From Pseudomonas parafulva (GTDB taxonomy: Bacteria; Pseudomonadota; Gammaproteobacteria; Pseudomonadales; Pseudomonadaceae), in assembly GCF_002021815.1 (NCBI RefSeq), contig NZ_CP019952.1:2387001-2451000 (forward strand): 64,000 nt of DNA, written 5' to 3'. A program made the translations under genes and the position numbers. Positions 1 to 64,000 of the stretch are shown piece after piece; the stretch's first letter is position 1; each line of letters opens with the position of its first letter. The notes below the pieces were generated by a model. The model was given only the letters and a program-made list of their open reading frames with translations. It searched no databases and was not told where the DNA came from.

Positions 1-890
1 ACCATGGTCGTCAATATGCCGCGGTCTGCACGCGTCCAGTAGGGACAAGGCCGCACGCGTATCTCCACCCCCGCCCAGCGAGCAGCCTCGGCATGCTCAC
101 GTGCAAGGGCTTCGAGAAAATCGCCCAGAGCAAATGTTTCATAGCGCGGCTGCACGCGCCCGTTATCCAGGGTGTACAGGTCCAGAATCGACCGAAACAG
201 CTGGGACACGTTCAGCAACGATCGGTCAATGCTGTCCACCAGCCTGCGTTCCTCCTCGCCCAGCCGCGCCTCGCGCAAACACGCCGTGAACAGACTGATA
301 GAGTGAATGGGTTGGCGCAGGTCGTGGCTCGCCTGGGCCAGAAAGCGGGACTTCTCGCGATTAGCTGCAGCGGCCTGCTCCGAAGCTCGGCGCGTGCGTT
401 CGAGCAGCAAGTGCGCATAGACGGGTATCACGGTACTGGTGGTCAGCAACATCAGCACCAGAAAAGGGTTGGCCTGCCAGTAAGGCGTCAGCCGGTACAC
501 CACTATCAGCGCGACCAGCGCCAGCCCGGTCGCAATGGCCAGGTATCGAGAGCCGAAACGCATGCCGTTGCCCAGGTTGACCCACACCATCACGGCATAC
601 AGCGGCAGCGCCGCTTCACCGCCGACCACCAAGCCGAAACAGGTGCCTGTGTAGTCGTGCACCATGCCCAGCACCCGGCGCCACGGATAATGCCCGGGCC
701 AGCGTGCGATAGCCTGGCGCAGAAGCACCGATACCAAGAGAAAGACAAAGATGTAGACAACCACCGGCACGTAGAGCGCGGCAGAGCGGTCCAGCAGAAA
801 TACCAGCATCGCCACATAGGCGAACGCGCAACTGCCAACAATCAGACGCAAGTTCGCTTGATCGAGCTCGTTATTTTTATCCATGACCAT
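1..890 (-). CDS. Membrane sensor histidine kinase, N-terminal part (cut by window edge)
   Basis: The minus frame is open from ATG 890 to the window edge, giving 296 visible residues. The first ~165 residues hold about six hydrophobic segments, so this is a multi-pass membrane sensor. A HisKA phosphoacceptor segment follows, with the motif SHDLRQP (His about residue 189). The HATPase domain and any receiver lie outside the window. ATG 890 is chosen because AGGA sits 8 nt upstream; ATG 884 is an alternative. The gene is divergent from the LuxR-type response regulator at 1006, 115 bp away, so the two probably form a two-component pair. The HDLRQP form of the H-box is common in hybrid kinases, so a C-terminal receiver is possible. 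The signal sensed is not evident. Confidence 0.85.
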   Translation of the reverse strand, partial: MVMDKNNELDQANLRLIVGSCAFAYVAMLVFLLDRSAALYVPVVVYIFVFLLVSVLLRQAIARWPGHYPWRRVLGMVHDYTGTCFGLVVGGEAALPLYAVMVWVNLGNGMRFGSRYLAIATGLALVALIVVYRLTPYWQANPFLVLMLLTTSTVIPVYAHLLLERTRRASEQAAAANREKSRFLAQASHDLRQPIHSISLFTACLREARLGEEERRLVDSIDRSLLNVSQLFRSILDLYTLDNGRVQPRYETFALGDFLEALAREHAEAARWAGVEIRVRPCPYWTRADRGILTTM

Positions 891-1005
891 GGCCGAAATC
901 CTTATCATCAGGCGCCTTTGCTCCCATCACGGGGCAGCGCGTACGTGCCAGGGCTGCTACGTTAACATGGCCTGATCGACCTGCGGCCAAAGGGAGTTGC
1001 CAAGT

Positions 1006-1620
1006 GTGACCAGTCGAATAATCGTGGCGGACGACCATCCGCTGTTCAGGGAAGCCATGGTACGTACCGTCTGCCGTGTGCTGCCAAGCGCCTGCGTGGC
1101 CGAGGCCGGTAGCCTGGATGAGGTATTGCAGATTGCCAGCGTTGGCGAGGCTCTCGATACCCTGATCCTAGACCTGCGTTTTCCGGGCCTGGATTCCGTC
1201 AGCCGCCTTGCCCAGCTGAAACGCCAACTGTCGCGTACGACCTTGATCGTCGTTTCGATGGTGGACGATCCGGTCATCATCGACCAGGTCATGGCCTGCG
1301 GCGTGGATGGTTTCATCGGCAAAAGCCTGAGCGCCGAGCAAATGGGCGCCGCTATCCTTGCCGTTCGAGCAGGGGAAGTGTTGGTGCGTTACCTGCCTTC
1401 CGGCCTGCTGCCGATCGCCAATGCCGACGCGGGTACCGAGCACCTGACTCAACGCCAACAGGATGTGTTGCGTTTGATCGCACAGGGCAAGACCAACAAG
1501 GAGATAGCCAAAGCCCTGGACATCTCGCCCTTCACGGTGCGCATCCACGTTTCGTCACTGCTCAAGGCACTCAATGTCAGCTCGCGGACCGCTGCTGCCG
1601 TCAAGTACTCGGCCGGATAG
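1006..1620 (+). CDS. LuxR/NarL-type response regulator
   Basis: The 204-residue protein has an N-terminal receiver with the acidic pair ADD near residue 9 and a phosphoacceptor Asp at about 56 (LILDLRFPG). A LuxR-type helix-turn-helix occupies residues ~141-200 (LTQRQQDVLRLIAQGKTNKE). It should bind DNA after phosphorylation by a partner kinase. GTG 1006 is preferred because AGGGAG at 991-996 lies 9 nt upstream; the in-frame TTG at 997 directly abuts that Shine-Dalgarno and is less likely. The gene is divergent from the membrane histidine kinase, its probable partner. Targets are unknown. Confidence 0.88.
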   Translation: MTSRIIVADDHPLFREAMVRTVCRVLPSACVAEAGSLDEVLQIASVGEALDTLILDLRFPGLDSVSRLAQLKRQLSRTTLIVVSMVDDPVIIDQVMACGVDGFIGKSLSAEQMGAAILAVRAGEVLVRYLPSGLLPIANADAGTEHLTQRQQDVLRLIAQGKTNKEIAKALDISPFTVRIHVSSLLKALNVSSRTAAAVKYSAG

Positions 1621-1726
1621 CACCGTTGGTCAGACCCGCGCCTGCGCAGAGGGACTTCTACCCCTGCAGTGGCGCTCTGAAAAAGTGAGGGGTCTGGCAA
1701 TGGCTGTTCCTCTCACTCCTGTGTTG

Positions 1727-1752
1727 GCCCGCCTTCGGGGCGGGCCTTTTTT
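1727..1752 (+). terminator. Rho-independent terminator with UUCG tetraloop
   Basis: A perfect 8-bp stem (GGCCCGCC / GGCGGGCC) closes a TTCG loop and is followed by six T residues at 1747-1752. It lies 107 nt after the response regulator stop and just upstream of the small gene at 1776. The 1621-1726 trailer contains no recognisable gene. Confidence 0.9.
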
Positions 1753-1775
1753 CCAAACCAACGGAGGCGCATGCA

Positions 1776-1946
1776 GTGATCCAGAAACTTATGATGGGTG
1801 GCGGCAATGTCCAGGATGACTGGCCCGAGCTTGAACAAGAGCAGCGCAATGACAGAGTCGACGACCCCGACACTGACCCGGGCCTGACCGATGACGATCA
1901 AAATCGTCCAGGCGTGCCTGCCAGCGACCCTGAGGCAGGTGTGTAA
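1776..1946 (+). CDS. Small acidic hypothetical protein (56 aa)
   Basis: A 56-codon frame begins at GTG 1776 with GGAGG at 1763-1767, 8 nt upstream. It ends at TAA 1944-1946. The protein is rich in Asp, Glu, Gln and Asn (for example DDPDTDPGLTDDDQ) and lacks any hydrophobic segment, so it is a soluble, probably disordered, acidic peptide. Its style matches other small acidic proteins in this window, such as the one at 30823-30993, and they are likely stress-associated; that link is inference. The family is not recognised. The good Shine-Dalgarno and the coding-like composition support reality, but no function can be assigned. Confidence 0.6.
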   Translation: MIQKLMMGGGNVQDDWPELEQEQRNDRVDDPDTDPGLTDDDQNRPGVPASDPEAGV

Positions 1947-1971
1947 TCGGGTGATGGAAGAAGTTGCGCAA

Positions 1972-2241
1972 TCAGGCGGTGGTGGCAGGGTCTTCCAGAG
2001 ACTGTCCGGGCTTACTGCCTGATAGGCGCCAAGTCACATCCGTGACGCCGTAGCGCTCAGCCATGGGCCGGCTGACCTTGCGGATCTTCTCGCGCCCGAA
2101 CTTGGGGATGATGCCGATGCCGGCATCACAGCTCGCCCAATGCCAAGCCTCGGCATTATCCAGACGGTCCAGACGAATGATGAAGGTGCGAGGCTCGCCA
2201 TGGAGCCGGTAATCGATGATGTACAACTGGGGACTAGGCAT
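1972..2241 (-). CDS. DUF6555-family small protein
   Basis: This 89-residue protein begins MPSPQLYIIDYRLHGEPRTF and contains alternating hydrophobic and charged residues typical of a small alpha/beta fold. The sequence resembles the Pseudomonas-restricted DUF6555 family, for which I know of no biochemical role. It has no signal peptide or membrane segment. It is convergent with the acidic small gene at 1776 and lies upstream of nothing obvious in its own direction. The family name is from memory of the sequence style. Confidence 0.72.
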   Translation of the reverse strand: MPSPQLYIIDYRLHGEPRTFIIRLDRLDNAEAWHWASCDAGIGIIPKFGREKIRKVSRPMAERYGVTDVTWRLSGSKPGQSLEDPATTA

Positions 2242-2371
2242 CGCTACACCCTCCTCTTTTGCGTGGATGACCCTGCGATGGAGTGCAGCGCGGCGCTAAA
2301 GATTCAATCGGATATGCATCGTTGGCCCCGATGGGTGCCCAGCACGGTTTCGGCGGGCACCCAGGACGAGG

Positions 2372-2599
2372 TCAGCCGCGCGCTTCGCTCGTTAGATCGC
2401 GCCCGCCGCCGTGGCTGTTCTGACCGCCCTTGCGTCCAGCCTGCGAGGCGCGCTCGCGGTCATTGGCGAAGTTCCCACCTGAAACTAGGCCCCCTTTCTG
2501 CCCAGCGCGGGAAGCCTTTTCGCGGTCGTTGGCGAAGTTGCCTGGATTGGTTTCCTTAGTGCCGCCACGTTGACCGGTCGATTTTTGATCACGAGCCAT
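2372..2599 (-). CDS. KGG-repeat general stress protein
   Basis: ATG 2599 is preferred over upstream in-frame codons because GGAGAAACGA precedes it. The 75-residue hydrophilic protein carries two copies of a repeat of the form GNFANDREKAS-AG-KGG, starting near residues 20 and 40. This is the KGG motif of the YciG/Con-10 family of small stress proteins; homologues accumulate in stationary phase or stress and are thought to be disordered. A paralogue with one full repeat lies at 23032-23205. The C-terminus is Gly/Arg/Ser rich. Molecular function is unknown. Confidence 0.85.
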   Translation of the reverse strand: MARDQKSTGQRGGTKETNPGNFANDREKASRAGQKGGLVSGGNFANDRERASQAGRKGGQNSHGGGRDLTSEARG

Positions 2600-2794
2600 T
2601 TCGTTTCTCCTTGCGGTTCTGGAAATGTGCACGACACGAGGCCATGCCCTTCATCCGAACCGCTGCGATAACAGGCTATTCAGTCGCATGGCGTGGATTG
2701 CAGACCGGTGGCGCGAAAAGATTCTCTGTCCGAACACTTGCGGACCAGTCATTAGCGTCGCATCAACGCACTCGCGAATATCCGTGCGCGTTGC

Positions 2795-2801
2795 CTATAA
2801 T
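2795..2801 (+). promoter_or_regulatory. Candidate extended -10 (CTATAAT) upstream of the CheB-CheR fusion
   Basis: CTATAAT occurs about 64 nt before ATG 2865. No good -35 hexamer lies 16-18 nt upstream, while the C preceding TATAAT fits the RpoS-type -10. Assignment to RpoS is inference. The 2600-2864 interval otherwise contains nothing recognisable. Confidence 0.45.
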
Positions 2802-2864
2802 GGCGCTCCTCATGCCCCGCGACGTGTCGATGGGCTGTCTGTAAGGTCTGTACAGGGCACCGCC

Positions 2865-5800
2865 ATGAAGTCGACCGTTAACCAGCCCGCCGCGCCGCAT
2901 CCCTCGAACCTGAGCCCTAGCCATCTCAATTTCCCTGTGGTGGGTATTGGTGCCTCAGCGGGGGGCATCGAAGCCATCTGTACCCTGTTCAGGCAGATGC
3001 CCGCCGACTCAGGCATGGCGTTTGTCATTGTGCTGCACCTGTCTCCAGACCATCAGAGTGTCGCTGATCGGATCATTCAGGAGACAACCAGCATGCCGGT
3101 GAGCCAGGTAACGGAACCGGTGCCGATCGAACGCAACCATGTGTACGTCATCTCTCCTGCCAATCGGCTATCGACCAATGATGGTTACCTGCGGGTAGCG
3201 CCGGCCAACAGGCGGCGCGGTGACCATGTGGCCATCGACCTGTTCTTCCGCGACCTGGCCGACGTGCATAAGGATCATGCCTTTTGCGTGGTCCTTTCCG
3301 GTACGGGCGCGGACGGCGCCGTAGGCCTGGCACGTGTCAAGGAACAAGGCGGCCTCACCCTGGTACAGAGCCCGGATGATGCTCAGTTTGACAGCATGCC
3401 TCGGGCGGCCATCGAGACGGGTCTGGTCGACGTGGTGCTCCCGGCGGCAGAGCTTGCCCAAAAGCTGATGGAGCTGTGGCACAACGCGCGACAGGTCAAT
3501 CTGCCACGTATCGAAGACGATAGCCTACCGCCGGCGCTGGGTACCCGAGCCGGCGACCCTCAGGCGTGCAAACCTGTGCTGGAAGACATCTTGCTGCAAT
3601 TGCGCAGCGCCACTGGTCATGATTTCCACCATTACAAGCGCGCCACTGTGCTGCGGCGTATCGAGCGACGTCTGCATGTCACGGGACAGGCCGATCTTCG
3701 AGCCTACCTGCACTACCTTAAGACCCATGAGGAAGAGTCGGCAGCGTTGCTGGCGGACATGCTGATCGGGGTTACTAATTTTTTCCGCGACCGCGAGGCG
3801 TTCGAGGCGCTTGAGCGTATCGTCATGCCCCAGCTGGCAAATGAGCCGGACCAAGGCGATAACCCAGCCGAAATTCGCATCTGGTCCGCGGGCTGTTCGA
3901 CGGGAGAGGAGTCTTACAGCCTAGCCATGCTGACGTGCGAGCAGTTGGCCTTGGACCAGCGCGCCAACAAGGTGCAGGTGTTTGCCACAGACCTCGACGA
4001 GCGTGCCATTGGCCATGCCCGCACCGGCCTTTATCCAGAGTCCATCATCACCGATGTGCCACCCTCGCGTCTGCGCCAGTTTTTCGCCAAAGAAGACCAG
4101 CACTATCGCGTGCGTAAGGAAATACGAGAGAAAGTGCTGTTCGCACGGCATAACCTGCTGTCCGATCCGCCTTTCTCGCAATTGGGCTTGATCGTCTGTC
4201 GCAATCTGCTGATCTACCTGGACCGTGAAATCCAGCGGGATATCCTGCGCATGTTCCATTTCGCCCTGCGCCCGGGTGGCTACCTGTTTCTGGGCTCTTC
4301 CGAATCGGCTGAACTGGCTGGCGATCTGTTCGCGGTGGTGGACAAGCGTAATCGCATCTACCGGGCACGCGAGGTCGCCCATGCCGACACGCGTCCGGGG
4401 CGTCAGTTGCAAGGGACTGATCTGGGCGCTCTGAAGCAACCGGCCACCGCCAAAAGCAGAGCCCAGCGCAAGCCCTCTTACGCTGAGGTGCACCATCGTG
4501 CACTGGCCCGCCGAACCCCGCCGAGTCTGATCATCGACGGTGAGGGTACCCTCCTTCATCTGAGCGAAGGTGTCGGGCGCTACATGCAATTGGGCAGCGG
4601 TGAATTGAGCCGCAACGTGCTCAACCTGGTATTGCCCAGCTTGCGACTGGCGCTTCGCAGCACCTTGTTCCAGGCGCGCCAGGGCACCCATGCGGTCACC
4701 TCTCGCCCTGTGGACATGGGCGAGGAGGGTCAGCGCTGCCAGATCGAAATTACCGTGCAACCGCATAAGGATGAGCAAACGGCCGGCGAATACCTGCTGG
4801 TGGTGTTCGAAGAGCGTGCGCCCGATCTGTCATTGCCGTTAGTCGATGCTATTCGCCAGACCGACAGCATGGTGCTGAACAACCTGGAGCGAGAGTTGCA
4901 GCGCATGCGCGTGCAATTGCAGGAGACCATTGAGCAGTCGGAGCTATCCAGCGAAGAACTCACGGCCTCCAACGAAGAGATGCAGACAATCAACGAAGAG
5001 CTTCGCTCGGCCAGCGAAGAACTGGAAACCAGCAAGGAAGAGCTGCAGTCGATCAACGAAGAACTGTTGACCGTCAATTACGAGCTCAAGAGCAAGGTTG
5101 AGGAGACCGACAAGGTCAATGACTACCTGCGCAACTTGATCGCCAGCACCGACATCGCCGCCGTGTTCGTCGACCGCAACCTGCACATTCGCTGGTTCAC
5201 CCCACGTGCGACCGACCTGTTCAACATGCTGCCGGTGGATACAGGGCGCTCCCTGCTGGACATCACTCATCGCCTGGATTACCCCGCCCTGGCCGATGAT
5301 GCGCGCGCCGTGGTCAATGGCGAGCACATCATCGAGCGGGAAATCGGAGGCCAGGCCTACCACTGGTACCTGGCCCGGTTGCTGCCCTACCGTTCAAGCG
5401 AACAGAAGATCGACGGGGCCGTGCTCACCTTCATTGACATCAGCAAGAGTCGCGCGGCCGAGGAGCGGGTGCGACTTGGCGAAGAGCGCATGCGAGTGGT
5501 CGCTGAAAGTACCCACGACTTCGCCATCATCCTGTTAGATGAACAGGGCCTGATCACTGACTGGAATACAGGTGCTGCATTGATCTTCGGCCATGAAAAG
5601 GCCGATGTCGTGGGCCGGCATTACCAGCTCATCTTCACCCAGGACGACCGCCAGCACGGCATCCCCGAGCAGGAATTACAGACAGCGCGCGCCAACGGCC
5701 GTAGCCAGGATGAGCGCTGGCACCTGCGCAAGGACGGGAGCCGCTTCTATGCCAGTGGTGAAATCTCGCGCTTGAAGGGCAACTCATTGCGTGGCTTCGT

Positions 5801-7004
5801 CAAGATTGCTCGGGACCTGACCGGGCACAAGCGCCTGCACGATGAGCAGAGCAAGCAACTGGCCGAGTCGCAAAGCAGCAGCCACATGAAGGATGAGTTC
5901 TTCGCCATCATGTCCCACGAACTCAAACACCCCCTTAACCTGATACAGCTCAACGCCGAGATCCTGCGTCGTCTGCCCTCGATCGCCCACGTCGCCGCTG
6001 CGAGCAAGGCGGTGGGCATCATTCGCGAAGCCGTGACCAGCCAGGCGCGCATCATCGATGACCTGCTGGACGTGGCCCGTATCCGTACCGGCAAGCTCAA
6101 GCTCAAGACCGAAGCGGTGGACGTGGTTGCCATCATCGAGGGTATCCACGCGGTGGTCATCAGCGAGCAGCCTGACTCGGCGGTTGTGCTGGAACTGCCT
6201 GCAGACGGCTTGCCACTGTTCATCGACGGGGATAGCACACGCCTGGAGCAAGTGATCTGGAACCTGCTCAACAACGCCCTGAAGTTCAGCCCACCCGGCG
6301 GCACTATCCGGTTGTCCCTGAGCCATGACGACACGCAGGTTTCGCTCAGCGTGATCGACCAAGGCATTGGCCTTGAGGCAGATAGCCTGGAACACATTTT
6401 CGACCTGTTCAGCCAGGCGGCTTCGCCGCTCGGGCATGCGGCGCGAGAGGGCCTGGGCATTGGGCTATCGCTGGTCCGTCAGTTGGTGGAGGCCCACGGC
6501 GGAAGCGTATGCGCGTACTCCGCCGGTCTTGGTCAGGGCTGTACGTTCACCGTCACCCTGCCCTTGTCCAAAAGCGGTAAAGGCGAGCGACTGGCCTGCC
6601 AGCAAACTGAACGCATGGGCCGGCTCGATGGCTTGCATGTACTGCTGGTGGATGACTCACCCGAGGTGCTCGACGTCATGCAACAGCTCCTGGAAATGGA
6701 GTGTGCGCAGGTGAGCGCGTTCGCTGACCCCCGCCAGGCGCTCGAAGCAGCACGGCAAACGGGCTATGACGTCATTCTGTCGGACATCGGCATGCCAGTC
6801 ATGGATGGCCATGCCCTGATAAAGGCTTTGCGAGAGATCAAGCACCTGCAGCATACCCCGGCCATTGCCCTTACCGGCTATGGGGCAAGCGCTGATCAGC
6901 ATCGGTCGAAGCAGTCTGGCTTTGATCGTCATCTGAACAAGCCTGTCGGCTACGACGAGTTGGTAGAGGCCATCGAGAGCCTCCACGGTTCGGTACCCTA
7001 CTGA
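2865..7004 (+). CDS. CheB-CheR-PAS-histidine kinase-receiver fusion protein
   Basis: This 1379-residue protein joins, in order, a CheB methylesterase domain, a CheR methyltransferase domain, a PAS-like region, a long coiled coil, PAS domains, a histidine kinase and a receiver. The CheB triad candidates are Ser31 in GASAGG, His58 in LHLSPDH and Asp ~150 in GTGADG. CheR shows the SAM-binding SAGCSTGEE segment and CRNLLIY. The coiled coil at ~665-755 repeats SNEE/INEEL units. HisKA carries SHELKHP (His ~1016), HATPase carries DQGIGLE and GLGIGLSLV, and the receiver phosphoacceptor is in SDIGMP (~1306). It has no membrane segments. ATG 2865 is the most likely start; the frame extends further upstream without a convincing start. 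The family is widespread in soil bacteria, but substrates are unknown and no chemoreceptor is nearby. Confidence 0.92.
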   Translation: MKSTVNQPAAPHPSNLSPSHLNFPVVGIGASAGGIEAICTLFRQMPADSGMAFVIVLHLSPDHQSVADRIIQETTSMPVSQVTEPVPIERNHVYVISPANRLSTNDGYLRVAPANRRRGDHVAIDLFFRDLADVHKDHAFCVVLSGTGADGAVGLARVKEQGGLTLVQSPDDAQFDSMPRAAIETGLVDVVLPAAELAQKLMELWHNARQVNLPRIEDDSLPPALGTRAGDPQACKPVLEDILLQLRSATGHDFHHYKRATVLRRIERRLHVTGQADLRAYLHYLKTHEEESAALLADMLIGVTNFFRDREAFEALERIVMPQLANEPDQGDNPAEIRIWSAGCSTGEESYSLAMLTCEQLALDQRANKVQVFATDLDERAIGHARTGLYPESIITDVPPSRLRQFFAKEDQHYRVRKEIREKVLFARHNLLSDPPFSQLGLIVCRNLLIYLDREIQRDILRMFHFALRPGGYLFLGSSESAELAGDLFAVVDKRNRIYRAREVAHADTRPGRQLQGTDLGALKQPATAKSRAQRKPSYAEVHHRALARRTPPSLIIDGEGTLLHLSEGVGRYMQLGSGELSRNVLNLVLPSLRLALRSTLFQARQGTHAVTSRPVDMGEEGQRCQIEITVQPHKDEQTAGEYLLVVFEERAPDLSLPLVDAIRQTDSMVLNNLERELQRMRVQLQETIEQSELSSEELTASNEEMQTINEELRSASEELETSKEELQSINEELLTVNYELKSKVEETDKVNDYLRNLIASTDIAAVFVDRNLHIRWFTPRATDLFNMLPVDTGRSLLDITHRLDYPALADDARAVVNGEHIIEREIGGQAYHWYLARLLPYRSSEQKIDGAVLTFIDISKSRAAEERVRLGEERMRVVAESTHDFAIILLDEQGLITDWNTGAALIFGHEKADVVGRHYQLIFTQDDRQHGIPEQELQTARANGRSQDERWHLRKDGSRFYASGEISRLKGNSLRGFVKIARDLTGHKRLHDEQSKQLAESQSSSHMKDEFFAIMSHELKHPLNLIQLNAEILRRLPSIAHVAAASKAVGIIREAVTSQARIIDDLLDVARIRTGKLKLKTEAVDVVAIIEGIHAVVISEQPDSAVVLELPADGLPLFIDGDSTRLEQVIWNLLNNALKFSPPGGTIRLSLSHDDTQVSLSVIDQGIGLEADSLEHIFDLFSQAASPLGHAAREGLGIGLSLVRQLVEAHGGSVCAYSAGLGQGCTFTVTLPLSKSGKGERLACQQTERMGRLDGLHVLLVDDSPEVLDVMQQLLEMECAQVSAFADPRQALEAARQTGYDVILSDIGMPVMDGHALIKALREIKHLQHTPAIALTGYGASADQHRSKQSGFDRHLNKPVGYDELVEAIESLHGSVPY

Positions 7005-7094
7005 CCGTTCGTCGGTCAATTGTTACAGTTTTATGACTTTTGCACGGTGCTCGGCGACTAACTCCTCATAGGAATGTGATTCGCCGGAGTACCC

Positions 7095-7493
7095 ATGAAA
7101 TCCGCCAAGCCCCGCGCAACCATCATCTGTCGGCATGGCAAACACGCTCATAAATGGCTGTGGGTTCGCAAGCCAAATGCCCCTTGGACGCTGCCAGGAG
7201 GCAAGGTAGAACCTGGTGAGACGCCGCTTGAGGCAGCCCAGCGCGAACTGCTGGAAGAGACAGGCCTGCAGGCCCACAATTTCACGCTGCTGATGCGCCA
7301 CGAAACGCCACAACGCATGCATTATGTCTTCGAGGCCGAGTTCGACGAAGCACCGCAGCCCTGCGCCTTGCATGAGATCGCTGACTACCAGTTCGCCCAT
7401 TTCGAGCACGTCGGCACGCTCAAGCAAGACATCAAGAAATTGATTCGCTCTTTGCTCGAGTGCGACGCAGCTACCGCAGCGTCTGTGCGCTAA
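7095..7493 (+). CDS. NUDIX hydrolase
   Basis: The 132-residue protein is a single NUDIX domain. Residues ~36-58 match the Nudix box exactly in spacing: GGKVEPGE, seven residues, then RELLEETGL, which supplies the Mg-binding glutamates. The family hydrolyses nucleoside diphosphates linked to another moiety (damaged nucleotides, NADH, ADP-sugars, RNA caps); the substrate cannot be read from this sequence. CCGGAG lies five nt before ATG 7095. It is transcribed alone, 90 bp downstream of the CheB-CheR fusion, in a stress-gene neighbourhood compatible with nucleotide-pool cleaning. Confidence 0.9.
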   Translation: MKSAKPRATIICRHGKHAHKWLWVRKPNAPWTLPGGKVEPGETPLEAAQRELLEETGLQAHNFTLLMRHETPQRMHYVFEAEFDEAPQPCALHEIADYQFAHFEHVGTLKQDIKKLIRSLLECDAATAASVR

Positions 7494-7536
7494 CGCCCAC
7501 TTTACTGGCTGCTAATTCAAAAACGGGCGTGCCGCT

Positions 7537-8088
7537 CTAAGCGTGCACGCTCCATTGGCAGTCGCCCGCCTCTATCGGCAAGTCGTCGACTGCATGAATC
7601 ATCCCGCTGTCCAGGGCTTCTTGTGGGCCAAGGATTCGCGGGGCCGCCATCAAGTAGCGCGGCACGTCAAGTGCCTGTGCTGCGCCCTCGGTGCGCTGCG
7701 CCACAATCTGCGCGTACAGGCGCAAATCATAATCCAGGCTCATGGCATATTCGGCCATGCGTGAGTGGTCGATGGAGCCGTGCAGCGTCCAGTGAAAGGG
7801 GTGGAAGAGGAACTTGCTGTGAGTGCATGCGGTGCGGTGCTCGCCGGCCAGGAACAGGATGTTGCCCATTGACTCGACCGTGCCCAGGTTGTGGGTGTGC
7901 ACACTGACCGGCAAGGTCCGCAAGTAGTTGTACAGGGTAAACCCGTAGCTGCACTCGCCGCCCATGGTGGCGACATTCAACTGCACCACCTCGGCCCCCT
8001 GGTTCACGGCCTTGGTGCAGGTGTTGATCAGATTGCCGCAGGTAGACGAGTTGATAGGGCCGGTGAAATGGATGATGTGTCTGGCCAT
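7537..8088 (-). CDS. Orphan ClpP/crotonase-fold serine peptidase-like protein
   Basis: The start ATG 8088 is preceded by GGAGG at 5 nt, giving 183 residues. The fold is ClpP-like: the N-terminal strand ends in FTGPINSST, the probable nucleophile Ser sits in ESMGNILF, and the following His is in FLFHPFH, which parallels the SMG and IHQP motifs of ClpP. An Asp further on could complete the triad. It lacks the typical ClpP N-terminal propeptide, and no Clp ATPase gene is adjacent. It is therefore an orphan ClpP paralogue rather than the housekeeping protease. Whether it oligomerises, is active, or partners ClpA/ClpX is unknown. Confidence 0.8.
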   Translation of the reverse strand: MARHIIHFTGPINSSTCGNLINTCTKAVNQGAEVVQLNVATMGGECSYGFTLYNYLRTLPVSVHTHNLGTVESMGNILFLAGEHRTACTHSKFLFHPFHWTLHGSIDHSRMAEYAMSLDYDLRLYAQIVAQRTEGAAQALDVPRYLMAAPRILGPQEALDSGMIHAVDDLPIEAGDCQWSVHA

Positions 8089-8274
8089 GTGCACCTCCAA
8101 GAAGTGTCGATACAGAGCGTTGGTCACCACCCTGCCTGTCTAAAAGTGGCATCAAGCCTGCCCGCAAAGTTCAATTCCAGCCCTGCTCGCCACCACTGAT
8201 CAACTGCGCCTGAACCCTCCTGCCGCTGCACTGGTCGCAATGATGAATGGAATGGAGATGCGATAGGAGGCAGC

Positions 8275-9192
8275 GTGAGCGAGGTACGCATTGGCATTTC
8301 AGGATGGCGATACGGTCCCTGGCGCAAGGACTTCTACCCCAAGGGGCTGCGCCAGGACGACGAGCTGGCCTTCGCGTCGAGGGCAGTCAATACCATCGAG
8401 ATCAACGGCTCGTTTTACAGCCTGCAAACGCCCGAACGCTATCAAGCCTGGCATGACGCCACACCCGATGACTTCGTGTTCGCGGTCAAGGCGCCGCGAT
8501 ACATCACCCACATCCGCAGACTTAAGGACATCGATACGCCATTGGCCAATTTCTTCGCCTCCGGGCCGCTCCTTCTCGGTAACAAGCTCGGCCCATTCTT
8601 ATGGCAGTTCCCTGCCAACATGCGTTTCGACGCTGAGCGATTCGATGCATTTCTGCGATCGCTGCCGCGTGACCGCGCCGCTGCCCGACGCAGCGCCAGT
8701 GGCTGCGAGCAACGCCTGCAAGGTAACGGCGGCACGCAGATAAGCGGCAATGCGCCGCTACGCCATGCGGTGGAAATTCGTCACGAAAGTTTCCTGTGCG
8801 AGCGCTTCGTGGAACTGCTGCGCCAGCACAACGTTGCCCTGGTGGTTGCCGACAGCGCGGGCAAGTGGCCTTACGTGGAGGACGTCACCGCAGATTTCAT
8901 GTACATGCGCCTGCATGGCGACGTCGAACTCTACAGCAGCGGTTATACCGTCAGCGCACTGCGCCGCTGGAAGAAACGGATCGAACAGTGGCGTGAGGGG
9001 AGTCAGGCCGACGATGCACACCTGATCGTACAGGGCCCTCCCCCCCGGCGCTCAACCCGGGATGTGTACTGCTATTTCGATAACGACCAGAAAGTCCACG
9101 CCCCTTACGACGCGCGCCGATTGCTGGAAAAGATGCACCTGGACCACGAGCTGATGACAGAGCCGGGCGCCGAGCCGGAGGTTGAACTGTGA
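8275..9192 (+). CDS. DUF72 (YecE-like) family protein
   Basis: The 305-residue protein begins at GTG 8275 behind AGGAGG. It opens with the family signature IGISGWRYGPW, and contains NTIEINGSFYS and AVEIRHESF, typical of the TIM-barrel-like DUF72 fold. No reaction is established for the family to my knowledge. Residues ~130-165 hold a Ser/Arg/Gln/Gly-rich stretch that looks like a species-specific insertion before the conserved RHAVEIRH strand. Its stop overlaps the GTG start of the EEP-nuclease gene by 4 bp, so translation is coupled and it leads the four-gene operon 8275-12126. Confidence 0.88.
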   Translation: MSEVRIGISGWRYGPWRKDFYPKGLRQDDELAFASRAVNTIEINGSFYSLQTPERYQAWHDATPDDFVFAVKAPRYITHIRRLKDIDTPLANFFASGPLLLGNKLGPFLWQFPANMRFDAERFDAFLRSLPRDRAAARRSASGCEQRLQGNGGTQISGNAPLRHAVEIRHESFLCERFVELLRQHNVALVVADSAGKWPYVEDVTADFMYMRLHGDVELYSSGYTVSALRRWKKRIEQWREGSQADDAHLIVQGPPPRRSTRDVYCYFDNDQKVHAPYDARRLLEKMHLDHELMTEPGAEPEVEL

Positions 9193-9974
9193 ACCCTACA
9201 CTCTCCGCGCCAAGCTGCATCATCGACAAAGTCACCGCCGTGCACCGTTTGAACGTACTGACGCTCAACGTGCACAAAGGCTTCACCTTCTTCAACCGCC
9301 GCTTCATCCTGCCGGAGCTGCGCGATGCGGTACGTGCCACGGGCGCCGACCTGGTGTTTCTCCAGGAGGTGCATGGCAGCCACCAACAGCATGCGATCAG
9401 CCACCCTGCCTGGCCGCAGGCGCCCCAGTACGAATTCCTGGCAGACAGCATGTGGCCGCAATTTGCCTATGGTCGCAACGCCGTTTATCCCCATGGCGAT
9501 CACGGCAACGCCTTGCTCTCCAAATTTCCGATCGTGCGTTCGGAAAACCTCGACGTCTCAGTGGCGGGAAATGAACAGCGAGGCCTGCTGCACTGTCAAC
9601 TGGAAGTACCCGGCCACGACGAAGTGCATGCAATCTGCGTGCACTTGGGCCTACGGGAGGCACACCGGCAGAAGCAGGTGAGTCTGCTGTTCGACTTGCT
9701 CGACCGCCTGCCCGCCAAGGCACCGGTGATCATCGCCGGCGACTTTAACGACTGGCGTCTGAAAGGAGATGCCGTGCTGTCGCAGCGCTTGATAGAGGCA
9801 TTCGGGGAGCGTTTCGGCTCGCCAGCCCGCAGTTTTCCGGCACGCCTGCCGCTGCTTCGGCTTGACCGGATCTACGTGCGCAATGCCATGCCCCACGCTG
9901 CAAAGGTTTTATCCAACTATCCGTGGTCGCACCTGTCCGACCACGCCCCCCTGGCTGCGGAGATCAACGTGTGA
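9189..9974 (+). CDS. Endonuclease/exonuclease/phosphatase family protein (YbhP-like)
   Basis: The 261-residue protein shows EEP-superfamily motifs in order: LTLNVHKG, FLQEVHG (metal-binding Glu), ICVHLGL, IIAGDFNDW (catalytic Asp/Asn) and LSDHAPLAAEI (catalytic His). The fold hydrolyses phosphodiester bonds in nucleic acids or phospholipids. Order with the next two genes (EEP, ClsB, YbhN-like) matches the E. coli ybhP-clsB-ybhN neighbourhood, which suggests a lipid-related role rather than DNA repair; that is inference. The start is GTG 9189, overlapping the DUF72 stop, and the stop overlaps the next GTG start by 4 bp. Confidence 0.9.
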   Translation: MNPTLSAPSCIIDKVTAVHRLNVLTLNVHKGFTFFNRRFILPELRDAVRATGADLVFLQEVHGSHQQHAISHPAWPQAPQYEFLADSMWPQFAYGRNAVYPHGDHGNALLSKFPIVRSENLDVSVAGNEQRGLLHCQLEVPGHDEVHAICVHLGLREAHRQKQVSLLFDLLDRLPAKAPVIIAGDFNDWRLKGDAVLSQRLIEAFGERFGSPARSFPARLPLLRLDRIYVRNAMPHAAKVLSNYPWSHLSDHAPLAAEINV

Positions 9975-11173
9975 AAAGACCTTGGGTCGATGGCAACAGC
10001 GTCGAGCTGCTGATCAATGGTGAGGCGTTCTACCCGCGGGTCTTCGAGGCCATGGGCCAGGCGCGCAATGAAATCCTGCTCGAGACATTCATCATCTACG
10101 AAGACAAGGTAGGCCATCAGCTGCAGCGTGCCCTGATCGAGGCAGCGCAACGCGGGGTCCGTGTCGAAGTGGTTGCCGACGGATACGGCACCGCTGACCT
10201 GTCAGCCGAGTTCATCGCGGCGATGACCGAGGCGGGAGTAAGGTTTCACCTGTTCGACCCCCAGCCTCGTCTGGCGGGCCTGCGCACCAACCTGTTCCGC
10301 CGCCTGCATCGCAAGATCGTCGTGATCGACGGGGAGCGTGCGTTCATTGGCGGCATCAACTACAGCGCCGATCATCTCGGCGACTATGGCCCCATGGCCA
10401 AGCAGGACTACGCCGTGGAGGTAACCGGGCCAGTGGTCGCGCAGGTGCATGCCGTCAGCCGTCGATTGATGTCGCCGGTGCTCGAGCCCCCAAGCGAGGT
10501 GCGGCCTGTCACCGACCCCACTGGCGACATCACCGCTGTGATGGTAGAGCGGGACAACGGCCAGCGCAGCACGGCTATCGAAGCCTATTACCTCGAAGCG
10601 CTGCGTGGCGCGCGCAAGCGCATCGTGGTAGCCAATGCCTATTTTTTCCCAGGCTATCGCCTGTTGCGCGAGTTGCGTAACGCCGCGCGTCGCGGGGTTG
10701 AAGTGACCCTCATCATGCAGGGTGAGCCTGATATGTGGTGGGTGCGTACCCTGGCTCGCCTGCTCTACAACTACCTGCTTCGCGACGGGGTGCGGATCCA
10801 TGAGTATTGCCGGCGCCCCCTGCACGGAAAGGTCGCACTGGTGGATGACGAATGGTCCACGGTCGGTTCGAGCAACCTCGACCCGCTGAGCCTGTCGTTC
10901 AACCTTGAAGCCAACCTGTTCATCCGCAGCCGCGCCTTCAATCAGCAGCTCCACGACCATCTGCAGTCGCTGGCCAGCGAACAGTGCAAGACGGTCACCC
11001 TGGAGCGAATGATTCGCGGCTACTGGTGGCGGGCGCCACTGATCTTCTTGAGCTTCCATGTCATACGTCACTTTCCGCGCATTGCCGGTTGGCTACCTGC
11101 GCATCGCAAGCGCCTGAAAACGCCTGGGCAAGCCGTAGAGACCCAAGGCAACCTGCACGAGGGCAACACCTGA
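9971..11173 (+). CDS. clsB: Cardiolipin synthase B (phospholipase D family)
   Basis: The 400-residue protein carries two HKD motifs: HRKIVVIDGERAFIGG near residue 113 and HGKVALVDDEWSTVGSSN near 285. Both include the His-Lys-Asp residues needed for phosphatidyl transfer. ClsB-type enzymes make cardiolipin by condensing phosphatidylglycerol with another phospholipid at the inner membrane. The N-terminus lacks the two membrane helices of ClsA, consistent with ClsB. GTG 9971 is chosen because it overlaps the upstream stop (GTGA). Neighbours match the E. coli clsB locus on both sides. Confidence 0.92.
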   Translation: MKRPWVDGNSVELLINGEAFYPRVFEAMGQARNEILLETFIIYEDKVGHQLQRALIEAAQRGVRVEVVADGYGTADLSAEFIAAMTEAGVRFHLFDPQPRLAGLRTNLFRRLHRKIVVIDGERAFIGGINYSADHLGDYGPMAKQDYAVEVTGPVVAQVHAVSRRLMSPVLEPPSEVRPVTDPTGDITAVMVERDNGQRSTAIEAYYLEALRGARKRIVVANAYFFPGYRLLRELRNAARRGVEVTLIMQGEPDMWWVRTLARLLYNYLLRDGVRIHEYCRRPLHGKVALVDDEWSTVGSSNLDPLSLSFNLEANLFIRSRAFNQQLHDHLQSLASEQCKTVTLERMIRGYWWRAPLIFLSFHVIRHFPRIAGWLPAHRKRLKTPGQAVETQGNLHEGNT

Positions 11174-12126
11174 TGGAACGAAAGCGTTGGCAAGTGTGGG
11201 CCAAGCGTCTGTTCACCGTCCTGTTCCTTATCCTGATCCCGGCGTTACTGTTCACGTTGGCGCGCAACCTGGATTGGAACGAGGTGCGTGAATCGCTGTT
11301 GGCCTACAAACCCGGCACATTGGCCGTCGGGTTGGTCATGGCACTGATGAGCTTCTTGATCTTTGCCAGTTACGACTTATTGGCCCGAACCTATACCGGT
11401 CACAAGTTGCCGGTCCGGCAAGTGCTGCCGATCGCCTTCGTGTGCTACGCCTTCAACCTCAACTTCACCACCTGGGTGGGCGGTGTTGCGTTGCGCTATC
11501 GGTTATACGGCAGGCTTGGGTTGGACACGCCCACCATCACGCGCATTCTCACCTTGGGGCTACTGACCAACTGGATGGGCTACATGCTGCTGGCAGGCAG
11601 CGTGTTTGCCATGCGCCTGGTCGAATTGCCCGCAAACTGGGCGGTCGGCACCACTGGGCTGCAGCTCATTGGCTTCGCGCTGCTGGCCATTTCGATCGGC
11701 TATCTGCTGGCCTGCGGTTTTGCCAAAAAACGCACCTGGCGCTGGCGCGAGCATGAACTGACGCTGCCTTCACTGCGACTTGCACTGTGCCAGGTGGCCT
11801 TGGGCGCCAGCAACTGGGCAATGATGGCGCTGCTGATCTTCTGGCTGTTGCCAGAGCAGGCGTTCTATCCCTCCATCCTGGGGGTTCTGCTGATCAGTTG
11901 CGTGGCCGGGGTGGTGGCTCACATTCCGGCTGGGCTTGGTGTGCTGGAAACCGTATTCCTGGGCCTGCTTCAAGGGCAGATTCCACAAGGCAGCCTGGTT
12001 GCAGCCTTACTGGCCTATCGAACCTTGTACTACTTGATACCGCTGGTGTTGGCGGTCATCACCTACTTGGTGCTGGAAAAGCGCGCTAAGACCATGCGCC
12101 GGCAAGATACGCCAGCACCAACATAA
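11173..12126 (+). CDS. YbhN/UPF0104-family integral membrane protein (LPG synthase transmembrane-like)
   Basis: The 317-residue protein has about eight hydrophobic segments and the family hallmarks NFTTWVGGVALRYRLYG and AHIPAGLGVLE. It resembles the flippase-like membrane half of lysylphosphatidylglycerol synthase (MprF) without the aminoacyltransferase half. ATG 11173 shares one base with the clsB stop (TGATG), so translation is coupled. In E. coli the homologue YbhN also lies beside clsB. A role in moving or presenting phospholipids is plausible but not shown. Confidence 0.88.
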   Translation: MERKRWQVWAKRLFTVLFLILIPALLFTLARNLDWNEVRESLLAYKPGTLAVGLVMALMSFLIFASYDLLARTYTGHKLPVRQVLPIAFVCYAFNLNFTTWVGGVALRYRLYGRLGLDTPTITRILTLGLLTNWMGYMLLAGSVFAMRLVELPANWAVGTTGLQLIGFALLAISIGYLLACGFAKKRTWRWREHELTLPSLRLALCQVALGASNWAMMALLIFWLLPEQAFYPSILGVLLISCVAGVVAHIPAGLGVLETVFLGLLQGQIPQGSLVAALLAYRTLYYLIPLVLAVITYLVLEKRAKTMRRQDTPAPT

Positions 12127-12263
12127 AGGGGGGCGGTTGGTGGGTAAGTCACAAAACTAGTGCTGCTCCAAGCTCAGCACAGTCCCCTTGCAGGAGCGCC
12201 TCGTCAAGGCCGCTTCTATGGAATTCGCTCACTCTCTGAGACGGTTTAAGAGAGGTTGAACAG

Positions 12264-12289
12264 GCCGGGTCTGCCCAGGCAGACCCGGC
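12264..12289. terminator. Strong hairpin between convergent genes
   Basis: A perfect 12-bp inverted repeat (GCCGGGTCTGCC / GGCAGACCCGGC, 2-nt spacer) sits between the YbhN-like gene stop and the metallothionein stop. Neither side has a long T-run, so it may act as a weak bidirectional terminator or an mRNA 3' stabiliser. The 12127-12263 interval shows nothing else recognisable. Confidence 0.6.
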
Positions 12290-12299
12290 TCAATACCCC

Positions 12300-12524
12300 T
12301 CACGGCGAAATAGGATCGCTCGCTGGGAAAGTCTCATCCAGCGCATTGTCCACACTGGTTTCCTTTTTCTGCTCAACCTTGCCACAGGTGCAGTCAGGCA
12401 TGCGGCATGGCTCGCCGTTACGGTGCCCGGTCGCACACGCTTCGCAGCAGTAGGCCTTGCCATTCTGCGGCAAGGTGCTCACCGTGCAGGAACACTCGGT
12501 ACAAGCGCAGCGTAATTCGCTCAT
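12300..12524 (-). CDS. Bacterial metallothionein
   Basis: The 74-residue protein contains ten Cys residues within its first ~50 positions, arranged as CACTECSC, YCCEAC and CRMPDCTC, with a His in ATGHRNGEPC. This is the pattern of bacterial metallothioneins (SmtA/BmtA family), which bind Zn, Cd or Cu in a cytosolic cluster. An extra ~24-residue hydrophilic tail contains LDETFPASDPIS, a motif seen in other small Pseudomonas proteins and partly echoed (LLDETGARD) in the upstream gene product. ATG 12524 has AAAGGAG 7 nt upstream. It lies 2 bp after the upstream gene's stop, so the pair is an operon. No SmtB-type repressor is nearby. Confidence 0.9.
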   Translation of the reverse strand: MSELRCACTECSCTVSTLPQNGKAYCCEACATGHRNGEPCRMPDCTCGKVEQKKETSVDNALDETFPASDPISP

Positions 12525-12526
12525 GA

Positions 12527-12985
12527 TCAACTCCTTTCGTCTTCTTCAATTGCATCGTCAGTCCACGGTTTCCCGTCAAGCGGGTTGGTGCGGGCCAGTT
12601 CTGCTTCGTCAAGGCCTCGACCGCCGCCGATCTCGATCGCGTCTTTTTCGGTCAGCGCCTGATCGGCAGGGCCGCCGTACCCAGGCTCATGGGAATCTCG
12701 AGCGCCGGTTTCGTCCAGTAGCGTGTCCGGGCTCAGATCATCATCCGTGACACCGTCCTCATGCAGGCTGTCGGTCAGCGCCTCGCCGCCGGTCAAGCCG
12801 CTCTGGCGCACCCGCTCTTCCGGGAATTCCTGCTCCACTTCACGCTCTGGTCGTTCATCACCTACCCGCCCCTGACGGTCATCAAGGCGATCACTGAAGT
12901 TCAGCTCATGCACACTGCCCATACGATCCTCGATGTCATCGATCTCGGTCGGGGTATAGGCTTTGGGTTCATCGGGTCTGGACAT
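12527..12985 (-). CDS. Acidic hypothetical protein, co-transcribed with metallothionein
   Basis: This 152-residue protein is strongly acidic and low in hydrophobic residues, so it is probably largely disordered. Segments such as TEIDDIEDRMGSV, ALTEKDAIEIGGGRGLDEAELA and ARTNPLDGKPW are conserved-looking, but no domain is recognised. Pseudomonas homologues are sometimes labelled serine kinase/phosphatase; I see no catalytic motif supporting that. GGAGAGG precedes ATG 12985. It is immediately upstream of the metallothionein gene (2-bp gap), pointing to a shared metal or stress response. Confidence 0.75.
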   Translation of the reverse strand: MSRPDEPKAYTPTEIDDIEDRMGSVHELNFSDRLDDRQGRVGDERPEREVEQEFPEERVRQSGLTGGEALTDSLHEDGVTDDDLSPDTLLDETGARDSHEPGYGGPADQALTEKDAIEIGGGRGLDEAELARTNPLDGKPWTDDAIEEDERS

Positions 12986-13135
12986 TACGCCTCTCCATCA
13001 GTTGGCTTACCCAAAGTCGACTGCTCTGCACCCAGGAAGATTCAGAGTTTTACGCGGCCAGTGGCGGTTTTTTGAACTCCAATGCCGCTCCCCGCCTCCC
13101 AAGATCAAGACAGCCCAGGTTCCGGAGCCCCCCTC

Positions 13136-15637
13136 ATGGCCACGCCACTCGAGGAATACGCGCGCAAGCGCGATTTCAACGCCACGCCCGAGCCAATCGG
13201 CAAATCCGGCCGCAGCAAAGGGGCTCACGCGTTACAGTTCTGCATCCAGAAACATGACGCCAGCCATTTGCACTACGATTTCCGACTGGAACTGGACGGC
13301 ACGCTCAAAAGTTGGGCGATTCCAAAGGGTCCCTCCCTGGATCCGAAAGTCAAACGCCTGGCCGTGCATGTCGAAGACCATCCGCTCGATTACGCCACCT
13401 TCGAAGGCCACATTCCGGAAGGTCACTACGGTGGGGGCGATGTCATCGTCTGGGACCGTGGGGTTTGGGAACCCGACGGGGACCCGCGTGAGGGTTACAA
13501 AAAAGGCAAACTGCGCTTTCGCCTGCAAGGCGAGAAGCTCGCTGGTATGTGGAACCTGTTCCGCACACGGCTGGCTGGCAAGAAAGAGCAGTGGATGCTG
13601 GTCAAGTCGAATGACAGCCAGGCCCGCAGCGAGGCCCAGTACAGCATTGTCGAGGACCAGCCCGACAGCGTGATCAGCGACCGCACTTTGGTTGCCAAGC
13701 AATCCGCCAAAACGGCCAAACCCGGCAAAGGCAAGCCCGCCCCGACCAAGCAAGCCGCCAAGTCCAAGCCCGCTATGCTGCCAGAACACATGCAGCCGCA
13801 GTTGGCCACGTTGGTCGACTCACCCCCCTCGGGGGACTGGCGGTATGAGGTGAAGTACGACGGTTACCGCATTCTCGCGCGCATCGAGGGCGATGATGTG
13901 CGGCTCTATACCCGCAATGGCCATGACTGGAGCGCCAAGATGCCGGGCCAAATCGCTACGCTACGCGCGTTGGGTGTGGACTCTGCGTGGCTCGATGGCG
14001 AGATGGTCGTCAATGACGACCAGGGGGTTGCAGACTTCCAGGCCTTACAGAACGCATTCGATACCGCGCATGATGAACAAATCACCTATTACGTCTTCGA
14101 CCTGCCGTTTCTGGGCGGTCAAGATTTGCGCGCCCTTCCCTTGCAGCAGCGACGCGACGCGTTGGAGCGCTTGCTTGAGCACAGCACTGCGGACAACCTC
14201 AAGTACTCTGCGGACTTCGACGAGCCGGTTGAAGCGTTGCTCGAGAGCGCCTGTAAGCTGGGCCTTGAAGGCTTGATCGGCAAGCGTGCCGACAGCAGCT
14301 ATTCAGGCACGCGCAGCGCCGACTGGATCAAGCTCAAGTGCAAGCGGCGGCAGGAGTTTGTAGTGGTGGGCTATACCGACCCCAAGGGCAGCCGCAGTGG
14401 GTTCGGCGCCTTGCTATTGGCCCTGCACGACGACGCAGGCATGCTGCGTTACGCCGGCAAGGTGGGCACAGGGTTCAGTGCCACCACCCTTGACACATTG
14501 CACGCACAACTCAAACCCCTACAAACCGCCCAGCCTACTGTAGCCAACCCCCCCACTGGCGCCGAAGCCCGAGGGATACATTGGCTAGAGCCCACGTTGC
14601 TGGCCGAGATCGCCTTTGCCCAGATGACCCGTGACGGCGTAGTACGCCACGCGGTATTCCACGGTTTGCGCGACGACAAACCGGCAACCGATATCGACCT
14701 GGAGCGTGCCATGCCGAGCAAGACCGTCCATCAGCGCAAGGCGGCCAAGAGCACCGAGACGCTGGGTGATCTGCGCCTGACCCACCCTGATCGCGTGATC
14801 GACCCTACCTCTGGCATGACCAAGCGTGACGTCGTCGAATACTACGCCCAGGTCAGCGAATGGATCTTGCCCCACCTCAAGAATCGGCCGGTTGCGCTTG
14901 TGCGTGCGCCAGACGGCCTCGCCGGGGAACTGTTTTTCCAGAAAAACGCGGGCCAGCTGCACATTCCAAACGTGCGTACGTACGGCAAAGAGGAAGCCGG
15001 CCAGGCCGCCATGGTCATCAACCGCCCTGACACTTTGCTCGGCGCCGTACAGATGAACATGCTTGAACTGCACACCTGGAACGCCACCGACACGCAGTTC
15101 GACCGGCCAGACCGTTTCGTACTCGACCTGGACCCTGACCCGGCCCTGCCGTGGAAGGCAATGCTGGAGGCCACCCAGCTGACCCTGACCCTGCTGGACG
15201 AACTGGGTCTGAAGGTGTTCATCAAGACCAGCGGGGGCAAAGGTATCCATCTGGTTGTCCCGCTAACGAGAAAAGCGAGCTGGGACGACGTCAAGGATTT
15301 CAGCCACGCCATCGTCACCTACCTGGCAAAACTGTTCCCTGATCGGCTCACCGCAGTGTCCGGCCCCAAGAACCGTGTAGGCCGCATCTTCATCGACTAC
15401 TTGCGCAATGGCAAAGGTGCTACCACGGTGTGTGCTTACTCGCTGCGCGCTCGCGAGGGCTTGCCGGTGTCGGTGCCGGTCTGGCGTGAAGAACTGGCAC
15501 AGCTCAAGGGCGCCAATCAGTGGACCATTGCCACAATAGGTGAGCGACTGGCCGATACCCAAGACCCTTGGGCCGACATGAGCAAGACCCGTCAATCCAT
15601 CACGGCGCGGATGCGCAAACAACTTGGGCTCACGTGA
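13136..15637 (+). CDS. ligD: ATP-dependent DNA ligase D (NHEJ)
   Basis: The 833-residue protein has the Pseudomonas-type three-domain order. A 3'-phosphoesterase domain holds HDASHLHYDFRLELDG near residue 40 and HYGGGDVIVWD near 98. The central ATP-dependent ligase holds the lysine motif EVKYDGYR near 240, DGEMVV near 285 and KLKCKRRQEF near 400. The C-terminal LigD polymerase/primase holds DLDPDP near 665 and SGGKGIHLV. Together with Ku it repairs double-strand breaks by end joining. ATG 13136 is chosen since proteins of this family begin with a close match (EYARKRDFNATPEP) and CGGAG lies 8 nt upstream. The next operon begins 34 bp downstream. The ku gene is nearby but on the opposite strand. 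Confidence 0.95.
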   Translation: MATPLEEYARKRDFNATPEPIGKSGRSKGAHALQFCIQKHDASHLHYDFRLELDGTLKSWAIPKGPSLDPKVKRLAVHVEDHPLDYATFEGHIPEGHYGGGDVIVWDRGVWEPDGDPREGYKKGKLRFRLQGEKLAGMWNLFRTRLAGKKEQWMLVKSNDSQARSEAQYSIVEDQPDSVISDRTLVAKQSAKTAKPGKGKPAPTKQAAKSKPAMLPEHMQPQLATLVDSPPSGDWRYEVKYDGYRILARIEGDDVRLYTRNGHDWSAKMPGQIATLRALGVDSAWLDGEMVVNDDQGVADFQALQNAFDTAHDEQITYYVFDLPFLGGQDLRALPLQQRRDALERLLEHSTADNLKYSADFDEPVEALLESACKLGLEGLIGKRADSSYSGTRSADWIKLKCKRRQEFVVVGYTDPKGSRSGFGALLLALHDDAGMLRYAGKVGTGFSATTLDTLHAQLKPLQTAQPTVANPPTGAEARGIHWLEPTLLAEIAFAQMTRDGVVRHAVFHGLRDDKPATDIDLERAMPSKTVHQRKAAKSTETLGDLRLTHPDRVIDPTSGMTKRDVVEYYAQVSEWILPHLKNRPVALVRAPDGLAGELFFQKNAGQLHIPNVRTYGKEEAGQAAMVINRPDTLLGAVQMNMLELHTWNATDTQFDRPDRFVLDLDPDPALPWKAMLEATQLTLTLLDELGLKVFIKTSGGKGIHLVVPLTRKASWDDVKDFSHAIVTYLAKLFPDRLTAVSGPKNRVGRIFIDYLRNGKGATTVCAYSLRAREGLPVSVPVWREELAQLKGANQWTIATIGERLADTQDPWADMSKTRQSITARMRKQLGLT

Positions 15638-15671
15638 TGGGCGACGCCCAACGCGACAGGGAGTTACGCGC

Positions 15672-16715
15672 ATGAGCATGCCTCAGAACTATGACCTCAC
15701 CCAGCTGGACCGCTTGTTGCGCACTTATGACGAGCGGCTGCAGCCGCTCAATGTCGACACCCAGTTACTTGAACTGATGAAAGCTTTGCAGGCCCATTGC
15801 CTGGATATTCTGCCCAGGCCGGGCCACGGCAATACGCTTGAGCGTTGGCAGACCTTGTCGCGGGTCGCCGGCTGTGACCTGGTCTTGGCCAAGCTCTATG
15901 AAGGGCATACGGACGCTTTGGCGATCCTGGCCGAGTGTGGTGCTGGCCATCTTTCGTCTGAGGGGATCTGGGGCGTGTGGGCCGCAGAGCCCCCGGATGC
16001 TCGTGCCGTCATCACCTCCCAAGACGGGGGCCGTGTCCGCCTCGGCGGAAAGAAAGCGTGGTGTTCGGGCGCCTTGCAAATCGATCAGGCATTGATCACC
16101 GCCTGGGACGAGTCCGGTAAGCCACAGCTGGTTGCCATCCGCTTGGCCGACCCAACCTTGGGCCTCAATATCGAGCACTGGCAGGCTGTGGGCATGGCCA
16201 GCACTGCCAGTGTCGAGGTCGAATTCAACGACACACCTGGTGTGCTCGTCGGTGCAGCGGGCCAATATTTGTCCAGGCCGGGCTTCTGGCACGGCGGCGC
16301 GGGCATCGCCGCCTGCTGGTATGGGGCGGCCGAGGCGCTGGCCGAATACCTGCGCGAGCACTGCCGCAAACCCAAACCAGACCCCCACGCAGACGCGCAC
16401 TTGGGCGCTGTAGATGCCGCCCTGTGCGGCGCTCGGGCGGCATTGCGTGAATGTGCTGCCTGGATCGATCTCAACCCAGGCGCCGATGCCAGCCTGATCG
16501 TGCAACGCGTGCGCGCTCAGGTTGAACATGCCGTGGAACACGTCATGCGTCACGTAGGCCGAGCATTGGGTGCAACCCCGTTTTGCCGTAATGCCCACTT
16601 TGCGCGCTTGAGCGCAGACCTGCCGGTGTTCATTCGCCAAAGTCACGCCGAGCGAGACCTTGCAGCCCTCGGCGAACAGACCGCACAGCTTTCTTCCGGA
16701 GCATGGCAGCTATGA
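15672..16715 (+). CDS. Acyl-CoA dehydrogenase-like flavoprotein
   Basis: The 347-residue protein resembles the acyl-CoA dehydrogenase fold: an N-terminal helical segment, a middle beta domain around GIWGVWAAEPP and GGKKAWCSGALQID, and a C-terminal helical bundle ending FIRQSHAERDLAALGE, a typical ACAD terminus. It is shorter than usual (~380), and I cannot confirm the catalytic base. GGGAG precedes ATG 15672. It starts 34 bp after ligD and overlaps the deacetylase gene by 4 bp, heading the operon 15672-18740. The setting suggests oxidation of an acyl or amine-linked group in a small-molecule pathway rather than beta-oxidation; that is inference. Confidence 0.82.
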   Translation: MSMPQNYDLTQLDRLLRTYDERLQPLNVDTQLLELMKALQAHCLDILPRPGHGNTLERWQTLSRVAGCDLVLAKLYEGHTDALAILAECGAGHLSSEGIWGVWAAEPPDARAVITSQDGGRVRLGGKKAWCSGALQIDQALITAWDESGKPQLVAIRLADPTLGLNIEHWQAVGMASTASVEVEFNDTPGVLVGAAGQYLSRPGFWHGGAGIAACWYGAAEALAEYLREHCRKPKPDPHADAHLGAVDAALCGARAALRECAAWIDLNPGADASLIVQRVRAQVEHAVEHVMRHVGRALGATPFCRNAHFARLSADLPVFIRQSHAERDLAALGEQTAQLSSGAWQL

Positions 16716-17467
16716 GTGAAGACCTGATCCAGTCCAATGATGGTACGCCCTGGTCAGCGTGGCAGCACTCGGCCCATCTGGCCCGGGCCACCTGGCTCAA
16801 TGCACACCAGCTCTGCCCGCCTGGTCGGCGCCTGGTGCTGATCGCACCCCATCCGGATGACGAGATTCTCATGGCAGGCGGTCTGCTGACCGATTTTGCC
16901 GGGCGTGAAGAGGACCTGGTGCTGATCTCGGCGACCGACGGCGAAGGCAGCCATCCCAGCTCGACCCGCTGGACAGAGCATCGTTTGCGTCGCGACCGGC
17001 CGCAAGAAAGCCGCAAGGCCATCGAGCAACTCGGGCTGGACCCCAAGCGTATCGATTGGCGCCGCCTGCACCTGAAGGACAGTCAACTGGCCAGGGAGGA
17101 AGCCTTTCTGGTCAGCCATCTGACTCAGCTACTGCGCCCTGAGGATGTGCTGATGACGACCTGGCGAGGTGACGGCCACTGCGATCACGAGGCCGTAGGC
17201 CGGGCCGGGGCACAGGCAGCGCTAGCGCGTAAAGCCCAGCTGGTGGAAGCCCCAGTATGGGCATGGCACTGGGGACAACCTGACGATCCACGTCTGCCCT
17301 GGGAGCGCGCGCACCGCTTGCAACTCAATGAGGGCCAGGTGGCACGCAAGCGCAAAGCCATTGCTGCACACGCCAGCCAGTTCGAGCCTGACGGTTGTAC
17401 ACCGCCGGTGCTACGCCCTAACCTGCTGGACTGCGTGCTACAGCCCTTCGAACTGGTCTTCTTGTAA
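16712..17467 (+). CDS. PIG-L family N-deacetylase
   Basis: The 251-residue protein has the PIG-L/LmbE zinc signature APHPDDE near residue 49 and the second metal motif DGHCDHEAVGR near 155. Relatives remove the acetyl group from N-acetylglucosaminyl lipids or thiols (GlcNAc-PI, mycothiol and bacillithiol precursors). ATG 16712 overlaps the upstream stop (ATGA) with GGAG 10 nt before; the in-frame ATG 16703 would leave only one base after the Shine-Dalgarno. The adjacent glycosyltransferase and methyltransferase suggest an amino-sugar-containing product. The substrate is unknown. Confidence 0.88.
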   Translation: MSEDLIQSNDGTPWSAWQHSAHLARATWLNAHQLCPPGRRLVLIAPHPDDEILMAGGLLTDFAGREEDLVLISATDGEGSHPSSTRWTEHRLRRDRPQESRKAIEQLGLDPKRIDWRRLHLKDSQLAREEAFLVSHLTQLLRPEDVLMTTWRGDGHCDHEAVGRAGAQAALARKAQLVEAPVWAWHWGQPDDPRLPWERAHRLQLNEGQVARKRKAIAAHASQFEPDGCTPPVLRPNLLDCVLQPFELVFL

Positions 17468-17478
17468 AAGGATTCGCC

Positions 17479-18078
17479 ATGAGTATCGATGCCCAATACT
17501 TCGCCGACCTGTATGCCGCCAACGAAGACCCCTGGGCCTTTCGTACCCGCTGGTATGAAAAACGAAAACGCGACCTGGTCATGGCAAGCCTGCCCCGGCA
17601 GTGTTACGAACGGGTGTTCGAGCCCGCCTGCGCCAATGGCGAACTCAGTGTGCTGCTGGCCGAGCGCTGTGCCGAGCTGGTGTGCCAGGACCTCGACCCG
17701 AAGGCTGTGGGCTTGGCCACCGATCGCCTGGCCGATGTCCGCCACGCACAGGTCGAACGCGCCCGCCTGCCTGCCGACTGGCCAGGCGGGCGTTTCGATC
17801 TGATCGTGCTCAGCGAAGTGGGCTACTACCTTGATCCCACCGACTGGTTGCAGGTAATCGAACAGGCTGTCGCCAGCTTGTCCTACGACGGCGGCCTGCT
17901 GGCGTGTCACTGGAAGCACCCGATTGCCGGGTGCCCCCAGGACGGGCGCGAGGTGCACCGAATGCTGTCCAAACACCTGCCGCTGTACCCGGTGTTCTGC
18001 CACGACGAAGCCGACTTCATCATGGCTTACTGGTCGAATCAGCCCAGCGTGGTAGACCTGGACGAGACGTGCATATGA
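17479..18078 (+). CDS. NodS-like SAM-dependent methyltransferase
   Basis: The 199-residue class I methyltransferase begins YFADLYAANEDPWAFRTRWYE, a start characteristic of the NodS family, which N-methylates the de-acetylated amino sugar of Nod factors in rhizobia. The SAM site is VFEPACANGELS near residue 46 with an acidic residue ending the second strand (CQDLDP). A downstream FDLIVLSEVGYYL motif follows. It lies 11 bp after the PIG-L deacetylase gene and overlaps the next gene by 4 bp. A deacetylase plus NodS-type partner suggests methylation of an exposed amine, but the substrate is not known. Confidence 0.87.
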   Translation: MSIDAQYFADLYAANEDPWAFRTRWYEKRKRDLVMASLPRQCYERVFEPACANGELSVLLAERCAELVCQDLDPKAVGLATDRLADVRHAQVERARLPADWPGGRFDLIVLSEVGYYLDPTDWLQVIEQAVASLSYDGGLLACHWKHPIAGCPQDGREVHRMLSKHLPLYPVFCHDEADFIMAYWSNQPSVVDLDETCI

Positions 18079-18740
18079 TCGGCATCGTCATTCCGGCCCA
18101 CAACGAAGCCCGGCGTCTGGGTCGATGCCTGAAGGCTGCCTCGGCTGCCGCCCAACACGCTGCGGTAGCCGGTCATGAGGTCGATATTCTGGTGGTGCTC
18201 GATCGCTGTACCGACGGCACCGCCGCCGTCGCCCGGCGCCACGGTGCACACACCTTCGCCATCGATGCCGGTAATGTCGGCATGGCTCGGCGCGCGGGCG
18301 CAGAATGGATGCTCGCGCGCGGTGCCACATGGCTCGCCTGCACAGACGCCGACAGCCAGGTTCCTGCCCACTGGCTGACGTCACAGCTCGACTGCGGCGC
18401 TGAAGTCGTCTGCGGTACGGTCCATGTGAGCCACTGGCAGCCCTGGCAAACAGCCGCCTTACGCAAGCTCTACCTGAGCCGCTACGAGGCACGTGACGGG
18501 CACCGTCATATCCATGGGGCCAATCTAGGCGTAAGCGCCCAGGCGTATCAGCGCGTCGACGGCTTCCAGCCACTGGCTGCCCACGAGGATGTTCAACTGG
18601 TGCGGGACCTGGAAGCGCTGGGGGTGCCGATCAGTTGGTCGGCTGCGCACAGTGTGGCCACCAGCAGCCGGCGCGAGTGTCGAGCACGCGAAGGGTTTGG
18701 CGATTACCTGGCCGGCCTGCAGGAGCACCTGCAGGCCTAG
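18075..18740 (+). CDS. Family 2 glycosyltransferase
   Basis: The 221-residue protein has a GT-A fold start (GIVIPAHNEARRLGRCL), a nucleotide-binding VVLDRCTDGTA segment, and the metal-binding acidic motif CTDADSQVP near residue 95. HGANLGVSAQAYQRVDGF and AHEDVQLVRDL match the acceptor/ED region of GT2 enzymes. It has no membrane segment, unlike NodC. ATG 18075 overlaps the methyltransferase stop (ATGA). It is the last gene of the four-gene operon and converges on ku (15 bp between stops). Confidence 0.88.
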   Translation: MIGIVIPAHNEARRLGRCLKAASAAAQHAAVAGHEVDILVVLDRCTDGTAAVARRHGAHTFAIDAGNVGMARRAGAEWMLARGATWLACTDADSQVPAHWLTSQLDCGAEVVCGTVHVSHWQPWQTAALRKLYLSRYEARDGHRHIHGANLGVSAQAYQRVDGFQPLAAHEDVQLVRDLEALGVPISWSAAHSVATSSRRECRAREGFGDYLAGLQEHLQA

Positions 18741-18755
18741 CAGGTGTGAGTGTAC

Positions 18756-19616
18756 TCAAGAAGCCTTGCGCGTACGTTTGGCGGGCTTCTTCGCCGCAGC
18801 CGGTTTCTTCTTGGGAGACGCGGTGCTTTTGCCGCCGAGGCTGCGTTTGAGCAGCTCGGTGAGATCGATGATGTCTGCGCTCTTCTCGCCGCTGCTGTCC
18901 TCGCCCTTCTCCACCGTCTCGATCTTGCCTTTGCTGGCTTTTTCCGCGACCAACTCCATGATTGTGTCCCGAAACGCGTCGTGATACTCGTCCGGTGACC
19001 AGGTGCCGGTCATGTCTTGAACCAGACGCTTGGCCATGTCCAGTTCCCGTTTGTCCACTTTGGCCTTGGTCACAGTCGTGTCCAGTTCAAGGGTATCGAG
19101 CCCACGTACCTCATCGGGCCAGCGCAACGTGATCATTACCAGGGCTTCATCCAGGGGTCGGATAAGCGCAAGGTGCTGGCGTGTGTGCAGCACGACTGTC
19201 GCCAAAGCCACTTTGCCGGTGGTGGCCAGCGTTTCGCGCAACAGCGCATAGACCTTGCCGCCGCGCCGGTCAGGGCTCAGGTAATAAGGGGTGTCGAAGT
19301 GTTGAAGGGGAATTTCCCCTGCGTCCACGAATGAAAAGATGTCGATCGTCTGAGTGGCCTCCGGGCGGGCCTTGCGGATCTCCTGTTCACTGATCACCAC
19401 ATAGCGGCCCTTCTCGTACTCCACGCCCTTGACGATGTTCTCCTTGTCGATGTCCTTGCCGGTGACTTTGTTGATGCGCTTGTAGCCCACTGGGTCCATG
19501 CTGCGCTTGTCCAGCCAGTCAAAATCAACGCGTTCACTGCTGACGGCGGAGTTGAGCGCCACGGGGATGTGTACCAAACCGAAACTGATGGCGCCTTTCC
19601 AGATTGCCCTGGCCAT
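18756..19616 (-). CDS. ku: Ku protein (NHEJ end-binding)
   Basis: The 286-residue protein has the bacterial Ku core: ARAIWKGAISFGLVHIPV at the start, then YKRINKVTGKDI and RWPDEVR. A short Lys/Ala/Pro-rich tail (SPKKKPAAAKKPAKRTRKAS) probably aids DNA binding. It forms a homodimer that rings DNA ends and recruits LigD. ATG 19616 is chosen: GGGAG lies 7 nt upstream, whereas the in-frame ATG 19622 is only 1 nt after it. It lies 3.1 kb from ligD on the opposite strand. Confidence 0.95.
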   Translation of the reverse strand: MARAIWKGAISFGLVHIPVALNSAVSSERVDFDWLDKRSMDPVGYKRINKVTGKDIDKENIVKGVEYEKGRYVVISEQEIRKARPEATQTIDIFSFVDAGEIPLQHFDTPYYLSPDRRGGKVYALLRETLATTGKVALATVVLHTRQHLALIRPLDEALVMITLRWPDEVRGLDTLELDTTVTKAKVDKRELDMAKRLVQDMTGTWSPDEYHDAFRDTIMELVAEKASKGKIETVEKGEDSSGEKSADIIDLTELLKRSLGGKSTASPKKKPAAAKKPAKRTRKAS

Positions 19617-19719
19617 TGACATGCTCCCTGAGTGATCTGCTGATACCTCAAGTGACTGCGCCACATCAGGAAAGGTTTAACCGCAGTGCCCGGTGGCTCC
19701 CACAGCCATAGGCAGATAT

Positions 19720-20307
19720 TCAGGCAGGATTGAAGAGCACCCGCTTGAAGGCTTCTGCCGCCAAGTGAACCTGCACGGACCAGTCGGTGGCCGCATCGCT
19801 CCCGGCATCGTCGGAGATGTATTTCAGGCATACGAACGGGATGTCCTCGGACCGTGCGACAAGCGCCAGCGCATAGGCCTCCATGTCGACCACGTCATAG
19901 GGCGCATCACCGTGCCTGATCTCGAAATTATCGCCTGTGCCACAGGTTTCGATAGGCAGCCCCGCAATGGCCAGCCCATGTTCAAGTACGACAGGGATGT
20001 CGGAAAGCGGCGTTTCGTAACGCGCAAACCCCAGAGGCGTGACGTCCATGTCGCGCTGGACGAACCGTGTGCAGCACACCAGGCTGCCCTTGCCATGCAG
20101 CCGGCTGCCTGCCGAGCCGAGATTGACGATGAGCCTGGGCCTGCGCGTAGTCACAGCGCGGGTGAGCGCGATGGCCGCGTTCACCTTGCCAATACCGGTG
20201 AAGACCGTATTCAGATGCCCGAACAGACCGCCCGCCTCTGCCTCCAGGGCAAAGACGAACAGCGTGTCTTCCAGGGCTACACGGGGGAACAGCGGGGTCA
20301 GCATCAT
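19720..20307 (-). CDS. Nucleosidase / phosphorylase superfamily protein
   Basis: The 195-residue protein resembles the PNP/UDP superfamily that includes MTA/SAH nucleosidase: a first strand TLFVFALEAEAGGL, the FTGIGKVNAAIALT glycine turn, LIVNLGSAG, and near the C-terminus VVDMEAYALALVA (ribose-binding Glu) and LKYISDDAG. It likely cleaves a nucleoside N-glycosidic bond, with substrate unassigned. AAGGA lies 8 nt before ATG 20307. It is 103 bp upstream of ku on the same strand, and 145 bp downstream of a SAM-dependent methyltransferase gene, which could link it to SAH recycling; this is inference. Confidence 0.82.
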   Translation of the reverse strand: MMLTPLFPRVALEDTLFVFALEAEAGGLFGHLNTVFTGIGKVNAAIALTRAVTTRRPRLIVNLGSAGSRLHGKGSLVCCTRFVQRDMDVTPLGFARYETPLSDIPVVLEHGLAIAGLPIETCGTGDNFEIRHGDAPYDVVDMEAYALALVARSEDIPFVCLKYISDDAGSDAATDWSVQVHLAAEAFKRVLFNPA

Positions 20308-20452
20308 GGCTACGGTCCTTGGAGAAACGGTTGTCGATCTCGCTATTCTCTTTGAACCGGTGGTTAGGTCAAGAATGTGTCTGCACAGGCAGGTCTGCTA
20401 CAGCAGCCGCTTAACGCCACGATGGGCCAGGCGTGTCGATAACACTCCGGTC

Positions 20453-21406
20453 TCAACGATTGCGCATAACCGTCAGTGCTACCGCAGCAATACGTTCCAC
20501 CCGCTCATAGCCAGGCTCCAATAATTGCTCGCCGAACACGTCAGGGTCGATCTCTCGATAGACCCAAGAAAATTCAGGGCCGGCCAGCTGCTCGCGAATG
20601 CCTTCTAGCAGAGCGTCTTGCCCCTCGACGATGGCAACGCCGGTATACAGCAACAATGATCCCCCCACGCTCAGTCGCTCAAGGCTCTGCTCGATGATGC
20701 GTCGCGAAAGATCCGCTCCGAGCGATCCTCCGCCATGGCGATACGTGCGTTCACCATCGTCAAGCATGTAAGGCGGATTGGCCACGATCAAGTCGAACTG
20801 ACCTGTCACGTCCTGCAGGATATCGCTTTGCTGCACAGACACATTACCGATGTCGGCAAGTGCCGTATTGACCGCAGTAAAACGCAGCGCCTTGGGGTTG
20901 ATATCCACGGCGGTCACCTGCGCGTGCTGCGCAGCACGAGCGATCACCAATGCGCCCACCCCTGTGCCACAGCCAATGTCCACTGCACGCTCAATGCGCT
21001 TGGGCGTCGATCGCAGGTGATCCTGGATGACATGAGCGAACCGGTAACTGTCGGGGCCGAAGAACACCGCATCGCTGGCCTGCGTAGGGTAGGCCGAGTG
21101 CACCAGTAGCAGCCCGTCGAGGCTCGACCAACGGACGGTGCTGGCCAATAAGTCTCGATGAGACTTCACCACGCCAGCGGTTTTCATCAAGTCCAGCTCA
21201 TCGGCCGAAAGCATCGAGCCGGCGAATGGCCGGCTCCAACCGAATACATCCCGGACGGTGCAAGCCTTCTCAGCGCCTGGTCGCGCATTAACCAATGCAT
21301 GGGTCGCCGGTGTCACGCAGGTAAAGTGGTAACCATCAGCGCGAAGGCGCTTTCCCAGCTGTAGCAGAGCCTGGTCAGCGGCTGTCTGAGGTGAATCGAG
21401 GGGCAT
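20453..21406 (-). CDS. PrmC/HemK-like SAM-dependent methyltransferase
   Basis: The 317-residue protein has an N-terminal ~125-residue domain with no recognised identity, then a class I methyltransferase core with AVDIGCGTGVGALVIA and the NPPYM motif. NPPY characterises N-methylation of Gln/Asn side chains or nucleobases (PrmC, RsmC). The usual PrmC N-terminal helical domain is not evident, and the gene does not sit with prfA, so it is a paralogue with a different substrate. Its ATG overlaps the stop of the upstream metal-oxidase-like gene, so translation is coupled and the two proteins probably act together. Confidence 0.83.
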   Translation of the reverse strand: MPLDSPQTAADQALLQLGKRLRADGYHFTCVTPATHALVNARPGAEKACTVRDVFGWSRPFAGSMLSADELDLMKTAGVVKSHRDLLASTVRWSSLDGLLLVHSAYPTQASDAVFFGPDSYRFAHVIQDHLRSTPKRIERAVDIGCGTGVGALVIARAAQHAQVTAVDINPKALRFTAVNTALADIGNVSVQQSDILQDVTGQFDLIVANPPYMLDDGERTYRHGGGSLGADLSRRIIEQSLERLSVGGSLLLYTGVAIVEGQDALLEGIREQLAGPEFSWVYREIDPDVFGEQLLEPGYERVERIAAVALTVMRNR

Positions 21407-22752
21407 CAGTGAGCTCCTTCCTGGAGCAGGCCAGTGGCCTGTATGTAAGCCTGAGTCGCGGCCAGTCCTTCGGGCGTCGCATGTTTATTGCCGGACATGG
21501 CACAAATCAACGTATCAATATCGTGGTGCGCAGGGCGCTGCCGCTGGGTACCCGGCGTCTGGTCTTGCAATTGCAGTGCCGCCTCCCAGCTGCCGGGTAA
21601 CACACGACGAATGCGCGATTGTGAACCCGCGGCGATCCAATCGTGCCACAGCTGCTTCTCGTAGGCGGTAAATACACCATACATGGGCGCGGTCGGCCCC
21701 TCGATCAGCGTCCACCAGCGGCTTTGCTCAGGAGCTTCGCCGCGGCGAATCCAACCCTGGGCTTGCATGGCGTCAAGAAAGGCCGGCATGGCGCCTGGCT
21801 CGGCCAGCCATTGGTTGATGGTGCGTTTTTGCAGACGGCAGTGGTCCGAGTGCATGAACTGCCCAAAATTGCGCTTGTGCTCCAGGGCCTGAAGCAGCTC
21901 AGCTTCCAAGTCGAAACTTGCGATGAGCGCAGGGGTGCTGGTCCCTAGATCATTGAGACGGTAGCCCCGACGGACCCGCTCATAAAAACCCGCCACATCA
22001 TCAGTCGGGCACAACTGGTGCAGGGCCTGGAGCGACAGATGGGCATGACCGCTGGCTGCATTGTCGATGGTGACGTGCAGCTGGAAGTAAAATCCGTCGA
22101 TGCCCAGCTCAGCCAATTCGTAAGTTGTGATCAACAAGTGCAAAGGCGGTTGTTCGTAGCCAAGGTTGTAGCCGATCACTTCAGGTAAATAGTCCTGGCC
22201 ATACTCGCCAAGGGCCAATTGCAAGGACGCCTGCAGGTAACGGGAATCGTCCAGGTCCGGGCGATCCAGGCAGCCGAGCCGGCTCATCAGGCGCTGGTAG
22301 ATCAGCACGTGATTGCAGCGAGGGTCACCGCTGCCCAGCTCCTCGAGGTAGGTACGGATCAGGCCGTGGTAGCGTGGATCTCGCCATTGACGCAGGGCAC
22401 TGAACAGCCACGCGCCGTCCACAACCTTGGTGGGTTCGACTTGCTGCAGGAACCACAACGCCTGGGCGCGGTTGGCGAAATAGCGCCGCGGGGCGCCCTG
22501 CTTGCGCTGCTCCAGGTACGCCTTGTATCCCTCGGCCACACCGGCAGCGTGCTGCAAGCTCCAGGCGTCGAGTTGCGCTGGGTCATCCGGCAGGTCATCA
22601 GGCATGCTCCGGGCCTGAGCCAACTGGCTATCGAGCCAGGCCCGGCTACTGGTGTCATGGCCCTCGAGCAGGGCGTGATAGCGGTCTTTCAGGCTGGGAG
22701 CGACAGATGGGGCTTGGACCATCGCGGCGGTCTGGCGGGTCATGACCGTCAT
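21406..22752 (-). CDS. Haem-oxygenase-like diiron oxidase family protein
   Basis: The 448-residue protein matches the iron-containing redox enzyme family (Haem_oxygenase_2 / HDO type). The probable metal-binding stretch runs from LGEYGQDYLPEVIGYN (~residue 185) to FQLHVTIDNAASGHAH (~240), which supplies Glu, His and Asp ligands on long helices. The N-terminal 130 residues and a C-terminal extension are additional. Characterised HDO enzymes oxidise amines, fatty acids or amino acids using a diiron centre; the substrate here is unknown. GAGGA lies 7 nt before ATG 22752. It is co-transcribed with the small lipoprotein upstream (21-bp gap) and the methyltransferase downstream (overlap). Confidence 0.78.
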   Translation of the reverse strand: MTVMTRQTAAMVQAPSVAPSLKDRYHALLEGHDTSSRAWLDSQLAQARSMPDDLPDDPAQLDAWSLQHAAGVAEGYKAYLEQRKQGAPRRYFANRAQALWFLQQVEPTKVVDGAWLFSALRQWRDPRYHGLIRTYLEELGSGDPRCNHVLIYQRLMSRLGCLDRPDLDDSRYLQASLQLALGEYGQDYLPEVIGYNLGYEQPPLHLLITTYELAELGIDGFYFQLHVTIDNAASGHAHLSLQALHQLCPTDDVAGFYERVRRGYRLNDLGTSTPALIASFDLEAELLQALEHKRNFGQFMHSDHCRLQKRTINQWLAEPGAMPAFLDAMQAQGWIRRGEAPEQSRWWTLIEGPTAPMYGVFTAYEKQLWHDWIAAGSQSRIRRVLPGSWEAALQLQDQTPGTQRQRPAHHDIDTLICAMSGNKHATPEGLAATQAYIQATGLLQEGAH

Positions 22753-22773
22753 GGCGTATTCCTCGTGCGCGTA

Positions 22774-22971
22774 TTATTGGTTGGCTTTCTGCCCTGGCAT
22801 CGGCTCAGGGGCTGGCGCAGAACGGGGTGCGGTTTGTTCGTCAGGTTTTTGCATCTGCAAGGACGGCTTGCTGGCATCGGAGTCCTTGCCGGGATGATTG
22901 TTGTCGCGGTCAAAACAACCGCCGACCAGAGTCAAGGCGCCCATGAGAGTGATCAGTGGGAATGTGCGCAT
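22774..22971 (-). CDS. Small lipoprotein, Pro/Lys-rich
   Basis: ATG 22971 is preceded by AAGGAG. The 65-residue product has a signal peptide with lipobox LVGGC (Cys about residue 19), and the mature part is hydrophilic and rich in Asp, Lys, Pro and Gln. It is presumably exported and lipidated, with little folded structure. No family is recognised. It lies 21 bp upstream of the metal-oxidase gene and 60 bp downstream of the KGG protein gene, separated from the latter by a perfect palindrome. Confidence 0.72.
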   Translation of the reverse strand: MRTFPLITLMGALTLVGGCFDRDNNHPGKDSDASKPSLQMQKPDEQTAPRSAPAPEPMPGQKANQ

Positions 22972-22996
22972 GGCTGGCTCCTTGTTCGAAGAATCG

Positions 22997-23020
22997 CAGT
23001 GCCAGGCTAGCCTGGCACTG
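22997..23020. repeat. 24-nt perfect palindrome between two small genes
   Basis: The sequence is a perfect self-complementary inverted repeat with arms CAGTGCCAGGCT / AGCCTGGCACTG and no spacer. It lies 11 bp beyond the KGG-protein stop and 25 bp before the lipoprotein start. It lacks a T-run on either strand. It could be a transcript-end hairpin that attenuates transcription into the lipoprotein gene, or a protein-binding site. Confidence 0.7.
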
Positions 23021-23031
23021 CAAGGCTTCAC

Positions 23032-23205
23032 TTACGACTTGCCGCCTTTGCGGCCCGACTCGCTGGAGTGGCCGCCGCTTGCCTGCCCTCCCTTCTTGCC
23101 GGCTTCGGAAGCCTTCTCACGGTCATTGGCGAAGTTGCCCGAATTTTTGCTACCGCCCTGGCTGCCCTGCTGGTTACCGCTACGGCTGTTGTCTTTAGTG
23201 GCCAT
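23032..23205 (-). CDS. KGG-repeat general stress protein (57 aa)
   Basis: ATG 23205 begins a 57-residue hydrophilic protein carrying the repeat GNFANDREKASEAGKKGG at residues ~23-40 and a second, shortened SGRKGG at the end. The first part is Ser/Gln/Gly rich. It belongs to the same YciG/Con-10-like family as 2372-2599, and the core repeat is nearly identical between the two at the protein level. The stop is TAA (minus strand, 23034-23032). It is probably stress or stationary-phase induced by analogy with relatives. Confidence 0.85.
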   Translation of the reverse strand: MATKDNSRSGNQQGSQGGSKNSGNFANDREKASEAGKKGGQASGGHSSESGRKGGKS

Positions 23206-23352
23206 GATCTGAAACCTCTTATGACTTCGGAATGCACGGCGCCAATGCCGTACATGAATTGGGAGTACACCCGTGCTTGAGGATTCGCATTATCGAGAAG
23301 GCTTCTGACAAACGGCGTTAAAGAAGGATCAGCCCAATAGTTGGTGTACCTG

Positions 23353-24636
23353 TCAGCGGCGACGGGTTTCGTCGCGTCGACCTTGCTGGCCACCGAGCCA
23401 ATGACCGGTTGCGGCCCAGCAGACGGCAAGTAGCGCTCCGATTAGCATGGCCACCTGTGGATGATCCCCCATCAGGTCCAGGGCCCGCTTTATCCAGCCG
23501 CTGACCGCATCCCCGCCTCGGTAGACCACGGTGTCGATGAAGTTCTTGGCCTTGTACTTGTCTTCGGCGCTGACCACGGTGAACAGCATCTCGCGGCCAG
23601 GCCGAACCAGGGCATACTCGCCGGCCCGCCGTACGACCATCACGATGACGAACAGGGCGAAGACAGGCGACAAGGCCAGGCACATGAACCCGGCAGCCAT
23701 GGCCAGCGGCACTGCCACCAGCAACACCCGCACCCCCAGGCGTCGAGCGAGCCGACCGGTGAAAAACAGCTGCGTGAGAATGGCCAGTGCCTGAACGACT
23801 GCATCTATTGCGCCGAACACCTGCGTCTGCCGAGTACGGTCGGTGAAGGTTTCACTGACAATGCGAGCCTGTTCGAAATAGAGGAATGTGCTGACACTGG
23901 CCAGCAGCACGACGAACAGAGCAATACCGAGCAGGTACGGCGTGCGTATTACCGCCGTTGCACCGGAAAACGGATTGCCGCCCAGTGCGCGGCCCTCGCA
24001 AGCGGGATCGCGGGTCGGGAGTGGATTATTCGTGCGCCAACGCTGCAACACCCAGGCGGCCAGTACGCTGCCCAGCAGCAACACGGCCGCGAGCGTCAAC
24101 AAACCGGGGTGTCCAAGGGGCGCAACCAGCAGCGTGCCGAGCAGCGGCCCGCACAATCCGCCCACACTCGCCCCTGCTGCCAGTACGCCGAACAGGCGCT
24201 TGCCTTGCTCGGTGCTGAACAGGTCGGCGAGTACGCTCCAGGCCAGCGAGATACTCAGTAGATTGAATACCGACAACCAGATATAGAACGCCCGGGCCAC
24301 CCAAGGCCCGTCGGGATGGCGTGCCAATAGCGCGGCAAAGGCGAGCAGGTTGCAGATGAAGAAGCCATAGGTCCAAGGCAATATGTGCCGGCGCCGTACA
24401 CGGGAGGCCATCCAACCAAACACAGGCAGGCAAGCCAACGTGGCGATGAAGGTACCGGTGAACAGCCATTGCAGGTTTTCGACGCCACCGGCAACGCCCA
24501 TGGTTTCTCGCACCGGCCGGAGCATGAAATACCCCGTGAACAGCATGAAGAACAGTAGGCTGCCTGCCAGAACCGCTGGCGCTTCCCCAGACCGCATGTC
24601 CAGCATCTGCTGCAGGCGCTGCCGCCGCGTCACCAT
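23353..24636 (-). CDS. MFS-type / NTP-NDP exchange-like transporter
   Basis: The 427-residue protein has about 11-12 hydrophobic segments across its length, including LAGSLLFFMLFTGYFMLRPV near the start. The YFMLRPVRETMG and NLQWLFTGTF segments, and the VRRAGEYALVRPGREMLFTVV segment, resemble the bacterial branch annotated as Npt-type nucleotide exchanger-like MFS proteins. True ADP/ATP exchange is unproven in free-living bacteria, so substrate is open. It starts 4 bp after the aldo-keto reductase stop and is therefore co-transcribed with it. Confidence 0.8.
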   Translation of the reverse strand: MVTRRQRLQQMLDMRSGEAPAVLAGSLLFFMLFTGYFMLRPVRETMGVAGGVENLQWLFTGTFIATLACLPVFGWMASRVRRRHILPWTYGFFICNLLAFAALLARHPDGPWVARAFYIWLSVFNLLSISLAWSVLADLFSTEQGKRLFGVLAAGASVGGLCGPLLGTLLVAPLGHPGLLTLAAVLLLGSVLAAWVLQRWRTNNPLPTRDPACEGRALGGNPFSGATAVIRTPYLLGIALFVVLLASVSTFLYFEQARIVSETFTDRTRQTQVFGAIDAVVQALAILTQLFFTGRLARRLGVRVLLVAVPLAMAAGFMCLALSPVFALFVIVMVVRRAGEYALVRPGREMLFTVVSAEDKYKAKNFIDTVVYRGGDAVSGWIKRALDLMGDHPQVAMLIGALLAVCWAATGHWLGGQQGRRDETRRR

Positions 24637-24640
24637 GGTG

Positions 24641-25549
24641 TCAGGCGAACTGTTCGATCAGCGCTTGCTGCTGCGCCTGGGTAAGCATCGGACCCTGCCC
24701 TGCCTTGAGTTGGTCCAACTGACGATCCAGTCGGCCAGTGGCCGGTATCACGGCGGTGACTGCCGGGTGGCTGAGTGCGAACTTCAGGAACAACTGGGCC
24801 CAGCTACCGACGCCCTGTTCCTGTGCCCATTCTGGAAGGGCGCGATCCTTGACCGCCGCGAACAGACGACCGTCATCGAAGGCGCGGTTGATCAGCACCG
24901 CCACGCCCTTGTCACGGCACAAGGGAAGAAGCTCACGCGCAGCGCCAGGGGCATTGACTGCGTAATTGATCTGGATGAAGTCCAGAGCCTGGCTGCGCAC
25001 GATCGCGGCCACCTGGTCGTGTCCCGAGTCCAGATAGTGGGTGATGCCCACATAGCGTGTCTTGCCCTGTTGCTTGAGTTCACGTGCATAGGGCAACTGC
25101 TGTTGCCAGTCACGCAAATTGTGCACTTGTAGCAGGTCCACCTTGTCCGTGCGCAGGCTGCGCAGCGTGCCGTCCCATTGGGCCTGGGCATCTGCGCGGC
25201 TGTTGGCGGCGATCTTGGTGGCAATGAAGCACTGGCGGTGCCACCCGCCTTCGGCGAGCAGTTGACCCAGGATGCTGTCGGCGCCGCCGTAGTTGGGAGA
25301 GGTGTCGATGACCCGACCGCCACCTTTGAAGAAGGCTTCAAGCACCTGATACAGCTGCCGGTAGTCCGCTGAGCCGGCCTCGACTTCGAAGCTGCCTGAC
25401 GTGCCGGCGCCGATCACCGGCAGTAGCTCACCCGTTGACGGAATCGGCCGCGAGAGCAGGCTCGCCACTGCAGCTGCGCTCAGCCAGGGGCTGGTGGCCA
25501 GCAGACCGATCGCAGCGCCCGCACGTAGGACATCCCGACGTCCATACAT
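24641..25549 (-). CDS. Aldo/keto reductase with Tat signal
   Basis: The 302-residue protein starts at ATG 25549, with GGAG 7 nt upstream. The first ~32 residues (MYGRRDVLRAGAAIGLLAT) form a twin-arginine-type signal with RRD followed by a hydrophobic run, implying export of a folded protein. The rest is an AKR barrel: FEVEAGSADYRQLYQVLEAF, DTSPNYGGAD (catalytic Asp and Tyr), ATKIAANS (Lys), and VDLLQVHNLRDW (His). Periplasmic AKRs that need NAD(P)H are unusual because the cofactor is cytosolic, so either it loads cofactor before export or uses another reductant. Confidence 0.86.
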   Translation of the reverse strand: MYGRRDVLRAGAAIGLLATSPWLSAAAVASLLSRPIPSTGELLPVIGAGTSGSFEVEAGSADYRQLYQVLEAFFKGGGRVIDTSPNYGGADSILGQLLAEGGWHRQCFIATKIAANSRADAQAQWDGTLRSLRTDKVDLLQVHNLRDWQQQLPYARELKQQGKTRYVGITHYLDSGHDQVAAIVRSQALDFIQINYAVNAPGAARELLPLCRDKGVAVLINRAFDDGRLFAAVKDRALPEWAQEQGVGSWAQLFLKFALSHPAVTAVIPATGRLDRQLDQLKAGQGPMLTQAQQQALIEQFA

Positions 25550-25630
25550 AGGAAATCTCCGTAACAGAGCGGAAATATCCAATGCTAGTTCGTGGAAGCT
25601 GTCTTGCGATCATCTTGTGTATCTGGATGT

Positions 25631-26518
25631 TTAAGCCTCGGGCTGCAACAGCAGGCGCAAGTCCAGCGAACCCTGCGCCATCGGCGGGCACCAGTAGTAG
25701 CCCCCGGTCAGCGGGCGTGTGAACTGATACAGGGCATCGATCACACCGTCCTCCAGCCCGCTCATGCGGCGCAGCTGAACCTCGAACGAGGTGAAAGACG
25801 TACCCAGCGCCACGAACGCCAGCCCTGCACCGCGGGTATCAGCCCAGGAAACCGAGCGACGCACCATGAAAGCCTCCGGTGCATAGCTTTCCTGGGCAGT
25901 ACGCTTCACATGGGCGGACTCAGGCGCATCCTCCAGTTCCTCGTTATCGCTCAGGCGCCGGCCGATGATGTTGTCCTGCACCTGCTGTGGCAGCGATTTG
26001 AAGTAGTGCATGTCGTGCTTCCACAGCTGGAACGCGGCGAAGCTCGACCCCTGCAAGCCAGGCGCGCCGTCACCCAGGATGGCGGCTTCGATGGCGTCGT
26101 CGCCGCTGGGGTTTTCCGTGCCGTCTTCGTAGCCCGTCAGATCCCGGCCGCCTCGGTGGAGGAAGCCATCAACATGATCAACCAGCGCAAAGGCTGGGCT
26201 CAATAGACGCTCCAGCGCCTGGGCCTGCAGATACAGGTCCCCGCGTTCGTCACCCCGCAACCACAGCCACAGCGCGTGCTGGGTACTGGGGTTCTCGACC
26301 GCGGCGTCCAGTAGCGGGAACGGGGTCAGGCCTTCGATCTGGGCGTTCAGGGCTTTTGCCAAAGGGGCGCCCACACCCAGTGTCACGCGCAGGCCGTCGA
26401 CATGACCCAGCAAGGCATCGAGGGCCGCAGGCACGGCCTCGGTTGACTCGATGGAGAAGAACAGGTGACGCGCGTGCACCGGCACGGGCGTGGCAAGCAG
26501 ACCTTGCTGATACGGCAT
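25631..26518 (-). CDS. Dye-decolourising (DyP-type) peroxidase
   Basis: The 295-residue protein has the DyP signature GRDLTGYEDGTENP near residue 143, including the catalytic Asp. The proximal haem His is likely in the SAHVKRT motif near 200, and an Arg follows in MVRRSVSW. It is close to the short YfeX-type (class B) length. It has no signal peptide, so it is cytosolic, and no encapsulin gene is adjacent. It would reduce peroxides with organic donors and fits the oxidative-stress flavour of the region. Confidence 0.9.
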   Translation of the reverse strand: MPYQQGLLATPVPVHARHLFFSIESTEAVPAALDALLGHVDGLRVTLGVGAPLAKALNAQIEGLTPFPLLDAAVENPSTQHALWLWLRGDERGDLYLQAQALERLLSPAFALVDHVDGFLHRGGRDLTGYEDGTENPSGDDAIEAAILGDGAPGLQGSSFAAFQLWKHDMHYFKSLPQQVQDNIIGRRLSDNEELEDAPESAHVKRTAQESYAPEAFMVRRSVSWADTRGAGLAFVALGTSFTSFEVQLRRMSGLEDGVIDALYQFTRPLTGGYYWCPPMAQGSLDLRLLLQPEA

Positions 26519-26643
26519 GAAGGGCGAGTCCTGGGCTGAAAAGCGCGCATGCTACTGCGCAGGTCCAGACAGTGCAATGTATGCCGGGCAGGCAGGGTGG
26601 TGGAGGCAACCCGATCAGCAAAGGCGTCTGTGCGCTTGAGACC

Positions 26644-27114
26644 TCAGAGACCAGAGCCCCTGTTGCGCCGCAGCTCGCGCACCAGCCGCTTTAACGGGGG
26701 CGCGTAGAAAAAACCGAACGACACGCTACCCTTGCGCCCTTTGACGGCGTGGTGCAGCCGATGCGCGCGGTGCAGGCGCGTCAGGTAGCGCCCCACCGGG
26801 CGCACCGTGCGGGGCCAGTGACGGTGAAAAAAGCCATCATGCGCAATCACGTACAGCGCGCCGTAAGCCGCCACCCCGCCTCCGACCCACTGCAGTGGCG
26901 CATGCCCGGCTTTGCCGACCGCCACCAGTGCCAGCGAAATCACCGCCAGTGCCAGCAGGTACACGTCGTTGGTTTCGAGCATGCCCAGCTGGGGTTCGTG
27001 GTGCGAGCGATGCAGCCACCAGCCCCAGCCATGCATGATGTACTTGTGCGCCAAGGTGCCGACACCCTCCATGGCCACCAGTGTGCCAAGCAGGACGAGG
27101 ATATTGAACAGCAT
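26644..27114 (-). CDS. CrtZ-like beta-carotene hydroxylase / fatty-acid hydroxylase superfamily
   Basis: The 156-residue protein is a small integral membrane non-haem diiron enzyme of the carotene hydroxylase type. Its histidine clusters are HKYIMH, HRSHH, HDGFFHRH and HRAHRLHH, in the order and spacing of CrtZ. Hydrophobic segments flank the clusters. No crtB, crtI, crtY or crtE gene is seen in the window, so the substrate may not be a carotenoid here. Start ATG 27114 lacks a good Shine-Dalgarno. It is divergent from mgtC. Confidence 0.82.
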   Translation of the reverse strand: MLFNILVLLGTLVAMEGVGTLAHKYIMHGWGWWLHRSHHEPQLGMLETNDVYLLALAVISLALVAVGKAGHAPLQWVGGGVAAYGALYVIAHDGFFHRHWPRTVRPVGRYLTRLHRAHRLHHAVKGRKGSVSFGFFYAPPLKRLVRELRRNRGSGL

Positions 27115-27232
27115 GGATCAGCCCGCAACGGTTCAGAAAAGGCAAAAGGTTAACCATTGGCCGTGAATTTTTCCATCGTACCGGCAGGCTTGTCAGGCAT
27201 TTGCGGATGAAGCCATTGTCATGTTTTTACCC

Positions 27233-27261
27233 TTGACCTGATTGAGGGTCGGGCTTATCGT
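27233..27261 (+). promoter_or_regulatory. Candidate sigma-70 promoter for the mgtC transcript
   Basis: TTGACC (27233-27238) and TATCGT (27256-27261) are separated by 17 bp. The predicted transcript start near 27268 leaves a 5' leader of about 244 nt before the mgtC ATG. Confidence 0.5.
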
Positions 27262-27267
27262 CCGCGC

Positions 27268-27511
27268 CGCACTTTTGCATTCACCAATAGGAGCCCTGCA
27301 TTGGACACTAGCCCCAGTCGCTTGCGACAGGCCCACGCGGCGCGCTAGCCCGGCAGTCTCCCACGCTGCCTGGCCGAGTTGCCGAGGCAGCCGATGCACA
27401 GCATCGCCCCCTCCTTCCCCCCTGTGGTCCTTTCGCATCTCTGGTTTTTACCACCGCGCTTTCTTGAGTGATGGCGTTAGAGCGGGCCTGGGCCCGTGGA
27501 AGAGGTTCGTA
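27268..27511 (+). promoter_or_regulatory. Long structured 5' leader of mgtC
   Basis: The leader contains several stem-loops: 27317-27328 (GTCGC/GCGAC), 27366-27390 (CTGCCTGGC with a bulged G on the return arm), 27392-27406 (CGATGC/GCATCG) and 27483-27496 (CGGGCC/GGCCCG). The last lies just upstream of the AAGAGG ribosome-binding site. A GGTTTTTACC tract lies in the middle. This is the architecture expected of a cis-regulated Mg or nucleotide-responsive leader, but it does not match the M-box consensus as I know it. Confidence 0.5.
27301..27348 (+). CDS. Possible 15-aa leader peptide ahead of mgtC
   Basis: TTG 27301 is preceded by AGGAG at 7 nt and runs 15 codons to TAG 27346-27348, encoding Leu/Met-Asp-Thr-Ser-Pro-Ser-Arg-Leu-Arg-Gln-Ala-His-Ala-Ala-Arg. 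Enterobacterial mgtA and mgtC leaders also encode short peptides that couple translation to leader folding. Whether this frame is translated is untested; the Shine-Dalgarno is the main evidence. Confidence 0.35.
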   Translation: MDTSPSRLRQAHAAR

Positions 27512-28207
27512 ATGGATTGGAAAGTATTTCTGCTGCGTGTCAGCACCGCCCTGCTGCTGGGGGCTTTGATCGGCGCCGAACGCCAATTGCGTCAGCGCTT
27601 GACTGGCCTGCGCACCAACGGCCTGGTCAGTACGGGTGCCTGTCTCTTTGTACTGATGACCCAGGCGGTTCCAGGCATGGCGCCTACCGACGCCTCCCGG
27701 GTGGCGGCGTATGTGGTGTCGGGTATCGGTTTCCTGGGCGGCGGCGTCATCATGCGTGACGGCTTCAATGTGCGGGGGCTGAACACCGCGGCAACGCTGT
27801 GGTGCACCGCTGCCATCGGCGTGCTGTGCAGCCTGGGGCTGCTGCTCGAAGCAGCCCTGGGCGCGGTGGTCGTGCTGTGCGCCAACATCTTGCTAAGGGA
27901 TATCGCCCAACGCCTGGACCGCCAGGAGGTGGTGCCCGCCACGGAGGTAGAACAGCAGTTCGAGGTGCGTATTGTCTGTCGAGCCCAGGATGAGATTCAG
28001 GTACGCAGCTTGATGCTGCATAGCCTCGGCGAGCCTGAACTGCGCCTGCAGTCCTTGCACAGCGAGGACTTGCCAGACCCGGCCCGCCTGGAAGTGCGTG
28101 CCCAGTTGCTGGGTACCTCACAGGCGCCCGCCCAGTTGGAGCGGCTGGTCAGCCGGGTCAGCCTGGAGAAGGGCGTCAGTTCGGTACGTTGGCAACTTCA
28201 GGCATGA
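27512..28207 (+). CDS. mgtC: MgtC/SapB family membrane protein
   Basis: The 231-residue protein has the MgtC N-terminal membrane half (about four to five segments; LLLGALIGAERQLRQRLTGLRTNGLVSTGA, GIGFLGGGVIMRDG and VRGLNTAATLWCTAAIG are signature segments) and a soluble C-terminal ACT-like region of ~90 residues. MgtC proteins help growth at low Mg and inside macrophages, and are linked to ATP-synthase control. AAGAGG precedes ATG 27512. A 244-nt leader upstream suggests post-initiation control. It converges on a diguanylate cyclase gene. Confidence 0.88.
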   Translation: MDWKVFLLRVSTALLLGALIGAERQLRQRLTGLRTNGLVSTGACLFVLMTQAVPGMAPTDASRVAAYVVSGIGFLGGGVIMRDGFNVRGLNTAATLWCTAAIGVLCSLGLLLEAALGAVVVLCANILLRDIAQRLDRQEVVPATEVEQQFEVRIVCRAQDEIQVRSLMLHSLGEPELRLQSLHSEDLPDPARLEVRAQLLGTSQAPAQLERLVSRVSLEKGVSSVRWQLQA

Positions 28208-28214
28208 AGTCGAT

Positions 28215-28235
28215 GCCCGCCAGGGCTAGGCGGGC
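28215..28235. terminator. Hairpin between convergent mgtC and diguanylate cyclase genes
   Basis: A 7-bp GC stem (GCCCGCC / GGCGGGC) with a 7-nt loop lies 8 bp after the mgtC stop and 21 bp from the opposing stop. No T-run is present. It may be a shared terminator. Confidence 0.5.
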
Positions 28236-28256
28236 TGCCTGCATCCCATGCGGTTC

Positions 28257-29804
28257 TCAAGGGTCAGCGACCGCGTAGCGGTCCCGTCCCTGGCGCTTGG
28301 CTTCATACAGTGCCGCATCTGCGGCTTCGAGCAGTTGCTGTGGACTCTGTTCACTGCGCGTGGGTTCTGCCACCGCAATACCCGCACTGAACGAGACGAT
28401 CCCCAGTGGACTGCCCGCATGCACCAGCATCTCCTTGCGCAGAGCTTGCTGCAGCGTCTCGACAAACGCCTTCGCTCCGCGTACATCCGTGTCGGGTAAC
28501 AGCAAGGTAAACTCCTCGCCCCCGTAGCGTACGGCCAGATCTGCCGGACGCTGCGCGGCTTGGCGCAGCAGTTCGCCGAAGCGTTGCAAGCACTGATCGC
28601 CTGCCGCATGTCCGTAACGGTCGTTGTAGGCCTTGAAATGATCCAGGTCGAGCATCACCACGCACACCGGATACGCCTGGCGCCGAGCCCGGCGCAGCTC
28701 GGGCTCGAACACCGCGTCCAGCCTGCGACGATTACCCAATCCGGTCAGGCTGTCGGTCAAGGCAAGGGTCTTGAGGGTCTGGTGGGCCTGGTGCAAGGCG
28801 CGCTCGATCACGATGCGTTCGCGCACCTGGCGCAGGACCACCCAACCGAACAACGCAAGGACCATGACCAGCACCAGTAACACCACCAGCGATTTGATCG
28901 CATCCTGGCGCCAGGGGGCGATGATTGACTCGCGTGACAGGCCCGCTTCGACCACCAGCGGGTAGCTGGCCAAGGCTCGGTAAGCGTACAGGCGCGGTGT
29001 ACCATCGACGACGGCCACCGCTTCGACCAACCCTTGGGCTGCATAGGGTAAGTGGTGCTTGAAAATATCGCTGTTGGCCAGGTTACGCTCAAGCAGCGGT
29101 TCCACGAATGGGCGCCGCACCAGGATCGTACCGTCGCGCTTGGCCAGCACCAGCGCACCACGTTCGTCGATCTTGAATTCGCCGTAGTAACGCACGAACC
29201 AGTCGACCTTGATGGTCCCAAGCAGTACGCCCGCAAAACGCCCATCCGGATAATTCAGGCGCCGAGAAATGGGTACGATCAGATCGCCCGTCGAGCGGCT
29301 GCGTACCACTGCACCGATGCGAATGGCGCTATCGGGATGGTCGCGGTGGTAGATGAAGTAATCACGGTCGCCATTGTTAGCGGCCGGCGGCGTTGCCGAG
29401 CGGTCCGTGACGAGCCAGCGACCATGGCTGTCGTAGATGAACAGGCCGTGGAGCTGAGGGATGATGCGCACCTGTTGGCTGAGCAACCCATGCATGCGTT
29501 TGCGATCCAAGTGCTCGAACCCATCGCCTTGCACGCGCTCCACCAGCGCCGCACTGATGGAATCGACCTGGCGAATGGCATCCTCGGCATGCTGGGCGGT
29601 GGCCTGGGCCAGATTGGTCACCATGTTCGCGGCATTGTGGAACGCGTCCCGGTAATCACGCCAGATTCGCCAGCCCTCAACGGCTGCGAACGTGGTCATG
29701 ACCACCAGCATGAACGCCAGCACCAGGCGAAACAGGGCTACCGCTCGTCCCTGGCCCGCCAGCGCAAGGGCTCTTTCTTCATCGGTCTGCCTGGCGCTTC
29801 GCAT
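28257..29804 (-). CDS. Membrane diguanylate cyclase (sensor + GGDEF)
   Basis: The 515-residue protein has a first membrane segment near residue 25 (LFRLVLAFMLVVMTTFAAVEG), a ~250-residue periplasmic sensor of dCACHE style (YFIYHRDHPDSAIRIGA, VPISRRLNYPDGRFAG), a second membrane segment near 315, and a C-terminal GGDEF domain. The active site is GGEEF and an inhibitory RxxD (RPAD) sits five residues before it, so product inhibition is expected. It makes cyclic di-GMP in response to an unknown ligand. ATG 29804 is chosen since GGGG lies 6 nt upstream; ATG 29810 abuts it. Confidence 0.9.
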   Translation of the reverse strand: MRSARQTDEERALALAGQGRAVALFRLVLAFMLVVMTTFAAVEGWRIWRDYRDAFHNAANMVTNLAQATAQHAEDAIRQVDSISAALVERVQGDGFEHLDRKRMHGLLSQQVRIIPQLHGLFIYDSHGRWLVTDRSATPPAANNGDRDYFIYHRDHPDSAIRIGAVVRSRSTGDLIVPISRRLNYPDGRFAGVLLGTIKVDWFVRYYGEFKIDERGALVLAKRDGTILVRRPFVEPLLERNLANSDIFKHHLPYAAQGLVEAVAVVDGTPRLYAYRALASYPLVVEAGLSRESIIAPWRQDAIKSLVVLLVLVMVLALFGWVVLRQVRERIVIERALHQAHQTLKTLALTDSLTGLGNRRRLDAVFEPELRRARRQAYPVCVVMLDLDHFKAYNDRYGHAAGDQCLQRFGELLRQAAQRPADLAVRYGGEEFTLLLPDTDVRGAKAFVETLQQALRKEMLVHAGSPLGIVSFSAGIAVAEPTRSEQSPQQLLEAADAALYEAKRQGRDRYAVADP

Positions 29805-29944
29805 GCACATCCCCTGCACGTGCTTGGTCAACGCTGTTGACCACTGCCACACCCTGTTGATGCAAAAAAGATGAAACCTTTGGCCTGCGCGCGCCCTCAA
29901 CAGTACGCGACACTGATGTCGCGCCATCGTTTAAGGAGTGAAAC

Positions 29945-30445
29945 ATGAGCAATCTCTTCGTCAAGCGCGTCGGCCTTTCCATGGTGCTGGGCATGGCCTC
30001 GGTTCACGCCTTTGCTGCCAGCTCGGACGACTTCGTAGACGCGGCTACCGAAGCCGGCATCGCAGAGATCGTGACCGGCAACCTTGCTTTGGAAAAAAGC
30101 CAGAACGCCGAGATCAAGACCTTTGCCCAGCACATGGTGACCGACCACACCAAGGCCAACCAGGAGCTGGCAGAAATTGCCAAGAAGCTGGACATCTCGG
30201 TGCCCGATGATGCGGCCATCACCGACAAGGTGAAAAAAGTGATTCTGGAATGGCGTGACGAGTCCTTCGACAAGTCTTACGTGAACAATCAGGTCGATGC
30301 TCACGAGAAGACCGTCGAACTGTTCAAGAAAGAAGCCACTTCTTCTGACAAGGCTGAGCTCAAGGCATTCGCTGCCAAGACCCTGCCAACCCTTGAGAAA
30401 CACCTGCAAGAAGCCAAGGCACTGCAAACCCAGCATGGCAAGTGA
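29945..30445 (+). CDS. DUF4142 family exported protein
   Basis: The 166-residue protein has a cleavable signal peptide (VGLSMVLGMASVHAFAASS; cut after about residue 25) and a helical DUF4142 domain of ferritin-like design, with FVDAATEAGIAEI, FAQHMVTDHTKANQEL and VNNQVDAHEKTVELF. Family members are periplasmic; I know of no proven function. It is transcribed with the small gene at 30453 (7-bp gap). The transcript ends at the terminator at 30778. Confidence 0.88.
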   Translation: MSNLFVKRVGLSMVLGMASVHAFAASSDDFVDAATEAGIAEIVTGNLALEKSQNAEIKTFAQHMVTDHTKANQELAEIAKKLDISVPDDAAITDKVKKVILEWRDESFDKSYVNNQVDAHEKTVELFKKEATSSDKAELKAFAAKTLPTLEKHLQEAKALQTQHGK

Positions 30446-30452
30446 GGCGCGC

Positions 30453-30722
30453 ATGAGTAACGACGCACTGAAAAGCGAAATCCTGACCCGACTCAACCAT
30501 GCTCACCCCCATGGTCTGGGCAAGGAACTGCTGGACAACTACCGCGGTGAAAAAGCTGTGGCCGGCATGCTTAAATCGCTGCAGGACGATGGCCTGATCC
30601 ACGACGGTAGCGTAAGTGTGGATGCTGAACATGAGATGACGCTCAACTACCCGATCAAGCTCTCTGCCAAGGGTGTCGAGGCGGCCAAGCAGGCTGAAGT
30701 GGAAAAACAGGCACAAGCCTGA
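30453..30722 (+). CDS. Small hypothetical protein (89 aa)
   Basis: The 89-residue protein starts at ATG 30453 after GAGGCG and is mostly helical and charged, ending in VEAAKQAEVEKQAQA. A central region (HGLGKELLDNYRGEKAVAGML, LQDDGLIHDGSVSVDAEHEM) looks like a winged-helix-type small domain, but this is only a visual impression. It follows the DUF4142 gene by 7 bp in the same operon and precedes a strong terminator. Family not recognised. Confidence 0.7.
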   Translation: MSNDALKSEILTRLNHAHPHGLGKELLDNYRGEKAVAGMLKSLQDDGLIHDGSVSVDAEHEMTLNYPIKLSAKGVEAAKQAEVEKQAQA

Positions 30723-30777
30723 CGTCCGCTGGTCAGCACGGGCAAAGTCCACCCTGACCTTGATGCTGGATAAAAAA

Positions 30778-30806
30778 GGCCCTGATCGTATCGATCAGGG
30801 CCTTTT
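30778..30806 (+). terminator. Rho-independent terminator
   Basis: An 11-bp stem (GGCCCTGATCG / CGATCAGGGCC) is followed by TTTT at 30803-30806 and preceded by an A-run, which also makes it usable from the opposite strand. It ends the DUF4142 operon and could serve the convergent small gene at 30823. Confidence 0.88.
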
Positions 30807-30822
30807 GCTTGGTGCGTGCCCT

Positions 30823-30993
30823 TCAGGTGTCTTTCTCTACATCCCTTGGTGGTTTGGCGGGGCCTTGGGGGTCTACCTGAGGATCATCGAGGTCGGGAGA
30901 ATCAGGGTCAAAGCCAAGATCATCCGGTTTATCGGCTTCGTCGGTCGAGTGAGGTCCGTGCTGCGTGCCGTGGGTTGTGCCTCGTTCGCTCAT
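30823..30993 (-). CDS. Small acidic protein (DUF6021-like)
   Basis: ATG 30993 is preceded by GGAG at 8 nt and opens a 56-codon frame to TGA. The product is hydrophilic and rich in Asp, Pro, His and Thr, with segments DKPDDLGFDPDSPDLDDPQ and GPAKPPRD. This composition resembles the short Pseudomonas DUF6021 proteins, but that assignment is from memory. It is convergent with the DUF4142 operon. No domain or function is known. Confidence 0.65.
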   Translation of the reverse strand: MSERGTTHGTQHGPHSTDEADKPDDLGFDPDSPDLDDPQVDPQGPAKPPRDVEKDT

Positions 30994-31046
30994 GCGGTCT
31001 TCTCCAAATGGCTGTCTAGGGAAGAAAGCCGTTGCGCCAGAAAGTT

Positions 31047-32036
31047 TTATTTATCTTCTCCATCCCTTAGCTGATCCTGACACAGGCGCAACGACGCCTG
31101 GTTCTCTGTCAGCTCCCGCTCCAGCGTCTCAAGCTTTAGCGCCTGATCCCGGCACGAGACCTTGCTGTCCTCCAGCGCTTTGGCCTGCATAGCCAATTGG
31201 CGGCGCAGCTCGTCGCTGCTCCCCTGGGCCTGTGCCAGCATCGTGCGCAAGCCCTGGATCTGGGCGTCGCGCTGCTCTAGCAGCTGTTCCTGAGCCCGCC
31301 GTTCGCTGCTCGCCTGGCGATTCTCCCCAAGCAGACGCTCGTTATCACGGTGCAGGCGAGTGAGCTCGTCCTGCTTGACGATCATGGCCTGCTGTAACTG
31401 CCGTACTTCGACCTGCATCTGCTGCAACTGAGCTTCGTGACGACGCTGCTCGTGTTCGCGCTGCTCGCGACTGGCCGTGCGGTAGTGCTCAAGCGCATCG
31501 CGGGCGTGTCGGTGCTTGTCTTCCAGGGATTTGACCTGCTCATCCTTATCCGCCAGGCGTACTTGCAGTTCCCCCAGGGACTGGTTGAGGCTGGCGCTGC
31601 GCAGCTGCTCAGCCTGTAGCGTGCTTAGCGTGCTGTTGAGTTTCTCTGACTCCTCACGCAAGGCCGCTGCATCGATTTCGTGCTGTTGGTCAGCCGCTGC
31701 AAGCGCCTGCTCAGCTGCCGCCAAGGCCGCTTCGAGCGCCTCGCGCTGCTCGGTGAAGACGCTTTCTGCCCGCTCGATCACCAAATCCGCTTCGTCTTGC
31801 AGTTGCGTCGCCAACTGACCTACCAGGCGACTCAATACCTCACTGATCGGCGCGCCGCCTTCGGAGGGCATTGGCTGCTGTCCGTTGAGCTCCTTGAGGT
31901 AGCGGTGAATGGTGGTTTTCGAGCCTGTATTGCCCAGCTCGATGCGGATGGCATCGATGCTGGGGTTCTCCCCTCTTGCAATCAGGGCCTGCCTGGCCTG
32001 TTGCACAACCACCTTGTTGATGCCGCCACGTGCCAT
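31047..32036 (-). CDS. KfrA-like coiled-coil DNA-binding protein
   Basis: The 329-residue protein starts MARGGINKVVVQQARQALIARGENPSIDAIR, matching the KfrA N-terminal DNA-binding domain, with GNTGSKTTIHRYLKEL as its recognition segment. The remaining ~230 residues are an almost continuous heptad coiled coil rich in Gln, Glu, Leu and Arg. KfrA proteins are known from plasmids as autoregulated, segregation-related DNA binders; chromosomal copies occur in pseudomonads. Inverted repeats in its own promoter region (32046-32085) suggest autoregulation. No plasmid genes are nearby. Confidence 0.87.
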   Translation of the reverse strand: MARGGINKVVVQQARQALIARGENPSIDAIRIELGNTGSKTTIHRYLKELNGQQPMPSEGGAPISEVLSRLVGQLATQLQDEADLVIERAESVFTEQREALEAALAAAEQALAAADQQHEIDAAALREESEKLNSTLSTLQAEQLRSASLNQSLGELQVRLADKDEQVKSLEDKHRHARDALEHYRTASREQREHEQRRHEAQLQQMQVEVRQLQQAMIVKQDELTRLHRDNERLLGENRQASSERRAQEQLLEQRDAQIQGLRTMLAQAQGSSDELRRQLAMQAKALEDSKVSCRDQALKLETLERELTENQASLRLCQDQLRDGEDK

Positions 32037-32045
32037 GCATGCTCC

Positions 32046-32085
32046 TACGATTTCGTAATGTTGTACGTACTATGTAATTACGTAC
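32046..32085. promoter_or_regulatory. Candidate KfrA operators: two palindromes
   Basis: TACGA-TT-TCGTA at 32046-32057 and GTACGTA-N9-TACGTAC at 32063-32085 lie directly upstream of the kfrA-like start. The arms share the core TACG. Spacing and position suggest autorepression, as in plasmid KfrA systems. Confidence 0.55.
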
Positions 32086-32295
32086 CAATTCTGCTGGTTC
32101 CGAACTGCTAAAACAAGTGAAATCTCACATGGAATAATCACGGCTTATCGAATGTTAGGCCGATTTTGAGCCGGTTCTGGTCGCCACCAGCCCGTCTCAG
32201 CGTGTACAGGGTGGTTGATCGGCATACGGCGCCTTGTGCGAGGAGGCATTCGAGAGCCAACATAAGCGCCTCCTTAGAATGCACAGTGGCCCCGC

Positions 32296-32901
32296 ATGTC
32301 GCTCGAGAACTACCAGGCAATCGCCGAAAGCATTGCCCTGTTGCTGTATCCCCATGCCGAAGTCGTCGTCCATGACCTGCGCACCCAGACGGTGGTGCAT
32401 ATCGCCAACAACATCTCCAAGCGCAGCCTGGGAGATGACTCGGCCATTGCCGAGGACCTGGACGATCTGCTCGGCGGCGCCAAGTTGGGCCCATATGAGA
32501 AGTTGAACTGGAACGGTCAGAAGGTGCGCTCCATCAGTACGGTCTTGCGCGATGAGCAGGGTGATGCTCGGCACCTGATGTGCATCAACCTGGACCTGTC
32601 GGTGCTCGAAAACGCCCGTCATGCGCTGGAGGCGTTCTTTCAAATGGGTCGCCTGGTCGAGCAGCCTCAGGCGCTGTTTCGCGATGACTGGCAGGAGCGC
32701 ATCAATACCTTCATGCATGCTTGGCTCAAGGCGCGCCATTTGTCTCTGCAGACAATGCAGATGGGCGACAAGCGCAGTCTGGTGCAAGCGTTGCATGCCG
32801 AGGGTGCGTTCGAAGGCCGAAGCGGCGTGGACTATGTGGCCAATGTGCTGAACATGGGGCGTGCGACGGTTTACAAATACCTCAAGGCGCTCAAGGGATG
32901 A
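32296..32901 (+). CDS. YheO/DauR-type PAS-HTH transcriptional regulator
   Basis: The 201-residue protein has an N-terminal PAS-like YheO domain (IALLLYPHAEVVVHDLRT, HIANNISKRSLGD) and a C-terminal HTH_22-type domain ending GRSGVDYVANVLNMGRATVYKYLKAL. The architecture is that of DauR, a repressor of D-arginine catabolism, and of YheO. It is 103 bp upstream of the dehydratase/ornithine-cyclodeaminase-like pair on the same strand and likely controls it. No convincing Shine-Dalgarno is seen before ATG 32296. Confidence 0.85.
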   Translation: MSLENYQAIAESIALLLYPHAEVVVHDLRTQTVVHIANNISKRSLGDDSAIAEDLDDLLGGAKLGPYEKLNWNGQKVRSISTVLRDEQGDARHLMCINLDLSVLENARHALEAFFQMGRLVEQPQALFRDDWQERINTFMHAWLKARHLSLQTMQMGDKRSLVQALHAEGAFEGRSGVDYVANVLNMGRATVYKYLKALKG

Positions 32902-33004
32902 CGATTTTGAGCGCCAGGACTGACCCAGGCTGAAAGAAGTGTTTGCACGAGCATGGACAATACGTCTACCGTAGACACTAATTCCATACGGAGCCTTATG
33001 CGCC

Positions 33005-34000
33005 ATGTCTGACCTTGCACCGCCAACCGTCTGCGAACCCGACCTCAACGCTCTGTTCGAGGCGATCAAGCACGCTCATGCCGCTTTGCGGCCAGCCGTA
33101 CGCACAACCCCGCTGACGCGCAGCCAGCACCTGTCAGCAACCACCGGCGTGGACGTATGGCTCAAGTGCGAACACCTGCAACCTACCGGTTCATTCAAGT
33201 TTCGCGGGGCCAGCAATAAAGTCAGGCTTTTGCCTGTGAGTGCACGTGAGCATGGCGTCATCGCCGCCTCGTCTGGCAACCATGGCCAGGCGCTGGCCCT
33301 GGCCGGCAAAACCGCCGGGGTTCCGGTGACCCTTTACACCACCACTACGGCGTCAACCTATAAGGTCGAAGCCATGCGTAACCTCGGCGCTGAAGTGATC
33401 TGCCTGCCGACCGATCCCTTGAGCGCGGAGCTGGAAGCGGCCAGGCAAGCCCAGGCCAAGGGCGTGCCCTTCATATCGCCCTACAACGATCTGCAGGTGA
33501 TCGCCGGCCAGGGCACCATCGGCATGGAACTGTTCGAGCAGGCGCCAGACCTGGACGCCGTATTCGTCGCGGTGGGTGGTGGCGGCATGATCGCCGGCAT
33601 TGGCGCTGCCCTGCGTACCCTGGCACCGGGTGTCGACATCATCGGCTGCTGGCCCGAGAACGACCCGGCCCTTGAGCAGTCGCTCAAGGCCGGCAGGATC
33701 ATCGACGTACCTGCCAGTCCCACGCTGTCCGACGGCACGGCAGGCGGCGTCGAGCCAGGCGCCATCACCCTGCCCCTGTGCCAGGCCTTGCTCACCGATA
33801 CTGTATTGGTCAGCGAAGCGCAAATACGCGCCGCCATGCGCGACATCGCCAGCAGCGAGCGGTGGATCATCGAAGGCGCGGCAGCTGTCGCAGTGGCCGC
33901 CATGAAAAAATGCGCGGACCGGTACCAAGGCAAACGCGTAGCTGTGGTGCTGTGTGGGCGGAACATTGCCCTGGATACCTTCCTTGAGGCCGTCAAATGA
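33005..34000 (+). CDS. PLP-dependent threonine/serine dehydratase-like enzyme
   Basis: The 331-residue protein is a fold-type II PLP enzyme: the Schiff-base Lys is in GSFKFRGA (near residue 65), SSGNHGQALALAG binds the phosphate side, and VAVGGGGMIAGIG is the glycine loop. It lacks a C-terminal ACT regulatory domain, so it is catabolic. Relatives paired with ornithine-cyclodeaminase-like proteins include EutB (ectoine catabolism) and BhcB (beta-hydroxyaspartate dehydratase). The ATG of the next gene overlaps its stop (ATGA). The likely reaction is ammonia-releasing or imine-forming dehydration of a hydroxy amino acid; the substrate is unproven. Confidence 0.87.
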   Translation: MSDLAPPTVCEPDLNALFEAIKHAHAALRPAVRTTPLTRSQHLSATTGVDVWLKCEHLQPTGSFKFRGASNKVRLLPVSAREHGVIAASSGNHGQALALAGKTAGVPVTLYTTTTASTYKVEAMRNLGAEVICLPTDPLSAELEAARQAQAKGVPFISPYNDLQVIAGQGTIGMELFEQAPDLDAVFVAVGGGGMIAGIGAALRTLAPGVDIIGCWPENDPALEQSLKAGRIIDVPASPTLSDGTAGGVEPGAITLPLCQALLTDTVLVSEAQIRAAMRDIASSERWIIEGAAAVAVAAMKKCADRYQGKRVAVVLCGRNIALDTFLEAVK

Positions 34001-34944
34001 AGCTGATCACCAAGCCTCAGATCCTCGCGAGCCTCGACACCGAGCGGGCGCTCAGCGCCATCGAAGAGGGCTTTATCGCCTATTCCGCTGGCAACGTTCA
34101 GGTACCGCCTGTGCAGGCGTTTACCTTCGCCGAGACCAACGGGGATTGCTGCATCAAGTCTGCCTACAAAGTGGGCAGCCCCACCTTTACCGTCAAGGTG
34201 TCCACCGGCTTTTATGACAACCCGTCCAACGGTTTGCCCAGCAACGACGGGCTGATGATGGTGTTCTCGGCCCACACCGGCCAGCCGCTGGCCCTGCTCC
34301 AGGACCAAGGCTGGCTCACGGCGATGCGCACGGCACTGGCGGGACGGATCGCGGCCCGGCTGCTCGCGCCCTCACAGGTCAAGGCCATCGGCATCCTGGG
34401 CACAGGCATGCAGGCCAGCATGCAATTGGAGCAGTTGCGCAGCGTCACCGACTGCCGCCAGGTGATCGTCTGGGGGCGTCACGCCGAAGGACTAGGCGCT
34501 TACGTGACGATGGCGCGGGATCTTGGTTTTACCGTGCGCAGTACACACGACGCCGCGGAACTGGCGGGCCTTGCCAACCTCATCGTCAGCGCCACACCTT
34601 CGCGCGAGCCGCTGTTGCAGGCGCACTGGATACAACCGGGCACTCACATCACCGCTGTCGGTGCGGATGGCCCTGGCAAGCAAGAGCTGGACCCTGGGCT
34701 GGTCGCCAGGGCCGACCGCTTGGTCGTCGACTCGATCACCCAGTGCGCCCAATATGGCGAAGTGTCCCATGCGATCGGCAAAGGCCTGGTGACCGCAAAC
34801 CAACTGGTCGAACTTGGCGCGCTGCTGGCAAGCCGAGCCCATGGCCGGGAGTCCGACGACCAGATCACGTTGGCTGACCTGACCGGCGTTGCCGTTCAGG
34901 ATGCGCAGATCGCCGATTGTGTGCTGGCGGCCATCGGCGCCTGA
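33997..34944 (+). CDS. Ornithine cyclodeaminase / mu-crystallin family protein
   Basis: The 315-residue protein has the family Rossmann core with IGILGTGMQASMQLEQL, a catalytic-region DQGWLTAMRTALAG, and VGADGPGKQELDP near the C-terminus, the Asp used by family members. Some members reduce imines with NAD(P)H, such as iminosuccinate reductase BhcD. Translation is coupled to the upstream dehydratase by a 4-bp overlap, so a dehydratase-then-imine-reductase sequence is plausible. It converges on codA, with 11 bp between stops. Confidence 0.86.
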   Translation: MKLITKPQILASLDTERALSAIEEGFIAYSAGNVQVPPVQAFTFAETNGDCCIKSAYKVGSPTFTVKVSTGFYDNPSNGLPSNDGLMMVFSAHTGQPLALLQDQGWLTAMRTALAGRIAARLLAPSQVKAIGILGTGMQASMQLEQLRSVTDCRQVIVWGRHAEGLGAYVTMARDLGFTVRSTHDAAELAGLANLIVSATPSREPLLQAHWIQPGTHITAVGADGPGKQELDPGLVARADRLVVDSITQCAQYGEVSHAIGKGLVTANQLVELGALLASRAHGRESDDQITLADLTGVAVQDAQIADCVLAAIGA

Positions 34945-34955
34945 AAGCGCCGGAT

Positions 34956-36197
34956 TCAGAACTCGCGTTGTACCTGCGCAGGCCGGCGCCGCATCAGTAC
35001 TTTTCCGTTGCGCACCGACACCAGCGCGTGGCCCTGGCTGCGCACCATCTCGTAGTCGTCCGGGGCCGAGAGCAGCAGCAGGTTCGCAGGGCGACCGGTC
35101 TCGATGCCATAGCGCTCACCCAGGTTCAAGGCGCGGGCACTGTTGTCGGTGATCAGGTCCAGGCAGCGCTGCAGGTCCTGATAGCCCAGCATGTGGCAAA
35201 TGTGCAGGCCCGCCTCGAGCACGCGCAGGATATTGCCGTTGCCCAGGGGGTACCACGGATCGACGATCGAGTCCTGGCCGAAGCACACGTTCATGCCAGC
35301 ACGGTCGAGTTCGGCGACACGGGTGACCCCACGGCGCTTCGGATAGGTATCAAAGCGCCCTTGCAGATGAATGCTCTCGGTAGGGCATGACACGAAGTTG
35401 ATGCCGGACAGCTTCAACAGCCGAAACAGCTTCGAGCAGTAGGCATTGTCGTACGAACCCATGGCCACCGTGTGGCTGGCGGTCACCCTCGCCCCCATCT
35501 GCCGAACCCGAGCGTGTTCGGCCAGTACTTCCAGGAACCGTGACTGCGGATCGTCCGTCTCGTCGCAGTGCACGTCCACCAGGCAGCCGGTGCGTTCTGC
35601 CAAATCCATCAGGAACTGGATCGACGCCACACCCTGTTCACGGGTGTTCTCGAAATGGGGAATGCCGCCCACCACATCGGCGCCGATGGCCACCGCCTCG
35701 GTCATCAATGCGCGGCCATCGGGGTACGATTCGATACCCTCCTGGGGAAAGGCAACGATCTGCAAGTCGACCAGATCACGCACTTCATCGCGCACCTCGA
35801 CCATGGCCTTGAGTGCCACCAGGCCCGGCTCGGTTACATCTACATGGGTGCGCACATGCTGGATGCCGTGATCGACCAGCATGTCGAGGGTGGTCTTGGC
35901 CCGGGTCTTGATGTCCTCATGGGTGGTGCTCTGCTTGCGCTGGGCCCAGCGCTCGATCCCCTCGAACAGCGTGCCGCTCATGTTCCACTCAGGCTGCCCG
36001 GCCGTCAGGGTCGCGTCGAGGTGGATGTGCGGCTCGACGAAAGGGGGGACCACCAGGTTCTGGGCGGCATCCAGATCGGCGCCGGCCACGGGCAGCACAC
36101 CCTCGTTCTGCGCAGTGATCGCGCCAATGCGCTGACCGGCCAGTTCGATGCGGTACAGGCCAGGCTTGCCACGCAGCCGTGCGTTGATGATGTTCAT
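34956..36197 (-). CDS. codA: Cytosine deaminase
   Basis: The 413-residue protein follows E. coli CodA closely in length and motifs: PHIHLD (two metal His), [16 protein letters not shown] (metal His and catalytic Glu), [13 protein letters not shown], and GQDSIVDPW (catalytic Asp). It hydrolyses cytosine to uracil and ammonia. AAGGA precedes ATG 36197. No codB permease gene is adjacent. It lies 138 bp downstream of the TenA pair on the same strand and could share their TPP-riboswitch-controlled transcript, suggesting pyrimidine salvage beyond cytosine; that is inference. Confidence 0.93.
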
Positions 36198-36335
36198 GCT
36201 GTCCTTCCTCGTCCTGGATCGTCTTCGAGCGCTGCGGGCCAGTTGCGGCGATCATCCGCGTGCCCCCTTTTCCACTACAGCTTGCCAGCCAACAGCACAC
36301 GGGGATAGTGGCGATCCAGGCATGCGGCTGCCCAG

Positions 36336-36998
36336 TCACGCCATGTCCAGCCCCATCTGCCAGAAATCGGCCTCCAGCCCCGAGGCCTGGGCAAAGATCG
36401 CGGCCAGTTCGGCAAACCGCTGATCCGTCATGCTGCGCGCCGCCAACGAATCCAGGTGCGTGCGTGCAGCTGCTGCGACGGCCTGGTAGCCGGCACCGGC
36501 GTATTCGCCGATCCACTCGCGATAGGGATGCGCGTTCAGATTGCCGATGCGTGCGGCCAGGGACTGCCCGATCTCGGCGTAGCCGATCACGCAGGGCGCC
36601 AGCGCCACGTGCAACTCCAGCAAGTCGCCAGCGGCACCGCAGTCCAGTACATACCGGGTGTACGCCACGGTGGCCGGGTGCTCGGGGGCCGCCTCGATGT
36701 CAGCCTGGCTCAGCCCCCAGCGTGCGCATAGACGCACGTGCAGGTCGGTTTCGTCGAGGATCGCCGCCAGCCCCGCCTGTGCGGCACGGATATCGGCCGG
36801 TCGCCTGCTCTTGTACGCCGCCAACGCCCAGGCGCGGGCAAACTGAATGAGGAAGAGATAGTCCTGCACCAGATAGGACCGAAAAGCGGCTTCGCTCAAC
36901 GTGCCATCGCCCATCTGCTGCACGAAGGCATGGTCGACGTAACCGCGCCACTGCGGTGCAGCGGCCTGCTTGAGCCGATCAAAGATGTCCATGTTCAT
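36336..36998 (-). CDS. tenA: TenA-type thiaminase II (Cys-containing)
   Basis: The 220-residue all-helical protein includes FRSYLVQDYLFLIQFAR and, near residue 137, the ALAPCVIGYAEIG motif that carries the catalytic Cys of TenA-C enzymes. It should hydrolyse 4-amino-5-aminomethyl-2-methylpyrimidine to HMP, for thiamine salvage. ATG 36998 overlaps the upstream TenA stop (ATGA) with GGAGG 4 nt before; ATG 36992 is an alternative. It is downstream of the TPP riboswitch. Confidence 0.9.
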   Translation of the reverse strand: MNMDIFDRLKQAAAPQWRGYVDHAFVQQMGDGTLSEAAFRSYLVQDYLFLIQFARAWALAAYKSRRPADIRAAQAGLAAILDETDLHVRLCARWGLSQADIEAAPEHPATVAYTRYVLDCGAAGDLLELHVALAPCVIGYAEIGQSLAARIGNLNAHPYREWIGEYAGAGYQAVAAAARTHLDSLAARSMTDQRFAELAAIFAQASGLEADFWQMGLDMA

Positions 36999-37642
36999 TC
37001 CGCCTCCGGGTAGATGGCGTCGAAGAAGGCCAACTCCAACGCGACGGTGCGCTGGTGAAAGTCCTGCGCCACCGCGGCATGCAGAGGGCCGACGCGGTCC
37101 AGTTCGGCGTGCAGGAACGCCACGAACGCCTGGAAATCCGGATTGTCGTGCAAGGTGATCCATTCAGCGTGGATGAAACGCGACGGCAGGGGTTTGGGCG
37201 CGCGCAGCGCCCAGTCCAGGTAAAGGCCTTCGGCGACGCTCAGCACTGCCAGCGCGGCGGCGTACGAGCGGGTGGCAGCCGCTTCGCGCATGATGGCTTT
37301 GAACGCCGCCGTGGGCACCGTGTCCATCGGCTCATCACGCTGCGCCGGGCTGACACCCAGCGCCTGGAACGCCCGCAGGAAGTAAGTGTTCTCCTCGCTG
37401 CTGATCATGCCCGCGAATCGCCCCAGGCGCAGGCGCGCCTCGAAGGTGTCGGCCGTGGCGATGGCGGCGCCCAGCAACATCAGGAAGCTGTCCAGGAAGC
37501 GATGATCCTGGACCAGGTAGTCGACCATGATGGGATCAGGCAGGCTGCCGTCACACAGTTGGATCACGAAACGATGGCCGGTGGCGGCGGCCCATGTCGT
37601 CTCGCTCTGGCGGCGCAGGGTCTGGGTGAAACCTTCGGTCAT
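36995..37642 (-). CDS. TenA-family protein without the catalytic Cys (TenA-E type)
   Basis: The 215-residue protein has the TenA fold (VDYLVQDHRFLDSFLMLLGAAIA; FAGMISSEENTYFLRAF) but the Cys position of TenA-C is replaced by hydrophobic residues (AALAVLSVAEGLYLDW). A Glu there fits the TenA-E subgroup, which can still act on thiamine-derived pyrimidines. It is the first gene after the TPP riboswitch and is translationally coupled to tenA-C. Two TenA paralogues in one operon imply different substrates or a hetero-oligomer. Confidence 0.88.
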   Translation of the reverse strand: MTEGFTQTLRRQSETTWAAATGHRFVIQLCDGSLPDPIMVDYLVQDHRFLDSFLMLLGAAIATADTFEARLRLGRFAGMISSEENTYFLRAFQALGVSPAQRDEPMDTVPTAAFKAIMREAAATRSYAAALAVLSVAEGLYLDWALRAPKPLPSRFIHAEWITLHDNPDFQAFVAFLHAELDRVGPLHAAVAQDFHQRTVALELAFFDAIYPEAE

Positions 37643-37737
37643 GGCGCTGTCCTTGGTGAGGGTGACAGCGAGACCTGGGCAATGGTCATGAATCGGGTCT
37701 CGCCTTGAGACCGGCGGGAAGGCAGGCGGTATAGCAC

Positions 37738-37834
37738 CCCATCCCTTCGCCGGCATTATCCGGATCAGGTTCGAAGGGTCACCGCGCTGCACCTGGCTCA
37801 GCGGTTTCTCAGCCCGTTATCGGGCTCCCCTTGG
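37738..37834 (-). promoter_or_regulatory. TPP riboswitch (THI element)
   Basis: On the minus strand the sequence contains the hallmark blocks GGGGAGCCC, GGGCTGAGA, ACCCTTCGAACCTGATCCGG and ATAATGCCGGCGAAGGGA in the right order, which is the THI-box aptamer. Downstream toward ATG 37642, GAGACC (37701-37696) can pair with either GGTCTC upstream (37712-37707) or GGTCTC downstream (37675-37670), a plausible switching platform near the ribosome-binding site. Confidence 0.95.
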
Positions 37835-37843
37835 TAGCGGCAA

Positions 37844-37873
37844 GGTATACCCGACTTGACCCGCCGCTGTCAT
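37844..37873 (-). promoter_or_regulatory. Candidate promoter of the TPP-riboswitch transcript
   Basis: On the minus strand ATGACA (37873-37868) and TATACC (37849-37844) are 18 bp apart, and transcription would begin shortly before the aptamer. Confidence 0.5.
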
Positions 37874-37975
37874 CTTTGGTTCAGCCATCACTACAGGCTA
37901 TTTGCCACCAGTCATGGCGCTGTCATGTTGCTGCCGTAATGTCCGGGCCTCACACAAGGCCGGGAAACACTGCAA

Positions 37976-40063
37976 TTGATACGACGTTCACTTTCCTCGG
38001 CGACCTTGCTCAGGCTGCTGATCCTGCTGCTGTGCGCTGCTACGCTGACCTTTCTGTGGGGGGTGCATGTTGCTCAGAAAGCAACCGCTCGCCAGGATGC
38101 TCTGACCAACCGTGGCAACGAACATCAGCGGCTGGCCAACGTGCTCGCCGAAAACGTCAGCCAATGGCTCGAGCGTGCGCACGCCGCTGCCGAGGGCACA
38201 GCGTGTGCGACCTCCTCCCCGGTCCTCATGCCCGTGCCTGAGCAGCCCGAGGGATGCGATACGTTGGTTGCAGTGCAGCTTGCCGCCCACCCCTTGGCGC
38301 AATTGCTGCAACAGGTGGATCTGGGCGATTCTACCCGCGTGAGTGTGTTGCAGGCCGACGGGACGGAACGCCTGCGCCTCGGTAATCGCGGCTTGTTGCC
38401 GATCACACCTGCCTTGCAGCCGGCACTGCCAACCGATGGCACCCCTGCGGGCGTGCTGACCCAGTACTTGGAAGGTGATCCTTACCAGAGCGTCTTCAGG
38501 CATCGGCCCGAGCACGGTTTTACCCTTGTCATCAGCCAGCGCGAGAACGAGATCACCGGGCCCATCGACGCGGCCTGTGCCCGGCAGTTCTGGCTGACAC
38601 TGGGCATGACACTGATGATCCTGGCCAGCCTGGCCTGGACCCTGCGCCTGCTGCGCAAGCGCCAGGAAGCCTTCACGGCGCTGGAACACGCCCAGCAGAT
38701 CAACCAGCAACTGATTGGGCGCCTGGAAGATGCACACCGGCGCAGCAGTCATGCCGCCGCTACCGATCATCTCAGCGGCCTGCACAACCGCCGTCAATTC
38801 GTCGAAGTGGCAGGTGCCGCGCTCGTCCATCAGCGTGGCAGGCGGCAACTGGTGGCCATCCTCTTCATCGACATGGACCGTTTCAAGTCCATCAATGATT
38901 CGCTGGGCCATAAAGTCGGTGACCTGTTGCTGCAGGCTGTGGCCGGCCGTATCCAGCGCTTGCTCGAACCGGGCGATGAAGCCTCGCGCTTTGGCGGCGA
39001 TGAGTTCGTCGTACTGCTCGCAGGCGAGCGCAGCGAGGAGCAGATCGATGCTTGGGTACGCGAACTGGCCCGCAGGCTTTCTGCCACGTATGCCCTGGAA
39101 GGACAAGAGGTCAACACCAGTCCCAGTATCGGGGTCAGCATCTGCCCGCGCGATGGCCAGGACATCGACAGCCTGGTGCGCAGCGCCGATGCGGCCATGT
39201 ATTCGGCCAAGCAGGCCGGCCGCGCGCAGTACCGCTATTTCGACCCCTCCCTGAACGTGGCCGACATCCAGGCATTTTCCTTGGAGCAGGCGTTTGGCGC
39301 TGCACTGGCAGGCAGGCAATTCGTCTTGCACTACCAGCCGCAGATCGGCCTTGATGACCACAAGGTCGCAGGCTTTGAAGCGCTTGTACGTTGGCAGCAT
39401 CCCGAGTTCGGCCTGCTCTACCCCGACCGTTTCATCGCTCTGGCCGAACGCAGCGGCTTCATTGTCGAGTTGGGCTGGGAAGTCCTTCGCCTGGCCTGCG
39501 AGGCCTTGTCGGCCTGGCACAGGGAAAGCCGCCAGGTCCGCCTGGCCGTCAACGTGTCTGCCTTGCAGTTGCGTCAGCCTGACTTCACTGTGCGCCTGCT
39601 CGACCAACTGAGCGAGCACGGCATTGCCCCCGAGCATCTGGAGCTTGAGATCACCGAAACCACCATCCTCGACCCTGAGGGCCCGGCGATCGCGCATCTA
39701 CACCGGCTGCGCCAGGCAGGCATCGGGATCAGCCTGGACGACTTTGGCCGAGGCTACGCAGGCTTCGCCCATCTGCATGCACTGCCTCTGAGCAAACTGA
39801 AGATTGATCGATCCTTGATCGCCTCGCTGTCCAACAGTCCGGACGACAGCCCCATCGTGGCCTCCACCATCATCCTGGCCAAACGCCTGGGCCTGGTGGT
39901 GGTGGCCGAAGGCGTGGAAACCCGCGAGCAGGTCGTGTGCCTGCGCCTGGCGGGGTGCGACGTTGCTCAGGGCTATCATTTCAGCCGGCCCCTGTCCGCC
40001 GCGCAGCTGCGTGACTACGTGCCGTTCAAGCATCAGGCGCAGCCCCTGGCCGCGTTGCACTGA
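37976..40063 (+). CDS. Membrane GGDEF-EAL protein
   Basis: The 695-residue protein starts at a TTG and has an N-terminal membrane segment (LLRLLILLLCAATLTFLW), a ~180-residue periplasmic region, and a second membrane segment near 210. A GGDEF domain follows with intact GGDEF and DHLSGLHNRR. The EAL domain is intact at FEALVRW, with DDFGRGYAGFAHL and AEGVETREQ. Both domains keep their active-site signatures, so cyclase, phosphodiesterase or both could be active; bifunctional control usually depends on partners. No c-di-GMP effector is nearby. Confidence 0.9.
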   Translation: MIRRSLSSATLLRLLILLLCAATLTFLWGVHVAQKATARQDALTNRGNEHQRLANVLAENVSQWLERAHAAAEGTACATSSPVLMPVPEQPEGCDTLVAVQLAAHPLAQLLQQVDLGDSTRVSVLQADGTERLRLGNRGLLPITPALQPALPTDGTPAGVLTQYLEGDPYQSVFRHRPEHGFTLVISQRENEITGPIDAACARQFWLTLGMTLMILASLAWTLRLLRKRQEAFTALEHAQQINQQLIGRLEDAHRRSSHAAATDHLSGLHNRRQFVEVAGAALVHQRGRRQLVAILFIDMDRFKSINDSLGHKVGDLLLQAVAGRIQRLLEPGDEASRFGGDEFVVLLAGERSEEQIDAWVRELARRLSATYALEGQEVNTSPSIGVSICPRDGQDIDSLVRSADAAMYSAKQAGRAQYRYFDPSLNVADIQAFSLEQAFGAALAGRQFVLHYQPQIGLDDHKVAGFEALVRWQHPEFGLLYPDRFIALAERSGFIVELGWEVLRLACEALSAWHRESRQVRLAVNVSALQLRQPDFTVRLLDQLSEHGIAPEHLELEITETTILDPEGPAIAHLHRLRQAGIGISLDDFGRGYAGFAHLHALPLSKLKIDRSLIASLSNSPDDSPIVASTIILAKRLGLVVVAEGVETREQVVCLRLAGCDVAQGYHFSRPLSAAQLRDYVPFKHQAQPLAALH

Positions 40064-40160
40064 AGCGAAGAAGAGCGTGCAAACCCTGGCAAACCCTTGG
40101 TACCGACAGGCCTCAAGGTTTAAGGTGGCACCACTGCATCCATCCGCCGACGCCCGCACC

Positions 40161-41111
40161 ATGACCGATATCGAGCGCTACCTGCGCGCCGCCACGCGTG
40201 ACAACACCCGCCGCAGCTACCAGGCGGCGGTGGATCATTTCGAGACGCAATGGGGCGGTTTTCTGCCGGCCACTGCCGAAAGCATCGCCCGGTACCTGGC
40301 CGACCACGCCCAGCAGCATGCGGTCAGTACCCTGCGCCAGCGCCTGGCGGCCCTCAGCCAGTGGCACATCAGCCAAGGCTTCCCCGACCCCACCAAAGCA
40401 CCAGTGGTGCGCCAGGTCCTGCGCGGCATCCGCACGCTGCATCCCACCCCGCCCAGGCAGGCAGCGCCATTGCTGCTGCAACATGTGCAAACGGCCGTGA
40501 CCTGCTTCGAGGAGGAAGCCCGCCAAGCCCAGGCGAACCACGACATGGCCGGGCTGCGCCGCGCCCGGCGCGACACGGCGCTGCTGCTGTTGGGGTTCTG
40601 GCGTGGCTTTCGCGGCGATGAACTGGCGCGCTTGCGGGTCGAGCACATACAGGCCGAAGCGGGCGTGGGCATCACGCTGTTTGTGCCGCGCAGCAAAGGC
40701 GACCGCGAGGCACTTGGCGTGCAGCACCGCACCCCGGCCCTGAAGGCCCTATGCCCGGTAACGGCCTACCTGCAATGGCTGCAGGTGGCCGGCATCGCCC
40801 ACGGTCCGGTGTTCCGCAAGCTCGACCGCTGGGGCAATCTCGGTGACCAGCCGCTCAACAGCAACAGCCTGGTGGGCCTGCTGCGGCGCATGTTGGCCCG
40901 CGCCCAGGTGCCAGCTGCGCTGTATACCGGTCACTCCCTGCGTCGCGGCTTCGCCACCTGGGCCAGCGCCAATGGCTGGGAGCTCAAGTCGCTCATGAGC
41001 TACGTAGGCTGGAAGGACGCCAAGTCGGCGCTGCGCTACATCGATTCGACGCAGCGTTTCGGCGACCTGGCCGTGTTGCCCAGCACACCCCTGCCGGTGC
41101 TGGCACCCTGA
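40161..41111 (+). CDS. Tyrosine recombinase / integrase
   Basis: The 316-residue protein has an N-terminal SAM-like core-binding domain (IERYLRAATRDNTRRSYQAA) and a catalytic domain with a first Arg in LLLGFWRGFRGDELARL, HSLRRGFATWA (His-x-x-Arg) and GWKDAKSALRYID (conserved Trp and likely nucleophile Tyr). No phage, transposon or attachment-site repeats are evident, and the neighbours look chromosomal, so it is a stand-alone recombinase. ATG 40161 is the most likely start; the frame continues upstream without one. Confidence 0.88.
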   Translation: MTDIERYLRAATRDNTRRSYQAAVDHFETQWGGFLPATAESIARYLADHAQQHAVSTLRQRLAALSQWHISQGFPDPTKAPVVRQVLRGIRTLHPTPPRQAAPLLLQHVQTAVTCFEEEARQAQANHDMAGLRRARRDTALLLLGFWRGFRGDELARLRVEHIQAEAGVGITLFVPRSKGDREALGVQHRTPALKALCPVTAYLQWLQVAGIAHGPVFRKLDRWGNLGDQPLNSNSLVGLLRRMLARAQVPAALYTGHSLRRGFATWASANGWELKSLMSYVGWKDAKSALRYIDSTQRFGDLAVLPSTPLPVLAP

Positions 41112-41129
41112 GCTGCGCGCTTCATCTGC

Positions 41130-42269
41130 TCAGACGCGCTTGACCCAGGCCCAGAGCCGACCGATGTCACAGGCGCGGGCTTGCAGCAGGCGGGAGGTGT
41201 CGCGGCAGGCCTGTTCCAACGTCATGGGACCGTCCACCAGCGCAAAGGCGGCATCTACCCCATGGGCGTACAGCTGCTGATAGCCCTCGCCGAGCATGCC
41301 CGCCAGCACGACCACCGGCACGCCATGACGCTTGGCGACCCGGGCCACCCCCATCGGCGTCTTGCCGCGCAGGGTCTGGGCATCAAAACGGCCCTCCCCG
41401 GTCACCACCAGGTCCGCGTCCCTGACATGGGCTTGCAGGCCGGCCAGTTCGGCCACCACTTCCACGCCGGCCCGGAACTGGGCACCCATGAAGGCCCTGG
41501 CCGCAAAGCCCATGCCCCCGGCGGCGCCGCAGCCTGGGTAATCACGCACATCCTGGCCCAGCAAGCGGGCGCAGTGGTCGGCGAAGTGACCGAGCGCCTG
41601 GTCGAGGGCCTGAACCTGTTGCGGGCTGGCCCCCTTCTGCGGCCCGAAGATGGCCGATGCGCCCTGGGGGCCGCACAGCGGGTTGTCCACATCAGCCGCC
41701 ACTTCGAAATTTACGTGCGCCAGGCGCGGGTCCAGCCCGCTGGCATCGATCCGCGCCAGGCCGGCCAGGGCAAGGCCACCCTCGGCCAGTGGCTGATTGT
41801 CTGCATCCAGCAGTCGCAGGCCCAAGGCGCGCAGCATGCCACTGCCCGCATCATTGGTGGCACTGCCGCCGATCGCCAGCACGACGCGCTGCGCGCCGGC
41901 GTCGAGCGCCGCGGCGACCAGCTCACCGGTGCCCCAGGTGCAACTGCGGCAGGCGTCGCGCTGACCGGTGGGCACCTGTTGCAGGCCGCTGGCCTGCGCC
42001 ATTTCGATGATTGCGGTGCGGCTCTGGGGCAGCCAGCCCCAGCCCGCCGCCACAGCTGTGCCCAAGGGGCCGCGCACGGTAAGCCGGCGCAGCTCGCCGT
42101 CGCTGGCGGCAAGAATGGCCTGCATCGTGCCTTCGCCACCGTCGGCCATGGGGCACTCGATCAACTGGGCGTCGGGCAGTGCTTCGGCCAGGCCAGCAGC
42201 GATGGCGCGCGCCACGTCTGCCGCCTCGAGGCTGTCCTTGAACGAGTCAGGCGCGATGACGATCTTCAT
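41130..42269 (-). CDS. glxK: Glycerate 2-kinase (GarK/GlxK type)
   Basis: The 379-residue protein begins MKIVIAPDSFKDSLEAADVA and contains ECPMADGGEGTM, AIGGSATNDAGSGML and TGEGRFDAQTLRGKTPMGVA, the signatures of the GarK/GlxK family. It phosphorylates D-glycerate to 2-phosphoglycerate, the last step of sugar-diacid and glyoxylate/tartronate semialdehyde catabolism. CAGGAG precedes ATG 42269. It lies downstream of cdaR on the same strand. glxK is used as the usual symbol for this family here. Confidence 0.92.
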   Translation of the reverse strand: MKIVIAPDSFKDSLEAADVARAIAAGLAEALPDAQLIECPMADGGEGTMQAILAASDGELRRLTVRGPLGTAVAAGWGWLPQSRTAIIEMAQASGLQQVPTGQRDACRSCTWGTGELVAAALDAGAQRVVLAIGGSATNDAGSGMLRALGLRLLDADNQPLAEGGLALAGLARIDASGLDPRLAHVNFEVAADVDNPLCGPQGASAIFGPQKGASPQQVQALDQALGHFADHCARLLGQDVRDYPGCGAAGGMGFAARAFMGAQFRAGVEVVAELAGLQAHVRDADLVVTGEGRFDAQTLRGKTPMGVARVAKRHGVPVVVLAGMLGEGYQQLYAHGVDAAFALVDGPMTLEQACRDTSRLLQARACDIGRLWAWVKRV

Positions 42270-42401
42270 GATGATTCTCCTGTCCGGGTAGCGGCATGCT
42301 GACAGCTGGCCCGCGAAGCGGCGTCGGTCAAATGCACAAACCGCCCGACGGATTGTTTGGGCAGATGCCAGCGCCAGGCGACAGTGCCCAGCCGGCTATG
42401 G

Positions 42402-43499
42402 CTATCGGATGGGCAGCAACTGCAGCCCCAGGTACAAACTGAGCATGCCCTCCAGGCGCATGGGGTCCACCTCGCCCAGCTCGGCGATGCGTTCAAGCCT
42501 GTAACGTAGGCTGTTGCGGTGAATACCCAGCGCCTCGGCACACGCCTGGCTCTGACCATCATGGGCACACCAGGCGCGCAGCGTAGCCAGCAATTGCCCA
42601 CTGCTGTCGCGGGCCTGAATGCGCAGCAACGGCTCGAGCAGTTCGTCCAGCGCCTCATCGTTGCGATGGCGCCAGAGCAAGGCTGGCAGGCGATAGCGCT
42701 GCAAGCTCAGCAGCCGTTCCTGGGGCACCACCTCACGCCCATAGGCCAGCAGGTCGCGCACACGCCGGTAGCCGCGGCGCAGCTGCTCAAGACCCTGCGC
42801 GGCGGTACCCATGGCCGAGCGCTCCACCGCCCAACCGTGCCGCTCGATGCGCTCGACCAGCCGTGATACCTCCAGCGCCACGCCTGCCGGGCGACACCAC
42901 AGCAGCGAGTGGCGCGCTGGGCTCACGCACCAACTGTCGGGGTAGCGGCTCATCAGCCAGCCTGCCAGCGCTTCGGCATCGGGCCCGCTGGCCAACTCGA
43001 ACAGGCAGGGAATGCGTGGTAGCTGCGGTTTCAGGCCCAGTTGGCGTGCCTCGTCCAGCAGCCGTGAGGCGTCGCCGGTCCCGCCCAGCAGCAAGGCCAG
43101 CAAATCGTCGCAGCGCTGCTTGCGCCACTGCTGATCGGCCTGCAGGTGACGTTGGGCCAGCAGCATTTCGGCGGTCATGCGCACCAGCTCGGCATACACC
43201 CGAACCTGCTGCGGATCACCCGTCAGCCCCAAGACGCCCATCAGGCGGTCGTCGAGCATCAGCGGCAGGTTCACCCCCGGCTGCACCCCCTTCAGGCAGC
43301 GTGCCGCCTCCTGGTCGAGCTCCACGTTGCGGCCATTGGCGAGCACCAGCTGGGCGCCTTCGTGCCGTGTGTTGATACGCTCCGGCTCGCCGCTGCCCAG
43401 GATCAGGCCCTGGCTGTCCATGACGTTGACGTTGCAGGGCAGAATGGCCATGGCGCGGTCTACGATATCCTGTGCCAGGTCGTGGTCGAGTTCGAACAT
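42402..43499 (-). CDS. cdaR: Sugar diacid utilization regulator CdaR
   Basis: The 365-residue protein has the N-terminal sugar-diacid recognition domain (LDHDLAQDIVDRAMAILPCNVNVMD; GEPERINTRHEGA) and a C-terminal PucR-type HTH (ACAEALGIHRNSLRYRLERIAEL). CdaR activates genes for glucarate, galactarate and glycerate use in E. coli. It sits between glycerate kinase (downstream, same strand) and a divergent diacid transporter (161-bp intergenic), a typical CdaR target layout. AAGGA precedes ATG 43499. Confidence 0.92.
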   Translation of the reverse strand: MFELDHDLAQDIVDRAMAILPCNVNVMDSQGLILGSGEPERINTRHEGAQLVLANGRNVELDQEAARCLKGVQPGVNLPLMLDDRLMGVLGLTGDPQQVRVYAELVRMTAEMLLAQRHLQADQQWRKQRCDDLLALLLGGTGDASRLLDEARQLGLKPQLPRIPCLFELASGPDAEALAGWLMSRYPDSWCVSPARHSLLWCRPAGVALEVSRLVERIERHGWAVERSAMGTAAQGLEQLRRGYRRVRDLLAYGREVVPQERLLSLQRYRLPALLWRHRNDEALDELLEPLLRIQARDSSGQLLATLRAWCAHDGQSQACAEALGIHRNSLRYRLERIAELGEVDPMRLEGMLSLYLGLQLLPIR

Positions 43500-43660
43500 T
43501 CAACGGTCCTTGGGGGCGTGCGGTTGGGCTCGGGCACAGCAGCAAGGCCCATGGCCTGTGCAAAAGCACAAAGACAGCCACGCCGCCGTCCCCGAGACTC
43601 GTTCAGGCGAGCGCCGGAACAGGCGACGCGGTGACAACCATAACAACAGAGAACCCGATC

Positions 43661-44989
43661 ATGGCACACAGCCCCGCCCCTGACCAAGGCACGGACACCA
43701 CCCGCAATGCGCTGTACCGGCGCATCACCTTGCGGCTGATTCCGTTCATTTTCATCTGCTACCTGTTCAACTACCTCGACCGCGTCAACGTCGGCTTCGC
43801 CAAGCTGCAGATGCTCGACGCGCTCAAGTTCAGCGAAACCGTCTACGGCCTCGGTGCCGGTATCTTCTTCATCGGCTACGTCCTGTGCGGCCTTCCGAGC
43901 AATCTGGCGCTCAACCGCTTCGGCCCACGGCGCTGGATCGCCTTGATGATGATTGCCTGGGGCAGCTTGTCCACCTGTCTGCTGTTCGTGACGACCCCCA
44001 CCGAGTTCTATGCCCTGCGCCTGCTCACAGGTGCCGCCGAGGCAGGCTTCTTCCCAGGCGTGGTGCTGTACCTCTCGCGCTGGTTCCCCGGTGCGCGCCG
44101 TGGCCGCATCATGGCCTTGTTCATGTCCGCGATCCCGGTCTCGGGCCTGTTGGGCAGCCCGTTCTCCGGCTGGATCCTCGAGCATTTTGCAGCCGGGCAA
44201 CATGGCCTTGCCGGCTGGCAATGGATGTTCCTGATTCAAGGGCTGCCGACCGTTGCGCTCGGCGTGCTGGCGGTGTTCCTGCTCAGCGATGGCTACCAGA
44301 AAGCGGCCTGGCTGAGCGATGATGAACGCCGGCTGATCGCCGCCGATCTGCAGGCCGATGCCGACAGCAAGCCGCCCACCACGGGCGACAGCGTTCTGGC
44401 CGTGCTGGCCAACCCGCTGATCTGGACCTTCGGCTTCATCTACTTCTGCATCCAGAGCGGTGTGTACGCCATCAACTTCTGGCTGCCTTCGATCATCAAG
44501 AACATGGGCTTCGACAACCCCCTGCTCATTGGCTGGTTGAGCGCCATTCCCTACTTGCTGGCCGGGGTTTTCATGATCCTGTGCGGGCGCTCGGCGGACC
44601 TTCGCAATGAGCGCCGCTGGCACTTGGTAGTGCCGATGCTGATGGGCGCTGTGGGCCTGCTGATGGCGGTGAATTTCGCGGCTACTCCGGCGATCGCCAT
44701 CCTGGGCCTGTCCATCGCCACCATGGGCGCCCTCACCGGCCTGCCGATGTTCTGGCCGATGCCCACGGCCTTGCTCAGCGCGGGTGCGGCCGTAGCGGGC
44801 CTGGCCCTGATCAACTCGGTCGGCCAAATGGCGGGCTTTCTCAGCCCTTATCTGGTCGGGTTCATCAAGGACCAGACCGGTTCGACCGACGCTGCCCTCT
44901 ACGCCCTGGCGGCGCTGATCGTGGTGGGTAGCCTGGTGGCCCTGCGCGCCACCCGTACCCTTATGCCCGCACCTGCCACAGCCGACTGA
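43661..44989 (+). CDS. gudP: MFS transporter, GudP-like (D-glucarate/galactarate)
   Basis: The 442-residue protein is an anion:cation symporter-type MFS carrier with 12 predicted membrane segments. YLFNYLDRVNVGFAKLQM near residue 35 and the RLLTGAAEAGFFPGVVLYLS region match the GudP/phthalate-transporter branch. The divergent cdaR and the nearby glycerate kinase support a sugar-diacid substrate; glucarate dehydratase genes are not in the window. ATG 43661 is chosen as the natural start; the frame extends upstream over the cdaR promoter without a start signal. Confidence 0.85.
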   Translation: MAHSPAPDQGTDTTRNALYRRITLRLIPFIFICYLFNYLDRVNVGFAKLQMLDALKFSETVYGLGAGIFFIGYVLCGLPSNLALNRFGPRRWIALMMIAWGSLSTCLLFVTTPTEFYALRLLTGAAEAGFFPGVVLYLSRWFPGARRGRIMALFMSAIPVSGLLGSPFSGWILEHFAAGQHGLAGWQWMFLIQGLPTVALGVLAVFLLSDGYQKAAWLSDDERRLIAADLQADADSKPPTTGDSVLAVLANPLIWTFGFIYFCIQSGVYAINFWLPSIIKNMGFDNPLLIGWLSAIPYLLAGVFMILCGRSADLRNERRWHLVVPMLMGAVGLLMAVNFAATPAIAILGLSIATMGALTGLPMFWPMPTALLSAGAAVAGLALINSVGQMAGFLSPYLVGFIKDQTGSTDAALYALAALIVVGSLVALRATRTLMPAPATAD

Positions 44990-45006
44990 CGGTCGCGCCA
45001 ACGGCG

Positions 45007-45043
45007 CTTGCTCGCACGGGTCATGCGGTCCCGTGCGAGCAAG
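45007..45043. repeat. 14-bp perfect hairpin downstream of gudP
   Basis: CTTGCTCGCACGGG and its exact complement flank a 9-nt loop, 18 bp beyond the gudP stop. No T-run is present, so it could be a terminator, mRNA stabiliser or REP-like element. The remaining intergenic part to 45154 holds only the next gene's ribosome-binding site. Confidence 0.6.
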
Positions 45044-45153
45044 GTTGACCACCCCTTGTTCCCTGTACGGCGCTCCAGTCGTCAGCTCGACGCAGCCCGA
45101 CCTGGCAAATCGGCGTCGAACCCTTCCAGAGGCCCCCCTTTGGAGAATTCACC

Positions 45154-46674
45154 ATGACCGAACACGCCGTGGCCCGCCTGGCCGACCTCGATGAACACAC
45201 CCCCCTGCGCGTGGAAGCCGGTAGCGAAGAGCTGATCATCGTCCGTCAGGGCGATCAGGTGCGTGCTTTTCAGGGCAACTGCCCTCATGCAGGCGCGCCG
45301 CTGGATGAGGGCCGCGTCTGCGGCGGCTTGCTGATTTGCCCATGGCACAAGGCCGCGTTCGCCGTGGACGAGGGGGCCGTGTGCGAGCCCCCTGCCCTGA
45401 CCGACCTGCGCCGCTACAAGGCCTGGGTCAAGGATGACCAGGTGTGGGTGGACGACCGCCCTCTGCCCAAGGCGCGCCCGCCCCGGCACAGCGATGCGCG
45501 GTGTTTCGTGGTGCTGGGGGCCGGTGCGGCAGGCAGTGCCGCCGTGGCCACGTTGCTCCGCCATGGCTTCAACGGCCGCCTGGTGTGGATCGACCAGGAG
45601 CGCCAGCCGGCCTACGACCGCACGGCCCTGAGCAAATTCGTGCTCGCAGGCCAGATGGCCCCGGATGAGGTGCCGATGCTGCTGGAGCCTGATGACCTGC
45701 GGATGGGGCAACTGGAGCGTCGGCACGCCAAGGTCCGCTCGCTCAACGCCCAGAAACGCCAGCTCCTGATGGCCGACGGCCAACGCATTGACTATGACGC
45801 CTGTCTGCTCGCCACGGGCGCCAAGGCCCAGCGCCCGGATATCCCGGGGCGTGACCTGCCTGGCGTCTTCACGCTGCGCGCGCGCGGGGACGCGACGCAA
45901 CTGCTCGATGCCGTGGAACCGGGCAAGCCGGTCGTGATCGTGGGCGACAGTTTCATCGGCCTGGAAGCGGCCTCGGCGTTGAGCGAATACGGTGCCCAGG
46001 TCCATGTAATCGGACGGCACGATGTCCCGCTGGTCAAGCAGCTGGGCGAGCGCATCGGCCGGGCGATTCGTGCCTTGCACGAGCGCAAGGGCGTCACTTT
46101 CCATGGCCCGGCCGAGGTGAAGGCGATCGAAGGCGTAGATCAGGTCGAAGCGGTCGTGCTTGGCAGCGGCGAGCGCGTGGACTGCCAGGCGGTGCTGCTG
46201 GGAACGGGGGTAGCCCCGGCCACGGCTTTTCTCAATGGGGTGTCGCTGGCCGACGACCATGGCGTGCCGGTCAACGGTGAAATGCAGGTGGCCGAAGGCC
46301 TATGGGCGGCGGGTGACATGGCCACCTTCCCACTCGCCGGCCAATCGGTGCGCATCGAACACTGGCGGCTGGCGCAGCAACACGGCGTCATCGCCGCGGC
46401 AAACATGCTGGGCCAGCAGCGCCGCTACGCCGACGTGCCGTTTTTCTGGACCTATCACCATGGGCAGCGGTTCGAAGTGCTCGGCCACGCTCGGCAGTGG
46501 GACGCCATCACCTTCGTCGGCGCCCCGGAAAGCGGGGATTTCATTGCGCTGCAATGCCTGGCGGATCTGGTACAGGCCGTGGTTGCCAAGGGTTATGCCT
46601 CAGCCATGATGCAGCTGTCACAACGCATGAAGCGGCCGCTGACCACCGCCGAGGCCCTCGAACTGATCCACTGA
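45154..46674 (+). CDS. Rieske-FAD/NAD(P) oxidoreductase fusion
   Basis: The 506-residue protein fuses an N-terminal Rieske [2Fe-2S] domain (CPHAGAPL near residue 47 and CPWHKAAF near 66) to a pyridine-nucleotide-disulphide-type flavoprotein: FAD site VVLGAGAAGSAAVATLL, NAD(P)-binding VVIVGDSFIGLEAASAL, and AAGDMATFP. This is the AIF-L/ferredoxin-reductase-like architecture. It probably feeds electrons to an acceptor such as a monooxygenase or ferredoxin, but no oxygenase is adjacent. GGAG lies 8 nt before ATG 45154. Confidence 0.9.
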   Translation: MTEHAVARLADLDEHTPLRVEAGSEELIIVRQGDQVRAFQGNCPHAGAPLDEGRVCGGLLICPWHKAAFAVDEGAVCEPPALTDLRRYKAWVKDDQVWVDDRPLPKARPPRHSDARCFVVLGAGAAGSAAVATLLRHGFNGRLVWIDQERQPAYDRTALSKFVLAGQMAPDEVPMLLEPDDLRMGQLERRHAKVRSLNAQKRQLLMADGQRIDYDACLLATGAKAQRPDIPGRDLPGVFTLRARGDATQLLDAVEPGKPVVIVGDSFIGLEAASALSEYGAQVHVIGRHDVPLVKQLGERIGRAIRALHERKGVTFHGPAEVKAIEGVDQVEAVVLGSGERVDCQAVLLGTGVAPATAFLNGVSLADDHGVPVNGEMQVAEGLWAAGDMATFPLAGQSVRIEHWRLAQQHGVIAAANMLGQQRRYADVPFFWTYHHGQRFEVLGHARQWDAITFVGAPESGDFIALQCLADLVQAVVAKGYASAMMQLSQRMKRPLTTAEALELIH

Positions 46675-46758
46675 GGTCCCTGGCCGTGCGTCTGGGCTGG
46701 TAGCGCGCCATCAGCTAGGGTTATCTTCACCCCTGATAACAATAACTGTGGAGCGCCC

Positions 46759-48675
46759 ATGCCCGCTCATAACCCTGCCTCGGAACTGGCGGCCTTCGTC
46801 GACAGTCACTTCGGCCACCGCGGCCTGGTCCCGGAAGCGGTGATCGCCGAATCCTGGTACCGCAGTGTCACCCAGCACCGCCTGGACCCGAGTGTGCACC
46901 CGACGGACAATATGCTCAGTGCCGCCGAAATCCGCCAGTTGCAAGCCCAGCACCAGGCCTACCTGACCCTCGCCAGCCAGGGGGTGAGTGGCTTGGCCCG
47001 GCGGGTAGCGGATGCAGGTTTTGCCGTTTTGCTCAGCGATGCGGCGGGGGTCACGCTCGATGCCCGCCTGCCTGCCGACGCCGGGCACTTCACCGGGTCC
47101 GGGCTGGTGGTGGGGGCGCGCTGGGACGAGTCCATCGCCGGCACCAACGGCATCGGCACCGCGCTGGCCTCACAACAGGCGCTGACCATTCACCGTCAGG
47201 AACATTTCCTGGCCAGCAATGCCCGGCTCAGTTGCTCGGTCTCGCCGATTTTCGACAGCCATAACCACCTGCTGGGTTGCCTGAACGCGACCTGCTTGTA
47301 CAACGATGGGCCCAAGCAGGCCCAGCACCTGACCTTGCAATTGGTGACGCTGTACGCGCGGCTGATCGAAAACGCGCATTTTCGCCAGCGTTACCGCGAC
47401 TGCCTGACCCTCGCGGTCAAGCCCTGCGACGGCGATGCGGACCTGGCAGCCGAGCAACTGCTGGCCCTCGACGAGGGTGGCCGTATCGTCGGGGCCAACC
47501 GGGCCGCGTTCAACAGCAACCCCCATGCCCTGCTCGGCCTGCGTATCGAGCAGGTGTTGAGTGCCGACATCGACCAGTTGCTGGCCCTGACCCAGGGCGG
47601 CGCTCGGGGCACGCAGCTGTACGATGCGTGCCAGGTCACGGGCCTTGAGGTTGGCCTGCGCGTGCCGCGCGCTTATCGCCCTTGTGCCTCGACTGCACCG
47701 GCGGCCTCTGCCAACGCACATCCGACACTCGACCAGCTGGCCGGCGGCGACCCGCAGCTGCAGCACGCCGTCACGCGCCTGCGCAAGGTGCTGGACAAGG
47801 ACATCGCGCTGCTGCTCAGCGGTGAAACCGGCACCGGCAAGGAAGCGTTCGCTCGCGCCCTGCACCAGGCAAGCGCCCGAAGCGCCCGGCCTTTCGTGGC
47901 GCTCAATTGCGCTGCCATTCCCGAAGCGCTGATCGAAAGCGAATTGTTCGGCTACCGGCCCGGCAGCTTCACCGGGGCGGACCGCAAGGGCATGAAAGGC
48001 AAGCTGGAACAGGCCAACGGCGGCACGCTGTTTCTCGATGAAATAGGCGACATGCCGGCTGATCTGCAAACCCGTCTGCTAAGGGTGCTGGCGGAACGGG
48101 AGCTGGTGGCGCTGGGGGCGGCCACGCCGGTGAGGCTGGATATTCAGGTGATATCGGCGACGCACCAGGACCTGACTGCCAGGATCGCCACCCACCAATT
48201 CCGCGAGGACCTCTACTACCGGCTCTGTGGCATGCGCATCACGCTGCCGGCGCTGCGCGAGCGCAGTGACCGGGCGCACGTGATCGAGGGTCTGCTGGCA
48301 CGTCTGGCGCCAGGGCTGCACCTGTCAGCATCTGCACACGCCGCCCTGCTGGCCTACTCCTGGCCGGGTAACATTCGCCAACTGCTCAATGCCCTGCGCC
48401 AGGGCGCGGCCCTGGCAGAAGGCGGGTGCATCGAACTGGCCGACCTGCCCGCCGAGTTGCAGCTTGGGCAGGTCGAACCGAGCAGGACAATCTGCGCAAC
48501 GCCGCAGCTTGGGCAGCAGGTCGAGGAGGCTGAAGCTGACCATCTGCTAACGCTGCTGCGCCGTACCCAGTGGAACATGAGCGCCGCCGCCCAGGCCGCT
48601 GGCATCTCGCGCTCCACGCTGTACCGCAAGATCAGGCGCCACGGCATCGTGCAACCCAATCGCCAGGGCCACTGA
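46759..48675 (+). CDS. Sigma-54-dependent activator, AcoR type
   Basis: The 638-residue protein has an N-terminal GAF-type sensor region (~residues 60-200), a central AAA+ domain and a C-terminal Fis-type HTH (AAAQAAGISRSTLYRKIRRH). AAA+ motifs are GETGTGKE (Walker A), NGGTLFLDEIGD (Walker B) and GSFTGA in place of the canonical GAFTGA sigma-54-binding loop. The Ser substitution is seen in some relatives. It faces the quinohaemoprotein dehydrogenase-aldA operon, which has a -24/-12 promoter, so it probably activates it in response to an alcohol or aldehyde signal. Confidence 0.92.
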   Translation: MPAHNPASELAAFVDSHFGHRGLVPEAVIAESWYRSVTQHRLDPSVHPTDNMLSAAEIRQLQAQHQAYLTLASQGVSGLARRVADAGFAVLLSDAAGVTLDARLPADAGHFTGSGLVVGARWDESIAGTNGIGTALASQQALTIHRQEHFLASNARLSCSVSPIFDSHNHLLGCLNATCLYNDGPKQAQHLTLQLVTLYARLIENAHFRQRYRDCLTLAVKPCDGDADLAAEQLLALDEGGRIVGANRAAFNSNPHALLGLRIEQVLSADIDQLLALTQGGARGTQLYDACQVTGLEVGLRVPRAYRPCASTAPAASANAHPTLDQLAGGDPQLQHAVTRLRKVLDKDIALLLSGETGTGKEAFARALHQASARSARPFVALNCAAIPEALIESELFGYRPGSFTGADRKGMKGKLEQANGGTLFLDEIGDMPADLQTRLLRVLAERELVALGAATPVRLDIQVISATHQDLTARIATHQFREDLYYRLCGMRITLPALRERSDRAHVIEGLLARLAPGLHLSASAHAALLAYSWPGNIRQLLNALRQGAALAEGGCIELADLPAELQLGQVEPSRTICATPQLGQQVEEAEADHLLTLLRRTQWNMSAAAQAAGISRSTLYRKIRRHGIVQPNRQGH

Positions 48676-48677
48676 GC

Positions 48678-48708
48678 CCAGTGCCCTGCCGTGACGGCGG
48701 GGCACTGG
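48678..48708. terminator. Hairpin between convergent regulator and aldA
   Basis: CCAGTGCCC and GGGCACTGG pair around a smaller inner GCCGT/ACGGC stem, giving a long, imperfect hairpin between two convergent stops. It is likely a bidirectional terminator. Confidence 0.65.
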
Positions 48709-48721
48709 CAACTGCCGAGCT

Positions 48722-50161
48722 TCAACCCTGGATGTAGACCACCTGCGTGCGCGTGTACTCATAAAGCCCATGCTTACCGTCCGCCCCGCCTATGCCCGAC
48801 TTGCGGGCCCCGGCGTGGAAGCCTTGCATGGCCTCGAAGTTTTCGCGGTTGATGTAGGTCTCGCCAAAGTCGATTTCCCGGCATGCCTTGAGCGCGGCGT
48901 TCAGATCGCGGGTATAGAGCGACGAGGTCAGCCCGTACTCGCTGTCGTTGGCCAGGGCAATGGCTTCGTCCAGGTCCTCCACCACCTGGATCGGTAATAC
49001 CGGCCCGAAGATTTCCTTGCGCATGATCTCCATGTCGCCCGCGCAGCCTGCCAGCACGGTGGGCTGATAATGAAAACCGCTGCCAAGGTCGGCCACCTGC
49101 CCGCCCGTGACCACCTGCGCGCCCTGGGCCTGGGCGGTGCGCACCATCTGCGCCACCTTGTCCAGGCCGGCCTGGTTGATCAGCGGCCCCATGTGCAGGT
49201 CCTCCTGCGACGATGGGTCCCCATAGCGCGTGGCGGCCATCGCCTGGGCCACCTGATCGATGAACCGATCGGCCACCTGGCGCGCCACGTACACGCGCTC
49301 TGCGCAGTTGCACACCTGTCCGGTGTTGATCACCCGCGAGGCGACGATCGCGTTCACTGCCAGGTTCAGGTCGGCATCGGCCAACACGATGGCAGGCGCC
49401 TTGCCGCCCAGTTCCAAGTTCAGCTTGGTGATGTTCGGCGCCGCCGCTGCCATGATCCGTGCACCGGTCGCCACACTGCCGGTGAAACTCACCATATCCA
49501 CGCCGGGGTGACTGGACAGGCCGTGGCCCACGGCGGCGCCTGTGCCGCCGACCACGTTGAACACCCCGGGTGGCAGGCCGGTTTCGGCCACCAGCCGGGC
49601 GAACGCGTAGCAGTTGATCGGAGTTTCCTCACTGGGCTTGACCACGATGGTGTTGCCGGTGATGAGCGCCGGCGCCATCTTGCGGGCGATCAGGAAGAAC
49701 GGGAAGTTCCACGGCAGAATGCCTGCCACCACGCCCACCGGCTTGCGCATGAGAAACACATGCTCGGCCTGACGGTCGCTGGTCAACACCTCACCTTCCA
49801 GGCGCCGCGCCCACTCGGCCATGTAGTCCAGATAATCGGCCGTGAAGCCGACTTCCACCTGGGCCAGAGCCGGGACCTTGCCGCCTTCCAGGGTAATGGT
49901 CCGGGCCAGCTGGTCGGCATTGGCCCGTATCCGGCTCGCGATAGCACGCAGGTAGCCCGCGCGTTCCTGCGCAGGCCGGGCTGCCCAGGCCTTCTGAGCC
50001 CGGCGTGCCGCGCTCACGGCCTGGTCGACCTGAGCCTGCGAGGACTCAGGCACGCGACCGAGCAACTGGCCGTTGGCCGGGTTATGGACCTCAAGCAAGG
50101 CTTCACCGGGTTCGAACCGGTTGTCGATGAAGTTCTGGTAGACCGAATCGTTCATGGGCAT
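48722..50161 (-). CDS. aldA: AldA-like aldehyde dehydrogenase
   Basis: The ~479-residue protein matches E. coli lactaldehyde/glycolaldehyde dehydrogenase AldA motif for motif: ILPWNFPFFLIARKMAPAL, KLNLELGGKAPAIV (general-base Glu) and NTGQVCNCAERVY (catalytic Cys). It oxidises an aldehyde to the acid with NAD. It starts just 1 bp after the alcohol dehydrogenase stop, so the two convert alcohol to aldehyde to acid. ATG 50161 has AGGAG 4 nt upstream; ATG 50155 has 10 nt and is equally plausible. Confidence 0.9.
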   Translation of the reverse strand: MPMNDSVYQNFIDNRFEPGEALLEVHNPANGQLLGRVPESSQAQVDQAVSAARRAQKAWAARPAQERAGYLRAIASRIRANADQLARTITLEGGKVPALAQVEVGFTADYLDYMAEWARRLEGEVLTSDRQAEHVFLMRKPVGVVAGILPWNFPFFLIARKMAPALITGNTIVVKPSEETPINCYAFARLVAETGLPPGVFNVVGGTGAAVGHGLSSHPGVDMVSFTGSVATGARIMAAAAPNITKLNLELGGKAPAIVLADADLNLAVNAIVASRVINTGQVCNCAERVYVARQVADRFIDQVAQAMAATRYGDPSSQEDLHMGPLINQAGLDKVAQMVRTAQAQGAQVVTGGQVADLGSGFHYQPTVLAGCAGDMEIMRKEIFGPVLPIQVVEDLDEAIALANDSEYGLTSSLYTRDLNAALKACREIDFGETYINRENFEAMQGFHAGARKSGIGGADGKHGLYEYTRTQVVYIQG

Positions 50162-50162
50162 T

Positions 50163-52331
50163 TCACTCCTGTGGTGCATTGTCAGCCAGCGATGAAGAGC
50201 TTGCCGGGCGGGCGCTGAACCGCTTCCAGACCTCGCCCTCCTCCTGCAAGTCGTGGGCACGCTTGATCAGGTACTGATGGACCTGCTCGACCTGCTCGGG
50301 GTTGAGGTTGTCGGCGAACGAGGGCATGCCATCGGGCACCCTGCCGCCGTAGAGAATCCCGAGGAACATCTGGTGCTTGTCGGCGCTCAGCTTGCGCAGG
50401 TCCGGCAGTACCCCGCCGCTGACCGCATGAATGCCGTGGCACTGGGAGCAGTTGCCGTCGTACAGCGCAGCGCCTGCGGCGACCGTCTCGGCGTTGGCCG
50501 TCAATGGCGGCGGCTTGGGCGCATCGGCAGGCGGGGCCGGCTCGCGCAGCTTGGCCGTGCCGCCCAGCTTGTAGGTCAGCACCTGTGCGTAGGGCTGCAC
50601 GCCTGCACGCAACGAGAGTGCCCCAGCGAATGTGGAAAACGCGCCGCCCCAGCCCGCCATGAAGGTGACGTATTGTTCACCGTCGACGGCATAGGTGATC
50701 GGTGCGGCCATCACGCCGCTGGCTGCAGGCGCTTCCCACAGCTTCTTGCCGGTTTCGGCGGCATAGGCAATGACCCGGCCGTCGGCGCTGCCTTCGAACA
50801 CCAGGTTGCCGGCCGTGCTCAAGGTGCCGCCATTGAAGATGGTGATGTACGGCACTTCCCAGGCAGGCGCCTGCTTGACCGGGTCCCAGGCGATCAGTTT
50901 GCCTGACCAGGTCTTGGCCATGTCCAGCAGCCCTTCGGCGCCTTCGGGCATCATGCCGGTACGCAGCCCCAGCTGATAGACGCTTTTGAACGGGTTGCGC
51001 TTGGGCGCTTCGGGCACGTGCTCGTAGTAGGCGGACATGATGTGGGCCGGGATGTACACCAGCCCCGTCTGCGGGTTGTACGACATCGGGTGCCAGTCGT
51101 GCGCCCCCCAGAACGCCGGGGTCACCAGTTTGCGCTTGCCGTCCTTCCAGTAGGCCGCCGCCTCGTCATCGACGATGGGCCGGCCAGTCTTCATGTCGAT
51201 GCCCTTGGTCCAGTTCACCGGCACGATGTTCTTGGCCGACAGCAACTCGCCGGTTTCCCGGTCCAGCACGTAGAAGAAGCCATTCTTGGGCGCCTGCATC
51301 AGCACCTTGCGCGGCTTGCCGTCGATGGGCAGCTCGGCCAGGATCATGTGTTGGGTGGCCGTGAAGTCCCAGGCGTCGCCGGGCGTGGTCTGGTAGTGCC
51401 AGGCGTACTCGCCGGTATCGGCATTCACCGCCACGATCGAGGACAGGAACAGGTTGTCGCCCTTGGCCTGGCTGCGCCATTTGGGGTCCCACATCGCGCC
51501 GTTGCCCACGCCGATGTACAGCAGGTTCAACTGCGGGTCATAGGCGAAGGAATCCCAGGCTGTCCCGCCGCCCCCCCACTCGACGTAGGCATCCCCGTGC
51601 CAGGTCTTGCTGGCGATCTGCATGGCCTTATCCTCAGGCGGTAGCTTCGGGTCGCCCGGTACGGTGTAGAACCGCCATGCCTGGCGGCCGGTCTCGGCGT
51701 CGTAGGCGGTCACATAGCCACGCACGCCGAATTCGGCGCCGCCATTGCCAATCACCACCTTGCCGTTGACCACCCGCGGCGCACCGGTGATGGTGTAGCT
51801 GCGCGTGGTATCGGCGCGGGTGTCGACCGACCACACCCGCTTGCCGGTCTTGGCGTCGATGGCCTCCAGGCGACCGTCGAGCACACCGACGTAGACCTTG
51901 CCCTGCCACACGGCCACGCCCCGGTTGACCGCATCGCAGCAGGCCTCGCCCGCACGGTTGCGGTCGGACTGCGGGTCGTACTTCCACAGCAGCTGGCCGT
52001 TGCGCGCATCCAGCGCGTACACCACCGAGAACGGCCCCGTGGTGTACATCACCCCATCGACCACGATGGGAGTCGCCTCCACACCGCGGTCCAGGTCGAG
52101 CTTGTAGCTCCACGCCAGCCCTAGCTGGCTGACGTTGCTCTGGTCGATGGTCTTGAGGGGGCTGAAGCGTTGCTCGTCGTACGTGCGGCCATGGCTCATC
52201 CAGTTGCCGGGCTCTTTGTCCGCATCGATGATGCGTTGCCCATCGACACCGGCGGCAAAGGCCAGGGGTGTCCAACTGAGGGCCATGGCCAGGCAGCCGA
52301 GTGCAAGGCGTTGGGGGCCTGATCGATTCAT
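50163..52331 (-). CDS. PQQ-dependent quinohaemoprotein alcohol dehydrogenase (type II)
   Basis: The 722-residue protein has a cleavable signal peptide (residues ~1-26, ending FAAG) and an eight-bladed PQQ propeller containing the vicinal disulphide motif EACCDAV near residue 127 and the catalytic Asp region PGDAWDFT. A C-terminal cytochrome c domain carries CSQCHG near residue 628 and an axial Met in DGMPSF. Type II enzymes are periplasmic and pass electrons through the fused haem. The substrate (ethanol, butanol, THF-alcohol) is not readable. It is driven by a sigma-54 promoter and followed by aldA. PQQ biosynthesis genes are not in the window. Confidence 0.95.
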   Translation of the reverse strand: MNRSGPQRLALGCLAMALSWTPLAFAAGVDGQRIIDADKEPGNWMSHGRTYDEQRFSPLKTIDQSNVSQLGLAWSYKLDLDRGVEATPIVVDGVMYTTGPFSVVYALDARNGQLLWKYDPQSDRNRAGEACCDAVNRGVAVWQGKVYVGVLDGRLEAIDAKTGKRVWSVDTRADTTRSYTITGAPRVVNGKVVIGNGGAEFGVRGYVTAYDAETGRQAWRFYTVPGDPKLPPEDKAMQIASKTWHGDAYVEWGGGGTAWDSFAYDPQLNLLYIGVGNGAMWDPKWRSQAKGDNLFLSSIVAVNADTGEYAWHYQTTPGDAWDFTATQHMILAELPIDGKPRKVLMQAPKNGFFYVLDRETGELLSAKNIVPVNWTKGIDMKTGRPIVDDEAAAYWKDGKRKLVTPAFWGAHDWHPMSYNPQTGLVYIPAHIMSAYYEHVPEAPKRNPFKSVYQLGLRTGMMPEGAEGLLDMAKTWSGKLIAWDPVKQAPAWEVPYITIFNGGTLSTAGNLVFEGSADGRVIAYAAETGKKLWEAPAASGVMAAPITYAVDGEQYVTFMAGWGGAFSTFAGALSLRAGVQPYAQVLTYKLGGTAKLREPAPPADAPKPPPLTANAETVAAGAALYDGNCSQCHGIHAVSGGVLPDLRKLSADKHQMFLGILYGGRVPDGMPSFADNLNPEQVEQVHQYLIKRAHDLQEEGEVWKRFSARPASSSSLADNAPQE

Positions 52332-52387
52332 GCGCTGTTCTCCGTTCTTGTTATGGCGACGCTGCGACGAGCGTCATTCCAGGCAAG

Positions 52388-52403
52388 AGCAACGGCTGTG
52401 CCA
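52388..52403 (-). promoter_or_regulatory. Sigma-54 (-24/-12) promoter of the alcohol dehydrogenase operon
   Basis: On the minus strand TGGCAC-AGCCG-TTGCT matches the -24/-12 consensus TGGCAC-N5-TTGCW exactly. It lies ~57 bp before ATG 52331. A dedicated AcoR-type activator gene is 3.7 kb away. No activator-binding repeat was confidently seen between 52404 and 52526. Confidence 0.85.
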
Positions 52404-52526
52404 AACCGCCGGCTGAGGGCCGGAGATACCGCGGTAGAGCCTTTGGCCGTCAGTGAGCAGGGGCCGGATACGGGCGAATGCTCGACACAGTTGCTTCAAC
52501 CTTGGGTCAAAGGTGGAACAGGTGTG

Positions 52527-53231
52527 TCACAGCTGAAGAATGCCCGCAGCTTTGATCAGCAAAAGGTGCAGCGGGTAGAACCCATAGCCCCAGCGACCCA
52601 CTGCCGGCACGCGACGCCATCGGCTGTGCAACAGGCCGTTGCCGACCGGGATGGCCACGGCGGCAACCGTCAGCGTGACCCAGGTGAAGGGGGCGCTCAG
52701 GTGCGTCATCAACCAGCTGTTGGTCAAGTTGCCGGCAACCGCCGACAGGCACGGCACAAGCCACATTCGGCCCCCGTAGCGGTGGCCAAGCACGCAAACG
52801 GCGGGTAGCAGCACCCCTGGCAGGCCGTACATCAGGTACGGGCTGCCAGCCCAACCTGCGCCCAGCGCGACCAGCCCCAGCAGCCGCGTTGCCAACTGGG
52901 TATGCTGCACGCCCCAGGCCAGCAGCAGGCCCAACAACAGCGTCGGCATGATGCTGAACGTGGTCGAGCCGCTGTCCAGCCAGCGGTAAGCGGGCTCGGA
53001 CAGCACCGTGAACAGCAGCATCGGCCCCAGGTACCGCCCGTGGTGGCGATCAAGCAACGTGTCAGGCCCGCGCCGCACCACGTTCATGGCCATGGCCAGG
53101 CAAAAGAGCGGAAACGCCAGTCGGCCAACCACGAACAGGCCGTGGGCCTGCGGCCAGAGAAAGCGCAGGTGGTCAGCGACCATCGCCAGCATCGCGACCC
53201 ACTTCACCAGGTCCAGCCCGCCTGAGCGCAT
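52527..53231 (-). CDS. TraX family membrane protein
   Basis: The 234-residue protein has about seven hydrophobic segments and begins LDLVKWVAMLAMVADHLRFL, with a conserved His in MVADHLRF, and GYGFYPLHLLLIKA near its end, as in TraX-family membrane acyltransferase-like proteins. TraX acetylates F-pilin in plasmids, but chromosomal copies have no known target. It follows the YdjM-like gene by 6 bp in one operon. Confidence 0.83.
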   Translation of the reverse strand: MRSGGLDLVKWVAMLAMVADHLRFLWPQAHGLFVVGRLAFPLFCLAMAMNVVRRGPDTLLDRHHGRYLGPMLLFTVLSEPAYRWLDSGSTTFSIMPTLLLGLLLAWGVQHTQLATRLLGLVALGAGWAGSPYLMYGLPGVLLPAVCVLGHRYGGRMWLVPCLSAVAGNLTNSWLMTHLSAPFTWVTLTVAAVAIPVGNGLLHSRWRRVPAVGRWGYGFYPLHLLLIKAAGILQL

Positions 53232-53237
53232 GGGGGG

Positions 53238-54311
53238 CTACTCCACCTGGCCTTGCCCTGGCGTTGCAATGCGTGCGGTCCAGGCGGCCAAGGGCAGCGG
53301 GGGTTGCTGGAAGACGATGCGGCGCCAGATCAACCTCAGTGCCTGCCCGTCGAACAGATCGCGCGGGCCGCTGACGGTGTGCACGGCCGGCTGCTGCGTC
53401 TGCCAGCGGCCCTGCTCGCCCTTCCGTGCCATGTCGAAGCGGAATGTGTAGTTGCCCGGCGTACCCATGCGCAGGTCGGTCACCACCAGCCGGTCGCCGA
53501 CCTGGTCGTAGCGCAGCCAGTCGTCGGTGAACCAGCGCAGCCGCTGGTGCAGCGGATCGTTTGCCAGCACCTGGGCCAATGACAGGTTGCGGTTCAGGCG
53601 CAGCATCTCTGGCGACTGGCGGTCCAACAGGCTACTGACCCCTTCGTAATAGACGCCGTCCGGCGCTTTGGCCAAGACCCGCCAGACCAGGCTGTTGAAC
53701 GCCATGGGCACTGCCCGAACCTCGCTCACAGTCACGCCCTTGGCATCGAGCGCGGCCTGGAAACGGTGTTCTGCCAGGGTACGGCTGGCAAGGCCTAAGC
53801 CCAGGTACGTGGTGCTCAAAACCAGCGCCACGGCCATGAACCGTAGTGCGCGGGCATGGGTGCCACGCACGGCGGCGTAGGCCACCGCCACCAGCAACGG
53901 TACGGTATACACAGGATCGATGATGAACACGGCCGCCCAGCTTTGCGGGGTCACGTGCAAGGGCCAGAGCAGCTGGGTGCCGTACACGGTGAACGCGTCG
54001 AGCACAGGGTGGGTCACCAAGACCAGCCAGAACGTCAGGAATAAGCGGGACAGCGTATAGCCTTTGTCCGGCCAGGCCCTGTTCACCAGCCATGCCAGAA
54101 GCGCTGCCAGCGCGGTCAGCACGAACACTGAGTGGGAAAAGCCACGGTGGTAGGTCATCTGCGAGACCGGGTCGGCATAGCGGATGATCACGTCCAGGTC
54201 CGGCAGTGTGGCCAGCGCAGCGCCGTAGACCAGGGCCCGACGGCCCTGAATGCGCCCCAACAATGTGCCTTGCAACGCAGCGCCGAGAACGGCTTGGGTT
54301 ATCGAGTCCAA
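53238..54311 (-). CDS. YdjM-like membrane-bound metal-dependent hydrolase
   Basis: The 357-residue protein has DSITQAVLGAALQGTLLG at its start, then LPDLDVII and TYHRGFSHSVFVLT, the His/Asp motifs of the DUF457/YdjM family, and several membrane segments. E. coli YdjM is LexA-regulated, but no LexA box (CTGT-N8-ACAG) is visible upstream here. TTG 54311 is preferred as start with GAAGG 7 nt upstream; the region upstream to 54464 lacks a good start. A C-terminal ~150-residue extension is of unknown role. Confidence 0.8.
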   Translation of the reverse strand: MDSITQAVLGAALQGTLLGRIQGRRALVYGAALATLPDLDVIIRYADPVSQMTYHRGFSHSVFVLTALAALLAWLVNRAWPDKGYTLSRLFLTFWLVLVTHPVLDAFTVYGTQLLWPLHVTPQSWAAVFIIDPVYTVPLLVAVAYAAVRGTHARALRFMAVALVLSTTYLGLGLASRTLAEHRFQAALDAKGVTVSEVRAVPMAFNSLVWRVLAKAPDGVYYEGVSSLLDRQSPEMLRLNRNLSLAQVLANDPLHQRLRWFTDDWLRYDQVGDRLVVTDLRMGTPGNYTFRFDMARKGEQGRWQTQQPAVHTVSGPRDLFDGQALRLIWRRIVFQQPPLPLAAWTARIATPGQGQVE

Positions 54312-54534
54312 AACAAAGCCTTCGTCAGGAGGGTGTCGGGCCACGCTACCTGCTTGCGGGGCGCTTGCGCAATCGGCGCACCGTGCGCACGCTCGCGCTG
54401 GAAACAGCTTGCAAAGAAGCTGACCCGCCGGCGGGTAATATTTCTTACATATGACCTGCAGCATTTGATAGAACTACGCCACGCTTCTTGTACGTTCCCG
54501 CGCCTTGACCACTTTCGAGACCCCCAAACTCCGT

Positions 54535-55479
54535 ATGTCTACCCGGTTGTTCTCCGCCCTACGCCGCCGTTGGTTCAGCTGGCTGTGCGCTGCCACCTTG
54601 GTGCTCGCCCTGCCCGCCGGGTGCTCGGTCTTGCAGCACAAGGAACGCGAGCTGGTGTTTCGCATCGAGCCCGGCCAGGCCAGCTGGTTCCATGGCCTGC
54701 CCGGCGGTGTTCAGGAGCTGGACCTGCGCCCGCGTACCTTCGCCGAGAACCAGAGCCTGCATGCCTGGTGGTGGCCCGCAAAACGCGCCGATGCCCCGGC
54801 CATTCTTTACCTGCACGGTGTGCGCTGGAACCTTACGGGCCAGCTGTTTCGCATCGAGCAGCTGCACGCCATGGGTTATTCGGTGCTGGCGGTGGACTAT
54901 CGCGGCTTTGGTCGCAGCCGAGGGGATTTGCCTTCGGAAGCCACCGTGTACGAGGACGCTCGCGTGGCTTGGGAGCGTTTCGCCCAACTGCAACCTGATG
55001 CCAGCAAACGCCTGATCTATGGGCACTCCCTGGGTGGGGCCGTGGCGGTCGACCTGGCGCGCACGCTTACCCGTGAAGCCCGAGACACGCGCACCAGCGC
55101 CCCGGCGCGAGGGCTGATCCTGGAGTCCACGTTCACCTCGTTGGGCGATGTGGCAGGCGTGGTCGCCAATACATCGCTGCCGGTGCGCTGGCTGCTGTCG
55201 CAGAAATTCGACTCGCTGGGCAAGATCGGCGACATCGACCTGCCGGTGCTGCTGGTCCATGGCCTGGACGACCGCTACGTGCCCTCGCGTTTCAGCCAGC
55301 AGCTGTTCGAGGCCGCGCGCGAGCCCAAGACGCTGTTGCTGGTGCCGGGTGCAACGCACAACAACAGCATGAGCCTGGCCGGGCAGCGTTACCGCAAGGC
55401 CATCCAGGCCCTGCTCCAGGCGCAGCAGGTCACTGTACCGGCAGGAAATTCATCAGCAGCAGGCTTTGCGCATAATTGA
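54535..55479 (+). CDS. Alpha/beta hydrolase, probable lipoprotein
   Basis: The 314-residue protein starts at ATG 54535 (TTG 54505 is an alternative) and has a lipoprotein signal with lipobox LPAGC, so it is membrane anchored. The alpha/beta hydrolase core has the Ser nucleophile in GHSLGGAVA, an Asp in HGLDDRYVPS and a His in GATHNN. VLAVDYRGFGRSRG is typical of esterase/peptidase-like members. The substrate is unknown. Its last 50 bp overlap the opposing gene at 55430. Confidence 0.86.
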   Translation: MSTRLFSALRRRWFSWLCAATLVLALPAGCSVLQHKERELVFRIEPGQASWFHGLPGGVQELDLRPRTFAENQSLHAWWWPAKRADAPAILYLHGVRWNLTGQLFRIEQLHAMGYSVLAVDYRGFGRSRGDLPSEATVYEDARVAWERFAQLQPDASKRLIYGHSLGGAVAVDLARTLTREARDTRTSAPARGLILESTFTSLGDVAGVVANTSLPVRWLLSQKFDSLGKIGDIDLPVLLVHGLDDRYVPSRFSQQLFEAAREPKTLLLVPGATHNNSMSLAGQRYRKAIQALLQAQQVTVPAGNSSAAGFAHN

Positions 55480-56161
55480 GGCCGATACGGCGGTAACGCT
55501 CGTCGAGCAGCTCGGCCAGCAGGTCGAGGCGGGCAACCACCTTGCCGAACTCCACGGCAAAACTCAGGTTGCTGCCCTCCTCCGAAATTTCATTGGAGAA
55601 CAGCAACAACACACCGTTGGCGTCCTGCCGCTGGCTCAGCATCCAGGTGGCTTTTTCGATGTTGCGCGCGGCGTTGTTGATGAACAACGGGTCGAGGGTG
55701 TCGGTCATGTAGAACGCGGTGCGCCCACCGTGGGCGGTGATCAGCATACTGCCGATGGCGTAGATGAACGCACCCACTCGATCACCGCGAAACTCCGGGC
55801 TCAAGGCATAACTCAAGGCAGCCAGGTCACGTCGATTGCCCAGTTGCGCCAGGGGTTGGCGCTGCTCGATGGCCAGGCGGATCTGGCGCTCGGCCGTGGC
55901 CGCGTCCAGGTAGCCTGAACGTTGCAACTGGTTGGGATTGCGCAGGTACAGCTTGTTCATCAGCAGGTAGAGGCTTTGCAGGTTGTCGCGCATCGACAAG
56001 GTGGCCAGGCGGTCCACACTGGTCTGGAACAGCTCGCTGGGTTTGCCTTCGCCCAGCTGGTTGACGATGTCGCGCCCCTGCTGCTGGGTGCAGGCGCACA
56101 GGCTGGCCAGGGAGCCTGCCAACAGCAGGCGAACTATCGTGGAGCAACTGCACACTACCAT
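55430..56161 (-). CDS. Hypothetical lipoprotein (helical)
   Basis: The 243-residue protein starts at ATG 56161 and has a signal with lipobox LCAC, so it is an exported lipoprotein. The mature part is helical, with LRNPNQLQRSGYLDAATAERQIRLA, YALSPEFRGDRVGAFIYAIGSML and FSNEISEEGSNLSFAVEFG segments. No recognised family or catalytic motif. It converges on the alpha/beta hydrolase gene and shares 50 bp with it. Confidence 0.8.
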   Translation of the reverse strand: MVVCSCSTIVRLLLAGSLASLCACTQQQGRDIVNQLGEGKPSELFQTSVDRLATLSMRDNLQSLYLLMNKLYLRNPNQLQRSGYLDAATAERQIRLAIEQRQPLAQLGNRRDLAALSYALSPEFRGDRVGAFIYAIGSMLITAHGGRTAFYMTDTLDPLFINNAARNIEKATWMLSQRQDANGVLLLFSNEISEEGSNLSFAVEFGKVVARLDLLAELLDERYRRIGLNYAQSLLLMNFLPVQ

Positions 56162-56274
56162 CGGCACCGCTTCATTTTCGGCGGCCACCGCGGGGATCGC
56201 GGCGGCCTGGGCCTAGCATAGAGCCCCGAAAGCCAAAAAAGTGCGGCAAGCGCCAGTCCGTGCAGTGACCTGAG

Positions 56275-57066
56275 TTACATCGCGCCGCGCAGCAGCTCCA
56301 CGACCTGGGCATGCAGGGCCGGGTCACCACAGGCCACCACGCAACCGCCCTGCTGCGCGCTGCTGCCATCCCAGGCGGTGATCACCCCGCCTGCGCCCTC
56401 GATGATGGGCATGAGCGCCTGCACGTCATAGGGCTGCAAGCTGGCTTCGACGATGACATCCACAAAGCCCGACGCCAGCATGCAATAGGCATAGCAATCG
56501 CCACCGTAGCGCATCAGCCGCGCCTGGCTGGCCACGTGCTCGAACGCAGCCTTGCGCGCAGGCGTATCGAACATGTCAGGGGTGGTGCACATCAGCGTGG
56601 CCGCTGCCAGTTCCTTGCAGGCGCGGGTCTTGAGCGCTCGCGTGCCCGACCAGGCACCTTCGGGCGTGCCGATGAACCGTTCGCCGGTAAAGGGCTGGTT
56701 CATCACCCCCACGACTGGCCGGGTACCGTCGTTGAGCGCGATCAGCGTGCCCCACAACGGCAGGCCGGTGATGAAGGCACGGGTGCCGTCGATCGGGTCG
56801 AGCACCCAGGTCAACGGGCTGCTGCCCACGGCCACGCCCGCCTCTTCACCGAGAATGCCATGGTCTGGATAGCGCGCCTGGATCCGCTCGCGCATCGCGT
56901 CCTCGGCCGCCTTGTCGGCGACGGTGACCGGGTCGTACAAGCGACCGCCTTTGTCCTCGACCTCAAGGCTTGCACGAAAGTAAGGCGTGATGGCCGCGCT
57001 CGCAGCATCGGCCAACTGCTCGGCAAACTCACGAAACTCGGCAATCTGTTCGGCGCTCAGGGGCAT
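56275..57066 (-). CDS. hisN: Inositol monophosphatase-family histidinol-phosphatase
   Basis: The 263-residue protein has the Mg-dependent IMPase motifs LGEEAG, LDPIDGTRAFITG (metal site) and GGDCYAYCMLASG followed by QPYDVQALMPIIEGAGG. The set resembles HisN, which dephosphorylates histidinol phosphate, rather than CysQ or SuhB, though family substrate calls are uncertain. Pseudomonads lack the HisB phosphatase domain, so HisN fills that step. Start ATG 57066 is reasonable. It is a single gene. Confidence 0.8.
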   Translation of the reverse strand: MPLSAEQIAEFREFAEQLADAASAAITPYFRASLEVEDKGGRLYDPVTVADKAAEDAMRERIQARYPDHGILGEEAGVAVGSSPLTWVLDPIDGTRAFITGLPLWGTLIALNDGTRPVVGVMNQPFTGERFIGTPEGAWSGTRALKTRACKELAAATLMCTTPDMFDTPARKAAFEHVASQARLMRYGGDCYAYCMLASGFVDVIVEASLQPYDVQALMPIIEGAGGVITAWDGSSAQQGGCVVACGDPALHAQVVELLRGAM

Positions 57067-57280
57067 GGAAATGGGGCCTTGTGCTAGTCAGGGAGGCGGC
57101 ATGATAGCAAACCCGCTGATCGGCATGGCGCCCACAAAACAATATCAATATGGCATCATCGAGCCTTGATTTAGCCAGGACTCGCTCGTTGTACTAGCAT
57201 ACCTGTCACGCACCGATGCCGGCCCAGGATGAGGGCTTGCACCACAGCCGGGTTTCTGCCCTGGCCTCAAGGACGATTCG

Positions 57281-57904
57281 ATGAGCATCAATTCCATTTA
57301 TCCCCAGATCGGCAAGATCATTGCCAGCACCGGCAGCCGCCAGTTCCCCCGCCTGTTGCATGACCTGATTCAGGCTCACCTGTGCATCGACGCCACGCAG
57401 ATCCGCCAGCTGCCACGCTCGCCGAGCGAAACCACCGTGCTCGACGAAACCGTGTTCTCGTGCGATCAAGCCACTGCCACCGCCTCGGGCGACCCATCGC
57501 GCCTGCACCGTATCCGCACCAGCGACGCGCGGGTCGAGATCCGCGTACTGCGCGCCGACACCACCTACGGCTTCTCCGCCCTGGAGCGCAACAGGCTCGA
57601 GGCCATTACACCCTTGGTGCTGCCGATGCTGGAGAAACACCTGCGTGCCCTGCAACCCACCGCGCAGCGCAATAGCCACGAGAGCCTGGAGCAGCGGTTC
57701 ATTGAGCGCCTGGCCCAGACCGGCCTTAAGCTGTCCGAACGCGAGCGCCAGGTCTGCCTTGGGCTGCTGGCCGGTCAAACGGCCCCCGAGCAGGCCGAGC
57801 GGCTTGGCCTGCGCGTGAATACCGTCGAAAGCTACCTGCGCCGGGCCGTGATCAAGCTGGGCATCGGCGGGCGGCATTCGCTGATGCGCTGGATGTACGC
57901 CTAG
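57281..57904 (+). CDS. LuxR-type transcriptional regulator
   Basis: The 207-residue protein has a C-terminal LuxR helix-turn-helix (LSERERQVCLGLLAGQ, VNTVESYLRRAVIKLGI) and an N-terminal ~130 residues with no AHL-binding signature or receiver Asp. Lipopeptide clusters of pseudomonads commonly carry such regulators flanking the NRPS and macAB genes, and this one converges on macB with 33 bp between stops. A role in controlling that cluster is inferred from position. The 57067-57280 upstream region shows nothing clearly identifiable. Confidence 0.82.
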   Translation: MSINSIYPQIGKIIASTGSRQFPRLLHDLIQAHLCIDATQIRQLPRSPSETTVLDETVFSCDQATATASGDPSRLHRIRTSDARVEIRVLRADTTYGFSALERNRLEAITPLVLPMLEKHLRALQPTAQRNSHESLEQRFIERLAQTGLKLSERERQVCLGLLAGQTAPEQAERLGLRVNTVESYLRRAVIKLGIGGRHSLMRWMYA

Positions 57905-57937
57905 GCCAAGCTCCGGTCCAACTGTAGTGCGGGTGGC

Positions 57938-59941
57938 TCAGTCCCGTGCCAGCGCTTCGATGGGGTCCAGTCGAGCCGCATTGCGCGCCGGCACGAAGCC
58001 GAACACCACCCCGATCAAGGTCGAGCAGGCGAACGCCATCACGATCGAGGCCGGAGAAAACACCATTTCCCATTGCTTGACGAACAGTTCGAACAGGTAG
58101 CCCACCGCGTAGGACAGGCCCACGCCCACTAACCCGCCCAACAGGCAGACCATGACCGCTTCGACCAGGAACTGCTGGCGGATGTCGACCTGACGGGCCC
58201 CGACGGCCATGCGTATGCCGATTTCCCGGGTACGTTCGGTCACCGATACCAGCATGATGTTCATCACCCCGATGCCGCCCACCACCAGCGAGATCACCGC
58301 GATCAGCGACAGCAGCAAGGTCAGCGAGCGGCTGGTCTTCTGCACGGTCTGCATGATGCTGTCCAGGTTGTTGGTGAAGAAGTCCTTGCTGCCGTGGCGC
58401 TGCAGCAGTACCCGGCTGACCTCCTCCTCGACCCGCTTGCTGGGCACCCCATCCTTGATCCGCACGCTGATGCTGTCCAGGTGACGCTGTCCCAGCACCC
58501 GCCCGGCGGCAGTCTCGTACGGCACCCAGATGTTCAGCTGGTTGCTGGCCACGAACAGGTTCTTGTTGCGGGCCGTGACGCCGATCACGGTACAGGGCAG
58601 GTTACCGACCAGGATCACTTGCCCAAGGGGGTCGATGGCCGGGCCGAACAGGCGTTCGCGGGTGTTATGGTCGATGACCACCACCTGGGCCTGGCGCCGG
58701 GCATCCTCGGCACTGAACACGATGCCCGCTGCCAGTGGGATGTTGCGCACCTGGAAGTAGTGCTCGCTGACGCCATTGAGCTGTACGTCCACGTCCAGGT
58801 TGCGGTAGCGCACCAGCGTGCCCTGACCGATCACAGGCGTTGCGCTGTCGACGTAATACAAGGCGTTGAGCGCCGCCACATCCGCCGGCACCAAGGTTTC
58901 GATGTTTCTGGCCCGGCTGTCGCCGAAGTTGCTTCCTGAATACACATCGATGGTGTTGCTGCCGATGGCCTGGATGTCCTTGAGTACATACCCCTTGGCC
59001 CCCTCGCCGATAGCTGAAATAGACACCACCGAGGTGATGCCGATGATGATCCCCAGCATGGTCAGCAAGGTACGCATGCGGTGTGACACCAAGGCCAGCC
59101 AAGCCATCTTGAACGCCTCGCGGAACATGCCCAGGCTTGCCAACAGGCGATGCCCACCTGGCCGAGCCGGCGTTGGGGCAACGGCCCGTGCAGGCACCGT
59201 TTCAGGGGCTTTGCGCTGGTCGCTGACGATCTGACCGTCGCTGACTTCGATGATGCGCTCGGCATGTGCGGCCACCTGCGGGTCATGGGTGACCAGGATC
59301 ACGGTGTGGCCCGCGGCGTGCAGCTCCAGCAGGATCTTCATGACTTCCTTGCCGCTGGCGCTGTCCAGCGCGCCTGTGGGTTCGTCTGCCAGGATCACCT
59401 GGCCGCCATTCATCAGGGCCCGGCATATGCTCACCCGCTGCTGCTGGCCTCCGGACAGCTGGCTGGGACGGTGGCGCAAGTGCTCGCCCAGCCCCAGCCG
59501 GCTCAGCAGCGTCTGCGCCTGCTCATGGCGGCGTTGCAGGTCCATCCCGGCGTACACGGCAGGGATCTCGACGTTGTGCAGGGCGTCCAGGTGCGGCAGC
59601 AAGTGGTAGCGCTGGAAGATGAACCCGAAGTGATCGCGGCGCAGAGCGGCCAGCGCATCGGCGTCAAGGTCCCGGGTTTGCTGACCATCGACCCGGTAAC
59701 TGCCAGCGCTGGCATTGTCCAGGCAGCCCAGGATGTTCATCAGCGTGGACTTGCCCGAGCCCGAGGCGCCGATGATGGCCACCAGCTCACCACGGTGAAT
59801 CTGCAGGTCGATACCCTTGAGGGCGAGAAAAGCCCGCTCGCCGGCCTGGAAACTGCGGGTAACGCCCTTCAGGCAAAGCAAGGGCTCCCCCTGCCCTGTT
59901 GCCTGGCTCAGGGGGGCGGTCGGTTGCACATTCATGTTCAT
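57938..59941 (-). CDS. macB: MacB-type ABC exporter (ATPase + permease)
   Basis: The 667-residue protein fuses an N-terminal ATPase (GASGSGKST, LSGGQQQRV, ADEPTGALDS) to a MacB/FtsX permease of four membrane segments with a large periplasmic domain (~300-540). It exports the lipopeptide with MacA and an outer-membrane channel. GGGAG lies 7 nt before ATG 59941, immediately after the macA stop. MacAB pairs sit downstream of lipopeptide NRPS genes in Pseudomonas (for example putisolvin and entolysin loci). Confidence 0.93.
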   Translation of the reverse strand: MNMNVQPTAPLSQATGQGEPLLCLKGVTRSFQAGERAFLALKGIDLQIHRGELVAIIGASGSGKSTLMNILGCLDNASAGSYRVDGQQTRDLDADALAALRRDHFGFIFQRYHLLPHLDALHNVEIPAVYAGMDLQRRHEQAQTLLSRLGLGEHLRHRPSQLSGGQQQRVSICRALMNGGQVILADEPTGALDSASGKEVMKILLELHAAGHTVILVTHDPQVAAHAERIIEVSDGQIVSDQRKAPETVPARAVAPTPARPGGHRLLASLGMFREAFKMAWLALVSHRMRTLLTMLGIIIGITSVVSISAIGEGAKGYVLKDIQAIGSNTIDVYSGSNFGDSRARNIETLVPADVAALNALYYVDSATPVIGQGTLVRYRNLDVDVQLNGVSEHYFQVRNIPLAAGIVFSAEDARRQAQVVVIDHNTRERLFGPAIDPLGQVILVGNLPCTVIGVTARNKNLFVASNQLNIWVPYETAAGRVLGQRHLDSISVRIKDGVPSKRVEEEVSRVLLQRHGSKDFFTNNLDSIMQTVQKTSRSLTLLLSLIAVISLVVGGIGVMNIMLVSVTERTREIGIRMAVGARQVDIRQQFLVEAVMVCLLGGLVGVGLSYAVGYLFELFVKQWEMVFSPASIVMAFACSTLIGVVFGFVPARNAARLDPIEALARD

Positions 59942-59943
59942 GT

Positions 59944-61107
59944 TCAGGCTCCCGAGTCGCCGGTGATCGGCTCGCCAATCACCACACGGTCACCTTCGTT
60001 GAGACCCTGCTCGATCTGTACCCGAACGTTGTTGTTGATCCCCACCACCACCTTGCGCTGCTCGGCGAAGCCCTTGTCATCGAGCACCCGCACGGCGAAG
60101 CTGCCGTCGGCCTCGCGCCCACCCAGTGCTGCCACTGGCACGGTCAGCACCTGCTGCGCGGTGTCGAGTACGATGTGCACTTGCGCCGTCATGGCGATGC
60201 GCAAGCGGTGATCAGGGTTGGGGACTTCGAACAAGGCGTTGTAGAACACAGCGCCCGTTGGCTTGCCGGCCCCGCCCTCTGCCTTGTCGCTGCTCTGGGC
60301 GTAGTGCTGAGGGGCAGGCTCGGTGCCGCGCAGTTTGGCGTAATAGCGTTTGTCTTCCCCCAGGATGGTGAAATACACCTCCTGGCCCGGCGTGATGTGA
60401 ATCACATCCGCTTCCGAGACTTGTGCCTTGACGGTCATGGTGTCCAGGTTGGCCAGCTTGAGCAGCACCGGGGCCAGCTGGTTGGCGATCACCGTCTGCC
60501 CTTCCTGGGTAACGATGCCCACCACGTGGCCTGTGATCGGTGCGCTGATGCGGGTATAGCCCAGGTTGACTCGGGCCGTGTCGATTTCCACCTGGGCGCT
60601 GCGGATCTGCGCATCGAGCGAGCCCACGGCGGCCTGCTGGACCTGATAGTCGGCCTCGGCCTTTTCATATTCCTGGCGCGATACCGAGGCATCGACCTGC
60701 AGCGCCCGATAGCGTTCATAGACCCCTTTGGCCTGCTTGAGTTGGGCCAGGGTCGAGCGGCGCTGGGCCTGCAGCTTCTGCTCGTCCACCTCCGCCTGGC
60801 GCAAGGTGTTGCGCAGCACCAGCGGGTCTATCTCGGCCAGCCACTGGCCTTCGGTCACCTTGTCGCCCAGCTTCACCTTGAGCGATTTCAGCTGACCGGA
60901 TACCTGGGCACCCACATCCACCTGTTTGATCCCTTCGAGCACCCCGGTAGCCAGTACCGCGTTCTCGATGTCGGCGCGCTCGACCTGGGCGGTGATGTAC
61001 TGCGGTGCCTTGGCTGGGGCCTGAACCGCATACAGGCCGATACTCGCCATCACGGCAAGGCCCAGCCCGATGCCCCATTTGCGCAGTTTGGTTTTATCCA
61101 TGGACAC
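59944..61107 (-). CDS. macA: MacA-type periplasmic adaptor
   Basis: The 387-residue protein has an N-terminal membrane anchor (WGIGLGLAVMASIGLYAV), a lipoyl-like segment with GVLEGIKQVDVGAQVSG, a helical hairpin (~95-170), and beta-barrel/membrane-proximal domains (IHITPGQEVYFTILG). It joins MacB to an outer-membrane channel. GTG 61107 is preferred because AAGGA sits 7 nt upstream; ATG 61101 would have 13. It lies 77 bp after the NRPS stop, transcribed with it. Confidence 0.92.
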   Translation of the reverse strand: MSMDKTKLRKWGIGLGLAVMASIGLYAVQAPAKAPQYITAQVERADIENAVLATGVLEGIKQVDVGAQVSGQLKSLKVKLGDKVTEGQWLAEIDPLVLRNTLRQAEVDEQKLQAQRRSTLAQLKQAKGVYERYRALQVDASVSRQEYEKAEADYQVQQAAVGSLDAQIRSAQVEIDTARVNLGYTRISAPITGHVVGIVTQEGQTVIANQLAPVLLKLANLDTMTVKAQVSEADVIHITPGQEVYFTILGEDKRYYAKLRGTEPAPQHYAQSSDKAEGGAGKPTGAVFYNALFEVPNPDHRLRIAMTAQVHIVLDTAQQVLTVPVAALGGREADGSFAVRVLDDKGFAEQRKVVVGINNNVRVQIEQGLNEGDRVVIGEPITGDSGA

Positions 61108-61184
61108 ACGTTATTCCTTTGTTTGACAAGACTGCGCCGAGACCTGGCAACGGCGGGCTCGCCCACCTGCTGCCAGGTAACCGG

Positions 61185-64000
61185 CTACTGAGCGACCTGG
61201 GCCTGAGCAAGTGCCTGACCGTCATGCCACCAGGCGGCCAGGCTGAACACATGCGGCACCTTGAGGATGCTGAAATGGTCGCCCGGCGCCTTCCACACCT
61301 TCAGTTCAGGCAACAACTGTTCCCAGCGTTGCTGCATGAGACGGTGCTCGGCAGCATTACCTTCAGTGTCGAGTCCCGGATCGTCCACCAGCACCAACCC
61401 TGCCGGGCCGGTGTACGGCAGCTCGGGGTGGTAGGCCGTGCGCAGCGCCGCCCCAAAGGTGCGCACCGTGCCGTCGAGCACACGCGTACTGGACCTGGCA
61501 GGCAGCAGTCCTGAACGCACCATGGCCGCGTGCAGCTGGTGCTGTTGCTGATCGTCGCTGGCCTGGGCAAACGCCACCCGGTCCAGGCCAAGGGGTTTGC
61601 CGGTGGACATTTCCAACGCATCGATCAGGCGCAGCAGCGTCTGGGTGAAGGTATGGGGCTGGCCGCAGGTGCTCCCCGGGCCTGGGCCTTCGCTGTCGAT
61701 CAACGTCAAGGACCGCACTTGACGCCCTTTGGCCTCAAAGCGCGCGGCCATGGCATGGGCCACCCAGCCTCCGAACGAGTGCCCCACCAAGTTCAGCGGG
61801 CCCTCGGGATAGGCCGCTTCGATCGCCTGCACATGGCACGCTGCTGCAGCCTCGACGCAGCTGTGCGGCAGCGACAGGCCATCCAGGCCTCGGGCCTGCA
61901 AGCCTTGCACAGGCCACTGCGGGCCCAGGGCCTCGGCCAGGCCGATGAAGCTGGTCACACTGTCGCCGGCACCGGCCACACAAAACACGGGCGCGTGCCC
62001 GGCAGTACCGGTCTGGATGGCCACGGGGGCCAAGGGCGCTGGTACAGGCGTAACGGCAGCAGTTGCCAGGACCTGCGTCAGCACCTGGCCAACGGTAGTC
62101 ACGTGAGGCGCCTGCATCAGGCTGCGGTGGTCCCCCGGAACGGTGTGGGTCACCAGTACCTGGGTCGGCAACGCCGTACGCCAGCCAAGGCCCTCTGGCA
62201 CCTCGTCAGCCTCTGCGGCGCAGAGCAGGTGCACCGGCACATCCACGGACGCTGGGCGGTAATGGGCCAACGCATGGCCATGGGCGAGCTCGCGGCAGAA
62301 ATAATGCCGCAGGTCCGCGTCCGTCATGCTGGCCCATAGGCCGTAAAGCACCTCGTGCTCACGGCAGCTTGCCACCAGGGTCGCGAAGTCGGCCTGGTCC
62401 TGCTCCAGGCGCGCGAGCAGCGCCCGCTTGGCGTCGCCTGCCTCACCCTTGGTTTGCCAGTACGCCGTGCAGTTGAGCAGCAACTGCCGCTCCAAGGCAT
62501 ACGGGCCTTCCCAGCGTGCCTTGCCCTGGTCGGCCAGGCGCGGTGCGTAGGTGTCGATCAACCCCACGAACGCCACCTGTTCATCGGCGCCGCGCAGCTG
62601 ATTGGCCATCTCCAAGGCCAGCACACCGCCGAACGACCACCCGGCCAGACGGTAGGGCCCATGGGGTTGTACGGTGCGCATCTGCGTGATCTGGTAGCGC
62701 GCCAGGCATTCCAGCGTGGGCAGCTGCGGGGCACCATCGGGTACGCCCGGCAGGCCGTGAATGGCAAAGTCGCCCCCTATCTGCTGGGCAAGCACGGGGA
62801 AGTAGAAGTCCAGCCCGGAAAATTCATGCACAAGGAACAGCGGCGCCTGGGCAGTACCCGGCCGGACCGTGATGACGGTCGGTACCGCGGGCGCCTGCCG
62901 TTCCACCAGCCTGGCGAGCATTGCCACCGTTGGGCGCTGGAAGACGTCATTGAGCGCCGCGGGCACCCCGGCTTTGTGCAGGCGGTCCACCAGGCGAATG
63001 GCGGCCAGCGAGTGACCGCCCAACTCGAAGAAGTTGTCATGGCGGCCCACCTCATCGACCTCGAGCAACTCGCGCCAAAGGCTCGCGACTAGCTGCTCGA
63101 CGTCCCCGCAAGGGGCTTCGAAGGGGCGCTGCTGCACTTCGGGCGCTGGCAACGCCTTGCGATCAAGCTTGCCGTTAGGGCCCAGCGGAAGCGCGGCCAG
63201 GTGGATGAATTGCGCCGGAACCATGAACCCGGGCAAGCGCGCCATCAAGATGGCCCGCAACGCCTCGGGGGCCAGACGCTGGCCCGTGTAGTACGCAACC
63301 AGGTGCTGGTCGCAGGCGAGCACGACCGCTTCCTTGACGGTGTCCACGGCCGTCATCGCCGCCTGGATTTCACCCAGTTCGATGCGCAGACCATGAAGCT
63401 TGACCTGATCGTCGTTACGGCCCAGGTATTCAAGGTTGCCGTCCGCCAGGTGCCGCGCCAGGTCGCCCGTACGGTACAGCCGCCCGCCTGGGCGCTGGCC
63501 GAAGGGGTCATCCACGAAGCGCTCGGCGGTCAGTTCGGGTCGGTTCAGGTAACCGCGGGCCACCTGTACGCCACCGATGTACAGCTCACCCGCCACGCCT
63601 TGGGGCACCGGCTGGCCTTGCTCGTCCAGTACGTAGAGGGTGGTGTTGGCGATGGGTTTGCCGATGGGGGTGTTGTCGGGTGCGGTCACACAGTGCCAGG
63701 CACTCACATCCACCGCGGCTTCGGTCGGGCCGTAGAGGTTGTGCAGCTCCACGTCTGGCAGTTGTTGGTGGAAACGACGCACCAAGCTGCCCGGCAATGC
63801 TTCGCCGCTGCACACCACCCGTTTGAGCGAAGGCGCGGACCAGCCTGATTCCATGGCCGAGAGGAATACGTCCAGCATCGACGGCACGAAGTGCAGCGTG
63901 CTGACACCTTCGGCCTCGATAGCCCGTTGTAGGTACTGCGGGTCGCGATGCCCACCGGGCCGGGCCATGACCAGTTTTGCACCGGTCTGCAAGGGCCACA
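61185..64000 (-). CDS. Lipopeptide NRPS, terminal module (A-PCP-TE-TE), cut by window edge
   Basis: The frame is open to the window end; 938 residues are visible. The adenylation domain begins mid-way (GAKLVMARPGGH) and runs through YGPTEAA, GELYIGG, YRTGDLAR and NGKLDRKAL. The PCP has the phosphopantetheine Ser in FFELGGHSLAA. Two thioesterases follow, with Ser in GWSFGG (~500) and GHSFGG (~725), the tandem TE arrangement of Pseudomonas lipopeptide synthetases. Pocket residues visible after the missing D235-type positions read H-V-S-L-V-D, which matches serine-type codes (DVWHxSLxD). That supports a C-terminal Ser, as in putisolvin; the identity of the product is inference. Confidence 0.95.
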   Translation of the reverse strand, partial: WPLQTGAKLVMARPGGHRDPQYLQRAIEAEGVSTLHFVPSMLDVFLSAMESGWSAPSLKRVVCSGEALPGSLVRRFHQQLPDVELHNLYGPTEAAVDVSAWHCVTAPDNTPIGKPIANTTLYVLDEQGQPVPQGVAGELYIGGVQVARGYLNRPELTAERFVDDPFGQRPGGRLYRTGDLARHLADGNLEYLGRNDDQVKLHGLRIELGEIQAAMTAVDTVKEAVVLACDQHLVAYYTGQRLAPEALRAILMARLPGFMVPAQFIHLAALPLGPNGKLDRKALPAPEVQQRPFEAPCGDVEQLVASLWRELLEVDEVGRHDNFFELGGHSLAAIRLVDRLHKAGVPAALNDVFQRPTVAMLARLVERQAPAVPTVITVRPGTAQAPLFLVHEFSGLDFYFPVLAQQIGGDFAIHGLPGVPDGAPQLPTLECLARYQITQMRTVQPHGPYRLAGWSFGGVLALEMANQLRGADEQVAFVGLIDTYAPRLADQGKARWEGPYALERQLLLNCTAYWQTKGEAGDAKRALLARLEQDQADFATLVASCREHEVLYGLWASMTDADLRHYFCRELAHGHALAHYRPASVDVPVHLLCAAEADEVPEGLGWRTALPTQVLVTHTVPGDHRSLMQAPHVTTVGQVLTQVLATAAVTPVPAPLAPVAIQTGTAGHAPVFCVAGAGDSVTSFIGLAEALGPQWPVQGLQARGLDGLSLPHSCVEAAAACHVQAIEAAYPEGPLNLVGHSFGGWVAHAMAARFEAKGRQVRSLTLIDSEGPGPGSTCGQPHTFTQTLLRLIDALEMSTGKPLGLDRVAFAQASDDQQQHQLHAAMVRSGLLPARSSTRVLDGTVRTFGAALRTAYHPELPYTGPAGLVLVDDPGLDTEGNAAEHRLMQQRWEQLLPELKVWKAPGDHFSILKVPHVFSLAAWWHDGQALAQAQVAQ

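Follow-up and report, generated by a model that had tools for sequence, protein, structure and literature searches.

A conserved four-gene cassette between ligD and ku in Pseudomonas parafulva is a candidate pathway to a methylated amino-sugar glycoside

The stretch of Pseudomonas parafulva DNA analyzed here (64,000 nucleotides, referred to as the window) carries four forward-strand genes between ligD (13082-15637, forward strand) and the convergent ku gene (18756-19664, reverse strand). The first, acd (15672-16715), starts after a 34-bp gap behind ligD and encodes a flavoprotein-like protein of 347 amino acids with the fold of acyl-CoA dehydrogenases (ACADs). It is followed by pigl (16703-17467), encoding a PIG-L/LmbE zinc de-N-acetylase, mt (17479-18078), encoding a NodS-like SAM-dependent (N-)methyltransferase, and gt (18075-18740), encoding a soluble family 2 glycosyltransferase (GT2) with a GT-A fold and a DAD metal site. 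If pigl instead starts from the ATG at 16712, it shares 4 bp (ATGA) with the end of acd; mt begins 11 bp after pigl, gt overlaps mt by 4 bp (ATGA), and a gap of 15 bp separates gt from ku. These coordinates bear out an earlier note on this DNA, which had described the placement between ligD and ku, the 34-bp gap after ligD and the tight spacing by 4-bp overlaps or an 11-bp gap. As it had also stated, the unit consists of four genes only, without NodA. In P. putida KT2440, the cassette probably corresponds to locus tags PP_3256-PP_3259.

Upstream on the same strand lie genes for a DUF72 protein (8275-9192), an endonuclease/exonuclease/phosphatase family protein (9189-9974) and, both named by eye, a phospholipase-D/cardiolipin-synthase-like protein (9923-11173) and a YbhN-like membrane protein (10984-12126). 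The Bradyrhizobium cassette region has a DUF72 gene too, and in certain other Pseudomonas loci, L077 among them, relatives of the endonuclease/exonuclease/phosphatase protein come after the cassette. The promoter search found no sigma-70-like site in 11900-19800 and Rfam matched nothing in 12000-20000. CTATACT, presumably an RpoS-like box, is absent from the whole window, so RpoS control of the cassette is without sequence support. Within the P. putida group, the cassette is probably transcribed from, or jointly with, ligD.

The four genes are one conserved unit. In the 80 Pseudomonas-type loci listed out of 525 confirmed, acd, pigl and mt occur together 77 times, and they do so in 6/6 and 26/32 other loci, and all four genes are present in 65/80, 5/6 and 21/32 loci, respectively. 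The acd-pigl-mt triad was also found in each of 12 hand-picked plasmid records (of 74), 5 of which are among the 32 other loci. Overall, the spread of the cassette covers three phyla. Most relatives retain the gene order and the close packing, which indicates that the arrangement is more than chance. Homologs are syntenic, which answers an objection that the earlier note had raised against its own proposal of a single unit, and that proposal is further upheld by published RNA-seq of Acinetobacter baumannii mutants, in which a table marks genes for these four products as a single operon with expression reduced 31- to 62-fold (PMC5660220).

The product of acd matches only the middle domain PF02770 in Pfam, at 21.4 bits and thus below the cut-off of 33.3, and is absent among the 14 PF00441 matches of its genome (E 1e-5). 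Distant cassette homologs from Bradyrhizobium and Deinococcus give weak PF00441 matches; the extra N-terminal part of the Deinococcus protein (~420 residues) matched nothing in Pfam or PDB. Using own-genome ACADs as reference (L164, L165, L169, L171, L173, L174) and leaving out L168 as well as rows L166, L167, L170, L172 and L177, which were read in a wrong frame, we found that 0/14 cassette rows have the catalytic Glu that these ACADs carry in the C-terminal EGT motif, a test that does not extend to ACADs whose base sits on a different helix. With no C-terminal Glu in the 14 rows and no PF00441 match for the window protein, the label of a true acyl-CoA dehydrogenase was rejected. In the profile search, the top matches of solved structure are TdsC, DszC and MsuC. 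Foldseek returned MsuC and DszC as its first four hits with ACADs near-tied, and by VIA-align Z, ACADs and class D monooxygenases tie. Relatives of the protein include SfnB and desulfurizing monooxygenases, while AidB appears only at E 0.19. Residues Q323 and S324 are His and Asp in two own-genome homologs, L175 and L176, assigned to the SfnB/DszC type by motif. Judged from these comparisons, acd likely encodes a flavin monooxygenase or oxidase.

The deacetylase assignment of pigl is supported by 90.1 bits against PIG-L (PF02585; gathering score 28.2) and by H50, D52, D53, D157, H159, D161 and H162, kept in 48/48 rows, of which we take H50, D52, D53, H159 and H162 to be the metal/catalytic residues. 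Its nearest solved relative is diacetylchitobiose deacetylase, and its genome contains no second match to it at E 0.001. The top NCBIfam models are BshB1 (40.1 bits, cut-off 182.5) and BshB2 (34.7 bits, cut-off 195.25), and MshB scores 20.6 bits (cut-off 224.35). Since all three equivalog cut-offs are missed, a bacillithiol or mycothiol label was rejected.

Similarly, mt scores 37.4 bits against Pfam NodS, above the cut-off of 24, but 50.9 bits against the NCBIfam NodS equivalog NF041650, whose cut-off is 300; the Deinococcus and Bradyrhizobium members reach 72.6 and 73.8 bits with this model, also below 300. D17, P18, E27, E113 and Y116 are kept in 52/52 rows. The nearest solved relatives are 4isc and NodS (PDB 3ofj, E 1.9e-10), and gentamicin N-methyltransferase is a weak match (E 0.0099). 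Finally, gt scores 45.5 bits against Glycos_transf_2 (PF00535) and displays a GT2-level score, a DxD motif and a GT-A fold. D91-A92-D93 is kept in 45/45 rows of an alignment that omits loci L035 and L082 and in which the ranges of L092 and L093 were shortened. Its profile matches solved GT2 enzymes weakly (best E 1.6e-5), and by VIA-align its fold is similar to those of polymer and teichoic-acid transferases. Hydrophobic segments are absent from all four proteins (top 19-residue Kyte-Doolittle mean 1.18).

The position next to ligD is lineage-specific. Whereas ligD adjoins the cassette in 30 of the 80 Pseudomonas-type loci, in 35 the cassette lies directly 3' of trehalose/glycogen genes instead. 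Carriers of the latter layout include P. fluorescens-type species, P. viridiflava and P. avellanae. We take the Pseudomonas trehalose/glycogen operon to be glgA-treZ-malQ-treY-glgX, naming the genes from their domains; the treY and glgX genes of the P. parafulva genome analyzed here are ~0.6 Mb from the cassette. Outside Pseudomonas, otsA, sucrose-phosphate synthase, catalase or non-homologous end-joining (NHEJ) genes are near the cassette in 15/27 loci versus 1/40 control stretches (Fisher 6e-7). Separately, catalase is found at 8/27 loci versus 1/40 controls and trehalose/sucrose synthesis at 7/27 versus 0/40. In the stretches fetched around the cassette, NHEJ genes occur in the P. putida group, at loci L133, L135 and L148 and on one Bradyrhizobium plasmid. 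In the A. baumannii mutants, otsAB and a catalase are listed as down together with the cassette operon (PMC5660220). These neighbors and this co-regulation point to a stress/desiccation program, of which DNA repair is one member, as the real partner of the cassette. The link to DNA repair suggested earlier holds for the layout of one lineage and a few others, but not for another Pseudomonas branch, in which trehalose/glycogen genes replace ligD.

We propose, with a probability of about one half, that the cassette encodes a stress-linked cytosolic pathway to an N-deacetylated, N-methylated and probably flavin-oxidized amino-sugar glycoside. In this pathway, the glycosyltransferase would transfer a HexNAc onto a soluble acceptor, the pigl enzyme would take off its acetyl group, and the methyltransferase would N-methylate the freed amine with SAM. 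The acd protein would work not as an acyl-CoA dehydrogenase but as a class D flavin monooxygenase or oxidase, and would oxidize either the amine or the N-methylated amine. The product is probably a small molecule with a methylated amino sugar at its core and a protective role; it may serve as a cytosolic glycoside protectant that is synthesized along with trehalose and with the defenses against peroxide and DNA breaks. The Nod-like chemistry noted previously survives as far as the deacetylase and NodS-like methyltransferase are concerned, with diacetylchitobiose deacetylase and NodS as relatives; scores and gene content speak against a Nod-factor system. Likewise, of the oxidized or acylated glycolipid considered before, the oxidation step is plausible, while the lack of hydrophobic segments argues against a lipid product, although the acceptor itself may be a lipid.

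A cell-envelope or lipid-linked modification, such as a Nod-factor-like lipochitooligosaccharide or an LPS or exopolysaccharide amino sugar, would also combine a NodS-like methyltransferase with PIG-L. It would suit the polymer-transferase-like gt fold and the extra glycosyltransferases (clusters c12, c18, c27) near some alphaproteobacteria-like loci and L147. Nevertheless, we consider it unlikely, as an acyltransferase, a membrane synthase and an exporter are absent from the four-gene unit, 0/4 proteins have a membrane segment and the NodS cut-off is missed. The Nod-factor label itself was rejected on this equivalog cut-off, the absence of NodA and NodC from the unit and the lack of a membrane segment in gt. 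Decidedly improbable is a thiol or redox cofactor of the mycothiol/bacillithiol type, in which the glucosaminide made by the glycosyltransferase and PIG-L enzyme is elaborated further and a flavoprotein related to sulfur oxidation acts on the thiol. Chlorobi are known to have an N-methylated bacillithiol and a dedicated SAM methyltransferase for it, acd lies near DszC, MsuC and SfnB, and BshB1/BshB2 are the best NCBIfam models for pigl. However, these BshB scores are far below the cut-offs, no cysteine ligase (BshC/MshC) was found among the 20 recurrent neighbor proteins scanned, and MshA/BshA belong to GT4, unlike the GT2 enzyme of the cassette.

The relationship of acd to SfnB and desulfurizing monooxygenases and the stress context would also agree with a catabolic or detoxifying route that salvages N-acetylated or alkylated metabolites. 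We give this only a small chance, because a methyltransferase with a glycosyltransferase suggests synthesis and the tabulated A. baumannii operon shifts in parallel with trehalose synthesis (PMC5660220). An accessory function in NHEJ as partner of ligD and ku appears very improbable. It draws on the flanks in the P. putida group, the other NHEJ neighbors and the co-occurrence check that the earlier note had asked for, which found ligD in 17/22 cassette genomes (own included) versus 80/376 others, kinship being ignored. Against it, 5 of the 22 (G046, G074, G138, G354, G360) have no LigD match, trehalose/glycogen genes take the place of ligD in 35/80 Pseudomonas loci, and the enzymes perform sugar and methyl chemistry.

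Going beyond the proposed amino-sugar glycoside, we can imagine, as a speculative and rather unlikely extension, that an N-methylated, N-oxygenated glucosamine glycoside (hydroxylamine or nitrone type) is an unrecognized small cytosolic stress metabolite of at least three phyla. Made by a portable acd-pigl-mt(-gt) cassette, it would protect dry or resting cells by scavenging radicals or forming a glass, in concert with trehalose or sucrose, catalase and end-joining. If dry or starving cells are indeed protected by the product, it would rank beside trehalose, sucrose and ectoine among the few known bacterial protectants, and the acyl-CoA dehydrogenase, LmbE and methyltransferase entries left unexplained in a stress-type data set would be accounted for. 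The cassette is a biosynthetic unit shared widely among environmental and clinical bacteria, in whose stress islands it sits, and is undescribed as far as searched. Our literature search, covering main texts or passages, yielded no description besides the A. baumannii table; cassette terms are absent in the main text of PMC6641147 and PMC5967708, and the parts consulted of PMC13130816, PMC6181384, PMC10375965 and PMC9657202 contain no description.

Among known systems, A. baumannii ACICU_02432-02435, 'operon e' (PMC5660220, Table 2), has the same products in the same order as the window and is co-regulated; it appears there as table rows, without discussion in section 8 and the other passages seen. 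The trehalose/glycogen stress operons, which the cassette directly follows in 35/80 loci, differ in chemistry. The class D flavin monooxygenases (DszC, TdsC, MsuC and the nitrososynthases DnmZ/KijD3) share a motif with acd, whose K-x-W-C-S-G-A aligns with K-H-F-C-S-G-A of DszC, but they have 414-417 residues versus 347 and ~20% identity, and acd has Q323/S324 where SfnB/DszC-type L175 and L176 have His/Asp. As in the cassette, MshA/MshB and BshA/BshB pair a glycosyltransferase with a PIG-L deacetylase and make a cytosolic product; they differ in their GT4 enzyme, and the cassette has no cysteine ligase among the scanned neighbors. NodB and NodS carry out N-deacetylation and then SAM-dependent N-methylation of glucosamine, as proposed for the cassette, and NodS and mt have the DPW and EV.YYL motifs in common. 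NodB, however, is a polysaccharide deacetylase whereas the cassette enzyme has the PIG-L fold, and the Nod-factor pathway includes NodA and the membrane protein NodC, whereas the cassette unit has neither and adds a flavoprotein.

Between ligD (13082-15637, + strand) and the convergent ku (18756-19664, - strand), the window carries a cassette of four reading frames on the + strand: acd (15672-16715), encoding an ACAD-fold flavoprotein, pigl (16703 or 16712, its two possible starts, to 17467), encoding a PIG-L deacetylase, mt (17479-18078), encoding a methyltransferase, and gt (18075-18740), encoding a glycosyltransferase. Frames and junctions lie as the earlier note described them, and family scans confirmed its PIG-L, NodS-type methyltransferase and GT2 identities. 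Its acyl-CoA dehydrogenase-like label holds in part, as acd matches the middle domain of that family, but only that domain and below the Pfam cut-off. We found no promoter for the cassette in the window and no Rfam element in the searched part of it. The P. parafulva genome is a single contig of 4.69 Mb. Upstream of ligD, 12527-12985 (- strand) encodes an acidic 152-aa protein, without a match in the Pfam scan, whose neighbour-protein cluster c20 is represented in 16 loci of the set.

The cassette is a unit, as had been claimed, since the triad of acd, pigl and mt and its tight spacing are kept across loci. Scanning one genome per species and using the best 80 of 525 confirmed acd relatives (78 of the 80 titled Pseudomonas), we found the triad on one strand within 4.5 kb in 77/80 loci and the complete four-gene set in 65/80. 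Six further loci of the family contain the triad in every case and all four genes in five; for 32 other loci (27 genomes and 5 plasmid records) the counts are 26 and 21. Genes overlap or lie at most 50 bp apart in 77/79 measured loci for acd-pigl, 77/78 for pigl-mt and all 63 measurable loci for mt-gt, with overlaps overstated because spacing was measured from automatic starts. Pseudomonas fulva is the closest named relative among the matches listed (90% in acd). The P. wayambapalatensis locus shows no pigl, and a gap of ~70 bp separates acd from mt.

At E 1e-8, acd matches occur in 39/398 Pseudomonadota genomes, the weak ones including other ACADs; 22/398, own genome counted, have E-values below 1e-60, a line drawn post hoc after inspection of the table. 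Twelve plasmid records, hand-chosen from 74 with a PIG-L match (5 also among the 32 other loci), all carry the triad, 11 with a gt match. Their hosts span Pseudomonadota, Actinomycetota and Deinococcota: Acinetobacter (2), Pandoraea (2), Bradyrhizobium, Sulfitobacter, Paracoccus, Komagataeibacter, Kitasatospora, Streptomyces, Embleya and Deinococcus. Although listed among plasmids, the 3.66-Mb A. baumannii record (NZ_CP077849.1) is likely to be a chromosome. On the Pandoraea vervacti plasmid (L002, 9337-10003) the gt match is split in two pieces and the frame shortened; the P. faecigallinarum copy is whole. The Deinococcus wulumuqiensis plasmid locus (L221, 4104-7836) has a TnpB gene between acd and PIG-L and an acd protein annotated at 790 aa, of which ~420 N-terminal residues have no match to a known family.

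Neighbours vary. Among the best 80 of 525, ligD lies within 1.5 kb upstream in 30 loci, ku is near in 25, and trehalose/glycogen genes, named from domains and the known operon order, precede the cassette in 35. In a tree built from 119 acd proteins by a quick method, with long branches flagged, 2 changes suffice for the trehalose label, against 5 for the ligD label. The Pseudomonadaceae locus L133 has the cassette flanked by ku-ligD and, at the opposite end, by glgX-treY-malQ; the genome of the window carries treY and glgX away from the cassette. The proposed link to ligD/ku stands in part: LigD is present in 17/22 strong-cassette genomes vs 80/376 others (Fisher 1e-7, ignoring kinship and genome size), but the gene stands within 1.5 kb upstream in 30 of the 80 loci. 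P. gingeri A6001 and strain PH1b retain only a 190-210-residue ligD match upstream of acd, as if ligD decays and the cassette stays. Many trehalose-branch loci (L059, L061, L066 and others; 25/80) have a second, divergent PIG-L gene after gt, 41-46% to the window's PIG-L; it is still there in L062, L068, L084, L094 and L096, where gt is missing beside mt.

Outside Pseudomonas, genes near the cassette include otsA (in L005, L138 and L144, and matched more weakly in L142), treY (L146), sucrose-phosphate synthase by domains (L147, L153, L156), catalases, DUF892 and NHEJ (end-joining repair) genes. Any of catalase, otsA, treY, sucrose-phosphate synthase, ligD, ku or DUF892 occurs in 15/27 cassette loci vs 1/40 control stretches (20 kb each, fixed positions, same contigs, 15 of the 27 genomes); the families were picked from the cassette loci themselves, so p-values flatter the case. 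Separately, the counts are 8/27 vs 1/40 for catalase, 7/27 vs 0/40 for trehalose/sucrose genes and 2/27 vs 0/40 for NHEJ genes, the last not significant alone; glgX and malQ, outside the chosen list, gave 1/27 vs 1/40 and a PLD-like family 0/27 vs 1/40. The Bradyrhizobium plasmid holds cassette, DUF72, Ku and LigD inside 10 kb, and the Sulfitobacter and Paracoccus plasmids carry catalase, the latter also treZ. Further glycosyltransferases (GT2, GT4, MurG-like) accompany the cassette in L147, L148, L153, L155, L156 and L158, mostly of the same phylum but outside the class, three of them also with a sucrose-phosphate synthase/phosphatase fusion. Spore photoproduct lyase, polyphosphate kinase 2 and PRC-barrel genes, again stress-type company, lie near the Kitasatospora plasmid cassette.

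In a table of PMC5660220, ACICU_02432-02435, annotated as a glycosyltransferase, a SAM-dependent methyltransferase, LmbE and a putative acyl-CoA-dehydrogenase-related protein, are marked as a single operon and belong to 33 genes down-regulated in two colistin-dependent A. baumannii mutants. The operon falls 31- to 62-fold in both, alongside the genes for trehalose-6-phosphate synthase and its phosphatase partner (12- to 50-fold) and for a catalase (22- and 31-fold). The A. baumannii record NZ_CP077849.1 carries these four genes in matching order, a likeness to the ACICU operon judged by gene products. These data document co-regulation, but in a genus other than Pseudomonas and in an unusual mutant background; they do not prove that stress induces the cassette in Pseudomonas.

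The cassette keeps stress-type company, and the variation of its neighbours around a constant triad argues for shared regulation rather than a shared substrate. As to the product, gt would supply a glycoside, which acd most likely oxidises. The earlier note considered a glycolipid possible. We argue instead for a soluble protectant, over a glycolipid or a signal, because the enzymes are cytosolic, the unit is without a transporter and the neighbours represent three unrelated pathways to non-reducing disaccharides. The parallel it drew with Nod-factor chemistry survives at the level of the reactions, since the predicted deacetylation of an amino sugar by pigl, then N-methylation by mt, suits the two enzymes best, but the favoured product departs from the glycolipid that the note considered possible.
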